From contig JADYZP010000062.1 in NCBI GenBank assembly GCA_020853025.1, positions 50,477 to 114,476 of the forward strand: DNA of 64,000 nucleotides. The letters run 5' to 3'. This stretch comes from Burkholderiales bacterium. Its GTDB lineage: Bacteria; Pseudomonadota; Gammaproteobacteria; Burkholderiales; Casimicrobiaceae. Under the pieces are notes generated by a model. The model was not told the origin of the DNA and searched no databases. It saw only the letters and a program-made list of their open reading frames with translations. The position numbers and the translations under genes were made by a program. Shown one piece after another: positions 1 through 64,000 of the stretch; position 1 is the stretch's first letter; each line of letters opens with the position of its first letter.

Positions 1-474
1 GCCGGCGATCGCCGGCGCGAAGTCATCGTCGCGCAGGAGATCCTGCAGACGATGGGATTGCGCTCGTTCACGCCACAGGTCACCGCCTGCCCCGGCTGCG
101 GCCGCACGACCAGCAGCTATTTCCAGGCGCTGGCGCAGCGCATCGAGTCCTACCTGCGCGCCGCGATGCCGGCGTGGCGCGAACGCTATCCCGGAGTCGA
201 GAACCTGCACGTGGCAGTGATGGGTTGCGTCGTCAATGGTCCGGGCGAGTCGAAGCTCGCCAACATCGGCATCTCGCTGCCCGGTACCGGCGAAACGCCG
301 GTGGCGCCGGTCTACGTCGATGGCGTGAAGACGGTGACGCTGAAAGGCGACCGCATCGCCGAGGAGTTCCAGGCGCTGGTCGACGACTACGTGCGTGCGA
401 CGTATGGCGACGGGACGCTTGCCGCGCATGCGAAGCCCGGGTTGAAAACGATCGCCGTCAAGGCCATCGCCTGA
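1..474 (+). CDS. ispG: 4-hydroxy-3-methylbut-2-enyl diphosphate synthase, C-terminal part (truncated by window start)
   Basis: Translation contains the IspG Fe-S region ([38 protein letters not shown]); open upstream to window edge; next to hisS. Confidence 0.93.
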
Positions 475-486
475 AGACGGCGCAGC

Positions 487-1767
487 ATGGCGTCCGCATT
501 GCAGGCCGTCCGCGGCATGAACGACGTGTTGCCCGACGAGGCGCAGCTCTGGGAGCGCTTCGAGGACAGCGCGCGCAGCGTGTTCACGCAATACGGCTAC
601 CGCAACATCCGGGTGCCGATCGTCGAGCCGACGGCGCTGTTCGTGCGCGGCATCGGGCAATACACAGACGTCGTCGAGCACGAGATGTATACGTTCGAGG
701 ACAAGCTGAACGGCGAGTCGCTGACGCTGCGCCCCGAGGCAACCGCCGGCATCGTGCGGGCGACGATCCAGCACAACCTGACTTACGAGCGGCCGCAGCG
801 CGTGTGGACCGCGGGTCCGATGTTCCGCCACGAGCGCCCGCAAAAAGGCCGTTACCGCCAGTTCCACCAGGTGGACGCCGAAGCGCTCGGCTTCGCCGGG
901 CCCGACGTCGACGCCGAGCAGATCGTGATGCTCGCGCGGCTGTGGAAGGCGCTCGGTTTGTCCGGCATCGATTTGCAGATCAATTCGATCGGCAACGCCG
1001 AAGAGCGACTCGCGCATCGTCGCGAGCTGATTGCGCACTTCGAGGGCAACGCCGACGTGCTCGACGTCGACGCGCGCCGGCGGCTGCACACCAATCCGCT
1101 GCGCATCCTCGACAGCAAGAATCCGGCGATGCAACCGATCATCGACGCGGCACCGAAGCTCGTCGACCGCATCGAAGACGCATCGCGCACGCATTTCGAA
1201 GGCCTGCAGACGCTGTTGTCCGAAGCCGGCATGCGCTTCGCCGTCAACCCCAGGCTGGTGCGCGGACTCGACTACTACAACCGCACGGTGTTCGAATGGG
1301 TCGTCACCGGCGATCTGCTCGGCGCGCAGGGCACGGTTGCCGGTGGCGGCCGCTACGACGGCCTCTTCGAAGTGCTGGGTGGCAAGCCGAATTTCGCCTG
1401 CGGCTTCGCGATCGGCGTCGAAAGAATGATTCTGCTGCTGGCGGCGCAGGACGCAAAGGGCAAGACGCAGTGCGATGCGCCGATCGCCTACGTCGTCCAC
1501 GACGGAGCGGCGGCCGGGCAGCTTGCGCGACGCGTCGGCGAACATCTGCGCGACTCGGGCATGGCAATCGTCGTCAATGCCGGCGGCGGCAGCTTCAAGT
1601 CGCAGATGAAGCGCGCCGACGCCAGCGGCGCGCGCTTTGCGCTGATCATCGGCGACGAGGAAGCGACGGCCGGCACGGTCGCCGTCAAGCCGCTGCGCGC
1701 GGGCGGCGTACAGGTCGCGGTACCGGCGGACGAACTGCCGGCGCGGCTGTCCGCCCTCGCAGAATGA
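487..1767 (+). CDS. hisS: Histidyl-tRNA synthetase
   Basis: Class II aaRS motifs ([61 protein letters not shown]); bamB-der neighbourhood. Confidence 0.97.
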
Positions 1768-1804
1768 ATGCACATCGAACGCCGGGAACAGACAAGGACT
1801 GAAC

Positions 1805-2530
1805 ATGGCCGTATACGACCTGGAAGAACAGGACAAGCTGGACGACCTGAAGGCATGGTGGCAGCGCTGGGGGAATCTGGTGACGGCGGTTGTCGTCGCC
1901 GTCGCGCTGGTGGTGGTGGGCGTGCAGGGCTGGCGCTGGTGGACTGCCAGGCAGGCCGAGGAGGCAAGTGCGCTGTTCAATGGACTCGCACAGGCGGTGC
2001 GCGCCAACGACCTGCCGAAGGCCAAGGACGCGACCGCGCAGCTGGAAGACCGCTTCCCGCGCACCGGCTACGCGCCACGCGGCGCGCTGGTGCTCGCCAA
2101 GCTGCTCTACGACAGCGGCGACAGTGCAGGCGCGCGTGCGCAGCTGCAATGGGCAATCGATCGTGCGGACGAGATCGAGCTGAAGGAGATTGCGCGCTAT
2201 CGGATCGCCGGCCTGCTGCTCGACGACAAGCAATACGACGAGGCGCTCCGAGTGCTCGACGCCAAGCACGGTGAACCCTTCGCCGGACTGTATGCGGACC
2301 TGCGTGGCGATGCGCTGGCCGCCGCGGGCCGCACCGAAGACGCCCGCGGCGCCTACCAGGTCGCGCTGGCCAAGTTCGATTCGAAGTCGCAATACCGGAA
2401 TTTCGTGCAGGTGAAGCTCGATGCACTGGGCGGCGCGCCGGTGGGCGGTGGCAGCAGCGCCATCGCGATACCGACGCCGCCGGCCGCGGGCATGGCCGCG
2501 CCCGCGCAGCCCCCCGCTGCGAAGCAATGA
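1805..2530 (+). CDS. YfgM-like tetratricopeptide membrane-anchored protein
   Basis: N-terminal YDLEEQDKLDDLKAWWQRWGN followed by single TM and TPR-like repeats; between hisS and bamB as is typical. Confidence 0.88.
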   Translation: MAVYDLEEQDKLDDLKAWWQRWGNLVTAVVVAVALVVVGVQGWRWWTARQAEEASALFNGLAQAVRANDLPKAKDATAQLEDRFPRTGYAPRGALVLAKLLYDSGDSAGARAQLQWAIDRADEIELKEIARYRIAGLLLDDKQYDEALRVLDAKHGEPFAGLYADLRGDALAAAGRTEDARGAYQVALAKFDSKSQYRNFVQVKLDALGGAPVGGGSSAIAIPTPPAAGMAAPAQPPAAKQ

Positions 2531-3729
2531 TTCCGATGCGTCCGCTTTCCATGCGCTCCATGCACCTTTCGCGTCCGGCGCTGGCGGGGCTGCTGATCTT
2601 CACGCTGGCCGGCTGCCAGACAATCAACGAATACCTGCCGGTGCCCCCGGCATTTTCGCTGCGCTGGTTATGGAACAGCAAAAAGCCGGGGCCGCTGCCG
2701 GAGCTCAAGGCGTCGGCCACGGCGAGCGTCAACTGGCAGTCGCCGGTCGGCAAGGCGGTGCCGGGCTTCGCGCCCGTGGTGCTACCCGATGCGATCTATG
2801 CGGCCACCACCGACGGCAACCTGACACGCATCGATCCTGCCACCGGCCGCACGATCTGGAGTGTCAACGCGGGCGGCAAGCTGTCGGCGGGTGTGGGGGC
2901 GGACGACAACGTCGTCGTCGTCGGCACCGACAAGGGCAAGGTGCTGGCCTTCGACGGCAGCGGCAAGTCGAAGTGGACGGCGCAGGTATCCACCGAGGTC
3001 ATCGCACCACCGCAGGTGGCCGACGGCGTCGTCGCAGTATTCGTCGGCGATGGCAGCATCCACGCGCTGGACGCGGCCGACGGCAGTACGAAATGGGTCA
3101 ACCAGCGAACCGCGCCTCCTCTCACCGTGCGCAACTACGCCGGTGGCGTGACGTCGCGCGGCGGACTATTCGCCGGCACTCCGGGCGGCCGCCTGCTGGC
3201 GATCGATCTGAAGACCGGCATCGTCGGCTGGGACGCAACCGTCGCCAGCCCCAAGGGAGCGACCGAACTCGAACGCATCGCCGACGTGACGTCGCAGCCC
3301 TTGATCGACCAGCAGCAGGCCTGCGCGGTGGCCTACCAGGGTCGGCTCGCCTGCTTCGAGGTTATTCGCGGCACGCTCAACTGGTCGCGCGAGGTATCGA
3401 GCCTGCACGGCCTGGCGGGTGACGGAAAGAACATCTACGTCACCGACGCCAAGGGCGCCGTGCTGGCGCTCGACCGCTCGACCGGCGCGACCGTCTGGAA
3501 GCAGGACTTGCTGGCGCAGCGCCGGATCGGCGGTCCCCAGCTCGTCGGTGAACTGGTCGGTGTCGTCGACAGCGAGGGCTACCTGCACCTCATGTCGCCG
3601 GTCAACGGCGCCTACGTCGGTCGCATGGCGACCGATGGCACCGCTGCCACGTCACAGCCGGTACCCTTCGGCGGTAGCGCATTGTGGCAATCGGCCGGCG
3701 GCACGCTGTATTCGGTGACTGCGAAATAG
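2527..3729 (+). CDS. bamB: Outer membrane assembly lipoprotein BamB (PQQ-like beta-propeller)
   Basis: Lipobox LAGC, repeated PQQ-propeller motifs (LTRIDPATGRTIWSVNAGGKLSAGVG), overlaps yfgM-like stop by 4 nt. Confidence 0.95.
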   Translation: MIPMRPLSMRSMHLSRPALAGLLIFTLAGCQTINEYLPVPPAFSLRWLWNSKKPGPLPELKASATASVNWQSPVGKAVPGFAPVVLPDAIYAATTDGNLTRIDPATGRTIWSVNAGGKLSAGVGADDNVVVVGTDKGKVLAFDGSGKSKWTAQVSTEVIAPPQVADGVVAVFVGDGSIHALDAADGSTKWVNQRTAPPLTVRNYAGGVTSRGGLFAGTPGGRLLAIDLKTGIVGWDATVASPKGATELERIADVTSQPLIDQQQACAVAYQGRLACFEVIRGTLNWSREVSSLHGLAGDGKNIYVTDAKGAVLALDRSTGATVWKQDLLAQRRIGGPQLVGELVGVVDSEGYLHLMSPVNGAYVGRMATDGTAATSQPVPFGGSALWQSAGGTLYSVTAK

Positions 3730-3747
3730 ACCGTCGATGCGAAGCCG

Positions 3748-5115
3748 ATGCTGCCTACGGTAGTGCTGGTCGGTCGGCCGAACGTCGGCAAGTCGACGCT
3801 GTTCAATCGACTGACGAAGACGCGCGACGCGCTGGTCGCCGATTTTCCCGGCCTCACGCGCGACCGTCACTACGGTCGTGCGCGGCTGGGCGAGCAATCC
3901 TACTTTGTCGTCGATACCGGCGGTTTCGAGCCCAAGGCAACGTCCGGCATCCTGCATGCGATGGCACGGCAGACCCGACAGGCGATTGCCGAGTCCGACA
4001 TCGTCGTCTTCATCGTCGACGGCCGGCAGGGCCTGACGCCACAGGACGCGACGATCGCGGATCTGCTGCGCCGGTCGGGGCGTCCGGTGGTGCTTGCCGT
4101 CAACAAGGCGGAAGGGCAGCTGCCGGAGCGCGTGGTGGCCGAGTTCCACGAGCTGGGCCTGGCGAGTCCCATCGCGATCTCCGCCGCCCACGGCGAGAAC
4201 GTGCGACCGATGATCGAGCACGCGCTGCAACGGATCGGCGTGCGCGAAGCGGACGACGAAACGCCGCGCGCAGTGCCGCAGGATTCCGAGCGGCCGGACA
4301 CGATCCGTGTGGCGATCGTCGGCCGACCCAACGTCGGCAAGTCCACGCTGGTCAACAGCATACTCGGCGAGGAGCGTGTCATCGTCTTCGACGAGCCGGG
4401 CACGACGCGCGACGCCATCCATCTCGATTTCGAGCGCGGCGGCCAGAAGTTCACGCTGATCGATACCGCTGGCATCCGGCGTCGCGGCAAGGTATTCGAA
4501 GCGATCGAGAAGTTTTCGGTGATCAAGACGCTGCAGGCGATCGAGAGTGCAAACGTCGTCGTGCTGCTGCTCGATGCCGAGCAGGCGATCACCGAGCAGG
4601 ACGCGCATCTGGCCGGCCATATCCTGGAGGCCGGGCGCGCGGTCGTCGTCGCCATCAACAAATGGGATGCCGCAGGCCCTGACCGGCGCGAGCAGGCCAA
4701 ACGCGACTTCGAGCGCAAGATGGGCTTTCTCTCCTTCGCCAGCCACCATTTCATCTCGGCGCGGGAAGGCAAAGGGGTGCCGGCGGTGCTGGCCTCGGTG
4801 CGCGAAGCCTTCAGCGCGGCGATGATCAAGCTGCCGACGCCGCGCCTGACCCGCACGCTGCAGCAGGCGGTCGAGCGGCAACAGCCGCCGCGCGCCGGAC
4901 GGGTTCGCCCCAAGCTTCGCTACGCCCACCAGGGCGGCGTCAATCCGCCGCTGATCATCGTCCACGGCACCGCACTGCGCCACGTGCCGGATGCGTACCG
5001 CCGCTACCTGGAACATTTCTTCAGCGATGCGTTCCAACTGCGGGGCACACCCCTTAGGATACAATTCAAGGCCGGCATCAACCCGTTCGCGGATCCCCCC
5101 GCACGGCGTCGCTAG
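3748..5115 (+). CDS. der: Ribosome-associated GTPase Der (EngA)
   Basis: Two GTPase domains, each with [10 protein letters not shown] and NKxE/NKWD motifs; KH-like C-terminus. Confidence 0.97.
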
Positions 5116-5200
5116 GGGTCCGGCATGCCCGGCTTTGCGCACGACGCCGCCGCAACCGGCCGTGGGCGTTCAATCGAATGCAACAACAGCGGAGCTCAAC

Positions 5201-5449
5201 ATGAGCAACAAAGGGCAAATGCTACAAGACCCGTTCCTGAATACGCTGCGTAAGGAACACATCCAGGTATCGATCTACCTGGTGAACGGCATCAAGCTCC
5301 AGGGCCAGATCGAATCCTTCGACCAGTACGTCGTTCTGCTCAAGAACACGGTTACCCAGATGGTGTACAAGCACGCGATGTCCACGGTCGTCCCCGCACG
5401 GCCGGTAGCGATGCCGCACCACGCTCCCAATCACGACGCCGAAAGCTGA
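5201..5449 (+). CDS. hfq: RNA chaperone Hfq
   Basis: [65 protein letters not shown]; upstream of hflX. Confidence 0.98.
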
Positions 5450-5550
5450 CAGGCGTCACCCGCAGCACGGGTGGACCGGCGCGCCAGCCGCAGCCGGCGG
5501 ACGCTTTTGCGCCGCGCTCCGGCGGTCAACACGCGTCGCGCGCCAGGCCG

Positions 5551-6714
5551 ATGTTTGAACGGCCGACCGGAGGCGATCGCGCGCTGCTGGTCGAACTGGA
5601 TTTCGGCGCCGGCGATCTCCAGCATCGGCTGGCCGAACTCACTGCACTGGCCGAGTCCGCCGGCGCGCAGGTCGTCGGCACGCTGACCGGCCGCCGCGCG
5701 CGGCCCGATGCCGCGTTCTTCGCCGGCCGCGGCAAGGTCGACGAAATCGCTGCACTCCGGCGCGAGACCGCTGCGGAACTGGTCATCTTCGATCACATGC
5801 TGTCGGGCGTGCAGCAGCGCAACCTCGAGCAAAAACTCGAATGTCGGGTGGTGGACCGTGCGAGCCTCATCCTCGACATCTTTGCGCTGCGCGCGCGCAG
5901 CGCGGAGGGAAAGCTGCAGGTGGAACTCGCGCAGCTCGCCCACCTCGCCACCCGCCTTGCCGGCGGCTGGACGCACCTCGAGCGGCAGACGGGCGGCATT
6001 GGATTGCGCGGCCCCGGCGAGACCCAGCTCGAGACCGATCGCCGCCTGATCGGACAACGCGTCAAGCTGTTGCGCACGCGGATTGCGCGTGTGGCAAGGA
6101 GCCGCGCCGTACAAAGCCGGACCCGGCGGCGCGCCGACGTGCGCACCGTCGCGCTGGTCGGCTACACGAACGCCGGAAAGTCGACGCTGTTCAACCGCAT
6201 GACCGGCGCCCGAGCCTTCGTCGCAGATCAGCTGTTTGCAACGCTCGATACGACGCTGCGAAAAATGCACGTTCCCGGCGGCGCGCCGATGGTGCTCTCC
6301 GATACCGTCGGCTTCATCCGCGACCTGCCGCACGATCTCGTCGCCGCGGTCCGCTCGACGCTGCACGAGGCAGCAGAGGCAGATCTCATCATGCATGTGA
6401 TCGACGCTTCGTCACCGGAGCGCGATGAGCAGGTGGCAGCCGTCGATGCGGTGCTGGCCGAAATCCGCGCCGCCGAAGTGCCGCAGATTCGCGTGCTGAA
6501 CAAGATCGACCTTGCCGAACATCGCCTCGCACCGGGCGTCGAGCATGATGGCTGTGGTAACATTTCAACCGTTCGCGTCAGTGCGCTGACGGGTGCCGGT
6601 TGCGCGGATTTGCGATATGCGCTTGCGCTGCGTTTTCCGGCCACGGACGGCACGATGCCGGCGCCGCCCGAGCGCAGCCACAATGACCAGGAGGCGACGC
6701 CTCGTTGCGCTTGA
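5551..6714 (+). CDS. hflX: GTPase HflX
   Basis: [57 protein letters not shown]; downstream of hfq. Confidence 0.96.
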
Positions 6715-6771
6715 GTAGCCCGGCATCGCCCCCACCATTGCTTCTGTCACCCTAAATTTCCCAGTCCTCCG

Positions 6772-7950
6772 ATGTCGCTCAACGATCCCCAATGGGGCAA
6801 GCGCGGGAACAGCAGCGGCCCGCCCGACCTCGACGAAATCTGGCGCAACGTCAATCGCCGGTTGAGCGAGCTATTGAACAGGCGTGGCGGCAGCGATGGC
6901 GGCGACGGCGGAGGTCCGCCTGGTCGCGGCATCGCGCTCGGCGGCGCCGGACTGCTGGTGGCGCTGGTGCTGGTCGTCTGGCTGGCGTCGGGCTTCTACA
7001 TCGTCGACGAAGGGCGCCGGGGCGTGGTCACCCGCTTCGGCAAGTTCACCGAGACCACGCAGCCGGGCCCGCGCTGGCACCTGCCGTTCCCGGTCGAGGC
7101 CGTGGAGATGGTCGACTTCTCCCAGGTGCGAACCGTCGAAATCGGCTATCGCAATTCCACGGCGAACCGCAACGCCAAGGAAGCGACGATGCTGACCGAG
7201 GACGAGAACATCATCGACATCATGTTCGCGGTCCAATACAACCTGAACAGCGCCGAAGCCTTCGTCTTCAACAATCGCCGGCCGGAGGAAATCGTCAAGT
7301 TCGTCGCCGAATCCGGAATCCGCGAGGTCGTCGGCAACGCCAAGATGGACTTCGTGCTCTACGAAGGTCGCGAGCAGATCGCCGAGCAGACCCGCGAACT
7401 GATGCAAAAGGCGATGGATCGCTACAAGACGGGCGTGTTCGTCCAGAAGGTGACGCTGCAGAACGTGCAGCCGCCCGACAAGGTGCAGGCGGCCTTCGAC
7501 GACGCGGTCAAGGCAGCGCAGGATCGGGTGCGCCTGATCAACGAAGGGCAGGCCTACGCCAACGGCGTCGTGCCGCGTGCCCGAGGCATGGCGTCGCGTC
7601 TGCTCGAGGAGGCGAACGGCTACAACACCGAAGTCACGCAACGCGCGGAGGGCGATGCGTCGCGCTTCAAGTCGGTGCTCTCCGAATATGCGAAGGCGCC
7701 CGGCGTCACCCGCGACCGCCTGTACCTCGACATGATGCAATCGGTGCTCGGCAATTCGAGCAAGATGCTGATCGACCAGAAGAACGGCGGCAATCTTCTC
7801 TATCTGCCGCTCGAGAAGCTGATGCAGCAAAGTGCGGCCGCGGTGGCGCCGGATGACGGCGCACCGCCGCGTGTCGTCACGGCACCGCCGCCCGAGCCCG
7901 CGGTCGATCCCACACGATCGCGCGAGAGCCTGCGCAGCCGTGAGCGCTAG
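6772..7950 (+). CDS. hflK: FtsH modulator HflK (SPFH/band 7)
   Basis: N-terminal NDPQWGKRG, Gly-rich segment, band-7 domain GFYIVDEGRRGVVTRFGKF; upstream of hflC. Confidence 0.96.
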   Translation: MSLNDPQWGKRGNSSGPPDLDEIWRNVNRRLSELLNRRGGSDGGDGGGPPGRGIALGGAGLLVALVLVVWLASGFYIVDEGRRGVVTRFGKFTETTQPGPRWHLPFPVEAVEMVDFSQVRTVEIGYRNSTANRNAKEATMLTEDENIIDIMFAVQYNLNSAEAFVFNNRRPEEIVKFVAESGIREVVGNAKMDFVLYEGREQIAEQTRELMQKAMDRYKTGVFVQKVTLQNVQPPDKVQAAFDDAVKAAQDRVRLINEGQAYANGVVPRARGMASRLLEEANGYNTEVTQRAEGDASRFKSVLSEYAKAPGVTRDRLYLDMMQSVLGNSSKMLIDQKNGGNLLYLPLEKLMQQSAAAVAPDDGAPPRVVTAPPPEPAVDPTRSRESLRSRER

Positions 7951-7962
7951 GGGAATGCACGC

Positions 7963-8856
7963 ATGAAGCTGACGGTACCCATTCTCGCGCTGATCGTCGC
8001 GCTGCTGCTGGTCGCGTCGCAGGCGATCTACACGGTCGACCAGACGAAGTACGCGATCAAATTCCAGCTGGGCGAGATCATCGAGGTCAACGACAAGGCC
8101 GGCCTCTATTTCAAGATTCCATTGGCGCACAACGTCCGCTATTTCGACCGCCGCAACCTGACGCTCGAAAATGCCGATGTCGACCGCGTCGTGACGTCGG
8201 AGAAAACTCCGCTGGAGGTCGATTTCGTCGTGCTCTGGCGAATCGTCGACGTGCGACAGTACTACGTCGCCGTGCAGGGCGATGAGGAGGCCGCACGGCG
8301 GCGGCTGTCGCAGACGGTGCGTTCGAACCTCGCCGAGGAATTCAACAAGGTGACGATGCACGAGGCGATCTCCACCGGTCGCGACCACCTCGTCAACCAG
8401 ACGATCCAGAAGGCGTCGCAGGACGCGAAGCTCATCGGCGTCGAAGTCGTCGATGTGCGGCTGCGCCGGCTGGCGCTGCCCGGCGACGTCACCGGCCCCG
8501 TTTACGCACGGATGGAGTCGGAGCGCAGGCGCGTCGCCAACGAGCTGCGTTCGCTCGGTGCGGCCGAAGCCGAGAAAATCCGCGCCGATGCGGACCGCCA
8601 GCGCCAGGTGACGCTCGCCGACGCGTATCGCCAGGCGCAGAAGATCAAGGGTGAGGGCGACGGCAAGGCATCGGCGATCTACGCGCAGGCCTACGGGCAG
8701 AACCCCGATTTCTACGCGTTCTACCGCAGCCTCGAGGCCTACAAGGCGACCTTCCACAGCCGGAGCGACCTCCTGGTGCTCGATCCTTCCGGAGAGTTCT
8801 TCAAGTACTTCAAGCAGTCGGGGTCCGGCCGCGGCGATCGCGCGCCGGCGAAGTAG
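7963..8856 (+). CDS. hflC: FtsH modulator HflC (SPFH/band 7)
   Basis: YTVDQTKYAIKFQLGEIIEV, DVRLRRLALPGDVTGPVYARMESERRRVANELRS. Confidence 0.96.
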   Translation: MKLTVPILALIVALLLVASQAIYTVDQTKYAIKFQLGEIIEVNDKAGLYFKIPLAHNVRYFDRRNLTLENADVDRVVTSEKTPLEVDFVVLWRIVDVRQYYVAVQGDEEAARRRLSQTVRSNLAEEFNKVTMHEAISTGRDHLVNQTIQKASQDAKLIGVEVVDVRLRRLALPGDVTGPVYARMESERRRVANELRSLGAAEAEKIRADADRQRQVTLADAYRQAQKIKGEGDGKASAIYAQAYGQNPDFYAFYRSLEAYKATFHSRSDLLVLDPSGEFFKYFKQSGSGRGDRAPAK

Positions 8857-8947
8857 CCGTCGCAGGGTGCGCTGCGCCATGACGCCGGGTGTGGAGCGGT
8901 TCGCGTCGCCTGACACACCCATCCGCCAGCACTGAATTGGAAACAGC

Positions 8948-9128
8948 GTGGATTCACTGTGGGTGGCATTTGCCATGCTGCTGATCATCGAGGGCATCCT
9001 TCCGCTCGTCGCCCCCGGCTTCTGGCGCGACACCTTTCGCAGAATCATCGAGCTGTCGGATGGACAGCTGCGCTTCGTCGGCCTCGTCTCTGTCGCCACG
9101 GGCGTGATCTGCCTGCTGCTGCTGCAAC

Positions 9129-9136
<8 letters not shown>
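8948..9136 (+). CDS. DUF2065 small membrane protein
   Basis: 62 aa, two hydrophobic segments (LLIIEGILPLVAPGFWRDTFRRI); conserved position between hflC and hisZ. Confidence 0.85.
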
Positions 9137-11578
<2,442 letters not shown>

Positions 11579-11601
11579 ACCGCACGTACAGCGCCAACAA
11601 C

Positions 11602-12117
11602 ATGAACCTCATCGTCAGCTGGGACGAATACAACGTGCTGGTCGAGCGCCTGGCGCAGAACGTCCACGAATCAAGTTACGAGTTCAACCAGATCATCTGC
11701 GTCGCGCGCGGCGGTCTGCGCGTCGGCGACGTGTTGTCACGGATCTACGCGCAGCCGCTCGCGATCTTGTCGACGCACTCGTACACCGCCGACGGCGGAA
11801 CGATCAGGGGCGAACTCGTCATCGCCGAGCACATGACGATGACCCAGCCACGATTGGGCGAGGACGTGCTGCTGGTCGACGACATGGTGGACTCCGGCCA
11901 TACGCTGGCGGCGGTGCATCGGGAACTCCCCCGGCGCTTCCCGCACATCACGCAAATCAGGACTGCGGTGCTGTGGTGGAAGGCATGCTCGACCTTCAAG
12001 CCCGACTACTATGCCGAATACCTTCCGGACAACCCGTGGATCCACCAGCCCTTCGAGGTCTACGACGACATGACTCCGCAAGGTCTAAAGACCCGGCTCG
12101 CCACCGGATCGCGCTAA
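11602..12117 (+). CDS. Purine phosphoribosyltransferase family protein
   Basis: PRTase motif VLLVDDMVDSGHTLAAV and DYYAEYLPDNPWIHQPFE; follows purA. Confidence 0.85.
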   Translation: MNLIVSWDEYNVLVERLAQNVHESSYEFNQIICVARGGLRVGDVLSRIYAQPLAILSTHSYTADGGTIRGELVIAEHMTMTQPRLGEDVLLVDDMVDSGHTLAAVHRELPRRFPHITQIRTAVLWWKACSTFKPDYYAEYLPDNPWIHQPFEVYDDMTPQGLKTRLATGSR

Positions 12118-12761
12118 GCGCGCTTTCGCGCGGCCTTCTTCGCCGGCTTGCGCGCAGAGGCTTTTTTCGCAGGCGGGTTCACCGCCTTGGCCGCCGAACG
12201 GCGCAGCGTCGTGCCTGCTTTCTTCGACGCCTTTTTCACCTTCGCGGCACGCTTGCCGACTGCCGTCGATGCCTTCGCCACACGTTTTCTGGCCGCAGTT
12301 TTCACTGCTGCCGCCTTGCGCGCAGCGGTCTTCCCGGCAGCGCCAGACTTGCGCTTGACCGCCGCCTTCTTCACTCCCACCGCCCGCTTGACACGGCCGG
12401 CGACCTTCTCCGCACCTGCTTTCGCCGCCTCGGTTTGGCGCTTGACCGCGCGCGCGGCGCGGCCGGCGGCTTTCTCAGCGTCCGCTTTCGCCGCCTTCGC
12501 CCTGCGCTTGACGCTGCGCTCGGCCTTGCCGTAGGCCTTCTTGGCATCCGCTTCGACGGTCCTGGCGCGACGCTCGATGCTCGTCCGCGTCGCCCTCGCC
12601 TTCTTCGCCATGCTCGCCGTCGCGCGTTGTGTCTCGAGTTTGGCGTCGGTGGCCACCTCCTTGGCTTTTTTCGCGATCGAGGCGCCGACTTTCTGCGCCT
12701 TCTCGCTCGCCGCGTCCATTGCGTCACCGATCCTGGTCAGCAGTCCCTTTGGCTTGCTCAT
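12114..12761 (-). CDS. Histone H1-like / AlgP-like Lys-Ala-rich repetitive protein
   Basis: 215 aa dominated by Lys/Ala/Arg repeats (KAAGRAARAVKRQTEAAKAGAEKVAGRVKRAVGVKK ... KKASARKPAKKAARKRA). Confidence 0.75.
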   Translation of the reverse strand: MSKPKGLLTRIGDAMDAASEKAQKVGASIAKKAKEVATDAKLETQRATASMAKKARATRTSIERRARTVEADAKKAYGKAERSVKRRAKAAKADAEKAAGRAARAVKRQTEAAKAGAEKVAGRVKRAVGVKKAAVKRKSGAAGKTAARKAAAVKTAARKRVAKASTAVGKRAAKVKKASKKAGTTLRRSAAKAVNPPAKKASARKPAKKAARKRA

Positions 12762-12983
12762 CGTCGATCTCCTGTCGGGTGGTGCCGGACCCGTGGCCGA
12801 TGCGCGGCGGCTCTCTCGTCCTCACGTGCCTTCGCCCTCACCTCGCGCGTTGTCGTGGCGTGCACACCCCGAGCATAACAAGGAACGCGGCGGCGACAAA
12901 CGCTTCCGTCGCCGCCGTCCCTGCGCTACCGTGTGCGTGGAACAGGGCTGCCCCGAGCCGTGGCGAACCATGCAATCCTTCCG

Positions 12984-13760
12984 ATGAGGCAAACGATGAT
13001 GCGACGACTGCTGCCCCTGCTGGGACTTCTGCTGATCGAGTCTGCGACCGGCCAGACGGGCTACTTCCAGGGCGTGACGCCGAAGCCGCCCGATCTCTAT
13101 CCGCTGCCGGCGAGCCTGATCGTGACGCGCACCGCTCCGGCGGGCGGGGTACCCAACGTCGTACCTGCGCTGTACACGCACGTCACGACGCATCCCGAAT
13201 CGCGCAGCTACGAGTGGGCCAACCTGACCATCCTCAACAATCCGTCCAACTACGGCGCCAATGTCGCGTCGTACAGCCAGGCGCAGAAGACCGGACTCGG
13301 TGCGACCTGGGCCGGAGTTCTGGAACTGCAGGACGCCACCGGTCACGGCGGCTTTCATGCGCTCGAGATCGACGCGTTCACCACGGGCCCCTCTCCCTGG
13401 CCCGGAAGCATGGACGGTGATCGGATAGGGATCGGCATCATCCTCGGCCGCGCGTTCAACACGGGACCGAAGGCGACTATCGACTACGGGGTGTTCATCG
13501 CGCCCCAAGCGCTGGACGACGACGTGGCCGACGTCAATTTCGGCATGATGGTGTGGTCGCAATGTCGCTTCGCCTGCTACGCGATGCGCGCCGGCAACAA
13601 GATCGCGTACGAGGAGTCCGGCGCGATCGCCAGCAAGTTCGACCCGAACACCGGGCGCTGGGGGTTGTACAACGGCGATGCGCCGTTGTTCGAGGTCGAC
13701 GTGGCGACCGGGGAGTTGCGCGTCAACGGACGTCCGGTGCAGGTCACGTACAAGGACTGA
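12984..13760 (+). CDS. Secreted protein of unknown function (signal peptide)
   Basis: Hydrophobic N-terminus MMRRLLPLLGLLLIESATGQ; continuous ORF followed by a hairpin; no family recognised. Confidence 0.6.
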   Translation: MRQTMMRRLLPLLGLLLIESATGQTGYFQGVTPKPPDLYPLPASLIVTRTAPAGGVPNVVPALYTHVTTHPESRSYEWANLTILNNPSNYGANVASYSQAQKTGLGATWAGVLELQDATGHGGFHALEIDAFTTGPSPWPGSMDGDRIGIGIILGRAFNTGPKATIDYGVFIAPQALDDDVADVNFGMMVWSQCRFACYAMRAGNKIAYEESGAIASKFDPNTGRWGLYNGDAPLFEVDVATGELRVNGRPVQVTYKD

Positions 13761-13784
13761 CAGCCGCAGCGCCGGGAAAATGTG

Positions 13785-13810
13785 GAACGCCCGCAATGAC
13801 GCGGGCGTTC
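13785..13810. terminator. Probable bidirectional terminator between convergent genes
   Basis: Perfect 10-bp stem gaacgcccgc-aatgac-gcgggcgttc between a + strand CDS and the - strand tRNA-Leu; no clean U-tract. Confidence 0.65.
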
Positions 13811-13843
13811 CGATAGATCTTTGCTCGACTGCCGATGTTAAAG

Positions 13844-13930
13844 TGGTGCCCAGGAAGGGACTCGAACCCCCACAGTGTTGCCACCGCTAGGACCTGAACC
13901 TAGTGCGTCTACCAATTCCGCCACCTGGGC
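13844..13930 (-). tRNA. tRNA-Leu(CAG)
   Basis: Reverse complement gcccaggtggcggaattggtagacgcactaggttcaggtcctagcggtggcaacactgtgggggttcgagtcccttcctgggcacca folds as class II tRNA; loop TTCAGGT, anticodon CAG; CCA encoded. Confidence 0.96.
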
Positions 13931-13966
13931 AACCGCAACCGGCAATTCTACTTTTCGCAACATCCC

Positions 13967-16333
13967 TTGTCAAAAAAGCCCCATCTCTCCCGCCCTGCGG
14001 TTGAAACCCGATCCCGGCCCACCGCCACCCCCGGGCGTCGTAACGCGACCACGCCTGGCGCCGACGCGCAAATGCATGCGCCGCGCCGAGCGCGTCGCGG
14101 CGACATCGATCCCGAACTGCTGCCTACACGCGACGCGATTCTCGCCGCATTGAAGGGCGCCGGCGTTCCGCTGCCGGCGGACGAGCTCGAGCGCGCGCTG
14201 AGCGTAGCGCCGGTGGCACAGTCGGCATTCGCCGGCCGGCTGGCCGCGATGGAGCGCGACGGCCAATTGCTGACCAACCGCAAGGGCGAGCTGTGCGTTG
14301 TCGCCAAGCTCGATCTCGTCGTCGGCACCGTCCAGGGTCATCCGGACGGCTTCGGCTTTCTCGTCCCCGACGAGGGCGGCGACGACTACTTCCTGAGCGC
14401 GCGCGAGATGCACAAGGTGCTGCACGGCGACCGCGCTGTCGTACGCCGCAGCGGCACCGACCGTCGCGGCAGAGCCGAAGGCGCGATCGTCGAGGTGCTC
14501 GCACGCGCGAACCGCGAGGTTGTCGGCCGCATCTACGAAGAACGCGGTGTCCACTTCATCGTCGCCGAGAACCGGCGGATCAACCAGGATTTCCTGGTGC
14601 CCGGGGACGCGACCGGCGGTGCTTCGAACGGGCAGATCGTCGTCGCGCAAATCGTCGAGCAACCGTCCGAGCATCGCGAAGCGGTTGCTCGCGTGACCGA
14701 GGTGCTGGGCAGCGCGACCGACGCCGGCATCGAGATCGAGATTGCGCTACGCAAGCACGCGCTGCCCTTCGAGTTCTCGAAGGAGGCGCAGCGACAGGCG
14801 AAGCGGCTGCCCACCGAGGTGCGCCCAGCCGAACACAAGGGACGCGTCGATCTGACCGACAAACCGCTGGTTACCATCGACGGCGAGACCGCGAAGGACT
14901 TCGACGACGCCGTGTTCTGCGAACGCGGCGGCCGCGGCTTCCGGCTGATCGTCGCCATTGCCGACGTCTCGCACTACGTGCGCGACGGCGATGCGATCGA
15001 CCGCGACGCGCGCGAGCGCGGCACCTCGGTCTACTTCCCGCGCCGTGTGATCCCGATGCTGCCGGAAGAGCTGTCGAACGAGCTTTGTTCGCTGAAGCCC
15101 GACGTCGACCGGCTGTGCATGGCCTGCGAGATGGAGATCGCGCCGCAGGGAGCGATCAAGACCTACAAATTCTATCCGGCCGTCATGCATTCGCGGGCGC
15201 GCCTCACGTACACGCAGGTGTGGGCCTGGCTGTCGGAGCCGACGAAGGGGAAAGGCGCAAAGGCCGATAGCGCGCAGGCGAAGGCGCTGCTGCCGCATCT
15301 GTCGGACCTGTACGCGCTGTACCAGGCGCTCGCCGGCGCACGCGCGAAGCGCGGCGCGATCGACTTCGAAACGCCGGAGCTCGAGATCGAGTTCGACGAT
15401 CACGGCAAGATCACCGCAATCGCGCCTGCACCGCGCAACGATGCGCACAAGCTGATCGAGGAATGCATGCTCGCCGCCAACGTCTGCGCGGCGGACTTCC
15501 TGATCCGGCATCCGCATCCGGCGCTCTACCGCGTGCACGACCGTCCTCCACCGGACAAGCTCACGGCGCTGCGCGATTTCCTCGCCACGTCGGCGCTGCG
15601 CCTGGGTGGCGGCGACGCACCAAAGCCCGGGGACTACGCGAAACTGCTGCAAGGTGTGCGCGAGCGCGCCGACTACGACCTCATCCAGACGGTGCTGCTG
15701 CGCTCGCTGTCGCAGGCGCAGTACCGCTCCGATAACGAGGGCCATTTCGGCCTGGCCTTCGACGCCTATACGCACTTCACGTCGCCGATCCGCCGCTATC
15801 CCGACCTCCTCGTCCACCGTGCGATCAGGGCGGCGCTCGCCGGACAGCAGTACAAGCCCGGCAGCGCGACGTGGCAGCAGCTCGGCACGCACACGTCGAT
15901 GACCGAGCGGCGTGCGGACGAGGCCACGCGCGACGTCGTCAACTGGCTGAAGTGTCACTACATGCGCGACCGCATCGGCGAGTCCTTCGACGGCACGATC
16001 AGCGGCGTCACCAGCTTCGGCATCTTCGTCACGCTCGACGGACTCGCAGTCGATGGACTCGTGCACATCACGGAACTGGGACGCGACTACTTTCACTTCG
16101 ATCCGGCGCGCCACGCACTGATCGGCGAACGCAGCGGCGTCGTTTTCCAGCTCGCCGGCCGCGTGCGCGTGAAAGTCGCCCGCGTCGACATGGAGCAGAC
16201 GAAAATAGACTTCACGCTGGATGAAGACGCGAGTGCTGCTAAAGGAGCGACGCCCAAGCAGGCGTCGCGTCCGGTGTTCGCGGAACCGTTGTCGCGCGAG
16301 AGCCGGTCTCAGAAGAGCAAGCAGCGGCGCTAG
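13967..16333 (+). CDS. rnr: Ribonuclease R
   Basis: RNB catalytic motif (TIDGETAKDFDDAVFCE, HFTSPIRRYPDLLVHRAI), C-terminal S1 domain; TTG start likely. Confidence 0.95.
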   Translation: MSKKPHLSRPAVETRSRPTATPGRRNATTPGADAQMHAPRRARRGDIDPELLPTRDAILAALKGAGVPLPADELERALSVAPVAQSAFAGRLAAMERDGQLLTNRKGELCVVAKLDLVVGTVQGHPDGFGFLVPDEGGDDYFLSAREMHKVLHGDRAVVRRSGTDRRGRAEGAIVEVLARANREVVGRIYEERGVHFIVAENRRINQDFLVPGDATGGASNGQIVVAQIVEQPSEHREAVARVTEVLGSATDAGIEIEIALRKHALPFEFSKEAQRQAKRLPTEVRPAEHKGRVDLTDKPLVTIDGETAKDFDDAVFCERGGRGFRLIVAIADVSHYVRDGDAIDRDARERGTSVYFPRRVIPMLPEELSNELCSLKPDVDRLCMACEMEIAPQGAIKTYKFYPAVMHSRARLTYTQVWAWLSEPTKGKGAKADSAQAKALLPHLSDLYALYQALAGARAKRGAIDFETPELEIEFDDHGKITAIAPAPRNDAHKLIEECMLAANVCAADFLIRHPHPALYRVHDRPPPDKLTALRDFLATSALRLGGGDAPKPGDYAKLLQGVRERADYDLIQTVLLRSLSQAQYRSDNEGHFGLAFDAYTHFTSPIRRYPDLLVHRAIRAALAGQQYKPGSATWQQLGTHTSMTERRADEATRDVVNWLKCHYMRDRIGESFDGTISGVTSFGIFVTLDGLAVDGLVHITELGRDYFHFDPARHALIGERSGVVFQLAGRVRVKVARVDMEQTKIDFTLDEDASAAKGATPKQASRPVFAEPLSRESRSQKSKQRR

Positions 16334-16354
16334 CGCGAACTCGCAACGACCCGA

Positions 16355-18892
16355 TCAGTCGGCCTTCGCCTTCTCCTTCATTGCCGCTTCGAGCGTCTTG
16401 ATGTCGGCCGGCGACAGCTGCGGTCGATCGACCTTGATCGTCAGTTTGTCGAGCTTGGCGGTCAACGCGAAGGGTGGTGTGTAGTCGGCGTCGTTGACGC
16501 CGGTCAGCGTGTCGGAGCCGATGTCGAAGCTCTCGTCCCACTGCAGGATGATCGGTAGCGTCTTTTCCATCTTCTTCGTATCGAGCACCTTGCCGTCGAC
16601 CTTCAGCGTGCCGACGCCGGGGCGGCCGAGACCGCTGAAGCTGTTGTAGACCAGCGTGCCGACACCCAGGCCGTCGTACTTGAAGTCGAACTCCACCGTG
16701 TGCTTGCCCGGGGTCAGCGCTTCAGGACCCTCCCACTTGATGCGCTCGAGATCGAGCAGGTTCCACAGGAACACCGGCTTGCCCTTGAGCAGGTAGAAAC
16801 CGTAGCCGGCGAAGCGCCCGCCCGAGGTCAGCAGCATGCCCTCGGCGCCGCCTTGCGGCACGTCGATGTCGGCGGTGATCGTGTACGACGTGTTGAGCAG
16901 CAGCGGTGAGTCGCCCTGCGGCAGCCCGACCATCGGGTGCGTATAGACGAACTCGCTGCGTCCGGCGGTGATATTCGGCCGCGGCGCGATGACCCGCGCC
17001 GCCACCGACGCGTCGAGCGGAAAGACATGGTACTTCTTCGCCTCGGCGATGAACTGCTTGCGCATCTGCGCGACCTTCTGCGGGTATTGCGCGGCGATGT
17101 CTTCGGACTGGCTGAAATCCTTGTTCAGGTTGTAGAGCTGGAACACTTGGTTGTTCAGCGGGTCGGTATTGGCGGCGCCGAAGGCCTGCCACGGCGCGCG
17201 GTCGACCTTGGTGCTGAGCAGCCAGCCTTCGTCGTAGAGCGCCCACTGGCCCATCATTTCGAAGTACTGGGTCTTGTGGCGCGAAGGCGCGTTGGCGTTG
17301 GCCGCGTCGAAGGTGTAGGCGAAGCTCGTGCCTTCGATCGGCTTCTGCCTGATGCCGTCGACCATCTCGGGGGCCTTGATGCCGGTGGCCTCGAGGATCG
17401 TCGGCACGACGTCGATGACGTGCATGAACTGCTGGCGCAACCCGCCCTTGTCCTTGATGCGCGCCGGCCACGACACGACCATGTTCTGATTCGTGCCGCC
17501 CAGGCGCGAGGCGTTCTGCTTGAACCAGTCGAAAGGCGTGTCGAAGGCCCACGACCAGCCGGCTGACATGTGGTTGTAGGTCTTGTCGGTGCCCCAGACG
17601 TCGTAGTATTTCTTGATCTGCACGTCCACCGGAATCGAGACGCCGTTGAAGAACGCCACTTCGTTGGGCGTGCCCAGCGGCCCGCCCTCCGCGCTGGTGC
17701 CGTTGTCGCCGTTGATGTAGATGATGAGCGTGTTGTCGAGCTTGCCGAGGTCCTCGAAGGCCTGGATCACGCGGCCGATCTCGTGGTCGTCGTAGGCGGC
17801 GAAGGCGGCGAAGACCTCGACCTGGCGAATGTAGAGCTTCTTCGCTTCGGCGCTGAGCGAGTCCCACGGCGGCAGCACATCCTTGGGCCAGGGCGCCAGC
17901 TTCGTATCCTTCGGGATCACGCCGAGTTTCTTCTGGTTCTCGAAAATGCGCTCGCGCAGCTTCTCGTAGCCGTCGTCGAAGAGGTGCATGGCGTGGATCT
18001 TGTCGAACCACTCCTTGGTCGGATGGTGCGGCGCGTGCGTAGCACCTGGCGCGTATTTGACGAAGATCGGCTTGGAGGGATCGATCTGGTGCATCCGCGT
18101 CGCCCAGTCGATGGCGTCATCGGCCATCGCGGTGATCAGATTCCAGGTGCCGGGGGGCTTGCCGACGAACGGATAGATCTGCGTCGTGTTGCGGAAGAGG
18201 TTCGGCTCCCACTGGTTGGCGTCGCCGCCGACGAAACCGTAGAAGTACTCGAAGCCCATGCCGGTCGGCCACTGGTTGAAGGGCCCCGACTGGCTGGCCT
18301 GGAAGGCCGGCGTGTTGTGGTCCTTGCCGAACCACGACGTGTTGTAGCCGTTGTCGAGCAGGATGCGGCCGATGGTCGCGTTATCGACGCCGATGATGCT
18401 GTTGTAGCCGGGGAAACCCGTCGACTGCTCGGCGATCACGCCGAAGCCCGCCGAATGGTGGTTGCGCCCGGTGATCAGCGCGGCGCGCGTCGGCGAGCAC
18501 AGCGACGTCGAGAACATCCGGTTGTAGCGCAGGCCTTCCTTGGCAATGCGGTCCATCGCCGGCATCGGGATCACGCCGCCGAAGGTGCTGGGCACGCCGA
18601 AGCCGGCGTCGTCGGTAATGATGAGAAGCACGTTCGGTGCGCTCTTCGGCGGCACCACACGCGGCGGCCACCAGGGCTTGGACTGCAGCGCGCCGTCCTT
18701 GATGACACCGCCGAACTTCGGCGCCGGCGGCGGCAGCTGCTTGCCGGAAATGGTCGTGGTGGCGGCGGGCGAGCCCAGCGTTCCGGTGACCTGCTGCGCA
18801 GCGGCCGGGACACCTGCCCACAGCGAACCGATCAGCAGCAAACTAAGGCAAGCGCGGAGCGCGCGGTGGAGGAAGGCTGTGGCGGAAATCAT
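16355..18892 (-). CDS. Arylsulfatase, secreted, Cys-type sulfatase
   Basis: Signal peptide (LRACLSLLLIGSLWAGVPAAAQ), NVLLIITDDAGFG, sulfatase signature CSPTRAALITGRN. Confidence 0.92.
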   Translation of the reverse strand: MISATAFLHRALRACLSLLLIGSLWAGVPAAAQQVTGTLGSPAATTTISGKQLPPPAPKFGGVIKDGALQSKPWWPPRVVPPKSAPNVLLIITDDAGFGVPSTFGGVIPMPAMDRIAKEGLRYNRMFSTSLCSPTRAALITGRNHHSAGFGVIAEQSTGFPGYNSIIGVDNATIGRILLDNGYNTSWFGKDHNTPAFQASQSGPFNQWPTGMGFEYFYGFVGGDANQWEPNLFRNTTQIYPFVGKPPGTWNLITAMADDAIDWATRMHQIDPSKPIFVKYAPGATHAPHHPTKEWFDKIHAMHLFDDGYEKLRERIFENQKKLGVIPKDTKLAPWPKDVLPPWDSLSAEAKKLYIRQVEVFAAFAAYDDHEIGRVIQAFEDLGKLDNTLIIYINGDNGTSAEGGPLGTPNEVAFFNGVSIPVDVQIKKYYDVWGTDKTYNHMSAGWSWAFDTPFDWFKQNASRLGGTNQNMVVSWPARIKDKGGLRQQFMHVIDVVPTILEATGIKAPEMVDGIRQKPIEGTSFAYTFDAANANAPSRHKTQYFEMMGQWALYDEGWLLSTKVDRAPWQAFGAANTDPLNNQVFQLYNLNKDFSQSEDIAAQYPQKVAQMRKQFIAEAKKYHVFPLDASVAARVIAPRPNITAGRSEFVYTHPMVGLPQGDSPLLLNTSYTITADIDVPQGGAEGMLLTSGGRFAGYGFYLLKGKPVFLWNLLDLERIKWEGPEALTPGKHTVEFDFKYDGLGVGTLVYNSFSGLGRPGVGTLKVDGKVLDTKKMEKTLPIILQWDESFDIGSDTLTGVNDADYTPPFALTAKLDKLTIKVDRPQLSPADIKTLEAAMKEKAKAD

Positions 18893-19359
18893 GACGGGTC
18901 CCTCGAGGTTGGCCGGGCTCGCGCATCGCAGTCGCGAGGGCCTGCGGCAATCGTCGAATTTTATACCGGCAGCAGCGGCTGCGTCGATTTGACATTTGAC
19001 AGTTCCGGACATAGCGCATCGAATGACGAGCATCGAAGCCATTCGATGCCGCGGCGTCCAAACGACGCACTGCTGGACAAGTCCCGACAGATAGGCGTCA
19101 CCCAGGTCCTCGGCTCGGCGACCCCGTGCCCGACCGACGCGATCGCCGCCGTTCCTTCGCCACGGTAGGCGCGCTGCTCGCCGCCTGCGCGATCGCGTCG
19201 CGCGTCCCGCGTTCGCGACCCGTCGAGCTTCCAGTCGCGCGACCCCGGACGACCGAAGCGCGTATGATATTGCATTGCAACATGAGGCCGGAACGGCGTC
19301 GCCGCCGACCGCATGGAGCGGCACCTCGAAGATCGAACCTTCCCTTACGCGAACGACGA

Positions 19360-20556
19360 ATGGATATCGGCACCCCGCACTCGCCCACCGCCACGCGGGT
19401 GATGGTGCTCGGCAGCGGTGAACTCGGCAAGGAGCTGATCATCTCGCTGCAGCGGCTCGGCGTCGAGACGATCGCCGTCGACCGCTATGCGAACGCGCCG
19501 GGCCACCAGGTCGCGCACCGAACGCACGTCATCGCCATGACCGACGCCGCGGCACTGCGGCGCCTGATCGAGCAGGAGCGGCCGCAGATCATCGTCCCGG
19601 AGATGGAGGCGATCGCGACCGACGTCCTGGTCGACGTCGAGCGTGATGGTCTCGCCGCGGTGATGCCGTCGGCGCGCGCGGCGCGGTTGACGATGGATCG
19701 CGAAGCGATCAGGCGGCTCGCCACCGAGACGCTGGGCCTGCCGACGGCGCCGTACCGTTTCGCCGAAAGCCTCGCGGGACTGAAGGCGGCGATCGCCGGC
19801 GGCATCGGCTATCCCTGTATCGTAAAGCCCGTGATGTCGTCATCGGGCCGGGGGCAGACGGTCGTGCGCAACGCAAAGGAGGTCGCGCAGGCGTGGCAAT
19901 ACGCGGAGAGCACGGCGCGCGTGCGTGGCTCGCACGTGATCGTCGAAGGCTTCATCGATTTCGACTACGAGATCACGCTGCTCACCGTGCGCGCACGCGG
20001 ACAGGATGGCGCGATCGCCACGCAATTCTGCGCGCCGATCGGCCACCGGCAGATCAACGGCGCCTACGTCGAGTCGTGGCAACCGCAGCCGATGAGCCGC
20101 ATCGCGCTGAAGGCGGCTCGCGATATCGCGAGCCGCGTCACCGCGGAACTGGGCGGCTGCGGCGTCTTCGGCGTCGAGCTCTTCATCAAGGGTCGGGACG
20201 TATGGTTCTCGGAGGTGAGTCCGCGCCCCCACGACACCGGCATGGTCACGCTGTGCACGCAGCCGCAGAGCGAGTTCGACCTGCACGCACGCGCGATGCT
20301 CGGCTTGCCGGTCGACACCCGGATCGCCTCGCCCGGCGCGTCTTCGGCCATCTATGGCGGCACCGAAGCGCGCGGCATCCGCTACGAGGGCGTGGCCGAT
20401 GCGCTGCGCGTACCCGGTTCGGACCTGCGGCTCTTCGGCAAGCCCGAGTCCTACAAGCGCCGGCGGATGGGGATCGCGCTCGCGCGCGGCGACGACATCG
20501 CCAAGGCGCGCGCACGCGCTGGCGAATGCGCGCGGCGCGTGCTGCTGCGCGCCTGA
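19360..20556 (+). CDS. purT: Formate-dependent phosphoribosylglycinamide formyltransferase 2
   Basis: ATP-grasp protein; [67 protein letters not shown]. Confidence 0.96.
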
Positions 20557-20559
20557 CCC

Positions 20560-21426
20560 GTGAAGGCGCCCGGCCCGGACCCGGAAACCGATTTCGTCGT
20601 CCAGGCGCCGGTGATTGCGCCATCGACGATCGCGGCACTCGGCCGCCTGGCAGGAGCGCAGGCCATCATCCCTTTCGGGTCGGGCAGCCCCGCCGCCTAC
20701 CGGCTTCCCGGAGTCGCCGGTGACGATGGCTTGGTCGAAGCGGCACGTGCGCAGGGATGCGACGCGGCCTTCGTGCCGAGCGACCACCGCCGCGAGCATG
20801 TCGGCGTCGTCGCCATCGACATGGACTCCACGCTGATCACCATCGAGTGCATCGACGAAATCGCCGACTTGAAGGGCATCAAGCCGGAGGTCGCCGCGAT
20901 CACCGCGAGCGCCATGCGCGGTGAGATCGATTTCGAGCAAAGCTTGAGGCGGCGCGTCGCGTTGCTCGCCGGATTGCCGGTCGCAGTGCTCGAGCGTGTC
21001 TACGAGGAACGAGTGCGACTGTCGCCCGGTGCCGCGCGCATGCTGGCCCGCTTCAAGGCCGCGGGCGCGGTCACCGTGCTGGTCTCGGGCGGCTTCACAT
21101 TCTTCACCGAGCGCCTGCAACAGCGGCTGGGCCTCGACGTCACCGCGGCCAACGTGCTGAGTGCCAAGGACGGCATCCTGACCGGTGACATCGAAGGCGA
21201 CGTCGTCGACGCGCGAATGAAGGCGGAAGTCGTGCGCGCGCAGGTGAGCAAACATGCGCGCAACAGCCGATTGACCGTGGCAATCGGCGATGGCGCCAAC
21301 GACCTGCCCATGTTCGCCGTCGCCGATATCTCGATCGCGTACCGAGCGCAACCCGTCGTTCGCGCGCAGGCCACGCATACGCTCGACTACTGCGGCCTCG
21401 ACGCTGTGCTGAATCTGTTCAAGTGA
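20560..21426 (+). CDS. serB: Phosphoserine phosphatase
   Basis: HAD motifs IDMDSTLITIECIDEIAD, VSGGFTFFTERL, AIGDGANDLPM. Confidence 0.96.
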   Translation: MKAPGPDPETDFVVQAPVIAPSTIAALGRLAGAQAIIPFGSGSPAAYRLPGVAGDDGLVEAARAQGCDAAFVPSDHRREHVGVVAIDMDSTLITIECIDEIADLKGIKPEVAAITASAMRGEIDFEQSLRRRVALLAGLPVAVLERVYEERVRLSPGAARMLARFKAAGAVTVLVSGGFTFFTERLQQRLGLDVTAANVLSAKDGILTGDIEGDVVDARMKAEVVRAQVSKHARNSRLTVAIGDGANDLPMFAVADISIAYRAQPVVRAQATHTLDYCGLDAVLNLFK

Positions 21427-21489
21427 GCGGCCCGCGGTCGGGATTCGCCGGTGGCCGCGCCGCCCTCCACACGCCGACCGCCTCGAACG

Positions 21490-21696
21490 TCAATCCACAG
21501 CGACCAGCACGTCGCTCGCCTTGATCACCGCATGTGCCTTCTTGCCCGGCGCCAGCCCAAGACTACGCACCGATTCGAGCGTGATCATGGCCGTGACATG
21601 AGTGCCGTTGACGTCGAGCGTCACCTCGGCGTTGACTGTGCCTTCCTTCACCGAAACAACGGTGCCGGCGAGCTGATTCCTCGCGCTGATCTTCAT
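21490..21696 (-). CDS. TOBE-domain molybdate/tungstate-binding (Mop-like) protein
   Basis: 68 aa MKISARNQLAGTVVSVKEGTVNAEVTLDVNGTHVTAMITLESVRSLGLAPGKKAHAVIKASDVLVAVD is a single TOBE/Mop domain. Confidence 0.92.
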   Translation of the reverse strand: MKISARNQLAGTVVSVKEGTVNAEVTLDVNGTHVTAMITLESVRSLGLAPGKKAHAVIKASDVLVAVD

Positions 21697-21756
21697 GCGT
21701 TCTCCCTTTGCACACTGAATGATGCATAGCACCCGCATTCGTCCTTCGAACGCGAA

Positions 21757-22254
21757 TCAGACTGGCTCGCCCACCGGGACCTTCGGCGGCGGGACTCCAG
21801 CAGACGGGAGCCGAAGGTCCTTCATGACCGCGACTTCGGTCGGCGCCGGTTGCCGCTGCTGGCGCACCAGCTCGGCCAGCGTGATGCCGCCAAGGAACGA
21901 GAAAATATGTTCATTCAGGCTCGACCACAATTCATGCGTCATGCAGCGACGATCATCGTGACAGTTCTCGCGGCCGCCGCACTGTGTGGCGTCGATCGGC
22001 TCATCCACCGCGATGATGATGTCCGCGACCGACATCTGGTCGGACGGCTTGGCGAGGTGATAACCGCCCCCCGGGCCGCGCACGCTCCCGACCAATCCCG
22101 AGCGCCGCAGCTTGCCGAACAGCTGCTCCAGGTACGACAACGAGATATGCTGTCGCCCGGATACCGCTGCCAGTGTCACCGGACCCTCGCCGCCGTGCAT
22201 CGCGACGTCGATCATTGCGGTCACTGCGAATCGTCCCTTGGTCGTCAAACGCAT
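21757..22254 (-). CDS. iscR: Fe-S cluster regulator IscR (Rrf2 family)
   Basis: [20 protein letters not shown]; cluster ligands C-X5-C-X5-C-X2-H ([19 protein letters not shown]). Confidence 0.94.
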
Positions 22255-22357
22255 GATCTGGTCCTTTCGGATGGCGTTTGCCCGGACCCCTCCGCGCCCG
22301 CTGCGTGCGGGATCTGTTGCACGCGGAGCAATTCGTCCAGGACAATAACATTATGTT

Positions 22358-22383
22358 ATACCCGAACGATTTAGTCAACTAAA
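22358..22383 (-). promoter_or_regulatory. Putative type 1 IscR operator upstream of iscR
   Basis: Minus strand reads TTTAGTTGACTAAATCGTTCGGGTAT, close to the type 1 IscR motif known from enterobacterial iscR promoters; 100-130 bp upstream of iscR start. Confidence 0.65.
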
Positions 22384-22395
22384 TCCACGGGAAGT

Positions 22396-23151
22396 TCAAC
22401 GGACCCACTTGTCGATCTGCTGCGGGTCGAAGCGCTCGGCCGTAGCCTTGGCGTCCCCGCAGTCGACGCCGTCGCGCTGCAGCAAGCCGACCAGCCGGTT
22501 GAAGCGCTCGTCGGTCGCGGCAGCATGATCGAGCAACTGGTGGATCGCCTGCACCAGCGGATCGTTCATGTCGGCGGCTATTGCGTACGCGGAGAAACCG
22601 AGCTTGCTGGCCTGCGCTTCACGCCTTTGCTGGTCGTCCTCGGTCACGATGCGTGCCGGGATGCCCACCGCCGTCGCACCCGGCGGGACGTCCCGCACGA
22701 CCACCGCGTTGGACCCAATCTTCGCGCCATCGCCGATCTGGATCGGGCCGAGAATCTTCGCGCCGGCGCCGATCACCACGCCCCGCGCCAATGTCGGATG
22801 CCGTTTGCCGTGATTCCAGGAAGTGCCGCCCAAGGTAACCCCGTGATAGAGCGTGCAGTCGTCGCCGATCTCCGCGGTCTCGCCGATCACCACACCCATG
22901 CCGTGGTCGATGAAGACGCGGCGCCCGATGATGGCGCCCGGGTGGATCTCGATGCCGGTGAACCAGCGGCTCCAGTGCGCGAGCCACCGTGCGAGCCAAC
23001 GCAATCCCATCCGCCACAACGGATGCGGCGCCAGGCGATGCCAGACCAGCGCGTGCAGCCCGGGATAGCAGGTGAGCACCTCCCAGCGACTGCGGGCAGC
23101 AGGATCACGGTCGAAAACGACCGCGATATCTTCGCGAAGTCGTGTGAACAT
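22396..23151 (-). CDS. cysE: Serine O-acetyltransferase
   Basis: Left-handed beta-helix; [55 protein letters not shown]. Confidence 0.95.
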
Positions 23152-23316
23152 ATCGGCTATTCTGGCCTTTCCGATGAATTTGCTCAACGATTGCCGCGGC
23201 GCCTTTGGCCGAACAGAAACGGTATTCCAGAATACGACTTTGCTAAACTCGACACTGTTGCTCGACGTCAAGACGGCGCCCAGCCGCACTCGTCGGCGTT
23301 GCGCAGGAGGAAAGCC

Positions 23317-24351
23317 ATGCGTGTCCCGTTCAGATTCGCCGCCATCGCGCTGGCCGCCGCGGCCATCGCCAACACCGCTCTGGCGCAGGAGGTCGTGCTC
23401 AAGGTGCATCACTTCTGGCCGCCGGGGGCGATGCCACCATCGACGATCCTCACGCCGTGGTGCGACAAGATCGCAAAGGAATCCGGCAACCGGATGAAAT
23501 GCCAGATCTATCCGGCGATGCAACTCGGCGGCACGCCGTCGAACCTGATCGACCAGGCGAAGGACGGCGTCGCCGACATCGTCTGGACGCTGCCTGGCTA
23601 TACGGCCGGACGCTTTCCGATGATGGAAGTCTTCGAACTGCCGTTCATGTCGAGCAGCGCCGAGGCGACCAGCCAGGCCACGTGGGACTACTACACGCGC
23701 TACGCGCACAAGGAATTTCCGGGGATCAAGGCGCTCGCGGTCAACGTCCACGACAACGGCTATGTCCACACCAATCCGCGGCAGGTGAAGGTGATGGCCG
23801 ACTTCAAGGGACTGCGGATGCGCGCGCCGACGCGGCAGACCAACAAAATGCTGGCGGCCCTAGGCGCGGCGCCCGTCGCGATGCCGCTGCCGGCGCTGGC
23901 CGAGGCGATCAGCAAGGGTGTGGTCGACGGCTACCTGCTGCCGTGGGAAGTGATTCCGTCGATCAAGGCACATGAACTCACCAAGTACACGAGCGAGACC
24001 GACCCCAAGTCGCGCGCGCTGTACACGGCGGTATTCATTCTGGCAATGAACCAGGCGAAGTACGACGGTCTGCCGCCGGATCTCAAGAAGATCATCGACG
24101 CCAACTCCGGCGCATCGCTGTCGAAATCGATGGGCAGGCAGTGGGACGCGTCCGCGCCGCCGGCGCGCAAGCTCGCTGTCGATCGCGGCAACACCTTCTA
24201 CGTGATCCCGGCCTCGGAACTCGCGAACTGGGAAAAGGCCACGGCAAACCTTGCCGAGGAATGGGTCAAGGACGTGTCTGCCCGGGGCAACGACGGCGCG
24301 ATGCTGCTGCGGACCGCACGTGAGCTGATCGCGAAGTACGAGAAGAAGTGA
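23317..24351 (+). CDS. TRAP transporter solute-binding subunit (DctP family)
   Basis: Signal peptide; [25 protein letters not shown]..., [43 protein letters not shown]. Confidence 0.92.
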
Positions 24352-24689
24352 CGAGGTGCCGACCGGGTACCGCGCGGCTGCCTGGCCGGCTGGCGATTGC
24401 CGCGCTGATGGCCACCATCCTCGCCGTGACGGGACACGCGCAAACCGCGCCGGTGCCCGGTAAACGGTGCATGAACGCGATGCGGAAGATCGATCGCGAA
24501 AGCGCGGAGATCGCGGCCAACGCCGAGCGCATCGCGCGCGATCGCGACGCGCGAGCCGTCTGTTCGTCGCGTCGCGCCTGCGCGCGGCTGGATGGCACGA
24601 TCGATGACGCCGAACGCAAGCAGGCACGGCGCGAGTTGCGCCTTGCCCGCTTCCGGGAGGAAGCCAGCGCAGCCTGCGGGACGAAGTGA
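24348..24689 (+). CDS. Small putative secreted/periplasmic protein
   Basis: GTG start overlapping preceding stop; hydrophobic N-terminal segment then charged helix with paired Cys. Confidence 0.45.
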   Translation: MTRCRPGTARLPGRLAIAALMATILAVTGHAQTAPVPGKRCMNAMRKIDRESAEIAANAERIARDRDARAVCSSRRACARLDGTIDDAERKQARRELRLARFREEASAACGTK

Positions 24690-24730
24690 TCAGCGAGGCA
24701 TGATCGCCACGTCGATGAGCCTTGACACGC

Positions 24731-25516
24731 TCAACGCCGCAGACCGCGTGCGACGAACTGGTCGACACGCGCCAGGATGCCACGCAGGATGTTCACCTCC
24801 TCGCGCTCGAGGTCGGCGCGGCCGAACAGCCGGCGCAGTCGCGGCATCAGTTGCCGCGGCCGCGCCGGATCGAGAAAGCGCAGCGCCGCCAGAGTGCTCG
24901 CCGCATGCGCGTAGAGCGCTTCGACCTCGTCGTGCGATGCGCCGGCGAAGCGCGGCGCCGCCCACACGCGGTTTGCTCCGGCCGCGACGCGCACTTCGTA
25001 GGCGGCCACCTGTACGGCCGCGGCCAGGTTGAGCGACGAAAATTCGGGGTTGGCGGGTATCGTCGCCGCCGCCGCGCATTGCCTGAGTTCGTCGTTGGAC
25101 AGCCCCGACATCTCGGTGCCGAAGACGAAGGCAACGTCGCCGTCGACCGTGTGCTGCAGCGCCTCGCACGCCGCGTCGCGCAGCGCCAGCGCGCGACCGG
25201 CGAAGGCGCGCGGTCGTGCCGACAGGCCAACGGCCCACGCGCAGCCGGCGAGCGCTTGCGAGAGTGTGGAAACCACGCGCGCGTCGGCAAGAACTTCCGT
25301 CGCGCCGGTGGCGCGCGCCGTCGCCTGCGGATCGGGAAAATGTTCCGGCGCGACCAGAATCAGCTGCGCGAGTCCCATCGTGTGCATCGCGCGCGCGGCC
25401 GCGCCGATGTTGCCCGGATGCGTGGTGCGGACGAGGACGATGCGCACTTGGGCGAGCGCGGCGGCGCTGCAGGAACCGGGATCGAGGGCTTCGGGGGACA
25501 AGGGGAGGGCAGGCAA
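24731..25516 (-). CDS. trmJ: tRNA/rRNA methyltransferase, TrmJ-like (SpoU family)
   Basis: VRIVLVRTTHPGNIGAAARAMHTMGLAQLILVAP, VFGTEMSGLSNDEL, IPANPEFSSLNLAAAVQVAAYE; start codon uncertain (TTG assumed). Confidence 0.88.
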   Translation of the reverse strand: MPALPLSPEALDPGSCSAAALAQVRIVLVRTTHPGNIGAAARAMHTMGLAQLILVAPEHFPDPQATARATGATEVLADARVVSTLSQALAGCAWAVGLSARPRAFAGRALALRDAACEALQHTVDGDVAFVFGTEMSGLSNDELRQCAAAATIPANPEFSSLNLAAAVQVAAYEVRVAAGANRVWAAPRFAGASHDEVEALYAHAASTLAALRFLDPARPRQLMPRLRRLFGRADLEREEVNILRGILARVDQFVARGLRR

Positions 25517-25598
25517 GTGGATGCGCGTAAAATAGCCTGAATTCGCTCCCCTGACACGCGCGGCGAGCAGCAGCGTCCGCCGCATCCTTCCCGTCATC

Positions 25599-26432
25599 AT
25601 GCATCCGATGCTCACGACGGCCGTGAAGGCCGCACGCCGCGCCGGCAACATCATCAACCGCGGCGCCCGCGATCTCGATCTGCTCACCGTCACCGCCAAG
25701 GGTCCCAAGGACTTCGTCAGCGAGATCGACCGCGGGGCGGAGGCGGCGATCGTCGACACGCTGCTCGCCGCCTATCCGGATCACGCCATTCTCGCCGAAG
25801 AGGGTACGAAAAAGGGCGAAAACCAGGAGGCCGACTACGTCTGGATCATCGACCCGCTCGACGGCACGACGAACTTCCTGCACGGCTTTCCTCAATACTG
25901 CGTATCGATCGCGCTCGCGCACAAGAACGTCGTCCAGCAGGGTGTCATCTACGACCCCGTACGCAACGACCTCTTCACTGCGACCCGGGGCCGCGGCGCG
26001 TTCCTCAACGACCGCCGGATGCGTGTGTCACGGCGCACGCACCTGCGCGACTGCCTGATCGGCACCGGCTTCCCGTTTCGCGACGGCACCTACCTCGACA
26101 CCTACCTGGCGATGATGAAGTCGATGATCACGCACACGGCGGGGCTGCGCCGGCCGGGTGCGGCCGCGCTCGACCTGGCTTACGTCGCGGCGGGCTTCTA
26201 CGACGGCTTCTGGGAAGTCGGATTGAATCCGTGGGACGTTGCTGCGGGCAGCCTGCTGGTGCTGGAAGCGGGCGGCCTGATCGGCGACTTGGGCGGCGAC
26301 GGCAACTATCTGTTCGGCGGCCAGGTCGTCGCCGCCAACCCCAAGGTCTTCGCGCAGATGGTGTCGGTGCTGCAACCTTACCGGGCGGACATGGAACGCC
26401 ACCGGTCGTCGGCCCTCACCGCGAAAACCTGA
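25599..26432 (+). CDS. suhB: Inositol-1-monophosphatase SuhB
   Basis: Motifs [40 protein letters not shown]; divergent from trmJ-like gene as is common. Confidence 0.96.
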
Positions 26433-26570
26433 CCTCCTGTCCGGTGACCGCTGGCGCAGCCGCCCGCTGTCGGCGTATGCTGACGGCATAGTCTGGAATC
26501 GCCGCTGGCACTGGCATTGCTTCGCCCTGCAAGACCTCGCCACCGGTACCGAAAATTGGGAGCTCGTGCA

Positions 26571-28715
26571 ATGCCGTGGTCCGCCTGCCGTCGTATCCAG
26601 CTCGTCGTCTGCGCCGCCCTGGCGCTGGCTTATGCGCTGCCTGCTGCAGCCGAAGACGTCGCCAAGCTGCGTGTGATGCTGCATCCTTATGCCGCGGCGC
26701 CGGGCGAGTTTCCCGAGCAGGCGCGCGCGCAACTCGAAGCGCTGGCCGGCACGACGCTGACGCTGGTTGGAACCACGCGTACCGGCGCGCTGGAACTCGC
26801 GCTGCCGGCGCCACTGCCGGAAGAGGACGCCAAGTTGCTGGTGCGGCAGTTGCGCGTCGACCGCAGCGTCCTCTGGGCCGAGGTCGTGCCCGGCGCAGGA
26901 ATCGAGCGCAAGTCCACCGTCATCGATCCGTATTCGGATGGATCGGGGCGGCGGCTGATGGTGCGCCTGAAGAACGGCGTCACACCCGATTGGACGCCGC
27001 TGCTCGGACGCCTGGGCGCGCGCATCGGCATGCCGCTCAAGCTGGAGCGCCAGATCGGCAGCATCTCGGTACTTTCGGTGAGCTTCGATCAATCGGCGTC
27101 GACGCTTGCGCAATTCGCGCAGTTGCTGCAGGAGGATCCGGAAGTTCAGTACGCCGACCCCGTGAAGCGCGCGTACCCGAAGGCGGCGCCGAACGATCCC
27201 TTGTATCCGCGCCAGTGGCCGCTGCATGGTGCGCAGGGCGGCATCAATCTGGAGACCGCCTGGACGCTGCAACCGAATGCGACCGGCATCACGGTGGCGG
27301 TGATCGATACCGGCATCCTGCCGCACCCCGATCTCGTCGACCGCGTGCTGCCCGGCTACGATTTCATTTCCGACCCCGGTCGCGCGCGTGACGGTAACGA
27401 ACGCGATCCCGATCCGCGCGATGAAGGCGACTGGAGTGATGGCAACTGCGGCGCCAAGTACGACAGCTTCTTCCATGGTCTGTTCGTCGCGGGTCTCATC
27501 GGCGCCAACACCAACAACGATATCGGCATCGCCGGCGTTGCCGACGGTGTGCGTATCCTGCCGGTGCGCGTGCTCGGCGCCTGCGGCGGCACCTTCGAGG
27601 ACGTTTTGGAGGGAATGCTGTGGGCGTCCGGCGTGCCGATTGCGGGGGTGCCGAAGAACACGACGCCCGCGCGGGTCCTCAACTTGAGCCTGGGCGGATT
27701 CGGCGCCTGCGACCAGGCGCTCCAGGAAGCGATCGACGATGCGCTGGCCATGGGTTCCGTGGTCGTCGTGTCGGCGGGCAACGAGACGCGCAACGTGTCG
27801 GACTTCACTCCGGCCAATTGCAGCGGCGTGATCGCGGTCGGAGCCCACGACGCGCAGGGCGGCCTCACCAGCTACTCGAACTACGGCCGGCGCATCGATC
27901 TCACGGCACCGGGCGGCACCCTCCCGCTGACCGATCTGATCGTCTCCTTGTCCAACAACGGCACGACCGTGCCGCAGGACCCGGACTACGGGTATGCGGC
28001 GGGAACCAGCTTCTCGGCGCCGCTCGTTTCCGGCACTGCCGCTCTCATGCTCGCGCGCGATCCGCTGCTGACCAGCGGCCGGGTCTTTGACATCATCACC
28101 GGAACCACGCGCAATTTTCCGGTCGGATCGAAGTGCACGGTACCCAATCTGTGTGGCTCGGGGATGTTGGACTCGGGTGCTGCCATCGGCAGCACGATCC
28201 CCGGCGGATCGCCGCCGCCCTACGCCTACCGCGTCGTCGAGTACTACCGCGCCGACATCGATCATTACTTCATCACAGCGGACCCGGCTGAGGCGCATTT
28301 CATCGATACCTTCCTGCGCGGCATTTTCGAGCGGACGGGACTGTATTTCTACGCGTACCTGAACCCCGACGTCGCGCCGCCGGGCGCACAATCGGTATGC
28401 CGCTTCTACGCGAGCTCCGCCGTGCAGATCAATTCGCACTACTACTCGGCCGATCTCGACGAGTGTCTGGCCGTACTGTTCAACTGGGCAGGCATCTGGG
28501 AGTTGGAGACCGCGACGGCGTTCTACGTCCAGGTTCCCGACAGCCATGGCAACTGCCCGCCGAAGACGCTGCCGGTCTACCGCTTTTTCAACAACCGGCG
28601 CGACGCCAACCATCGCTACACGGTCGACCTTTCGGTGCGGCGGGAAATGCTCAATCGGGCGTGGACGCCGGAAGGCGCAGGCCCGACCAGCATCGCGTTC
28701 TGCTCGGCCGTCTGA
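26571..28715 (+). CDS. Secreted S8 (subtilisin-like) serine protease with C-terminal DUF5648-like domain
   Basis: Catalytic motifs VAVIDTGILPHPDL, HGLFVAGLIGA, GTSFSAPLVSGTAALML; C-terminal VVEYYRADIDHYFITADPAEAHFID repeat-type domain. Confidence 0.9.
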   Translation: MPWSACRRIQLVVCAALALAYALPAAAEDVAKLRVMLHPYAAAPGEFPEQARAQLEALAGTTLTLVGTTRTGALELALPAPLPEEDAKLLVRQLRVDRSVLWAEVVPGAGIERKSTVIDPYSDGSGRRLMVRLKNGVTPDWTPLLGRLGARIGMPLKLERQIGSISVLSVSFDQSASTLAQFAQLLQEDPEVQYADPVKRAYPKAAPNDPLYPRQWPLHGAQGGINLETAWTLQPNATGITVAVIDTGILPHPDLVDRVLPGYDFISDPGRARDGNERDPDPRDEGDWSDGNCGAKYDSFFHGLFVAGLIGANTNNDIGIAGVADGVRILPVRVLGACGGTFEDVLEGMLWASGVPIAGVPKNTTPARVLNLSLGGFGACDQALQEAIDDALAMGSVVVVSAGNETRNVSDFTPANCSGVIAVGAHDAQGGLTSYSNYGRRIDLTAPGGTLPLTDLIVSLSNNGTTVPQDPDYGYAAGTSFSAPLVSGTAALMLARDPLLTSGRVFDIITGTTRNFPVGSKCTVPNLCGSGMLDSGAAIGSTIPGGSPPPYAYRVVEYYRADIDHYFITADPAEAHFIDTFLRGIFERTGLYFYAYLNPDVAPPGAQSVCRFYASSAVQINSHYYSADLDECLAVLFNWAGIWELETATAFYVQVPDSHGNCPPKTLPVYRFFNNRRDANHRYTVDLSVRREMLNRAWTPEGAGPTSIAFCSAV

Positions 28716-28754
28716 ACGCCACGAGTCGCGCGGCCGCCGACGGCGTGCCGCCGG

Positions 28755-29828
28755 TCACGGCGGCGCATCGGCGCGCGAACCGCCCGCCGGCACCGCCCAT
28801 TCCTTGACCAGCGCGAAGCCGAGCGCCAGCAGCACCGGGCCCAGGAACACGCCGATGAACCCGAAGGCGAACACGCCGCCGAAAACGCCGAGCATCACGA
28901 GGATGAACGGCAAGTCGCTGCCGCGGCTGATGATCATCGGCTTCAGCACATTGTCGACGGATGAGACGACAAGCGCACCCCAGATCAGCAGGAAGATGCC
29001 CCAGGCGGTCTCGCCTTCCGAAAAGATAAGCCAGAGGCCCGTCGGAATCCACACCAGCGGTGGACCGATCGGTACCGGCGACAGGAAGAAGGTCACCAGG
29101 CCCAGCAGCGGCGCCGCCCTGACGCCGACGATGTAGAGGCCGATCGCCATCAGCACCCCCTGTGCCAGCGCGGTGCCGAGAATGCCGTAGACGACGGCGC
29201 GGGTGGTCGCCGACGCCACCTCGAGCATATGCAGTCCGCGTTCCGGCGCGATCCGGGTCACGGCATCGCGCACGCGGGCCATGATCGCCTCGCCGTCGCG
29301 GTACAAGAAAAAGGCGATCATCACCGACAGCGTCAGCTGCAACAGGCCCTCGCCGACCACGGCACCACCCTTGAACACGAACTGCCGCAGCGGATCCACG
29401 AAGCGCTTGAGTTCGGCGAACAGCGCCGAGCCGTCGTGCGCGATGCCGGTCCAATACGTCGCGACGCTTTCGCCGACCAGCGGTACTGCGGCGACCCAAG
29501 CCGGTGGATCCGGCAAGCCGCCTTCGGCCACCGCGCGCGCAAAGGTTGCCAGCCGCTCGGCGTTTTCCGCAAGCGTGGAACCGACAATGACAAAAGGCGC
29601 AACGACCACCGTCAGGATCAGCAGCGTCATCAGCGTGGCGGCGAGTCCTGATCGTTTCCAGCGCCGCGCCAGCCAATCGTGCAGCGGCCAGGTCGTTGCC
29701 ACCAGAATCGCCGCCCAGACGATCGCGGAAATGAATGGCTGCAGGACCAGGAACACGCCGATGACGAGCACGGCGAGCACGATCACCGTAATCATCCGGT
29801 CGATACGCGAAGGGGTCGTTGCTTGCAT
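28755..29828 (-). CDS. AI-2E family transporter (PerM-like membrane protein)
   Basis: Multiple TM segments; PLLGLVTFFLSPVPIGPPLVWIPTGLWL and GVFGGVFAFGFIGVFLGPVLLALGFALVKEW. Confidence 0.9.
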   Translation of the reverse strand: MQATTPSRIDRMITVIVLAVLVIGVFLVLQPFISAIVWAAILVATTWPLHDWLARRWKRSGLAATLMTLLILTVVVAPFVIVGSTLAENAERLATFARAVAEGGLPDPPAWVAAVPLVGESVATYWTGIAHDGSALFAELKRFVDPLRQFVFKGGAVVGEGLLQLTLSVMIAFFLYRDGEAIMARVRDAVTRIAPERGLHMLEVASATTRAVVYGILGTALAQGVLMAIGLYIVGVRAAPLLGLVTFFLSPVPIGPPLVWIPTGLWLIFSEGETAWGIFLLIWGALVVSSVDNVLKPMIISRGSDLPFILVMLGVFGGVFAFGFIGVFLGPVLLALGFALVKEWAVPAGGSRADAPP

Positions 29829-29964
29829 GCGCTAGGCCAGCGTGATGGCCGGGCGAGTCTAGCATGCAGGTCACGACCGACCGGCGCTGTCAGCCGGGTT
29901 GCAAACCCGCGGCATTGTGGGGGCGGTCGTCTCGCGCACTACCGCCGTGCCCTGCTTCGCCGGT

Positions 29965-31320
29965 TCAGACAGCGAGCCGCACCATGGTTGCGACATCGTC
30001 GCCGCCCTCCGGCGCGTCCTGCAAATACGCGGAAATCATTTCGGCGCCGACACCGGCACCGCGATTGAGCTGCCCCAGCATCTCCGGTGTCACCAGCGTG
30101 ACCCCGCGGCGGGTGACGCGAAAGCCGCGCGCGCGGTCGGCGTCCGCATCGACGCCCGCGCAGAAGCCATCGGGCAATTGGCAATGGGAATCGATCACCG
30201 CCCGGCGCAGGATCACGCCGCGTCCGACGCAGACGTCGGGCAGTACGGCCGAGTCCTCGATGACCGAGTCGACCTCCACGCGAACCTTGGAGAACAACAC
30301 CGAACGGCGCACCGTCGCGCCGGAGACGATGCAGCCGCTGGCGACGAGCGAGTCCGCGGCGATGCCGTGCCGGTCGGCAAAGTCGAAGACGAACTTGGCC
30401 GGCGGCAGCTGCGGTGGCAGGCTCAGGATCGGCCAGGCGTCGTCGTAGAGATTGAGCTCGGGCATGACCTTGGTCAGATCCATGTTCGCTTCCCAGTACG
30501 CGTCGATCGTGCCCACGTCGCGCCAATAGGGGCGATCGCCGACCATGTTGACGCAGCTGCGCGCGAAGCGGTGCGCGTGCACGGTGCCGTGGGCCACCGC
30601 CCACGGCACGATGTCGCGGCCGAAATCGTGCGTCGAATCCGGGTCCGCGGCATCGCGGGTGAGTTGCTCGATCAGGTAGTCGGCGTCGAACAGGTAGATG
30701 CCCATGCTCGCCAACGCATGCGCGGGTCGCTCCGGCACCGGCCGCGGTTCGGCCGGCTTTTCGTGGAAGGCGACGACGCGATCGTGGTCGTCGATGCTCA
30801 TCACCCCGAAGTCCGAGGCCTCATCCAGTGGGACCTCGACGCAGGCAACGGTGAGCCGTGCGCCGCGCTCGACGTGTTCCTGCAGCATGACCGCATAGTC
30901 CATCTTGTAGATATGATCGCCGCCCAGCACCAGCACGTACTTGGGCCGCGCGTCGCGAAGGATGCCCATGTTCTGCCAGACCGCATTGGCCGTACCGCTG
31001 TACCAGCGCGCGCCGTACTGCTGCTGCGCAGGCACCACGTCGACGAATTCGCCCAATGTGGTGGCGAGAAAGCTCCAGCCGCGCTCGATGTGCCGGATCA
31101 GGCTTTGCGCCTTGTATTGCGTGAGCACGCCAATGCGGCGGAAATTCGAATTGACGCAGTTGGACAATGCGAAATCGATGATTCTGAGCTTGCCCGCGAA
31201 CGGCACCGCCGGCTTGGCCCGCCAGGACGTGAGCTCGTGCAGACGGCTGCCCCGCCCTCCGGCGAGCACGATGGCGTAGGCCTGGTGGGTCAGATGGGTC
31301 TTGGCGTCAGGCGACCTCAT
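29965..31320 (-). CDS. glgC: Glucose-1-phosphate adenylyltransferase
   Basis: AIVLAGGRGSRLHELTSWRAKPAVPFAGKLRIIDFALSNCVNSNFRRIGVLTQYKAQSLIRHI; YVLVLGGDHIYKMDY. Confidence 0.96.
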   Translation of the reverse strand: MRSPDAKTHLTHQAYAIVLAGGRGSRLHELTSWRAKPAVPFAGKLRIIDFALSNCVNSNFRRIGVLTQYKAQSLIRHIERGWSFLATTLGEFVDVVPAQQQYGARWYSGTANAVWQNMGILRDARPKYVLVLGGDHIYKMDYAVMLQEHVERGARLTVACVEVPLDEASDFGVMSIDDHDRVVAFHEKPAEPRPVPERPAHALASMGIYLFDADYLIEQLTRDAADPDSTHDFGRDIVPWAVAHGTVHAHRFARSCVNMVGDRPYWRDVGTIDAYWEANMDLTKVMPELNLYDDAWPILSLPPQLPPAKFVFDFADRHGIAADSLVASGCIVSGATVRRSVLFSKVRVEVDSVIEDSAVLPDVCVGRGVILRRAVIDSHCQLPDGFCAGVDADADRARGFRVTRRGVTLVTPEMLGQLNRGAGVGAEMISAYLQDAPEGGDDVATMVRLAV

Positions 31321-31616
31321 GGCGTTCCTCCTGTCATCGTGCGCTCCAAAGCCACGATGAACCTTCGGTGCCAGGACCTTCTTGTGCGGGGTCAATCCAC
31401 CGTGCGAAATTTGACAGCGGGGCCGCGATTTGCGGAGCTTTGTTCCCTTCGGCGCGCGCCGTGCGGGCAGGGCGACGCGTCGACGCGTACGTGATCTGCG
31501 CAAACCGCAAGGTCCGTGACGGGTGTGCCGGGTCCCGGAATGGCATGGCCGGGACCGAAATCGAACAGGCGAGGGGATAAGACAGGTGCCACAGATCGCG
31601 GCGGAGCAAGGGAAGA

Positions 31617-31630
31617 TGGCGGAGAGCGAG
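31617..31630. repeat. attL-like direct repeat (tRNA-Ser 3'-end remnant)
   Basis: tggcggagagcgag identical to 38889-38902. Confidence 0.85.
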
Positions 31631-31801
31631 TCCGCGTTCTGACGACATTACAACGCATTCCATCTCGTTTCAAACGCGCTCATTTTCATAGGGGAAACCG
31701 ATCATTTCGTGGCATCAAAATCCTTTCAAACATTTTCTTGTCATTTCGTTTCACTGCACATATTATGAGGGTTGATATGTGGGGCGGGAGAAAACGGAAT
31801 G

Positions 31802-33070
31802 AGACCAAAACGCAAGCAACATCCGCACAATGCACTGACGCCAATGGGGGTGCGCAACCAGCGCGAGCCCGGCCGCTACGCCGACGGTAACGGGTTGTAC
31901 CTGGTCGTCGATCCGAGCGGTGCGAAGCGTTGGTTGCTGCGCACCGTCATCATGGGCAAGCGTACCGACATGGGGCTAGGCAGCGTGCGCCTGGTGCCGT
32001 TGGCCGATGCGCGCAAAAAGGCGATCGACTACCGCGGCGCCGCGCGCGACGGCGGCGATCCGATGGAAGCGCGGCGCACCGCAAGGCGCATAGTGCCCAC
32101 GTTCGAGCAGGCCGCCGACGCCGTACACACAAGCCACAAAGCCGCGTGGCGCAACGCCAAGCATCGCGACCAGTGGATCAACACGCTGCGCCTGTACGTC
32201 TGCCCAGAACTTGGCAAAGTGCGCGTGGATCGCATTGGCACCGCCGATGTGCTGCGCGTGCTGTCGCCGATATGGCTCGCCAAGCCCGAGACGGCGCGGC
32301 GCGTGCGCCAGCGGATGCGCACGGTGCTGGATTGGGCCAAGGCGGCCGGCCATCGTACCGGCGACAATCCGGTCGATAGCGTCGAGCAGGGACTGCCGAA
32401 GCACGCCGATCGCGCCGAGCATCACGCCGCCCTGCCCTACGCCAGCGTCCCGATCTTTGCGATGCACCTGCAGGCGTCCGACGCCGGCGCGAGCGTCAAA
32501 CTTGCCTTCGAGTTCGCGCTGCTGACGGCGGCGCGTACCGGCGAAGTGCTTGGTGCCCAATGGGACGAAATCGGCACCGACGCGATGGTGTGGACCATTC
32601 CCGCGTCGCGCATGAAGGCCAAGCGCGAGCACCGTGTACCGCTATCCCAGCGCGCCCTAGCGATCCTCGAAGTGGCGCGCGCCCTGGGTGGCAAGCCGTA
32701 TGTATTCCCCGGCCGCAAGGCCGATGTGACGCTATCGAACATGGCGTTTCTCATGACGCTGCGCCGTCTGGAAACGGGCGCCACGCACAAGGATGGCGAA
32801 CCGGAGACGTACGCCGAGCGGACCACGGCGCACGGCATGCGCAGCGCGTTCCGCGATTGGGCTGCCGAGCGTACCAATTTCCCGCGCGAAGTCTGCGAGA
32901 CGGCGCTTGCCCACGCGAACCGGGACAAGGTGGAGGCCGCCTACCGGCGCTCCGACCTGTTCGAGCAGCGGCGCGCGCTCATGGGGCAATGGGCCGAGTT
33001 CGTGGGCACGCCATCCGAATCCGCGACCGTCCACACGATGCAGCGCAACGGCACCGCGGGGCGCGTATGA
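31802..33070 (+). CDS. Tyrosine recombinase/integrase (P4-type, DUF4102 N-terminal domain)
   Basis: GRYADGNGLYLVVDPSGAKRWLLR N-domain; catalytic region LLTAARTGEVLGAQWDEI ... TAHGMRSAFRDWAAERTNFPREVCETALAHANRDKVEAAYRRSDLFEQR. Upstream start at 31772 also possible. Confidence 0.95.
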   Translation, partial: RPKRKQHPHNALTPMGVRNQREPGRYADGNGLYLVVDPSGAKRWLLRTVIMGKRTDMGLGSVRLVPLADARKKAIDYRGAARDGGDPMEARRTARRIVPTFEQAADAVHTSHKAAWRNAKHRDQWINTLRLYVCPELGKVRVDRIGTADVLRVLSPIWLAKPETARRVRQRMRTVLDWAKAAGHRTGDNPVDSVEQGLPKHADRAEHHAALPYASVPIFAMHLQASDAGASVKLAFEFALLTAARTGEVLGAQWDEIGTDAMVWTIPASRMKAKREHRVPLSQRALAILEVARALGGKPYVFPGRKADVTLSNMAFLMTLRRLETGATHKDGEPETYAERTTAHGMRSAFRDWAAERTNFPREVCETALAHANRDKVEAAYRRSDLFEQRRALMGQWAEFVGTPSESATVHTMQRNGTAGRV

Positions 33071-33486
33071 CCGTCGACCTATGGGAACTGGAAATTGACT
33101 ACATCGTTATGGAGACGCGCCGCACCCGCAATACGTGGCGCCTAGTCGAATGTTTGCGTGACGATCGACTCGAACTGCACCCCAAGTTGCGTGCCCTATG
33201 TGCGGATGTGCTATCCGGCAAGGTCAACGCATCGTATAGCGAGCCTCCATACCGGCCGCCCCAATGGCATGTGCGCCGGGAAGTGGAAATGTGGCGCAAG
33301 TTGTTAGCTGACGGCGACGCGCGCGTGATTCAGATCGTGCGGGAAAGAGGCATCGAAGGCGCGGACGACGGCCGAAGACGATCAACGATTGCGAAGACGC
33401 TGGCCGCAGAAGTCCTTGGCGTATCGGTCGACAAAATCGGCCGCATGCTGTTCCCTCGAAAGGACAGAAACAAGCCGTCTGTCTAA
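33067..33486 (+). CDS. Hypothetical protein of the element
   Basis: ATG overlaps integrase TGA (ATGA); C-terminal AKTLAAEVLGVSVDKIGRMLFP may be a small helix-turn-helix. Confidence 0.65.
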   Translation: MTVDLWELEIDYIVMETRRTRNTWRLVECLRDDRLELHPKLRALCADVLSGKVNASYSEPPYRPPQWHVRREVEMWRKLLADGDARVIQIVRERGIEGADDGRRRSTIAKTLAAEVLGVSVDKIGRMLFPRKDRNKPSV

Positions 33487-33723
33487 GATCGAGGCCGGAT
33501 GAATCATCCAGTTGGCGCCGGTGCTTTTTTTCGCCGGCCGTTGCTTGCCGTCCCGGCCGGTGGTCTTGTCTGAACTGCGTGATTCACGCAGTTGCAGTAC
33601 GAGTTGGTCGCCCACCCCGCACATTTCCGCAATCGCCCGGCTCGACAGATTCGAGAATTCGCGCGCAAAATAACTAGAAAACGTGCGCGGGTATCCGTAG
33701 CCGTTGATTGAGGCCACCTGCAC
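33382..33723 (-). pseudogene. Probable remnant of a phage/plasmid ParB-like DNA-binding regulator
   Basis: SNLSSRAIAEMCGVGDQLVLQLRESRSSDKTTGRDGKQRPAKKS resembles the HTH region of ParB-nuclease-domain regulators; N-terminal domain absent; 3' part overlaps the plus-strand CDS. Confidence 0.45.
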
Positions 33724-33758
33724 TATCCGGAACGTGCTAACCGTTTCGGAGGTGCGAA

Positions 33759-33962
33759 GTGGATCAAGTCGACATCGTCATTCGCCGCCCGCGCGCGCTG
33801 CGCGAGTATCTCGATTGCAGCACCGTTACGGCGTGGCGCCGAGAACGGAACAATCCGAATTGGCCCCGCCCGGTAGACATGGGCGGCGGGCGCATCGGCT
33901 ATAAGCTGTCTGAAATTCGCCGCTACGTCGAGTCGCTGAAGTTCGCACAGCGTGCGGCATGA
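33759..33962 (+). CDS. AlpA-like/excisionase-type DNA-binding protein
   Basis: 67 aa; LREYLDCSTVTAWRRERNNPNWPRPVDMGGGRIGYKLSEIRRYVESL is typical of AlpA-type winged HTH. Confidence 0.82.
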   Translation: MDQVDIVIRRPRALREYLDCSTVTAWRRERNNPNWPRPVDMGGGRIGYKLSEIRRYVESLKFAQRAA

Positions 33963-34222
33963 GCGTCCAGAAACGACGAGAGCCGCTGGCGGGCGGCTCG
34001 ACGGCGCAAAACGGAACGGTACAACGCAATACTACCGCATCTTCGCTACGCTGGGCTGTGCTGGCGATTAAATCCAGCGGCGCACGGATCGTGTTCAACA
34101 CGTACGCCGACGAAATAGAAGCGTACCGCGTCGCCCACCAGTTGCTCCGCGTGAACTGCTACGCCCGCGTTGAACTGGCGCGGCGCGGCGACATGCCGGG
34201 ACGGCAGCGGGGGTCGCGATGA
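33959..34222 (+). CDS. Hypothetical protein of the element
   Basis: ATGA overlaps with both neighbours; no recognised domain. Confidence 0.55.
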   Translation: MSVQKRREPLAGGSTAQNGTVQRNTTASSLRWAVLAIKSSGARIVFNTYADEIEAYRVAHQLLRVNCYARVELARRGDMPGRQRGSR

Positions 34223-34716
34223 CCGCGGCAACGCTCGTTGACCGCTTGGACGGAGTCCGCCGTACCGGGCGTGACACCTGGCTCGCTAAGTGTCCGGCAC
34301 ACGATGATCGCCGGCCATCACTGTCCGTTCGCGAACTTGATGATGGGCGAACGCTGGTGCATTGCTTCGGCGGATGCACTGTAGACGCTGTTGTCGGCGC
34401 CGTGGGCTTGGAACTCGACGCGTTGTTTCCACCACGCGCCGCGACCATTTCGAGCCTTCCGGGAACGCGGCGACCCTTTCCCGCTGCGGACATCCTTCGC
34501 ACGATGACGCATGAAGCGATCATCGTCCTCATCGTGGCGGTCAGGATCGATCGGGCCGAAGCGCTTGAGCCGGGCGAACGAGAGCGCCTCGCGTTAGCCG
34601 TGCGCCGGATTCAGTCCGCGGCTGATATTGCGTTGCCAGAGCGCGACCGGCGTAGGGAGTTTCGCCAGGCGGCGGCGATTGCGGAGCGTGACCTCGCGGA
34701 CTGGAATGCAGCATGA
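34219..34716 (+). CDS. CHC2 zinc-finger primase-like protein
   Basis: WLAKCPAHDDRRPSLSVRELDDGRTLVHCFGGCTVDAVVGAVGLELDALFP matches the CPxHxD...CxxxC primase zinc-finger pattern. Confidence 0.85.
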   Translation: MTAATLVDRLDGVRRTGRDTWLAKCPAHDDRRPSLSVRELDDGRTLVHCFGGCTVDAVVGAVGLELDALFPPRAATISSLPGTRRPFPAADILRTMTHEAIIVLIVAVRIDRAEALEPGERERLALAVRRIQSAADIALPERDRRREFRQAAAIAERDLADWNAA

Positions 34717-35795
34717 GCGATGGAGTCGCCTACCTGGACGAGTATTTCTCGCGGCAATTTCAGGATCATACCGCGCGGTACGGTCCGCCAGAGGCCGATA
34801 CAGTCGATAGCGCACTCGAGTACGAATTCGCGGATGCCTTGGGCGACGACGGCGATGAGGCCGACGAGCTGATCGAAGGCGTCGTTACGCGCGGCGCAAT
34901 GGGTTGTCTGTACGGCGACAGCAACAGCGGCAAGACCTTCCTCGCGATCGACACCGCATGCGCCATCGCGCGCGGCATCCCCTGGATGGGTCGCAACGTC
35001 GAGCCCGGCATGGTCGTTTATCTGGCCGCCGAGTCGCCGGCTTCGGTTCGGCGCCGCTTGCGCGCCTACCATCGGCACCACGGCTGCAGAGTGCCTAACT
35101 TCGCCATCGTTAAGTCCCCGATCGACCTCTACAACGGTGCGGCAGATACGAAACGAATCATTGACCTGGTGGCCAAGCTTGAACAGGACACCGGCCAGAA
35201 ATGCGCGTTGGTCATCGGTGACACCCTGTCGCGCTTGTGTGCTGGCGCCAATGAAAACAGCGGCGAGGACATGTCCATCGTCGTGCGTCACGTCGACCGG
35301 ATCCGCGAGGCGTGCGGCGCGCACTTCCTGCTTATCCACCACACCGGCAAGGATGCCGCCCGCGGCATGCGCGGCTGGTCGGGAATGCGGGCCGCGATCG
35401 ACACCGAGATCTCGGTGTCGATCGACGACGCCACTGGCGCCCACGCGGCCGAGATCACCAAACAAAGGGACATCCCCGGCAAGGGCGATCGCATCGGCTT
35501 TCGCCTTCATGTTGTCGAGATGGGCGTCGGCAAGTGGGGCAAGCCGATCACGTCGTGCGTCGTGACCAACGCTGACGCCCCGCCGAAGCCGGCCAAGGGC
35601 AAGCGAGAGTCCGAGATAGCAGGCGCGATCACCGAGCTTTTGACCAGTCGCGGCGCCGGAATGAAACGGGGCGCGATCGCCGATCACTTCGATGGACGGT
35701 ATAGGGATACGTCCGTGTTCCGGGAAATCCGCAAGCTTCTGGAAACCGGACGTCTGCGCGAAGCCGTCGGCATCGTTGCCGTGGTGCAGCCTTGA
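34713..35795 (+). CDS. AAA-family ATPase, RepA/DnaB-like replicative helicase
   Basis: Walker A YGDSNSGKTFLAID; VVYLAAESPASVRRRL; Walker B-like CALVIGDTLSRL; LLIHHTGKDAARGMRGWSGMRAAIDTEISV. Confidence 0.9.
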   Translation: MSDGVAYLDEYFSRQFQDHTARYGPPEADTVDSALEYEFADALGDDGDEADELIEGVVTRGAMGCLYGDSNSGKTFLAIDTACAIARGIPWMGRNVEPGMVVYLAAESPASVRRRLRAYHRHHGCRVPNFAIVKSPIDLYNGAADTKRIIDLVAKLEQDTGQKCALVIGDTLSRLCAGANENSGEDMSIVVRHVDRIREACGAHFLLIHHTGKDAARGMRGWSGMRAAIDTEISVSIDDATGAHAAEITKQRDIPGKGDRIGFRLHVVEMGVGKWGKPITSCVVTNADAPPKPAKGKRESEIAGAITELLTSRGAGMKRGAIADHFDGRYRDTSVFREIRKLLETGRLREAVGIVAVVQP

Positions 35796-35797
35796 GA

Positions 35798-35916
35798 CTG
35801 TCCGTCTACTGTCCTCTGTCCTCTCATATAGAGAGAGGACAGGACAGGACAGTAAACATCCGGACGCTGTCTTGCTGTCCGAATGTGCTCTTGGACAGCG
35901 TTGGACAGTTGGACAG
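35798..35916. repeat. Dense CTGTCC/GGACAG hexamer array with an imperfect inverted repeat
   Basis: 10 copies of CTGTCC or GGACAG in 119 bp: 35798, 35809, 35816, 35837, 35842, 35847, 35875, 35893, 35903, 35911. Confidence 0.9.
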
Positions 35917-36108
35917 TAGCACGCAGGCGGGCCTCGATTTCTACGTCGACACCTTCCTCTACCCCATAAAAAAAGACTATGGCCGATGCACTGGTCATAC
36001 ACAGCGGCGGAGCGACACTCCGCCTAGCGCAACCCTAACTGACTGTTTTTACGATGGTCGTGACGATGCGCGCTATTTACCCCACACTTCAACCCACGAA
36101 GGGCAGCT

Positions 36109-36933
36109 ATGAACGCGAACGTAAGTGCAGTCAACAGCACCAGCGTATTGACCGTGCCGAATCCCGGCGCCCGCGGCGGCGATTTCTACTTCGCCAAGCC
36201 GCAAGGCCACAATGCCGACATTCTCGGCGCCATTCACGCGATCCAAGAGGCGGCGACCAGCTTCTACCGCAACTGGTCCGACGTGCAAGCGGATCACGCG
36301 CCCGGCACGCATGCGCGCCAGGACAAGACCAACGCGTCATGCCGGGCGGCGCTAAAGGCGCTTGGCGCCCAGGTGCCACGGCTGGAGCGCGTGCGGTCGG
36401 AAATCGTTGAACGCAAGGCCGGCGTGTCGGTCGCGGCGGAGTACACAACTTCCCGGCCTTGGGAATGGGTTTTCGACTTGGCCACGGCTGCCCAGGTGCT
36501 CGCTATGGACGCCGGGCGGCGCAGGATGACGGTGCGCACGCTGGCCGATGATCCCGGCCCGAACTGGTTGCTTGGCGAAGCGATGGTACGCGTGCCAGTA
36601 CACCTGACTGGCATCACGCTCGCCGAGCAGGACGAAATCGAAACGCGCATGTTCCAACGTCTGCGCCCTGACAAGTACAAGGCGCTGGTCGACGACATTG
36701 CAGACCTGAACGCAGCCAACGGGATGTTGCGCAAGCTCGCGCTGGCGATCGGCGGGCTATGCCTGGACACCGCCATCTTCGTCACGGAAAACGCAACGCT
36801 GCATCGTCACATCCTCACCGAGACACCGATTAGCTGGCGCTCCGGGCGGATTCTGGCCGACGAGGACGCGACCAACGTCAGCGAGCCGGCAGTGCAGGCT
36901 GGAAACGCGCTGGAAGTCTCGGATGCCGCGTAG
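36109..36933 (+). CDS. Hypothetical protein of the element
   Basis: 274 aa continuous ORF with upstream purine-rich RBS (gaagggcag); no recognised family. Confidence 0.75.
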   Translation: MNANVSAVNSTSVLTVPNPGARGGDFYFAKPQGHNADILGAIHAIQEAATSFYRNWSDVQADHAPGTHARQDKTNASCRAALKALGAQVPRLERVRSEIVERKAGVSVAAEYTTSRPWEWVFDLATAAQVLAMDAGRRRMTVRTLADDPGPNWLLGEAMVRVPVHLTGITLAEQDEIETRMFQRLRPDKYKALVDDIADLNAANGMLRKLALAIGGLCLDTAIFVTENATLHRHILTETPISWRSGRILADEDATNVSEPAVQAGNALEVSDAA

Positions 36934-37047
36934 AAGCGCCCGCGTGCCCCTCGTGGGCGCCCGTTGCGGGGCCACCCTTGTGGCGATCCATCTCCCGGCG
37001 GTTCAGTCCTTTCCTGACCCGATCACGATGCGCGAGGGGAATGTGCG

Positions 37048-37494
37048 TTGACCAAGCTTACTGGAAATCCTACTGGCCGCCCGCCGAAGGCGCCACCGCC
37101 TGATGCGGCACAGCGTATCGAATTGCTCGCTTCCGATGGCTTTTCCGTGCGCGGTATCGCTAAAGCGATGGGCGCCGCCTTCGAGACGCTGCAGCGTTGG
37201 TTTGACGATTATCCGGAGTTGCGGGAAGCCTTCGAGAATGGCCGCGAACAGGAGCGTTACACGCTGCACAACGGCCTGTATGTCGCCGCAACCGAAAAGG
37301 GAAATATGGTTGCGGCGATGTTCCTGCTCAAAGCACGCCACGGCTACCGCGAAGGCGACCAAGGCGAAACCGCGAACCGAGTTTCCATCAATTTCACGCT
37401 GCCGGGCGCGTTGAAGCCGGAGCAATTCACGATCGAACATGAGCCGACCGATCAACCTAAGCGCATTTCAGCAGCGCGCCCTACTCGTTCCTGA
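37048..37494 (+). CDS. Phage terminase small subunit-like protein
   Basis: NPTGRPPKAPPPDAAQRIELLASDGFSVRGIAKAMGAAFETLQRWFDDYPELREAFENGREQERYTL HTH; immediately upstream of and overlapping terL. Confidence 0.8.
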   Translation: MTKLTGNPTGRPPKAPPPDAAQRIELLASDGFSVRGIAKAMGAAFETLQRWFDDYPELREAFENGREQERYTLHNGLYVAATEKGNMVAAMFLLKARHGYREGDQGETANRVSINFTLPGALKPEQFTIEHEPTDQPKRISAARPTRS

Positions 37495-38803
37495 AGAATA
37501 CGACCTGTTCCTGGGCGGCGGGCGCGGCGGCGGGAAGTCGTACACGTTGGGCGTGCTCGCGCTACGTCACGCGGAGCAGTACCGCGAGCGTGCGCGTATT
37601 TTGTATCTGCGGCGGACCTACAAGGGCCTGGCCGACTTCGAACTATTGACGCGTGACCTTTTCGGCGACGTGTACGGGATGGCCGCGCGCTACAACGCGG
37701 CCGAGCATGTTTGGCGCCTGCCGAACGGAGCCTATCTCGAGCTGGGGCAATTGGAGACGGCCGCGGAGTACGGGAAGTTTCAAGGCCGCTCGTTCACGCT
37801 GATGCTGGCCGACGAAATCGGGCAACACCCGATGCCGGACCTGCTCGACATGATGCGCTCGAACCTGCGCGGCGGGCATGACGTGCCGGTGCGCGTGGTG
37901 TTCGCCGCCAATCCCGGCGGACCTGGCCACTACTGGATCGCCAAGCGCTACGTGTTCATGGCGGCGCCGTGGAGTCCATTCCATGAGCCGAAATCAAATC
38001 GGCAATGGTTGTATGCGCCGAGCACGTTCGTAGACAACCAGTTCATTGACCGCGACCAATACCGCGAGCAATTGGGCAGCGCGTGCCCAGATGATCCCGA
38101 ACTGTTGCGCGCATGGCTGACTGGTGACTGGACCGTGAACCGTGGCGCCTATTTCGCCGCCGTGCTGGAGGAGGCCCGCAACGCCATCGAGCCGTGGCCG
38201 GCGATCCCGGAGGGATGGGAGACGTGGCTCGCGCACGACTTCGGCAGCAGCGCGCCGAGCGTGACCTACATTTGCGCGCAAAGTCCCGGCGCTACCGTGG
38301 CCGATCGTTTCTATCCACGCGACAGCATCGTATTGGTGGATGAGCTGGCCGCGGTGCGCCGTGACAATCTGAACATGGGACTTGGTTGGACCGCGCCGAC
38401 GACCGCGGAGGCCATCCGGGAAATGTGCGCAACCTGGAAAGTGCGCCCGGAAGGTGTTGCGGACGATGCCTGCTTTGCGAAGTCCGGACACGGCGCCGGC
38501 AGCATCGCCGACGAGTTCGCGCGGGCAGGCGTGCGCTTTCGCCCCGCGCAGAAGTCGGAGCGCATTCCCGGCTGGCAGAAGATGCGGCGCTTGCTGGCCG
38601 ACGCCGGCAAGCCCGACAAGCCGGGCCTGTATGTGAGCCGCGGCTGCTCCTACTTCTGGGCGACGGTGCCGTATCTCGCGCGCGACCAGAAGCGCGTCGA
38701 GGACGTGGACAGTTCAGGCCCGGACCACGCGGCCGACGCGGTGCGCTACGGGTGCCTGCGCCGCGACCTGCGCCTGCAGCGCGTGGGGTTGGCCGGCATC
38801 TAG
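37439..38803 (+). CDS. Phage terminase large subunit
   Basis: Walker A FLGGGRGGGKSYTLG; Walker B FTLMLADEIGQ; nuclease-region WLAHDFGSSAPSVTYI and DHAADAVRYG. Confidence 0.92.
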   Translation: MSRPINLSAFQQRALLVPEEYDLFLGGGRGGGKSYTLGVLALRHAEQYRERARILYLRRTYKGLADFELLTRDLFGDVYGMAARYNAAEHVWRLPNGAYLELGQLETAAEYGKFQGRSFTLMLADEIGQHPMPDLLDMMRSNLRGGHDVPVRVVFAANPGGPGHYWIAKRYVFMAAPWSPFHEPKSNRQWLYAPSTFVDNQFIDRDQYREQLGSACPDDPELLRAWLTGDWTVNRGAYFAAVLEEARNAIEPWPAIPEGWETWLAHDFGSSAPSVTYICAQSPGATVADRFYPRDSIVLVDELAAVRRDNLNMGLGWTAPTTAEAIREMCATWKVRPEGVADDACFAKSGHGAGSIADEFARAGVRFRPAQKSERIPGWQKMRRLLADAGKPDKPGLYVSRGCSYFWATVPYLARDQKRVEDVDSSGPDHAADAVRYGCLRRDLRLQRVGLAGI

Positions 38804-38888
38804 CGCCAAAATAATGAGGGGCGCAATGTGGGCTTTTTGATGATGCCGTTCTATTTTTGCAATATAAACAATGGCTTATACATAGTAT

Positions 38889-38978
38889 TGGCGGAGAGCG
38901 AGGGATTCGAACCCCCGTCCGGGTTGCCCCGAAACCTGATTTCGAGTCAGGCGCCTTCGACCACTCGGCCAGCTCTCC
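38889..38978 (-). tRNA. tRNA-Ser(CGA)
   Basis: Reverse complement ggagagctggccgagtggtcgaaggcgcctgactcgaaatcaggtttcggggcaacccggacgggggttcgaatccctcgctctccgcca; loop CTCGAAA, anticodon CGA; CCA encoded. Confidence 0.96.
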
Positions 38979-39108
38979 GCTGAGCGCTGGATTATATCGT
39001 GCACGGCCCTGACGCGACAAAAACATCGTGTTCCGCGCGGTCATGCCAAAAAAATCGGAGGCCCGCGGGCCTCCGGGGAACTCCTTTGGCGCGATGCGTC
39101 GCGCGCTA

Positions 39109-39414
39109 CTATTTCACGGCTGCGGGCATGCTGAGGTTCGCCGCCGGCGCCGCGGGCGCTGCGCCCGTCGGCGGCGGGCGAACGTCCTTGCCCTGGGCCT
39201 TCATTTCCGCGAAATAACGCGCTGCCGCGCGATCTTGGGCCTTCGCGAGCTGCTCCTTGGCGAGCGCCGCATTGGCGGCAGCCTTGGCTTTCGCCTCTTC
39301 TGCGGTGGCCTTCTGCGCATCGGTCATCGGCGGGGCCGGCGGCAGCTTCGCCACGGCCAGACCGAAGCTCGCCACCACCAGAGCGGCCCCGAACAACGCG
39401 CGGATCGTCTTCAT
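39109..39414 (-). CDS. Small secreted Ala-rich protein downstream of the fdh cluster
   Basis: Signal peptide MKTIRALFGAALVVASFGLAVA; KLPPAPPMTDAQKATAEEAKAKAAANAALAKEQLAKAQ. Confidence 0.65.
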   Translation of the reverse strand: MKTIRALFGAALVVASFGLAVAKLPPAPPMTDAQKATAEEAKAKAAANAALAKEQLAKAQDRAAARYFAEMKAQGKDVRPPPTGAAPAAPAANLSMPAAVK

Positions 39415-39471
39415 CGCTTTCCTTCCTCCTCCTGCTAGTGCAGCGTTTCGCCCTAAGCGATTGCCGTAAAG

Positions 39472-40518
39472 CTAAACGGTGCGATGCTGCGCCGCCAGCG
39501 GTACCGCCCCCTCGCCCGCAGACTTGCCAGACTTCACTTCGTTGTACCAGTACTCGTGATGCTCCTTTGCCCAGGTCTCGTCGACGTACCCGGTGCGCAT
39601 CGCGTCGAGTGCGCCGCGCATGCCGATGGTGCCGAGGTAGATGTGGCCGGCGACGAGGATGGTCCCGACCATGGCCGCAACCATGTGCACGATGTTGGTG
39701 ATCTGCATCGTCTGCCGGGTCTGGTCGAAATTCGGGAAATCGAGAATCAGGCCGGTGACGCACAGCGTGATGCCGGAGGCGACGACCATCAGCCAGAACA
39801 GGAGTTTCTGCCCGGCATTGGCCTTGCCGGCGGGCACGTGCGTGCGGCTGAACATGCCGCCCGCTTTCTTGAGCCACGTCCAGTCGTAGGCGCGGAACAG
39901 GTTCGTGCGCAGGAACATGACGATCATGATCGGCAGCAAGACCACCAACACGAGGCCGACGAAGTTGTGCAACCACTTCGACAACGTGGCGAGCCACGAA
40001 AAGAGCGTGTAGCCGATCAGCGGCAGCAGCACTGCCTTGCCGAAGGTGACGACGAGGCCGGTCAGCGCAAGCGTGACGAACGTGATCGCAACCCCCCAGT
40101 GCACGGCACGCTCGACCAGCGTGAAGCGCTCGATCATGCGTCCGGTGGGCGGCGACTTCAGCGATATCGGCCCGCGCCACACGTAGAACACCGCGATCGC
40201 GACCAGCGTCAGCGCGAACAGAAATCCGCCGACAGCTGCCAGCGGTACGCGTGCCGCGCGCCACGTCTGGCCCTCCGGCTGAATCAGGACGTTCGTCTCG
40301 CGTCCGCGCACGCCCGTGATCTGCGGCTCACCCGAACGTACGGCGCTCCAGACCGGTTGGTTGTTGAGCGGCTGCACGCGTTGCTGCATCACCTGCTGCT
40401 TCGCCTGTTCGGCTTGCTGCGGGTTCAGTGCCGGCGACTGGGCGGCGGCGATGCCCACCCACGCCAAGCCGGCCAAAAGGACCAACGAACGAGCCACGGC
40501 AATGAGATCGTTGCGCAT
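39472..40518 (-). CDS. Formate dehydrogenase gamma subunit (cytochrome b556)
   Basis: Signal peptide, TM helices, ERFTLVERAVHWGVAITFVTLALTGLVV, KWLHNFVGLVLVVLLPIMIVMFLR; co-oriented with fdh genes. Confidence 0.92.
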   Translation of the reverse strand: MRNDLIAVARSLVLLAGLAWVGIAAAQSPALNPQQAEQAKQQVMQQRVQPLNNQPVWSAVRSGEPQITGVRGRETNVLIQPEGQTWRAARVPLAAVGGFLFALTLVAIAVFYVWRGPISLKSPPTGRMIERFTLVERAVHWGVAITFVTLALTGLVVTFGKAVLLPLIGYTLFSWLATLSKWLHNFVGLVLVVLLPIMIVMFLRTNLFRAYDWTWLKKAGGMFSRTHVPAGKANAGQKLLFWLMVVASGITLCVTGLILDFPNFDQTRQTMQITNIVHMVAAMVGTILVAGHIYLGTIGMRGALDAMRTGYVDETWAKEHHEYWYNEVKSGKSAGEGAVPLAAQHRTV

Positions 40519-40532
40519 GCGCGTAGCCTCCT

Positions 40533-40769
40533 CTAGGAACCGATCCGCCGATATTCGTTCTGGTTCTGCGTGCGGTTGCGAATATCGCGCTCCCACAGCG
40601 CCTTGTCGCCGTTGAACGGAGCCGCCGCATACGGCGGTTGATCGGCCTTGCCCTGATACGTGCCCTGCTTGTAGCTGATCACCTGCGGCCGCTCGCCGCA
40701 GCCGGCGATCACCATCATGGCCGCCGCACCGAATGCCAGCGCCGCGATCTTGGTCTTCGGCGTCATCAT
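40533..40769 (-). CDS. Small putative lipoprotein in the fdh cluster
   Basis: Lipobox-like VIAGCGERPQ; 78 aa; overlaps next gene by 4 nt. Confidence 0.7.
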   Translation of the reverse strand: MMTPKTKIAALAFGAAAMMVIAGCGERPQVISYKQGTYQGKADQPPYAAAPFNGDKALWERDIRNRTQNQNEYRRIGS

Positions 40770-41422
40770 GATTTGCCTCCCTGTGCCGGTGCGGCAGGTG
40801 CAGGCGACGAGCCGCCAGGTCCGGATTTCGGCGCCTCGGGTCGGCCGTAGGCAGTCACCCAGCCCCAGACTTCGCTGCCCTTGCCGCGTACCGTGGCGCG
40901 CTGCCTGAAAATGTCGGCGATGGTGTTACCGTCACCGGCAAGCAGCGCCTTGGTCGAACACATCTCGGCGCATGCTGGAAGCTTGCCTTCGGCCAGACGG
41001 TTACGGCCGTACTTCTTGAACTCGGCCTCCGAATTGTCGACTTCGGGGCCTCCCGCGCAGAAGGTGCACTTGTCCATCTTTCCGCGGACGCCGAAGGCGC
41101 CGGCCTGCGGAAACTGGGGCGCGCCGAAGGGGCAGGCGTAGAAGCAGTAGCCGCAGCCGATGCACAGGTCCTTGTCGTGCAGCACCAGGCCCTCTCCGCT
41201 GTGGTAGAAGCAGTCGACGGGGCAGACGGCCATGCACGGCGCGTCCGAGCAGTGCATGCACGCCACGGAAATCGAGCGTTCGCCGGGAACGCCGTCGTTG
41301 ATCGTCACCACGCGGCGGCGGTTGACTCCCCATGGAACGTCGTTTTCCTGCTTGCAGGCGGTGACGCAGCCGTTGCACTCGATGCAGCGCTCGGCGTCGC
41401 AGAGGAACTTCATTCTGGCCAT
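40766..41422 (-). CDS. Formate dehydrogenase beta (Fe-S) subunit
   Basis: Ferredoxin-type Cys clusters CIECNGCVTACKQEN, CMHCSDAPCMAVCPVDC, CIGCGYCFYACPFGAPQFP. Confidence 0.94.
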   Translation of the reverse strand: MARMKFLCDAERCIECNGCVTACKQENDVPWGVNRRRVVTINDGVPGERSISVACMHCSDAPCMAVCPVDCFYHSGEGLVLHDKDLCIGCGYCFYACPFGAPQFPQAGAFGVRGKMDKCTFCAGGPEVDNSEAEFKKYGRNRLAEGKLPACAEMCSTKALLAGDGNTIADIFRQRATVRGKGSEVWGWVTAYGRPEAPKSGPGGSSPAPAAPAQGGKS

Positions 41423-41435
41423 GGCTCGATCCTTC

Positions 41436-44336
41436 CTATGCCTTCTTGGCGACCTGGCACAGCGTCGTCTTGGTTTCCTGCATCATCGTCACCGCATCGT
41501 AGCCATAGGTGGTGTTGGTGTTCACCGCTTCCCCACGGACGATTGGTGCAGCACCTTCCGGATAGAACTCGAGCATGTCCTTGCCCTCCCACCATCCGGC
41601 GAAATGAAACGGGATGAACGTGGTGCCGGGGCCGACGCGGTTGGTCACCAGCGTCTTCACCGAGATCTTCGCACCGGAGGGCGAGTGCACCCAGACGTAC
41701 TCGCCGTCCTGGATCCGGCGGTCGTTGGCATCCTTCGGGTTGATCTCGATGAAATTCTCCGGCTGCAACTCGGCAAGCCATTTGTTCGAGCGCGTTTCGT
41801 CACCGCCGCCTTCGTATTCGACCAGTCGCCCGCTGGTAAGAATAAGCGGGAACTTCTCGGACACCTTGTCGGCGACGTTCTTCTCCTGGACGCTCTTGAA
41901 CTGCGTCGGCAGCCGCCAGAACGTCTTCTTGTCGTCGTGCGTCGGGTACTTGGCGACCAGGTCCGGACGCGGCGAGAACAAGGGTTCCCGGTGCTGCGGG
42001 ACGGCGTCCGGAAAATTCCACACGACGGCGCGTGCTTTCGCGTTGCCGAACGGATGGCAGCCATGTTTCATCGACACGCGCTGAATTCCGCCCGAAAGGT
42101 CGGTTTTCCAGTTCTTCCCCTCGGCCGCCTTCTTTTCGTCGTCGGTCAGATCGTTCCACCACCCGAGCTTTTTCAAAAGAACGTCATCGAACTCCGGGTA
42201 TCCGGTGGTGAGAGCACCGCCCTTCGGATACGAGCCGTCCGCCGCGAGCAGCGGCACGCCGTCGCGCTCGACGCCGAAGTTGGCACGGAAGCAGCCGCCG
42301 CCGTCCATCATGTGCCGGGAAGTCTGGTACAGGTTGGGAGAGCCCGGGTGCTTGATCTCCGCGGTTCCGTAGCAAGGCCACGGCAAGCCGAAATAATCGC
42401 CGTCGCAGGGACCACCTCGGGCACGCAGCGTCTTCACGTCGAAGGTCGACATGTTCTTCATGTGCAGCTTCAGTCGCTCCGGCGACTGGCCGGTGTAGCC
42501 GATCGTCCACGTGCCGTGGTTGATTTCCTTCAAAATCGACTCGGGTGTGGGCTCGTCCCAGCCGCCCTTGTCCTTCACCATTTCGTAGTTCTTGGTGAAC
42601 TCCTTGTCGAAACCGAACTTCTTCGCAAAGGCGACCATGAGCGTGTGGTCGGGCTTCGACTCGAACAGCGGCTCGATCACCTTCTCGCGCCACTGCAGCG
42701 AACGGTTCGATGCGGTGACCGAGCCGGAGGTCTCGAACTGCGTACACGCGGGCAGCAGGTAGACGCCTTCCTTGCGCACCATCGCGCACATCGCCGCCGT
42801 CGCCGAAGGATAGGGGTCGATGATGACCATCAGGTCGAGCTTCTTCATCGCCTCGAGCATGTCCTTGCCGCGCGACTGGCTGTTCGGCGCGTGGCCCCAG
42901 TACACCACCCCCTTCACATTCGGACCCTGGTCGATCGTGTCGTTCGGGTAGACGACGGCATCGAACCAGCGCGACACCGTGGTACCGGGCTTGGTCATCA
43001 TTCCTTCGGCATACTGCTTCTTCAGCCACTCGTAGTCCACATCCCAGACCTTCGCCCAGTGCTTCCACGAACCTTCGGCCACGCCGTAGTAGCCGGGAAG
43101 CGAATCGGGGTTCGGGCCGATGTCGGTCGCACCCTGCACGTTGTCGTGGCCGCGGAAGATGTTGGCGCCGCCGCCGGATACGCCAATGTTGCCGAGCGCC
43201 AGCTGCACGATGCACGACGCGCGGACCATCGCGTTGCCGATCGAGTGCTGCGTCTGCCCCATGCACCAGACGAGCGTCGACGGCCGGTTCTTGGCCATCA
43301 TCTCGGCGACCTTGGCCATTTGCGCCTCGGGCACGCCACAGACTTCCTCGACCTTGTCGGGAGTCCACTTCGCCATCACGTCTTCCTTCACCTTCTCCAT
43401 GCCGTAGACGCGGTCGCTGATGTACTGCTTGTCTTCCCAGCCGTTCTTGAAAACGTGATAGAGCACGCCGAAGAGGAAAGGGATGTCGGTGCCGGAGCGG
43501 ATGCGCACGTACTCGTCCGCCTTGGCCGCCGTCCGCGTGAAGCGCGGGTCGACGACGATCATCTTCGCGCCGTTTTCCTTCGCATGCAGCATGTGCAGCA
43601 TCGACACCGGGTGCGCCTCGGCCGCGTTGCTGCCGATGTACAACGCGCACTTACTGTTCTGCATGTCGTTGTAGGAATTGGTCATCGCGCCGTAGCCCCA
43701 GGTATTGGCTACGCCGGCGACCGTCGTCGAGTGGCAGATCCGCGCCTGGTGATCGCAGTTGTTGGTGCCGAAGAACGACACGAACTTGCGCATCAGGTAC
43801 GACTGCTCGTTATTGTGCTTCGAGCTGCCGATCCAGAATACGCCGTCGGGCCCCGAGTCCTTGCGGATCGCGAGCAGCTTGTCGGAGACTTCGGTGAGCG
43901 CCTGGTCCCACGACAGGCGCTGCCATTTGCCGTTGACCAGCTTCATCGGCGTCTTCAGCCGATGCGACTGCTCGATGATGCCGTGTTCACGGACCGCCGC
44001 GCCCTTGGCGCAGTGCGAGCCCAGGTTGAGCGGCGACTCGAATACCGGCTCCTGTCGCGTCCAGACGCCGTTCTCGACGGTCGCGTCGACCGCGCAGCCG
44101 ACCGAGCAGTGCGTGCATACGGTGCGCTTGACCTCGACCTTGGCGCCTTCCGTGGCGGCCTCGGCGGTCGCGATCGTGCCGTAGGGCAGCTGGCTCGCGA
44201 AAGCACCGGCACCGGCGGCCAGCCCCGAGCGCTTGAGAAACGTCCGGCGGTCCATCGTCGGCAACCTCGTTCCGGTGAGCCTCTTCAAGCGGGGCCCGGT
44301 GGCAGCTACTGCGTCGGTCTTTCGGGTCAGCAACAT
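41436..44336 (-). CDS. Formate dehydrogenase alpha subunit, molybdopterin oxidoreductase, Tat-exported
   Basis: Tat motif DRRTFLKRSGLAAGAGA; 4Fe-4S VCTHCSVGC; active-site region NLGSHCAKGAAVREHG (Cys, not Sec); molybdopterin-binding domains. Confidence 0.94.
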   Translation of the reverse strand: MLLTRKTDAVAATGPRLKRLTGTRLPTMDRRTFLKRSGLAAGAGAFASQLPYGTIATAEAATEGAKVEVKRTVCTHCSVGCAVDATVENGVWTRQEPVFESPLNLGSHCAKGAAVREHGIIEQSHRLKTPMKLVNGKWQRLSWDQALTEVSDKLLAIRKDSGPDGVFWIGSSKHNNEQSYLMRKFVSFFGTNNCDHQARICHSTTVAGVANTWGYGAMTNSYNDMQNSKCALYIGSNAAEAHPVSMLHMLHAKENGAKMIVVDPRFTRTAAKADEYVRIRSGTDIPFLFGVLYHVFKNGWEDKQYISDRVYGMEKVKEDVMAKWTPDKVEEVCGVPEAQMAKVAEMMAKNRPSTLVWCMGQTQHSIGNAMVRASCIVQLALGNIGVSGGGANIFRGHDNVQGATDIGPNPDSLPGYYGVAEGSWKHWAKVWDVDYEWLKKQYAEGMMTKPGTTVSRWFDAVVYPNDTIDQGPNVKGVVYWGHAPNSQSRGKDMLEAMKKLDLMVIIDPYPSATAAMCAMVRKEGVYLLPACTQFETSGSVTASNRSLQWREKVIEPLFESKPDHTLMVAFAKKFGFDKEFTKNYEMVKDKGGWDEPTPESILKEINHGTWTIGYTGQSPERLKLHMKNMSTFDVKTLRARGGPCDGDYFGLPWPCYGTAEIKHPGSPNLYQTSRHMMDGGGCFRANFGVERDGVPLLAADGSYPKGGALTTGYPEFDDVLLKKLGWWNDLTDDEKKAAEGKNWKTDLSGGIQRVSMKHGCHPFGNAKARAVVWNFPDAVPQHREPLFSPRPDLVAKYPTHDDKKTFWRLPTQFKSVQEKNVADKVSEKFPLILTSGRLVEYEGGGDETRSNKWLAELQPENFIEINPKDANDRRIQDGEYVWVHSPSGAKISVKTLVTNRVGPGTTFIPFHFAGWWEGKDMLEFYPEGAAPIVRGEAVNTNTTYGYDAVTMMQETKTTLCQVAKKA

Positions 44337-44351
44337 GGCGGCCTCCTCTGC

Positions 44352-44597
44352 CTAGATCCGGGTTGTCGCGTAGTAATCGCGCACGTGTTCGGTTTCGCGA
44401 TATCCGCGCGCGGCATTATCCCCATCCGAGGTCGCCTGACCGGTGGTCGGTGCGGCGAGCGGCTGCGCCGCTGCCGCTGCAGCACCGACGCCACCCGCAC
44501 TCAGGGCGAGCAGGAAACGACGGCGTTTGGGATCGGGGGACTGCGCCGGATGCGCCGTGACCGACGCTTGCGCTTCACGCTGGGAAGAGTGGCTCAT
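44352..44597 (-). CDS. Formate dehydrogenase region Tat-target small protein
   Basis: DPKRRRFLLALSAGGVGAAAAAAQPLA Tat-like signal; 81 aa; directly upstream of fdhA. Confidence 0.82.
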   Translation of the reverse strand: MSHSSQREAQASVTAHPAQSPDPKRRRFLLALSAGGVGAAAAAAQPLAAPTTGQATSDGDNAARGYRETEHVRDYYATTRI

Positions 44598-44677
44598 GCG
44601 CACCTCCAAAAAAAAACGTTGCAACGTGACTGTTTTGTACATTGTACTCCCGCCGCGCGGGTTCGGTACATGCGTCG

Positions 44678-45310
44678 TCATTCGATGGCGAGCGAGTCAC
44701 GTTCGACCGCCAGGAAGCAATGCGTGAATGATGCAACGTACCGATAATAGTCGGCAACCTGGCTTTCGCATATTGCACTGCAACAATCGAATACCCAGGG
44801 GCCGATCCGGCGCTCGAAGAATGCCTTTTGCGTTGCCACCGGCTCCGGTTGTCGGTCAGCGAGGCCGACGATCAGGATGCGCATGATTTCGCATAGCGCC
44901 GCCAGGTGGTCCTCATAGATGACAGAATCGCTTTGACGGGCGAGCCCCAGTTTCGCCAGGTCGGCGCGCACACCGACCAGCGGCCGCTGCAGCGTCGCCT
45001 CATTGATCCAGTACGACGCATACAGGTTGCACTCGCTCTTGCCGACGCCGATGAACAGACTTGTATATTCGTCATCGGCCGCCTGTGCGTCCATCGTGCG
45101 GCTGGCAAGCACAAGCCTGTTCCACGCGCCGGCAAGCGGGTTGACACCATCGTCGGTCCACGACTCCGTCGCCCCGAGATCGGCGAGCAGCGCAGCATCG
45201 GGTGGCCCCGCATACAGCCGCGCGAGCAGCGCGTAGAAATCGGCGCGAGCCTGGTCTTCCGGCGCGATCGGCCGTTGCATCGGCATCGGGGCTGTGGTCA
45301 TCGGTTCCAT
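44678..45310 (-). CDS. TorD-like cytoplasmic chaperone for molybdoenzyme maturation
   Basis: ARADFYALLARLYAGPPDAALL ... DDEYTSLFIGVGKSECNLYASYW ... YEDHLAALCEIMRILI. Confidence 0.88.
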   Translation of the reverse strand: MEPMTTAPMPMQRPIAPEDQARADFYALLARLYAGPPDAALLADLGATESWTDDGVNPLAGAWNRLVLASRTMDAQAADDEYTSLFIGVGKSECNLYASYWINEATLQRPLVGVRADLAKLGLARQSDSVIYEDHLAALCEIMRILIVGLADRQPEPVATQKAFFERRIGPWVFDCCSAICESQVADYYRYVASFTHCFLAVERDSLAIE

Positions 45311-47388
45311 CACAGCAGCCGTATGTCGGCGCTGTCTTCGTGCTGGATCAAGTCGACCACGCGGCAGTCCGCGCACATCTTCAGGCGATCGAGTGCACCC
45401 GGAGCCGACCACATCGAGTGCGCCGCGAGCCGGTCCAGCATCGCCTCGACCATCCTTTGTGTGCCGACCGGCTTGCCGCACTTGACGCAGGCGTAGATCG
45501 CCGCCTCGTTGAGCACGCGCGGCGTCTTCGCCGTGGGCGTCAGGTCGAGCTGTGGTATCAGCGTGATCGCATGTTCGGGACAGGTGGCCGCGCAGATCCC
45601 GCACTGGACGCACTTTGCCTCGATGAAACGCAGCTGCGGCGCCTCGGCGTTGTCGAGGATCGCGGACTCCGGGCACGAACCGACGCAGGCCAGGCACATC
45701 GTGCATGCGTCCTTGTTGATCTCGATTGCGCCGTACGGAGAACCATTAGGCAGTGCAATCCGCTGCTGTGGAACCGGCGCATGCGCGGCAAGATGCTCGA
45801 GCGCCATCGCCGCGGTGGTGCGCTTGTCGGCAGTCGCGGCAAACGAGCCCGGCACACGAACGCCCAGCGCGCGAGGCCAGCGCCAAAGCGCGTCGAGATC
45901 GTCGGCGTCGACCACGCGCAGGTGCGCGCCCTGGTAGCCCAGCGCATTGGCGATCGTATCGGCGACACGCATCTGGAATTCCAGCGCTTCGCGGTACTGC
46001 GGCGCCTCTTCGCCGGTGGCGATCACCGCGATCTGCGACGCGCCCCAGGCAAGTGCTGCCAGCCAGACGTCGAGGCCGACCGCTGCGATGTGATGAACCT
46101 CGAGGGGAATCATCCGCGCCGGCAGGCCCTTGCCGCGCCGCGCGAGGCGTGCGATCGAGTCGCGGCCGTCTTCGGCGTGGAACAAGAGGCAGGCGTCGCG
46201 TCCTCCGGCCTTCGTGTACGTCGCCAGCGCGGTCCTGATCCGCGCGCCAAGGTCGGGCGCCGATGGGTAGGTGTAGGTCAGAGCGCCGGACGGGCACACC
46301 GTGGTGCAGGCGCCGCAGCCGGCACAAAGATGCGTCTCGACGAAAACGCCGTCCCCATCGGCCCGGATCGCCAGCGTCGAGCAGACATCGATGCATTGCG
46401 TGCATCCGGTCTTCTGCGATCGACTGTGCGCGCACAGCGACGCCTTGTAATGCACGAACTTCGGCTTCTCGAATTCGCCGGTCAGGTTCGCGAGTTCGGT
46501 CACGGCCTTCGCTTGCACGACCGGGTCGGCGCCCGCGCCGAAATAGCCCTGCGGTGGCTGATGCTGGCGGAACCAGGCGCTGCGGTGAAGGTCCAGCACC
46601 AGGTCGAAGCGTTCGCTGCGCGTGCGATCGGCACGCGCAAAGTCGATCGCCCCCACCGCGCCGCAGGCGGTGACGCACGCACGATGACTCTTGCAGCGGT
46701 CGAGATCGATCTGGTAGCTGTCGTCGATCGCGTGCTCGGGGCAGACGCGAAGGCACGCGTTGCAACGTGTGCACAGATCGAGGTCGATCGGGTTGTCCTG
46801 CTCCCAGCTCGCCGTGAACGATCCGAGCCAGCCGGTCAACGCGGTCAGCCGTCCCGTGTACACCGGATAGGTGCGCTGCGCCGGCAGCGCCGCGCCGTTC
46901 GTGCGGCCGGTGGCCAGCACGGTCACGGCGAGACGCTCGTGCAGCGTGTCGGCCCACCCCAGCGCCGCATCGAGAGGGCCGGTGATCAAGAGCTGCCCCT
47001 CGGAGCGATAGCTGACGCTGGGTACAGGGTCGGGATCGGGTAACGCAGCCATGGCGAGCAAAGCCGCGATCTTGGGTGTCGCCTCCGACGCCTCTGCCGA
47101 CCAGCCTGCGGCTTCGCGGATATTCACGAAGCGGATTTCCTGCGCGCGCCCACCCTCCTCCGCGGCGTCGCCGAGCAGGCGCTGTTCCTGCGTGCAGGCG
47201 ACGAGCAGATCACCCTGCGCGCCGGCGACGAAGGCGGCGAGTTCGCGCTGGCAGAGCATCGTGTGCACGGGTGGCGCCGACGGCAGCGCAAGCGCGCGCG
47301 CCAGCGCCGGCGCATCGAGTGGCATCGTCTTGTTGCAGTTGCAGACGAAAAGTCTTTTGCCGGCGAGTTGCGCTTCTTCGGCGCTCAT
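45310..47388 (-). CDS. Multi-[4Fe-4S] ferredoxin-domain protein of the fdh cluster
   Basis: Repeated ferredoxin motifs (CTRCNACLRVCPEHAI, CAGCGACTTVCPSGAL, CTMCLACVGSCPESAI, CVQCGICAATCPEHAI). Confidence 0.88.
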   Translation of the reverse strand: MSAEEAQLAGKRLFVCNCNKTMPLDAPALARALALPSAPPVHTMLCQRELAAFVAGAQGDLLVACTQEQRLLGDAAEEGGRAQEIRFVNIREAAGWSAEASEATPKIAALLAMAALPDPDPVPSVSYRSEGQLLITGPLDAALGWADTLHERLAVTVLATGRTNGAALPAQRTYPVYTGRLTALTGWLGSFTASWEQDNPIDLDLCTRCNACLRVCPEHAIDDSYQIDLDRCKSHRACVTACGAVGAIDFARADRTRSERFDLVLDLHRSAWFRQHQPPQGYFGAGADPVVQAKAVTELANLTGEFEKPKFVHYKASLCAHSRSQKTGCTQCIDVCSTLAIRADGDGVFVETHLCAGCGACTTVCPSGALTYTYPSAPDLGARIRTALATYTKAGGRDACLLFHAEDGRDSIARLARRGKGLPARMIPLEVHHIAAVGLDVWLAALAWGASQIAVIATGEEAPQYREALEFQMRVADTIANALGYQGAHLRVVDADDLDALWRWPRALGVRVPGSFAATADKRTTAAMALEHLAAHAPVPQQRIALPNGSPYGAIEINKDACTMCLACVGSCPESAILDNAEAPQLRFIEAKCVQCGICAATCPEHAITLIPQLDLTPTAKTPRVLNEAAIYACVKCGKPVGTQRMVEAMLDRLAAHSMWSAPGALDRLKMCADCRVVDLIQHEDSADIRLL

Positions 47389-48050
47389 GAGGTCTTCTTC
47401 CTGTCGCTCACCGGCACCGCGTCGGCGTACGCTGGCGACTCGGTGTCGATGTTCGTTGGCGCCGACGCGTCGGCGTCGGCGGTCGCGAGCGCCGTTGGCG
47501 TGGATCCGGCAATGGGTGGAGACGCGGCCGCGTCTGCCGCGACGACTTCGCCATCGGTCACTGTCCGGTGCTGTTCATCACTTGCCAGTGCCGTGTACAC
47601 CGCGTCGAGCTTGGCCAGCATTCCGGCTGGCATCGGATCGGACTGCGTGTAATCGCCTGTATAGATGTCGAGTCCATCCATCACGTTGAAACGTGAGTCG
47701 CTGAACAGCTTCTTGAGCGCCGCATGCTTGACGTCTTCATCGATCTGCGGCCGCATGAAGACGCTGAAATCCGATTCGATGGTCAGCGTTGCGACCGGCG
47801 GCAGCGGCGCATCCGCCTGCGTATCCGTGCTTGGCACGGTCGGCGCGACCGCTCCGCTCGCCGGCGAGGTGTCGACAGCGGCGGGCGCTACTGCGGCGGC
47901 CGGTGGCGCACCCCGCGCCGCGTCGAGCTTGCGACGCGACCAGCGCGACAGCGAGAACGGCTCCGGGGTCTTCGGGTCGTCGGCCACTGCGACGGTCAAT
48001 CCTTCAGCGTCCGTGCCCGCCACGCGGACGGTCACGCACGAAGGCGCCAT
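47385..48050 (-). CDS. DUF3306 protein
   Basis: FSLSRWSRRKLDAARG, LTIESDFSVFMRPQIDEDVKHAALKKLFSDSRFNVMDGLDIYTGDYTQSDPMP; typical fdh-cluster partner. Confidence 0.85.
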   Translation of the reverse strand: MAPSCVTVRVAGTDAEGLTVAVADDPKTPEPFSLSRWSRRKLDAARGAPPAAAVAPAAVDTSPASGAVAPTVPSTDTQADAPLPPVATLTIESDFSVFMRPQIDEDVKHAALKKLFSDSRFNVMDGLDIYTGDYTQSDPMPAGMLAKLDAVYTALASDEQHRTVTDGEVVAADAAASPPIAGSTPTALATADADASAPTNIDTESPAYADAVPVSDRKKTS

Positions 48051-48522
48051 CGCGAAACGGGTCGTTGCGCCTGACCTTGCGCTTGGGCTCCGGCTTGTAG
48101 TGGAGCGCGACAAAGGCTGCAAGCCATGCGCGAATCGGGTCTGGCAGTGGCACGGGATCGACCCGCTCGCCGCCGTCCATGTACCGCCCGGCCTGGTTGT
48201 AGCTCAAGGTAACGATCTCCGGATACGCTGCGGGTTCGCTCCCATCTTCGCTGAAACGCCACATCACGAACACGATCGGGGTATCGGAGGTCAGATTGAG
48301 GAAATACCCTTCGGCCTCCGTGGGATGCAGTTCGATCGGCATTCGCGGAAAACGCCATGTCGTTCGCTCGGGTCCGTCGGCCACGCATTCGGGTACACCC
48401 GGTACCAGCGCGCCCTCGGCGACGGGAATGATGGACGCCGGCTGCCACTGCTCGCTGATCCAGCGATTGGCGAGCGGGATACGGTCCATCAGCACGTCGA
48501 CTGAAAAGTATATTGGCAGCAT
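48004..48522 (-). CDS. DUF3305 protein
   Basis: [48 protein letters not shown]; overlaps the DUF3306 gene. Confidence 0.85.
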
Positions 48523-48654
48523 GGGTATGGTCGCAACGCGCGCACACGACATATGAACCACGTCGGATCCTGCCGATCATACAGCAGACAGCAGCGACAA
48601 GCAGGCGTTCAACGCCGCCGTCTGCTACCATTTCCACTCACGTTCGAGTACACG

Positions 48655-49758
48655 ATGGCGACCATTATTCCATTGACCGACGCGCGCGCCACCGGCGATG
48701 CCGAAGCGCGCGCGGCGCTGGTACGCGCAGCGGTGCAGGCACCGCCCGTGCCCGGCACACCCGCGGACCTGCGCGGTCGTCCGCTCTCCGATTTGCGCAT
48801 TTCGGTGACCGATCGCTGCAACTTCCGCTGCGTCTACTGCATGCCGAAGGACGTCTTCGGCCGCGACTACCCGTTCCTCGCGCACTCGCAACTCCTGACC
48901 TTCGAGGAAATCACGCGCGTGGCGCGGGTCTTCGCCGGCCTGGGCGTGCGCAAGCTCCGGCTGACCGGTGGCGAACCGTTACTGCGGCGGAACGTCGAGC
49001 GGCTGATCGAGATGCTGCATGGCCTGGGCGAGCTCGATCTGACGCTGACGACCAACGGCGCGTTGCTGGCGCGCAAGGCGCGCGACCTGCGTGCGGCGGG
49101 GCTGTCGCGCGTCACGGTGAGTCTCGACTCGCTCGACGATGCGACGTTTCGCGCCATGAACGACGTCGACTTCCCGGTCGCCCGAGTGCTCGAGGGAATC
49201 GAAGCCGCGGCCGTCGCGGGCCTCATGCCGCTGAAGATCAACATGGTCGTCAAGCGCGGCGTCAACGAGGATTCGATCGTGCCGATAGCCCGTCGCTTCA
49301 AGGGCAGCGGTCACGTCGTCCGCTTCATCGAGTACATGGACGTCGGCGCCACCAACGGCTGGCGGATGGACGACGTCGTATCGGCGCGGCAGATCATCGA
49401 CATGATTGGCGCCGAAATGCCGCTGGTGCCGGCCGATCCGCAGTACCGCGGCGAAGTCGCGCAGCGATGGGCGTACGCGGACGGCAGCGGCGAAATCGGT
49501 GTCATCGCGTCGGTCACGCAGGCATTCTGCCGCGACTGCACGCGGGCGCGGCTGTCCACCGAAGGCAAGCTCTACACCTGCCTCTTCGCCGACCACGGCT
49601 TCGACCTGCGCGAACTTCTCCGTGGCGACTGCGACGACGAAGCGTTGCGCCGCGCGATCGCGGCGATCTGGCGCCAGCGCGAAGACCACTATTCGGAGGT
49701 GCGCACCGCCGCCACCGTGCGTGCGCCGAAAGTGGAGATGAGCTACATCGGTGGCTGA
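48655..49758 (+). CDS. moaA: GTP 3',8-cyclase MoaA (radical SAM)
   Basis: [33 protein letters not shown]-terminal Fe-[23 protein letters not shown]-terminal GG. Confidence 0.96.
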
Positions 49759-50596
49759 CAATGCAATATCGACCGAGTCCTACCGCCCGCTGCTCACCGA
49801 CGCCGCGCGGCCGGCGACGTTTTTGGTCGCCGCGGTCGACGAGAAGGGCGAGCAGCGCGACGTCCCGGTCGCCGGCGAGCATCCGCTGACGATCTACGTC
49901 GACAAGCAGGAGTTGCTGACCTTGATGACGCTCGGCGGCGCGCCCGAGGCGCTCGCAATCGGCTACCTGCGCAATCAGCGCCTCGTCAACTCGATCGACG
50001 AGATCGTGTCGGTGCAGGTCGACTGGGATTGCAACGCCTGCGCGATCACGACGCGGCACGGCCTGGCCGACCTCGAGGCGAAGACCTCGAAGCGCACCAA
50101 GACCACCGGCTGCGGGCAAGGTACGGTGTTCGGCGACCTGATGGACGAGATCGACAGCGTGCGCCTGCCCGGCGGCGCCACGCTCGCGCAGACGACGCTC
50201 TACGACCTGCTCGACCGCGTGCGGCAGCACGAGACGATCTACAAGCAGGCGGGTGCCGTGCATGGCTGCGCGCTGGCGTCCAACGAGATTGGTGCCGCGC
50301 CGATCCTGATGTTCGTCGAGGATGTCGGCCGGCACAACGCCGTCGACGCGATCGCCGGCCGCATGTGGCTCGACCGCCTGGACGGCGGCGACAAGATCTT
50401 CTACACGACCGGCCGTCTGACTTCGGAGATGGTGATCAAGGCGGCGCAAATGGGTATCCCGTTCCTCGTGTCGCGTTCGGGTCTGACTCAGATGGGCTTC
50501 GAGATCGCGCAGAAGGTCGGATTGACGATGATCGGGCGGGCGATGAACAAGCACTACCTGCTATTCACCGGCAGGCAGCGATTTCTGCGCACGTGA
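49751..50596 (+). CDS. fdhD: Formate dehydrogenase accessory sulfurtransferase FdhD
   Basis: [66 protein letters not shown]. Confidence 0.95.
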
Positions 50597-50612
50597 CGGA
50601 CGCGCGCGGAAG

Positions 50613-51290
50613 TTGTCATTGCGAAACCCTGTGCTCGATCGCGACGCTGTTGTCGCACCGGCTGTCGGCGCTGAGGGGCGCGCCTTGACCATCGCCGCGG
50701 CCGATGTCACGGGCATCGTCCTGGCGGGCGGCATGGGCCGGCGCATGGGAGGTGTGGACAAGGGCCTGGTCCCGCTGTCGGGAAAGCCGATGGTCGCGCA
50801 CGTGCTGGCGCGCCTGGCGCCGCAGGTCGGGGCGCTGGTCATCAACGCCAACCAGAATCGCGAGCAGTACGCGGCCTTCGGCTATCCGGTGGTTGCCGAC
50901 GCCGTCGGCGGTTTCGTCGGGCCGCTTGCCGGACTGCACGCGGGCATGGCGCAGGCGACTACCGACTGGGTCGTCACCGCGCCCTGCGATTCGCCGTTCC
51001 TGCCCGAAGACCTGGTCGCGCGGCTTGCGGCGGGCATCGTTCGCGACCGAGCGCAGCTTGCCGTGGCGCAGACCTTCGCGCAGCAGCATCCGGTGTTCGC
51101 GCTGGTCGAGCGCAAGGTGCTCGATCATCTGCGCGCGTTCCTCGAAGGTGGCGGCCGCAAGATCGACGCCTGGTACGCGACGCTGAGGATCGTCGCCGTG
51201 ACCTTCGACGACTGCGAAACGGCGTTTCGCAACATCAACACTGCCGACGAACTGGCCGCGGCGGCAGCGCGCGACGCTTCGTCGTCGTGA
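50613..51290 (+). CDS. mobA: Molybdenum cofactor guanylyltransferase MobA
   Basis: GIVLAGGMGRRMGGVDKGLVPLSGKPMVAHVL; VVTAPCDSPFLPEDLV; start uncertain (TTG near 50686 possible). Confidence 0.93.
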   Translation: MSLRNPVLDRDAVVAPAVGAEGRALTIAAADVTGIVLAGGMGRRMGGVDKGLVPLSGKPMVAHVLARLAPQVGALVINANQNREQYAAFGYPVVADAVGGFVGPLAGLHAGMAQATTDWVVTAPCDSPFLPEDLVARLAAGIVRDRAQLAVAQTFAQQHPVFALVERKVLDHLRAFLEGGGRKIDAWYATLRIVAVTFDDCETAFRNINTADELAAAAARDASSS

Positions 51291-51300
51291 ATGCCCCGGT

Positions 51301-52365
51301 GTGCGGCAACTGACGATGCCGCGCCTGGAAGCGCTCGCACACGGCCGCGACAACAACTTCCAGTTGCTGCGGCTCGCCGCCGCGAGTTTTGTCGTGCTCT
51401 TTCACAGCTACGCGCTGACCAGCCGCTGGACGCACGAGCCGCTGTGGAAGCTCGCCCCCCAACTCAATTTCGGCGCACTCGGCGTCAAGATCTTTTTCAT
51501 CATCTCGGGCTTCCTGGTCACGCAGAGCTGGTTGGCGCGCCGTACCGCGGCCCCGTTCATCGCCGCCCGCGTGCTGCGCATCTATCCGGCACTCGTCGCC
51601 GCGACGCTGTTCACGATCGCACTCGCCGGTGCGTCGAGCACGTTGACGTGGGGAGCGTTCCTCGCCGATCCGCAAACGCTCGATTACGCGTGGCGCGTGG
51701 CGCTCGGCTGGGAGATCGTCTACCGGCTGCCGGGTGCGTTTGCCGCCAATCCGTTTCCGCACGACGTCAACGGCTCGCTGTGGACGCTGCCGATCGAGCT
51801 GCGCCTGTACGTCGCGGTGCTGGCGGCCGGCATCCTCGGCCTGCTGGCGCGGCGCAACGCGTGGCTTGCGTCGGTCGCGGCGCTGGTCGTGCTGTTCGCG
51901 GTTCGCCCGGACTGGTTTCCGCTGGCGCCCAACGAAGCAGTCGTCCGCGAGCTGGCACTGCTGTTCGCACTGGGCTCGCTCGCCTGGGTATGGCGCGCGG
52001 CGTTGCCGGTGTCGCTCGCCGGCGCCGTCGTCGCGGTCGCGCTGATCGCGTGGAATCCCGGTGGCTTGCCGCGCGGAGCGCTGTTCGCACCGCTGCTCGC
52101 CTACACCGTGCTGGTGGCCGCGTATCATCCAAGGCTGCAATGGCACGCGTTCAATCGCGTCGGCGACTATTCCTACGGCATGTACGTTTACTCGTTCCCC
52201 ATCCAGCAGATGCTGATGCAGCGTTTCGCAGCGCTCGAACCGATGGGCCTGCTCGCGCTGTCGTTGCCTTTGACGCTCGGCGTGGCGGCATGCTCGTGGC
52301 ACCTCCTCGAACGCCCTGCTCTTGCGCTGAAATCACGCTTCGACCCCGCCCGGAATCCGCCATGA
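51301..52365 (+). CDS. Acyltransferase family 3 membrane protein
   Basis: NNFQLLRLAAASFVVLFHSYALT; LGVKIFFIISGFLVTQSW; multiple TM segments; GTG start assumed. Confidence 0.9.
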   Translation: MRQLTMPRLEALAHGRDNNFQLLRLAAASFVVLFHSYALTSRWTHEPLWKLAPQLNFGALGVKIFFIISGFLVTQSWLARRTAAPFIAARVLRIYPALVAATLFTIALAGASSTLTWGAFLADPQTLDYAWRVALGWEIVYRLPGAFAANPFPHDVNGSLWTLPIELRLYVAVLAAGILGLLARRNAWLASVAALVVLFAVRPDWFPLAPNEAVVRELALLFALGSLAWVWRAALPVSLAGAVVAVALIAWNPGGLPRGALFAPLLAYTVLVAAYHPRLQWHAFNRVGDYSYGMYVYSFPIQQMLMQRFAALEPMGLLALSLPLTLGVAACSWHLLERPALALKSRFDPARNPP

Positions 52366-53639
52366 ACGCACCCAAGACTCTGCGCGAAGCCTCCTGCGCC
52401 GACGACTACGACCCGAACTCGATGGCGGTCGACCAGGCGCGCGCGCTGATCCGCCGATTCCTGATCCCGGTGACGGCAAAGGAGCGTGTGCACCTGCGCT
52501 TCGCGCTGAACCGTGTGCTGGCCGACGACGTGATCTCTCCCATCTGCGTTCCCGGCAACGACAATTCGGCGATGGACGGCTGGGCGCTGCGCTTCGCCGA
52601 CCTGGCCGCCGACGGCGACACGGATCTGCGTCGCGTCGGCGACTCCTTTGCCGGCAAGCCGCACACCGGCGCCGTCGGTCCCGGCGAAACAGTACGCATT
52701 TTCACCGGCGCCGTCATGCCGGCGGGCGCCGACACCGTGGTGATGCAGGAGCGCGCAACCGAAGTTCCGGGCGGCGTGCGCATCGCGCGCGGCGCGGTGA
52801 CCCAGAGGGGACAGAATCGGCGCCTGGCCGGCGAGGACATCAAGGTGGGCCAGGTGGTCGTCGGGCGCGGTCAGCCGATACGGCCTGCCGAGCTGGGCAC
52901 CATCGCCTCGCTCGGCATCAACGAGGTCAGCCTGTTTCGCCGCCTGCGGGTCGCTTTTTTTTCCACCGGCGACGAACTGCGGTCGATCGGTACACCGCTT
53001 GGCGCCGGAGACGTCTACGACAGCAATCGCTACACGCTGTATGGAATGCTCGCGCGCCTCGATTGCGAGATGCTCGACATGGGTGTCGTCCCGGACGTGC
53101 CGGAGGAGCTCGAGCGCACCTTCGCGACGGCCGCAGCCAACGCCGACGTCGTCATCACCTCGGGTGGCGTGTCGGTGGGCGAAGCGGATTTCGTCAGGCA
53201 GCTGCTCGACAAGCTGGGCGAGGTCGTGTTCTGGAAAATCGCCATGAAGCCCGGGCGGCCACTCGCCTACGGCAAGATCGGTGGCGCGCACTTTTTCGGA
53301 CTGCCGGGCAACCCGGTGTCGGTGATGGTCACCTTCTACCAGTTCGTTCGCGATGCGCTGCTCGTGCTGCAGGGCCGGCGCGACGTCGCACCGGTTCCGC
53401 TGTTCCGTGCGACGCTGGCGGCGCCGATCCGCAAGGCACCGGGCCGCACGGAGTTCCAAAGGGGCATCCTGTCGCCGGCGGCTAGCGGTGGCTTCGAGGT
53501 ACGTACGACCGGCGACCAGGGGTCGGGCATCCTGTCGTCGATGTCACAGGCGAATTGCTTTGTCGTGCTCGGCACCGATACCGGCAACGTGGCCGCCGGC
53601 GAGCAGGTCGACGTGCAGTTGCTCGAGGGGCTGGTCTGA
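52362..53639 (+). CDS. moeA: Molybdopterin molybdenumtransferase MoeA
   Basis: PGNDNSAMDGWALR; IFTGAVMPAGADTVVMQE; FSTGDELRSIGTPLGAGDVYDSNRYTL; ITSGGVSVGEADFV; GLPGNPVSVMVTF. Confidence 0.96.
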   Translation: MNAPKTLREASCADDYDPNSMAVDQARALIRRFLIPVTAKERVHLRFALNRVLADDVISPICVPGNDNSAMDGWALRFADLAADGDTDLRRVGDSFAGKPHTGAVGPGETVRIFTGAVMPAGADTVVMQERATEVPGGVRIARGAVTQRGQNRRLAGEDIKVGQVVVGRGQPIRPAELGTIASLGINEVSLFRRLRVAFFSTGDELRSIGTPLGAGDVYDSNRYTLYGMLARLDCEMLDMGVVPDVPEELERTFATAAANADVVITSGGVSVGEADFVRQLLDKLGEVVFWKIAMKPGRPLAYGKIGGAHFFGLPGNPVSVMVTFYQFVRDALLVLQGRRDVAPVPLFRATLAAPIRKAPGRTEFQRGILSPAASGGFEVRTTGDQGSGILSSMSQANCFVVLGTDTGNVAAGEQVDVQLLEGLV

Positions 53640-53666
53640 ATTCCTCCTGAGCCGAACACCCAGCCC

Positions 53667-54323
53667 ATGTCGTCCCTACAGCACTTGATCGATGCCAACC
53701 GCCGCTGGGCAGCCAGCGTCAACGATGCGACGCCGGATTTTTTTCAGCGACTCGCCGCGCAGCAGAACCCGCGGTACCTCTGGATCGGCTGCTCGGACAG
53801 CCGTGTGCCGGCAAACGAGATAGTCCACCTGCTTCCGGGCGAACTCTTCGTCCATCGCAACGTCGCCAACGTCGTCGTCCACACCGACCTCAATTGCCTG
53901 TCGGTGCTGCAGTTTGCAGTCGACGTTCTGCGTGTCGAGCACGTGATCGTCGTCGGCCATTACGGCTGCGGCGGTGTCCGCGCGGCGTGGCAGGGCAAAC
54001 CGCTCGGACTCATCGACAACTGGCTGCGCCACGTGCAGGACGTCGCCGAGCAACACATCGCGTTCATCCGGTCGCTGCCGGACGAGGCGACGATCACCGA
54101 CCGGCTGTGCGAGTTGAACGTCATCGAGCAGACGCATCACGTCGGGCGAACCACCATCGTGCGTGACGCCTGGCGGCGCGGCCAGTCACTGACGCTGCAT
54201 GGGTGGATCTATGGACTGCGCGACGGATTGATCAAGGACCTTGGCATCGAATCCGACTCCGGCGACAGGCTCAAGGCGAACTACGCTGCGGCGCTCGAAG
54301 GCGTCTTTCGCACCGGCGCGTAA
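53667..54323 (+). CDS. can: Beta-class carbonic anhydrase
   Basis: YLWIGCSDSRVPANEIVHLLPGELFVHRNVANVV; HVIVVGHYGCGGVRAA. Confidence 0.95.
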   Translation: MSSLQHLIDANRRWAASVNDATPDFFQRLAAQQNPRYLWIGCSDSRVPANEIVHLLPGELFVHRNVANVVVHTDLNCLSVLQFAVDVLRVEHVIVVGHYGCGGVRAAWQGKPLGLIDNWLRHVQDVAEQHIAFIRSLPDEATITDRLCELNVIEQTHHVGRTTIVRDAWRRGQSLTLHGWIYGLRDGLIKDLGIESDSGDRLKANYAAALEGVFRTGA

Positions 54324-54349
54324 CGACACGCCCGGCATTCCGATTCGCC

Positions 54350-55021
54350 TTGATCCATCTCGACCGTGTCAGCAAGCGCTTTCCGGGGCCCCGGCCGCGA
54401 ACCGTCCTGGACGGCATCACGCTCGCGATTCCGCGCGGTCTGCTGGTCGCAATCCTCGGTGAGTCGGGCGTGGGCAAGTCGACATTGCTCAATCTGATCG
54501 CCGGGCTCGAACGCGCCGACGCCGGCAGCGTCACCGTCGCCGGCAGCGAACTCGACCGTCTCGACGACGACGCGCTGACCCGGTTTCGCCGCGAAAAGGT
54601 CGGCTTCGTGTTCCAGGCGTTTCACGTGCTGCCGTACCTCTCCGTCGCCCGCAATGTCGGCCTGCCGCTGGCACTGCTCGGCCACGATCGCGCGCCGGCC
54701 GAAGATCGGGTGCAGGCGATGCTCGCCGCCGTCGGGCTGGCCGATCGCGGTGAGAGCATGCCGCGCGAGCTCTCCGGCGGCGAGTTGCAGCGCACGGCCA
54801 TTGCGCGTGCGCTGGTGCATCGGCCGGCGATCGTGCTCGCCGACGAGCCGACCGGCAATCTCGACCCCGACAGCGCCGCGGGTGTCATCGGGCTTCTGCG
54901 CGAGCGTCTGCACGAGGAAGGGGCGACCGGCGTGCTGGTCACGCATTCGCGCGCGGCAGCCGCCCGTGCGGATCGCGTCTACACGCTCAGCGCGAGCGGT
55001 CTCGACCCGACGTCGTTGTAA
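54350..55021 (+). CDS. ABC transporter ATP-binding protein (LolD/MacB-like)
   Basis: Walker A GESGVGKSTLL; signature LSGGELQRTAIARAL; VLADEPTGNLD; TTG start assumed. Confidence 0.9.
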   Translation: MIHLDRVSKRFPGPRPRTVLDGITLAIPRGLLVAILGESGVGKSTLLNLIAGLERADAGSVTVAGSELDRLDDDALTRFRREKVGFVFQAFHVLPYLSVARNVGLPLALLGHDRAPAEDRVQAMLAAVGLADRGESMPRELSGGELQRTAIARALVHRPAIVLADEPTGNLDPDSAAGVIGLLRERLHEEGATGVLVTHSRAAAARADRVYTLSASGLDPTSL

Positions 55022-57531
55022 TGAGTGCGGGATTGGCGATCGCATGGGCAGTGCTCGGCGGCGCTTTCGGCAGCCATCGCGGCCGCCTTGCGCTGTCGGT
55101 ACTGGCGATCGCACTCGGTGTGGCGCTGGGCTTTGCCGTTGCGCTGATCAACGAGGCGGCGATCGCCGAATTCTCCGGCGGGATGCGGTCGTTGTCCGGA
55201 TCGGCGGACCTCGTCGTCCGCGGTCCGCGCAACGGTTTCGACGAGGCGCTGTACCCGCGGCTGGCGCGCGATCCCGACATCGCGGTGGCGAGCCCCGTCG
55301 TCGAGGTCGACGCGCGCATTGCCGGACGCGACGACGCGCTGCGCGTCTACGGCGTCGACGCCTTTCGCGCGGCCGCGGTGACCCCAGCGCTGGTCGGGAC
55401 CACAAAAGATGCACTCGACCTGCTGCGGCCGGGTACGGTATTCATGAGCCCGGCGGCCGCGGCTTGGCTCGACGTTCATCCGGGTGCCACGCTCAGGGTT
55501 CAGTCCGGAACGCATGCGCTGCCGCTGGCGGTGGCCGGCTATGTGCGCGCCGAAAGCGGCGAGCGATTTGCGGTGATGGACATCGCGGCCGCCCAGGACG
55601 CGTTCGCGCGCATTGGATCGCTGTCGCGGATCGACCTGCGGCTGCGCCCGGGTGGCGACGCCGCTGCGCTGCGCGAACGGATCGTGGCGGCGCTGCCGGC
55701 CGGTCTCGAGGTCGCGACCCCCGACGACAACGCTGCACTTACGCGCCGGCTGTCGCGGTCGTATCGCGTCAACCTCAACGTGCTGGCGCTGGTCGCGCTG
55801 TTTACCGGCGGACTGCTCGTGTTCTCGACGCAGGCGCTGTCGATCGTCCGCCGACGCTCGCAGTTCGCCTTGCTGCGTACGCTGGGGCTCAGCCGCACAC
55901 GACTCATCGCGCTGCTGGTCGGCGAAGGCGCGCTGGTCGGCGCCGCCGGATCGCTGGCGGGCCTCGCCGGCGGCTACCTACTCGCCGACGCCGTGCTGCG
56001 CGTGTTCGGCGCCGACCTTGGCGCCGGCTTCTTTCGTGGTGTCGCGCCCGACGTGGCCTTCGACATCCGCGCAGCGGCCATTTTCGCGATGCTGGGCATT
56101 GTCGCGGCGCTGCTCGGAAGCTATCTGCCTGCACGCGAGGCCGCAGCCGCCACGCCGGCGGCCGCGCTGAAGGCGGGCGACGAACAACACGCCTTCGCGC
56201 GCTTGCGCTCTCCGCTGCCCGGAGCGGTGCTGCTCACCGCCGGTGCCGCGGCGGCCTGGCTGCCACCGGTCGGCGGCTTGCCGCTGTTCGGGTACGGCGC
56301 AATCGCGCTGCTGCTCTTCGGCACGCTGCTGCTGCTGCCACGGATCGCCGCCTGGGTCCTGGCGGCAATGCCGCGTCCGCACGCGATCGCACCGGCATTG
56401 GCGCTCGAGCAGCTGCGCGGTGCACCCGGACAGGCAGGTGTCAGCCTCGCGACGACAGTCGCCAGCGTGTCGCTGATGGTGTCGATGGCGATCATGGTCG
56501 CATCGTTTCGCCAGTCGCTCGATGACTGGCTGTTGCGCGTTCTGCCGGCGAACGTCTACGTGCGTGCGGCCGCGGCCGGCGATAGCGCCTATTTTTCCGT
56601 GGACGAGCAACGCCGCCTGGCATCGATCGACGCAGTGGCAAGAATCGCCTTCCTGCGCACGCAGGGCATTGTTCTCGAGGACGGGCAACCGCACGTGACG
56701 CTGCTCGCCCGCGATCTCCCTGCAGCTGATCCTTCTGCCGCGCTGCCGCTGGTCGGTACCGCGCTGTCGTTGCGCGCCGGCGACCCGCCGCCGGTCTACG
56801 TCAGCGAAGCAATCGTCGACCTCTACGGCATCCGACCCGGTGCCCGCCTGCACTTGCCGCTCGACGGCAAGCAGCGAAACTTCGTCGTCGCCGGTGTTTG
56901 GCGCGACTACGCGCGCCAGCAGGGCGCGCTGGTGATCGATCGCTCCGAGTACACGCGGATCACCGGCGACGCGACCGCCACTGACGCCGCGGTCTGGCTT
57001 GCTCCCGACGTCACCGTAGACGAATTTCGTCGACAGGTGGACGCGCGCATGCCCGGTGCGGCGCGGATGTCGATCGCGACCCCCGGCGAAATCCGCGTGC
57101 GCTCGCTCCGCATCTTCGACCGGACCTTCGCCGTCACCTACGCGCTGCTCGCGGCCGCGATCGTCATCGGGCTTTTCGGCCTTTCGTCGTCGATCGGTGC
57201 GCTGGTGTTGGCGAGAAGACGCGAGTTCGGCATGCTGCGCCACCTGGGGCTGACGCGCCGGCAGATCGCGGTCATGCTGGCCACCGAAGGCTTCGCCGTC
57301 AGCAGCATCGGTCTCGCCGTCGGCCTGCTGCTCGGCTTCCTGATGAGCCTCATCCTCATCCACGTCGTCAACCGGCAGTCGTTCCACTGGGGGATGACGC
57401 TGCATCTGCCGTGGGGCTCGCTGGCGGCGCTGGTGCTTGCATTGCTGGCGCTGGCGCTCGCGACCACCGTCGTCTCCGCGCGCCAGGCGATGGGACACGA
57501 CGCGATCCGCGCTGTCAAAGATGACTGGTAG
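55021..57531 (+). CDS. FtsX-like ABC transporter permease
   Basis: 836 aa with two FtsX-type TM blocks; ATG overlaps preceding TAA. Confidence 0.92.
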   Translation: MSAGLAIAWAVLGGAFGSHRGRLALSVLAIALGVALGFAVALINEAAIAEFSGGMRSLSGSADLVVRGPRNGFDEALYPRLARDPDIAVASPVVEVDARIAGRDDALRVYGVDAFRAAAVTPALVGTTKDALDLLRPGTVFMSPAAAAWLDVHPGATLRVQSGTHALPLAVAGYVRAESGERFAVMDIAAAQDAFARIGSLSRIDLRLRPGGDAAALRERIVAALPAGLEVATPDDNAALTRRLSRSYRVNLNVLALVALFTGGLLVFSTQALSIVRRRSQFALLRTLGLSRTRLIALLVGEGALVGAAGSLAGLAGGYLLADAVLRVFGADLGAGFFRGVAPDVAFDIRAAAIFAMLGIVAALLGSYLPAREAAAATPAAALKAGDEQHAFARLRSPLPGAVLLTAGAAAAWLPPVGGLPLFGYGAIALLLFGTLLLLPRIAAWVLAAMPRPHAIAPALALEQLRGAPGQAGVSLATTVASVSLMVSMAIMVASFRQSLDDWLLRVLPANVYVRAAAAGDSAYFSVDEQRRLASIDAVARIAFLRTQGIVLEDGQPHVTLLARDLPAADPSAALPLVGTALSLRAGDPPPVYVSEAIVDLYGIRPGARLHLPLDGKQRNFVVAGVWRDYARQQGALVIDRSEYTRITGDATATDAAVWLAPDVTVDEFRRQVDARMPGAARMSIATPGEIRVRSLRIFDRTFAVTYALLAAAIVIGLFGLSSSIGALVLARRREFGMLRHLGLTRRQIAVMLATEGFAVSSIGLAVGLLLGFLMSLILIHVVNRQSFHWGMTLHLPWGSLAALVLALLALALATTVVSARQAMGHDAIRAVKDDW

Positions 57532-57591
57532 CCGGCCGGCGATTGCCGCGGTCCGCACCACTGTCCCGAACAGAACGTCCCGGAGAGCCGC

Positions 57592-58665
57592 ATGGCCATC
57601 GACCGCCGACGCTTCCTCATCGCGCCCCTCGCCCTCGCCGCGACGGTGACGCGCGGCGAAGTCGTCTATCCGCAGGTCACGGCTGGCACAGCGCTCGCGT
57701 TCCCGCGCGATCACGGTGCTCATCCGGAGTTCCGCACCGAGTGGTGGTACATCACCGGCTGGGTCGACGACGGCGACGGCCGTGATTTCGGCATCCAGAT
57801 CACGTTCTTTCGCACCCGGCCTGGCGTTGCCGAGGACGGCGGCAGCCGCTTTACGCCAACGCAACTCCTGTTCGCACACGCCGCCGTGGCCGATCCACGT
57901 GCGGGGAAGCTGCGCCACGACCAGCGCGCGGCGCGCAGCGGCATGGGGCTTGCCGAAGCAGCGCTGGAAACGACCGACGTGCGCATCGGCGACTGGTCGC
58001 TGCAGCTCGCCGGGCAGAAGTACACGGCGAACGTGGCCGCGCGCGATTTCGCCTTTGCGCTGACCTTCAGCGCACGACAACCGATCCTGCTGCAGGGCGA
58101 GCGCGGCTTCAGCCGCAAGGGTCCCCGTGCCGAGCAGGCGAGCTTCTACTACAGCCGGCCACAGCTCACCGCCGCCGGCGCACTGACGCTCGACGACCGC
58201 ACGCTGCGCGTGAACGGCGGCGCGTGGCTCGACCACGAATGGTCGAGCGCCTTCCTGGCGCCCGGAACGCAGGGCTGGGACTGGATCGGCATCAATTTCG
58301 ACGATGGCGGCGCGTTGATGGCGTTTCGCATCCGCGCCAACGACGGCAGTGTCCACGGGTCCGGAGGTACCCTGCGCACCGCATCCGGGTCGGTGCGGAC
58401 CTTCGAACCGGCGGCGATCCGATTTACGGCGCTCAGGTACTGGCGTTCGCCGCGCACCGGCATCGTCTACCCGGTCGCGTTCCGCATCGAGGCGGGCAGT
58501 CTTGCACTGGCACTCGAGCCGCTCTTCGACGACCAGGAACTCGATTCGCGCGCGAGCGTGGGTACCGTCTACTGGGAAGGCGCGGTGCGCGCGCTGGAAC
58601 ACGGCCGCCCCATCGGCCGCGGTTACCTCGAACTCACCGGCTACGGTGGCGCGCTGAAAATCTAG
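57592..58665 (+). CDS. AttH/CrtC-like lipocalin-type hydrolase, exported
   Basis: DHGAHPEFRTEWWYITGWVDD, GGAWLDHEWSSAFLAPGTQGWDWIGINFDDGGALMAFRIR. Confidence 0.88.
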   Translation: MAIDRRRFLIAPLALAATVTRGEVVYPQVTAGTALAFPRDHGAHPEFRTEWWYITGWVDDGDGRDFGIQITFFRTRPGVAEDGGSRFTPTQLLFAHAAVADPRAGKLRHDQRAARSGMGLAEAALETTDVRIGDWSLQLAGQKYTANVAARDFAFALTFSARQPILLQGERGFSRKGPRAEQASFYYSRPQLTAAGALTLDDRTLRVNGGAWLDHEWSSAFLAPGTQGWDWIGINFDDGGALMAFRIRANDGSVHGSGGTLRTASGSVRTFEPAAIRFTALRYWRSPRTGIVYPVAFRIEAGSLALALEPLFDDQELDSRASVGTVYWEGAVRALEHGRPIGRGYLELTGYGGALKI

Positions 58666-58756
58666 CGCGCCGGCTTGCGGTCCACAGAACAGGATGGCGT
58701 GGCGGCGCGATCAAATCGTACATTTTGGATCGCGTCGTGCGGCTGCCTCTCGTTCG

Positions 58757-60967
58757 TCAGCGACGTCCGGCGCTGAGCACGCCTTTCACGTCACGCACCA
58801 GCGCCAGCGCCCGCTTCAGCGCGCCGAGGCTGCGCACCTCGATCGCGAAGGCCATTCGCGAGTGCAGGTTCCTGGTCAGCGTATTGGCCGCGGTGACGTT
58901 GATCTTCTCGCGCGAGAGGACTTCGGAGATGTCGCGCAGCAACCCCTGCCGGTCCATCGCCTCGACGATGATGTCGACCGGAAACACCTCGTCCCGCGGC
59001 GCACCCCAGTCGGCGGCGATCAGGCGCTCGGGCTCCTTGTCGCGCATGCGGGTCACGTTGCTGCACGATGCGCGATGGATCGTCACCCCCTTGCCGCGCG
59101 TCACGAAGCCCACGATCGGGTCGGGTGGCGCCGGCTTGCAGCAGCGTGCGAGTCCCGTCAGCAGCCGATCGACCCCGACGATGAGAATTCCGCTGCCGGA
59201 GCCTGCCGCCTTGCTCCGGTGCGTGGCCACTTCCGGTTCGGCGCGCGCCGTCGCCGTATCGGGCTGTGCGACGGCAAGTATCGCCGTCTGCACCTGCTTC
59301 GAGTTGATGTCGTCGCGCGCGAAGGCGGCGAAGAACTCCTCGGTCTTGTCGAAGCCGGCTTTGGCCGCGACGGCGTCGAGCTTCAACGCCGTCTGGCCGA
59401 GCCGGGCGAGCTCGCGGTCGACCAATGCGCGACCCTGCGTCACCGTCGCCTCGAGCTGCTGCGCCTTGAACCACTGACGCACTTTCGCGCGTGCGCGGTT
59501 GCTGTGGACGTAGCCCAGCTCTGGATTCAGCCAGTCGCGCGAGGGCCCGCCTTGCTTGACGGTGATGATTTCCACGCGCTGCCCGCTTTCGAGGCGAAAG
59601 TTGAGCGGCACCATCTGGCCGTCGACCTTGGCGCCGCGGCAGCGATGACCAAGGCCCGAGTGCACTGCATAGGCGAAGTCGACCGGTGTCGCACCGCGCG
59701 GCATTTCAATGATCTTTCCTCGCGGCGTGAGCACGTAGATCGTATCGGTAAAGAGGCTTTCCTTGAATGCCGACAGCCACTCGCCGGAGTCGGCTACCGC
59801 CTCCTTCCAGTCCAGCACCTGCCGCAGCCACGCTATCCGCTCGTCGAATGACGGGTCGTGTCTTCCACGATCCTTCGCGCCTTCCTTGTAGCGCCAATGC
59901 GCGGCGACGCCGTACTCGGAATGCTGGTGCATGTCGCGCGTGCGTATCTGTACTTCGAGCGGCTTCTCCTCGGGTCCGATGACCGCCGTGTGCAACGATC
60001 GGTAGTCGTTCGGTTTCGGCTTCGCGATGTAGTCGTCGAACTCGCGCGCCAGCGGCGTCCACCGGTGATGGACGAGGCCGAGCACCGTGTAGCAATCCTT
60101 GACCGAGTCGACCAGGATGCGCACGGCGCGAATGTCGTACAGCGTATCGATGCCCGACTGCTTGCGCTGCATCTTTTTCCAGATGCTGTAGATGTGCTTC
60201 GGTCGGCCGGTGACGTCGGCAGCGATGCCGGCATCGGCAAGTTCGCTCTTCAGCGCCGCGACCACGTCGTCGATATAACGCTCGCGGTCAATGCGACGCT
60301 CGTCCAGCATACCGGCGATCGACTTGTACACCGCGGGCTCCAGCGCGCGCAGCGACAGGTCCTCGAGTTCCCACTTCAACTGCCATACGCCAAGACGATT
60401 GGCGAGCGGAGCGAAAAGATCGAGCACCTCGCGCGCCGTTTGTGCGCGCGACGACGAGTTGCGTGCAACCTGGCTGCGCAGCGCCTGCGTCCGCTCGGCC
60501 AGCTTGATCAGCACGACGCGGATATCCTCGACCATCGACAGCAGCATCTTGCGCAGGTTTTCCGCCTGTGTCGCGCGCTCGTCCTTGTTGCCGCCGTCCG
60601 CACCGGCGCGAATGCTGCCCATCCGCGCCACGCCGCCGACCAGCGTGGCGACGTCGGCGCCAAAGCGCTGCTGCACGTCTTCGGCGTCGAAGGCGCCCGC
60701 GACCGGCAAGCCGAGGAGCAGAGCGGCGAGCAGCGAATCGGCGTCGAGCTTGAGTCCCCCCAGGATCGTCGCCGCGCCGAGCGCGCGATCGAGCACCAGC
60801 TCGCCATCGGCCATCGCTGCGTCGCCGCTACGCGCACGCGCGTAGTCGAATGCCGCGGCAAAGGACTCGCGTTCGGCAGCGGAATAATCGGAGGCGAGGA
60901 TTTCGAGCCAGGCGGCAACCGCCTCGGGCGCGGCGGCTTGCGGCGCGGCGTGCGCGACGGCGACCAT
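58757..60967 (-). CDS. relA: (p)ppGpp synthetase RelA
   Basis: Synthetase domain with EFDDYIAKPKPNDYRSLHTAVIGPEEKPLEVQIRT, TGS (VYVLTPRGKIIEMPRGATPVDFAYAVH) and ACT domains; HD motif degenerate. Confidence 0.92.
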   Translation of the reverse strand: MVAVAHAAPQAAAPEAVAAWLEILASDYSAAERESFAAAFDYARARSGDAAMADGELVLDRALGAATILGGLKLDADSLLAALLLGLPVAGAFDAEDVQQRFGADVATLVGGVARMGSIRAGADGGNKDERATQAENLRKMLLSMVEDIRVVLIKLAERTQALRSQVARNSSSRAQTAREVLDLFAPLANRLGVWQLKWELEDLSLRALEPAVYKSIAGMLDERRIDRERYIDDVVAALKSELADAGIAADVTGRPKHIYSIWKKMQRKQSGIDTLYDIRAVRILVDSVKDCYTVLGLVHHRWTPLAREFDDYIAKPKPNDYRSLHTAVIGPEEKPLEVQIRTRDMHQHSEYGVAAHWRYKEGAKDRGRHDPSFDERIAWLRQVLDWKEAVADSGEWLSAFKESLFTDTIYVLTPRGKIIEMPRGATPVDFAYAVHSGLGHRCRGAKVDGQMVPLNFRLESGQRVEIITVKQGGPSRDWLNPELGYVHSNRARAKVRQWFKAQQLEATVTQGRALVDRELARLGQTALKLDAVAAKAGFDKTEEFFAAFARDDINSKQVQTAILAVAQPDTATARAEPEVATHRSKAAGSGSGILIVGVDRLLTGLARCCKPAPPDPIVGFVTRGKGVTIHRASCSNVTRMRDKEPERLIAADWGAPRDEVFPVDIIVEAMDRQGLLRDISEVLSREKINVTAANTLTRNLHSRMAFAIEVRSLGALKRALALVRDVKGVLSAGRR

Positions 60968-61098
60968 CGGCGAATTATACTTCCCGCCAGGTGCGATCGG
61001 CTCCAGCACGACCGACGTGATCTGGAGAATCTGATTGACCCGAAGACCGCGGAGTTGACGGCCAACGACAACAGCGTCTACGCCTTCGTCTGGCTGAG

Positions 61099-62463
61099 CT
61101 AAAGCGGCGCTCCTGCCGCGCGGGCGATCGTCTCGGCGAGCGCCTGCGCGCACGTCTGTGCCAGTTGCGCATCCTGTGCCTCGACCATCACGCGCAACAC
61201 CGGCTCGGTGCCCGAAGGCCGCAGCAGCACGCGGCCCGCGTCGGCGAGCGACGCGACCGCTTCGCGCTCGGCGCGCATGACCGCTTCGCTGCTCTGCCAG
61301 TCCCAGCCGCGCCGCACGGGGACGTTGATCAGGCGCTGCGGAAACATGGTGACCGCGGCCGTGGCCTGCGCCAGCGACTGCTTCTGCTCGATCAGCGCGC
61401 GCAGCACGGCTAACGCAGCCACGATCGCGTCGCCGGTCGTGTGCTTGTCGAGGCAGATGATGTGGCCTGAGTTCTCGCCGCCCAGCAGCCACCCCTGCGC
61501 TTGCATCCGCTCCAGCACGTAGCGATCGCCGACTTTCGCGCGTGCAAGGGGAATCCCGTTGCGCTGCAGCGCCTGCTCGAAGCCCAGGTTGCTCATCAGC
61601 GTGCCGACGACTCCCGCGTTGCCGACGTGCCGGCGCCGGTAGTCGGCGGCGATCACGTACAGCAGCTGGTCGCCGTCGTAGAGTCGTCCGTGACGGTCGG
61701 CCATCACCAGCCGGTCGCCGTCACCGTCGAGCGCGATGCCGATGTCCGCCTGCTGCGCCAGCATCTGCTCGGCGAGGAACTGCGGATGCGTCGCGCCGCT
61801 GCCTGCATTGATGTTGAGTCCGTCCGGCTCCGCACCGACGGCGATCACCTCGGCACCGAGTTCGTGGAACACCGGCGCCGCGACGTGATACGCCGCGCCG
61901 TTCGCGCTGTCGACGACGATCCGCCAGCCATGCAGATCGAGCTCGGTCGGAAACGTGCTCTTGCAGAACTCGACATAGCGTCCCGCCGCGTCGTCGACGC
62001 GGCGCGCCTTGCCGAGCGCCGTCGACGACACGCAAGTCAAGGGCTCGTCCATCCTGCGCTCGATCGCCGCCTCGAGATCGTCGGGCAGCTTGGCGCCGGC
62101 CGCACCGAAGAACTTGATGCCGTTGTCGTCGAAGGGATTGTGCGACGCGCTGATGACGATGCCCGCCGACAGGCGCAGCGCACGGGTCAAATAGGCGATG
62201 CCCGGCGTCGGCAGCGGACCACAGAGGTAGACATCGACGCCGGCGGCCGAGAGACCGGCCTCGAGCGCCGCCTCGAGCATGTAGCCCGAAATGCGCGTGT
62301 CCTTGCCGATCAGCACCCCCGGACGGTCACCGCGGCGCGCGCCGTCGGCGGAGACGAGCGTGCGGCCGGCCGCCCAGCCGAGCTTCATCACGAGTTCCGG
62401 CGTGATCGGAGGCTCGCCGACCCGGCCGCGGATGCCGTCGGTGCCGAAGTATCTGCGTTGCAT
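61099..62463 (-). CDS. glmM: Phosphoglucosamine mutase
   Basis: [56 protein letters not shown]. Confidence 0.96.
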
Positions 62464-62549
62464 CGACAATTCGATTCCTCAGGAGTTTTGTTCCATACGC
62501 ATCGCGACAAGGCAGAACGCGCCACGCGGCGCCACGAGTGCCACCGGCG

Positions 62550-63386
62550 TCAGCACTCGTCCGCACCGGTTTCGACAGCCTGCCACACTTTCAGCGCGTC
62601 GACCGTTTGGCGCACGTCGTGGACACGCAGAATGCGCGCACCGCGTGCCACGGCGGCCAGCGCCGCGGCGAGGCTGCCGGCCATGCGGTCCATCACGTCG
62701 CGTCCGGTGATCTGGCCGATGGTCGCCTTGCGCGACATCCCGACCAGCAGCGGATAGCCGACCGCGGCCAGCACCGGCAACGCGCGCAGCAGCGCCAGAT
62801 TATGCGCCTTCGTCTTGCCGAAGCCGAAACCGGGATCGACGGCGATCCGCTCGTGCACAATGCCGGCCGCCTCGCAGGTCAACGCCCGCTGCACGAGGAA
62901 GTCGCGCACTTCGCGCACGACGTCGGTATAGCGAGGGCGCGCCTGCATGTCCGCCGGCGCACCCTGCATGTGCATCAGGATCACGGCGGCGTGTCCCTGT
63001 GCCGCGACTTGCAGCGCGCCGCGGCCTTGCAGCGCGTGCACGTCATTGATCATCAAGGCGCCTGCCGCGGCGGCTTCCCGCATCACCGCCGGCTTGCTGG
63101 TGTCGATGCTCACCAGCACGCCCTCGCCGGCCAGCGCTTCGACGACCGGCAGCACGCGCGCGAGTTCCTCGCGCTCGGACACGGGCGTCGCCCCCGGCCG
63201 CGACGACTCGCCGCCGACGTCGATCAGGTCGGCGCCGTCTTCCAGCATTCGCCGCGCATGGTCCAGCGCGCGCTCGGGGTCGAAATGCGCGCCGCCGTCG
63301 AAGAACGAGTCGGGGGTGACGTTGAGGATGCCCATCACCCGCGGACGCGAAAGGTCCAGGCGGCGGCGCCCGCAGGCCAGATACAT
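62550..63386 (-). CDS. folP: Dihydropteroate synthase
   Basis: PRVMGILNVTPDSFFDGG; DVGGESSRPGATPV; between ftsH and glmM. Confidence 0.96.
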   Translation of the reverse strand: MYLACGRRRLDLSRPRVMGILNVTPDSFFDGGAHFDPERALDHARRMLEDGADLIDVGGESSRPGATPVSEREELARVLPVVEALAGEGVLVSIDTSKPAVMREAAAAGALMINDVHALQGRGALQVAAQGHAAVILMHMQGAPADMQARPRYTDVVREVRDFLVQRALTCEAAGIVHERIAVDPGFGFGKTKAHNLALLRALPVLAAVGYPLLVGMSRKATIGQITGRDVMDRMAGSLAAALAAVARGARILRVHDVRQTVDALKVWQAVETGADEC

Positions 63387-63474
63387 GAAACCTCAGATGC
63401 GGGGCGCCGCGCGTCCCCGAGCCCAGAGGAAGCCTCCCCTCCAGTGCAAGCCCGGGTCCACGGGAAGTGTTGTC

Positions 63475-64000
63475 CTAGGTGGGGCTGGCCGCCGGTGCCG
63501 CATCGGGCCCCGGAGGCACGGATCCGCCGGCCGCGGAACCCGTCGGCTGCGCGGGCTTCGGGGGCCGCGGAGGCCGGCCGGCCATGATGTCGGCGATCTG
63601 CTCGGCGTCAATGGTCTCGAGCTCGAGCAGCGCCTTGGCCATCGCCTCGACCTTGTCCCGGTTGTCCTCGAGCAGCTTGCGCGCGACCGCGTACTGCGAG
63701 TCGATGATCTTGCGGATCTCCTCGTCGACCTTCTGCATCGTCGACTCCGACACGTTCTTCTGCGTCGTCACTGAACGGCCGAGGAAGACCTCGCCCTCGT
63801 TCTCGCCGTAGACCATCGGACCCATCTCGTCCGACATCCCGTAGCGCGTAACCATGCTGCGCGCGATCTCCGTCGCACGCTCGAAGTCGTTCGACGCGCC
63901 GGTGGTCATCTGGTTCATGAAGAGCTCCTCGGCGATGCGCCCACCGAACAGCACGGCGATCATGTTCAGCATGTGGTTGCGGTCCATGCTGTAGCGGTCC
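63475..64000 (-). CDS. ftsH: ATP-dependent zinc metalloprotease FtsH, C-terminal part (truncated by window end)
   Basis: MLNMIAVLFGGRIAEELFMNQMTTGASNDFERATEIARSMVTRYGMSDEMGPMVYGENEGEVFLGRS; open to window edge. Confidence 0.95.
   Translation of the reverse strand, partial: DRYSMDRNHMLNMIAVLFGGRIAEELFMNQMTTGASNDFERATEIARSMVTRYGMSDEMGPMVYGENEGEVFLGRSVTTQKNVSESTMQKVDEEIRKIIDSQYAVARKLLEDNRDKVEAMAKALLELETIDAEQIADIMAGRPPRPPKPAQPTGSAAGGSVPPGPDAAPAASPT

Follow-up and report, generated by a model that had tools for sequence, protein, structure and literature searches.

What purpose is served by a dense cluster of a six-base word placed immediately behind a helicase gene? In the window (the whole stretch of 64,000 nucleotides analyzed here), an array of CTGTCC/GGACAG copies begins 2 bp past the stop codon of a gene encoding a RepA-like helicase. 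Because such arrays keep a fixed place behind this gene and because, in a related clade, the array motif follows the predicted recognition helix of RepA, we consider it very likely that the array serves a small integrated satellite-like element as its replication origin, with iterons bound by RepA itself, a reading for which there are as yet no replication or binding data.

All ten hexamers reported in the earlier note are present, exactly where it had placed them: CTGTCC starts at 35798, 35809, 35816, and 35875, and GGACAG at 35837, 35842, 35847, 35893, 35903, and 35911. A degenerate eleventh copy (CTGTCT, 35867–35872) turns the second half of the array into a second inverted cluster, in which two forward copies are followed by three reverse ones. 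The array is organized as follows.

35798–35916 (no strand assigned): iteron array, putative replication origin, with 10 exact and 1 degenerate GGACAG copies
35798–35852 (no strand assigned): first inverted module, CTGTCC x3, centre, GGACAG x3; the same module type occurs in homologues
35823–35833 (no strand assigned): AT-rich palindromic centre CTCATATAGAG; CTWTAG-type centres also occur in homologues
35867–35916 (no strand assigned): second inverted module, CTGTCT, CTGTCC, then GGACAG x3 at 8–10 bp spacing

The AT-rich centre (CATATAG) is situated inside the first GGACAG set, and no pronounced AT-rich block lies between the two sets. With copies of 6 bp each, in both orientations and spaced 5–11 bp within clusters, the array does not meet the criterion for a classical plasmid iteron origin, namely direct repeats of about 20 bp at full helical turns. 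The inverted arrangement around CTCATATAGAG described in the earlier note is real, as the array region folds at −69.8 kcal/mol compared with −44.8 ± 4.1 kcal/mol for shuffled sequences (z −6.2). Since the hexamer shows no global enrichment (29 found in the whole window, 29.25 expected), the interest of the array lies in its clustering: 0.054 copies are expected per 119 bp and ten are seen (Poisson P ∼6e-20), while runner-up 6-mers reach at most 6 copies in any 119-bp stretch, making the array the densest 6-mer cluster of the window. A whole-genome search with GGACAGTTGGACAG yielded a single further exact site, which was dropped as a candidate second array because it sits inside an unrelated coding gene; hence this search found no second CTGTCC/GGACAG array in the genome.

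The array belongs to an integrated element of 7.3 kb that is bounded by a 14-bp tRNA-Ser repeat, TGGCGGAGAGCGAG, and is ordered integrase, AlpA-like gene, small ORF, CHC2 primase zinc finger, RepA, array, unknown ORF, terS, terL.

31617–31630 (no strand assigned): left attachment repeat TGGCGGAGAGCGAG, an exact 14-bp match to the tRNA-Ser 3′ end at 38889–38902
31772–33070 (+): tyrosine integrase (PF00589, PF22022, PF13356; phrog_1)
33759–33962 (+): AlpA/excisionase-like regulator, weak (PF05930, E = 0.09; phrog_66, E = 0.006)
33959–34222 (+): small ORF, unknown; ORF only, with no Pfam or PHROGs family match
34219–34716 (+): primase zinc-finger (CHC2-type) protein (PF01807, 2e-5; phrog_6088, 6e-13)
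34713–35795 (+): RepA-like helicase (AAA_25) with C-terminal winged helix (PF13481, 7.6e-37)
36109–36933 (+): ORF of unknown function, without confident family match in Pfam, PHROGs, or NCBIfam
37048–37494 (+): terminase small subunit (phrog_309, 1e-12)
37439–38803 (+): terminase large subunit (PF03237, 1.5e-10; phrog_2, 1.6e-27)
38889–38978 (−): tRNA-Ser(CGA), integration target, with the right attachment repeat at 38889–38902

This element meets the gene-order criterion for a Gram-negative PICI, with int, AlpA (a weak match), pri/rep, ori, and terS following one another rightward, as well as the att-site criterion, through its 14-bp att repeat at tRNA-Ser. It does not meet the criterion for a capsid-forming PICI, for terS and terL are present and capsid genes were not found (no scanned ORF of the element matched a capsid family in Pfam, PHROGs, or NCBIfam); nor were interference genes recognizable in it. 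The criterion for an IncQ-type replicon is likewise unmet: the neighbors of repA are the CHC2 protein and the unknown ORF, and Pfam and PHROGs gave no RepC match in the element. Because terL is present, capsid genes are absent, and helper dependence is unknown, we describe the element as resembling a Gram-negative PICI rather than filing it as a proven one. Both terminase subunits in the absence of a capsid gene (37048–38803) constitute an unusual set for a satellite.

RepA of the window comprises 360 residues (PF13481, AAA_25), and its only sequence relative in the PDB, RSF1010 RepA, is also its top fold match. Its AlphaFold model (mean pLDDT 90.6) places a winged helix after a RecA-type core, with helices at residues 297–313, 319–325, and 332–344 and strands at 348–351 and 354–357.

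35601–35783 (+): RepA C-terminal winged-helix domain, residues 297–357 (AlphaFold model)
35706–35744 (+): RepA predicted recognition helix, residues 332–344 (AlphaFold model; analogy with the motif-tracking helix of the best-sampled clade)

To compare this arrangement across relatives, members of the RepA family were gathered from GTDB genomes, IMG/VR contigs, and annotated phages and plasmids by searching genomes and by scanning with an alignment; scanning viral contigs with a single protein brought up no relatives, and the alignment was too divergent for use on genome contigs. A motif finder placed a short-motif array 3′ of the homologous gene at 170 of 211 loci, each outscoring all 159 control windows, and a simpler count on an earlier subset gave arrays in 64/90 downstream regions versus 69/3362 control windows. 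The conservation in related elements that the earlier note had proposed to check is thus borne out for position, with motifs that differ. What is kept is the array's place behind the gene and not its sequence: motifs vary by lineage (GGTAC, CGTTAC, GTGACA, TAGGAA, CGGTGAC, ACCGGAC, CGTTACA, GGGTACA, GCGGTAA, and others), and the nearest relative in a GTDB genome (L293/L312, 55% identity) carries an AGGTAC array. Complete phages share the arrangement, with Rhizobium phage 16-3, Alteromonas PB15, Idiomarinaceae 1N2-2, and Roseobacter CRP-821 as named carriers, as do capsid-bearing islands of Klebsiella and E. coli.

Several of these loci deserve description in their own right. Locus L112, at the roxA end of an E. 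coli O145 plasmid record, is a capsid-bearing satellite-like island with an array behind RepA; its motif and that of the capsid-bearing island L106 (Klebsiella plasmid) are AAAGTGAG and TGCGGCA, respectively. The window's own genome contains a second integrase-AlpA-CHC2-RepA element (contig C28, L313, RepA at 8992–10335), in which a GCGGTAA array just after RepA is followed by a RuvC-like resolvase gene, such that two replicons with different words, GGACAG and GCGGTAA, coexist in one genome. In L298, L299, L301, and L312, the next gene after the array often encodes a small MIDGL(I/V)GGKL-or-similar protein that is apparently single-strand-binding-like.

RepA proteins almost without a C-terminal extension serve as a negative control, since they lack arrays: in the IncQ2 plasmid pLAtc1, for example, repA is followed by repC, a separate gene for the iteron binder RepC, and no array is present. 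Apart from such extension-free proteins, C-terminal length alone fails to separate array-bearing from array-free homologues. No array was detected directly 3′ of the gene in about a fifth of the homologues, many of which have a C-terminal extension, indicating that an array in this place is not obligatory. Array-free despite the extension are L069–L083 and L087 (IMG/VR), Caulobacter GB2A (L102), Mycobacterium Acadian (L105), and Microcystis Mae-JY30 (L110). In such extended homologues the origin may be located at another site or recognized in another way.

Array architecture is often retained while the word is replaced, in that copy positions, orientations, and the palindromic CTWTAG-type centre persist as the motif changes by lineage. 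Four loci (L060, L063, L092, and L103) have copy positions and orientations in common, at about 2+ 12+ 57− 66− 75− 87− 106+ 115+ 136− 144−, with four different motifs, and PB15 (GGTTCA) and 1N2-2 (GGTACA) show the same single-base difference throughout the array. Many arrays contain a palindromic module in which motif copies lie on either side of a GC arm and a CTWTAG-type centre, and such centres occur in 78 of 129 distinct arrays of homologues versus 10 of 1000 random 12-mers. Orientation-unbalanced arrays (8 forward and 0 reverse copies in L006, 14 and 3 in L005) nevertheless share one motif among their copies. The concerted change of all copies, including same-orientation copies that cannot pair, points to a protein reader.

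A candidate for this reader emerged from the best-sampled clade, 70 sequences of a phage clade approximately 33–36% identical to the window protein. Here the helix pairs with the motif as SSAY with TACA, SGAY or RGAY with TACG, SSSY..N with TATA, RAGYKQ with TAGG, RAAFQK with TAGA, RAAFKQ with TATG, and RDAYLT with TCGGG. Helix distance correlated with motif distance (r 0.47, and 0.36 once ATPase divergence was removed); the corresponding value for the ATPase given the helix was −0.04. When the ATPases of a pair were at least 80% identical, an identical helix was found in 0 of 258 different-motif pairs versus 145 of 256 same-motif pairs. When disjoint close pairs with different motifs were considered, helix divergence exceeded ATPase divergence in 29/29 (means 0.47 vs 0.16, p = 2e-9), and in these same pairs the helix had also diverged beyond the remaining C-terminal domain (p = 1e-6); for disjoint same-motif pairs the helix was the more divergent in only 9/30 (means 0.083 vs 0.078). 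These p-values are approximate because the compared pairs share kinship. The cleanest pair, L046/L052, diverges by 3% in the ATPase, 2% in the primase, and 36% in the helix, with motifs GTAGGAAA and GCGGAGGA. A second clade agrees: between L196 (CGCAAC) and L197 (CGTAAC), most differences cluster near the predicted recognition helix. The clearest exception is L172, whose helix is as in L063 and whose motif is TGTATGAA and not TGTAGGAA.

These comparisons support the RepA C-terminal winged helix as the putative reader of the array motif, without binding data. Close relatives of the window RepA are too few to repeat the map there (DTSVFREIRKLLE-type helices versus GGACAG). That the window RepA itself reads GGACAG via its winged helix is consequently an inference, since no binding or replication data exist for this protein or its clade.

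Could the array instead act as RNA in the replication-operon transcript, as a terminator, an attenuator, or a stable hairpin? Its strand does fold far better than shuffles, and an RNA stem would likewise stay paired if inverted copies changed in concert. However, the direct-only array of L006 and the unbalanced one of L005 cannot fully pair and yet each keeps one motif, and folding leaves the match of the motif to the RepA recognition helix unexplained. We found neither a terminator site nor a T-run in the array region, nothing in support of a promoter there, and nothing near gathering score in an Rfam search of the array, so that the structured RNA or terminator offered as an alternative in the earlier note gained no support from these searches, and we regard a regulatory or structured RNA as very unlikely. 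MicroRNA matches to the array were set aside, as they lie far below gathering scores and reflect only the hairpin.

Recognition by the primase in place of RepA, with the array as a priming site, is an explanation to which we assign still less weight. The primase zinc-finger gene lies just upstream of RepA and the array, and in SCCmec the primase preferentially initiates inside the origin iterons (PMC7581432). Primase-domain divergence, however, says next to nothing about the motif beyond what ATPase divergence already accounts for (partial r 0.07), and the motifs of L046 and L052 differ with nearly identical primases and strongly diverged RepA helices. Of the earlier suggestion of a replication origin or primase recognition region, the origin is thus upheld by arrays at the same place in relatives, whereas primase recognition is not. 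RepA binding and priming roles are compatible, and nearby priming is not excluded.

A pac/cos-type packaging signal for the terminase small subunit, whose gene lies 1.1 kb further on, appears highly implausible: terS and terL do lie downstream in this element, but in homologues the array stays behind RepA whichever gene comes next (hypothetical or SSB-like genes in several relatives), including where terS is not adjacent, which speaks against this alternative from the earlier note. A functionless chance or low-complexity cluster, to which the lack of hexamer enrichment in the window would be congenial, can be dismissed with near certainty, given the Poisson probability, the absence of a comparable cluster from the window, and a position and architecture common to many lineages.

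We therefore return to an origin bound by RepA. Comparison of the homologues shows the array's fixed place, the concerted change of its copies, and, in a related clade, a match of helix to motif; on this comparative support, RepA would bind the GGACAG iterons with the winged helix at its C terminus (residues 297–357). Later steps are inferred from SaPI-type self-loading helicases and RSF1010 RepA: RepA hexamers probably assemble on both inverted modules, the AT-rich palindromic centre CTCATATAGAG is probably opened by RepA, the helicase would then probably load itself onto the single strands, and the CHC2-type primase probably joins RepA and supplies primers. More broadly, and with only moderate confidence, we propose that the winged-helix recognition helix of RecA-type RepA and its iteron array co-diversify in phages and satellites, giving each lineage a private origin word under a helix-to-motif code that can be learned; incompatibility between elements residing in one host may be what drives this.

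Our literature searches turned up no account of either phage arrays behind AAA_25 RepA genes or the helix-motif match, a provisional result as subscription journals were mostly not covered. The rep-ori layout is already known from SaPIs and PICIs; the present case is set apart by the RecA-type motor, the occurrence in complete phages, and the helix-to-motif code. A simple rule follows for locating origins in phages and satellites with RepA-type helicases, namely to look just 3′ of repA, and the iteron becomes predictable from the RepA protein. With the helix-motif pairs, exchanging a few residues would put origin specificity and incompatibility in mobile elements to a direct test, and the pairs could serve as a source of mutually orthogonal plasmid replicons.

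Among known systems, RSF1010/IncQ provides the nearest solved relative of RepA in both sequence and fold, together with an iteron-based origin. RSF1010 RepA depends on a separate iteron-binding protein, RepC, and to our knowledge lacks such a C-terminal winged helix, whereas in the window element helicase and predicted iteron reader are one protein. Satellite P4 offers the likeness of a single protein with helicase function, alpha, that recognizes short repeats, with crr near the alpha gene. Alpha belongs to an unrelated helicase family, however, and P4 requires two separated sites. Both alpha and its cognate site are named in PMC6092414. The SCCmec helicase Cch2 binds short direct 5-nt repeats directly downstream of its own gene (PMC7581432), similar to the short repeats behind repA, but it is a D5-family 3′-5′ helicase with three repeats, in a staphylococcal cassette and not a phage satellite.

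The SaPI/PICI rep-ori system, known from Gram-positive PICIs as well as from EcCICFT073, is comparable in several respects. PICI origins lie directly 3′ of rep, and the rep-ori of EcCICFT073 (E. coli) was shown to replicate autonomously (PMC6092414); here too the origin would immediately follow the initiator gene, in the window and in the 170 array-bearing homologues. The gene order int, AlpA, pri-rep, ori, terS is a further likeness. Multiple short iterons accompany an AT-rich region in both, but PICI iterons form two sets on either side of an AT-rich stretch, and the AT-rich centre of the window array sits within its first set. SaPI Rep iterons are recognized by the helicase's own C-terminal domain (summarized in PMC7581432), for which the counterpart here is covariation in a related clade and a predicted winged helix, without binding data. 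Unlike SaPI-type Reps, which belong to the DUF927-type and Primase_Cterm/D5-type helicase families (PMC6092414, PMC7581432), the motor here is unrelated, a RecA-type helicase (AAA_25) from the family of RSF1010 RepA. The window element differs additionally in carrying terL without recognizable capsid or interference genes, and the RepA-array family differs in extending to complete phages and in its evident helix-to-motif code.
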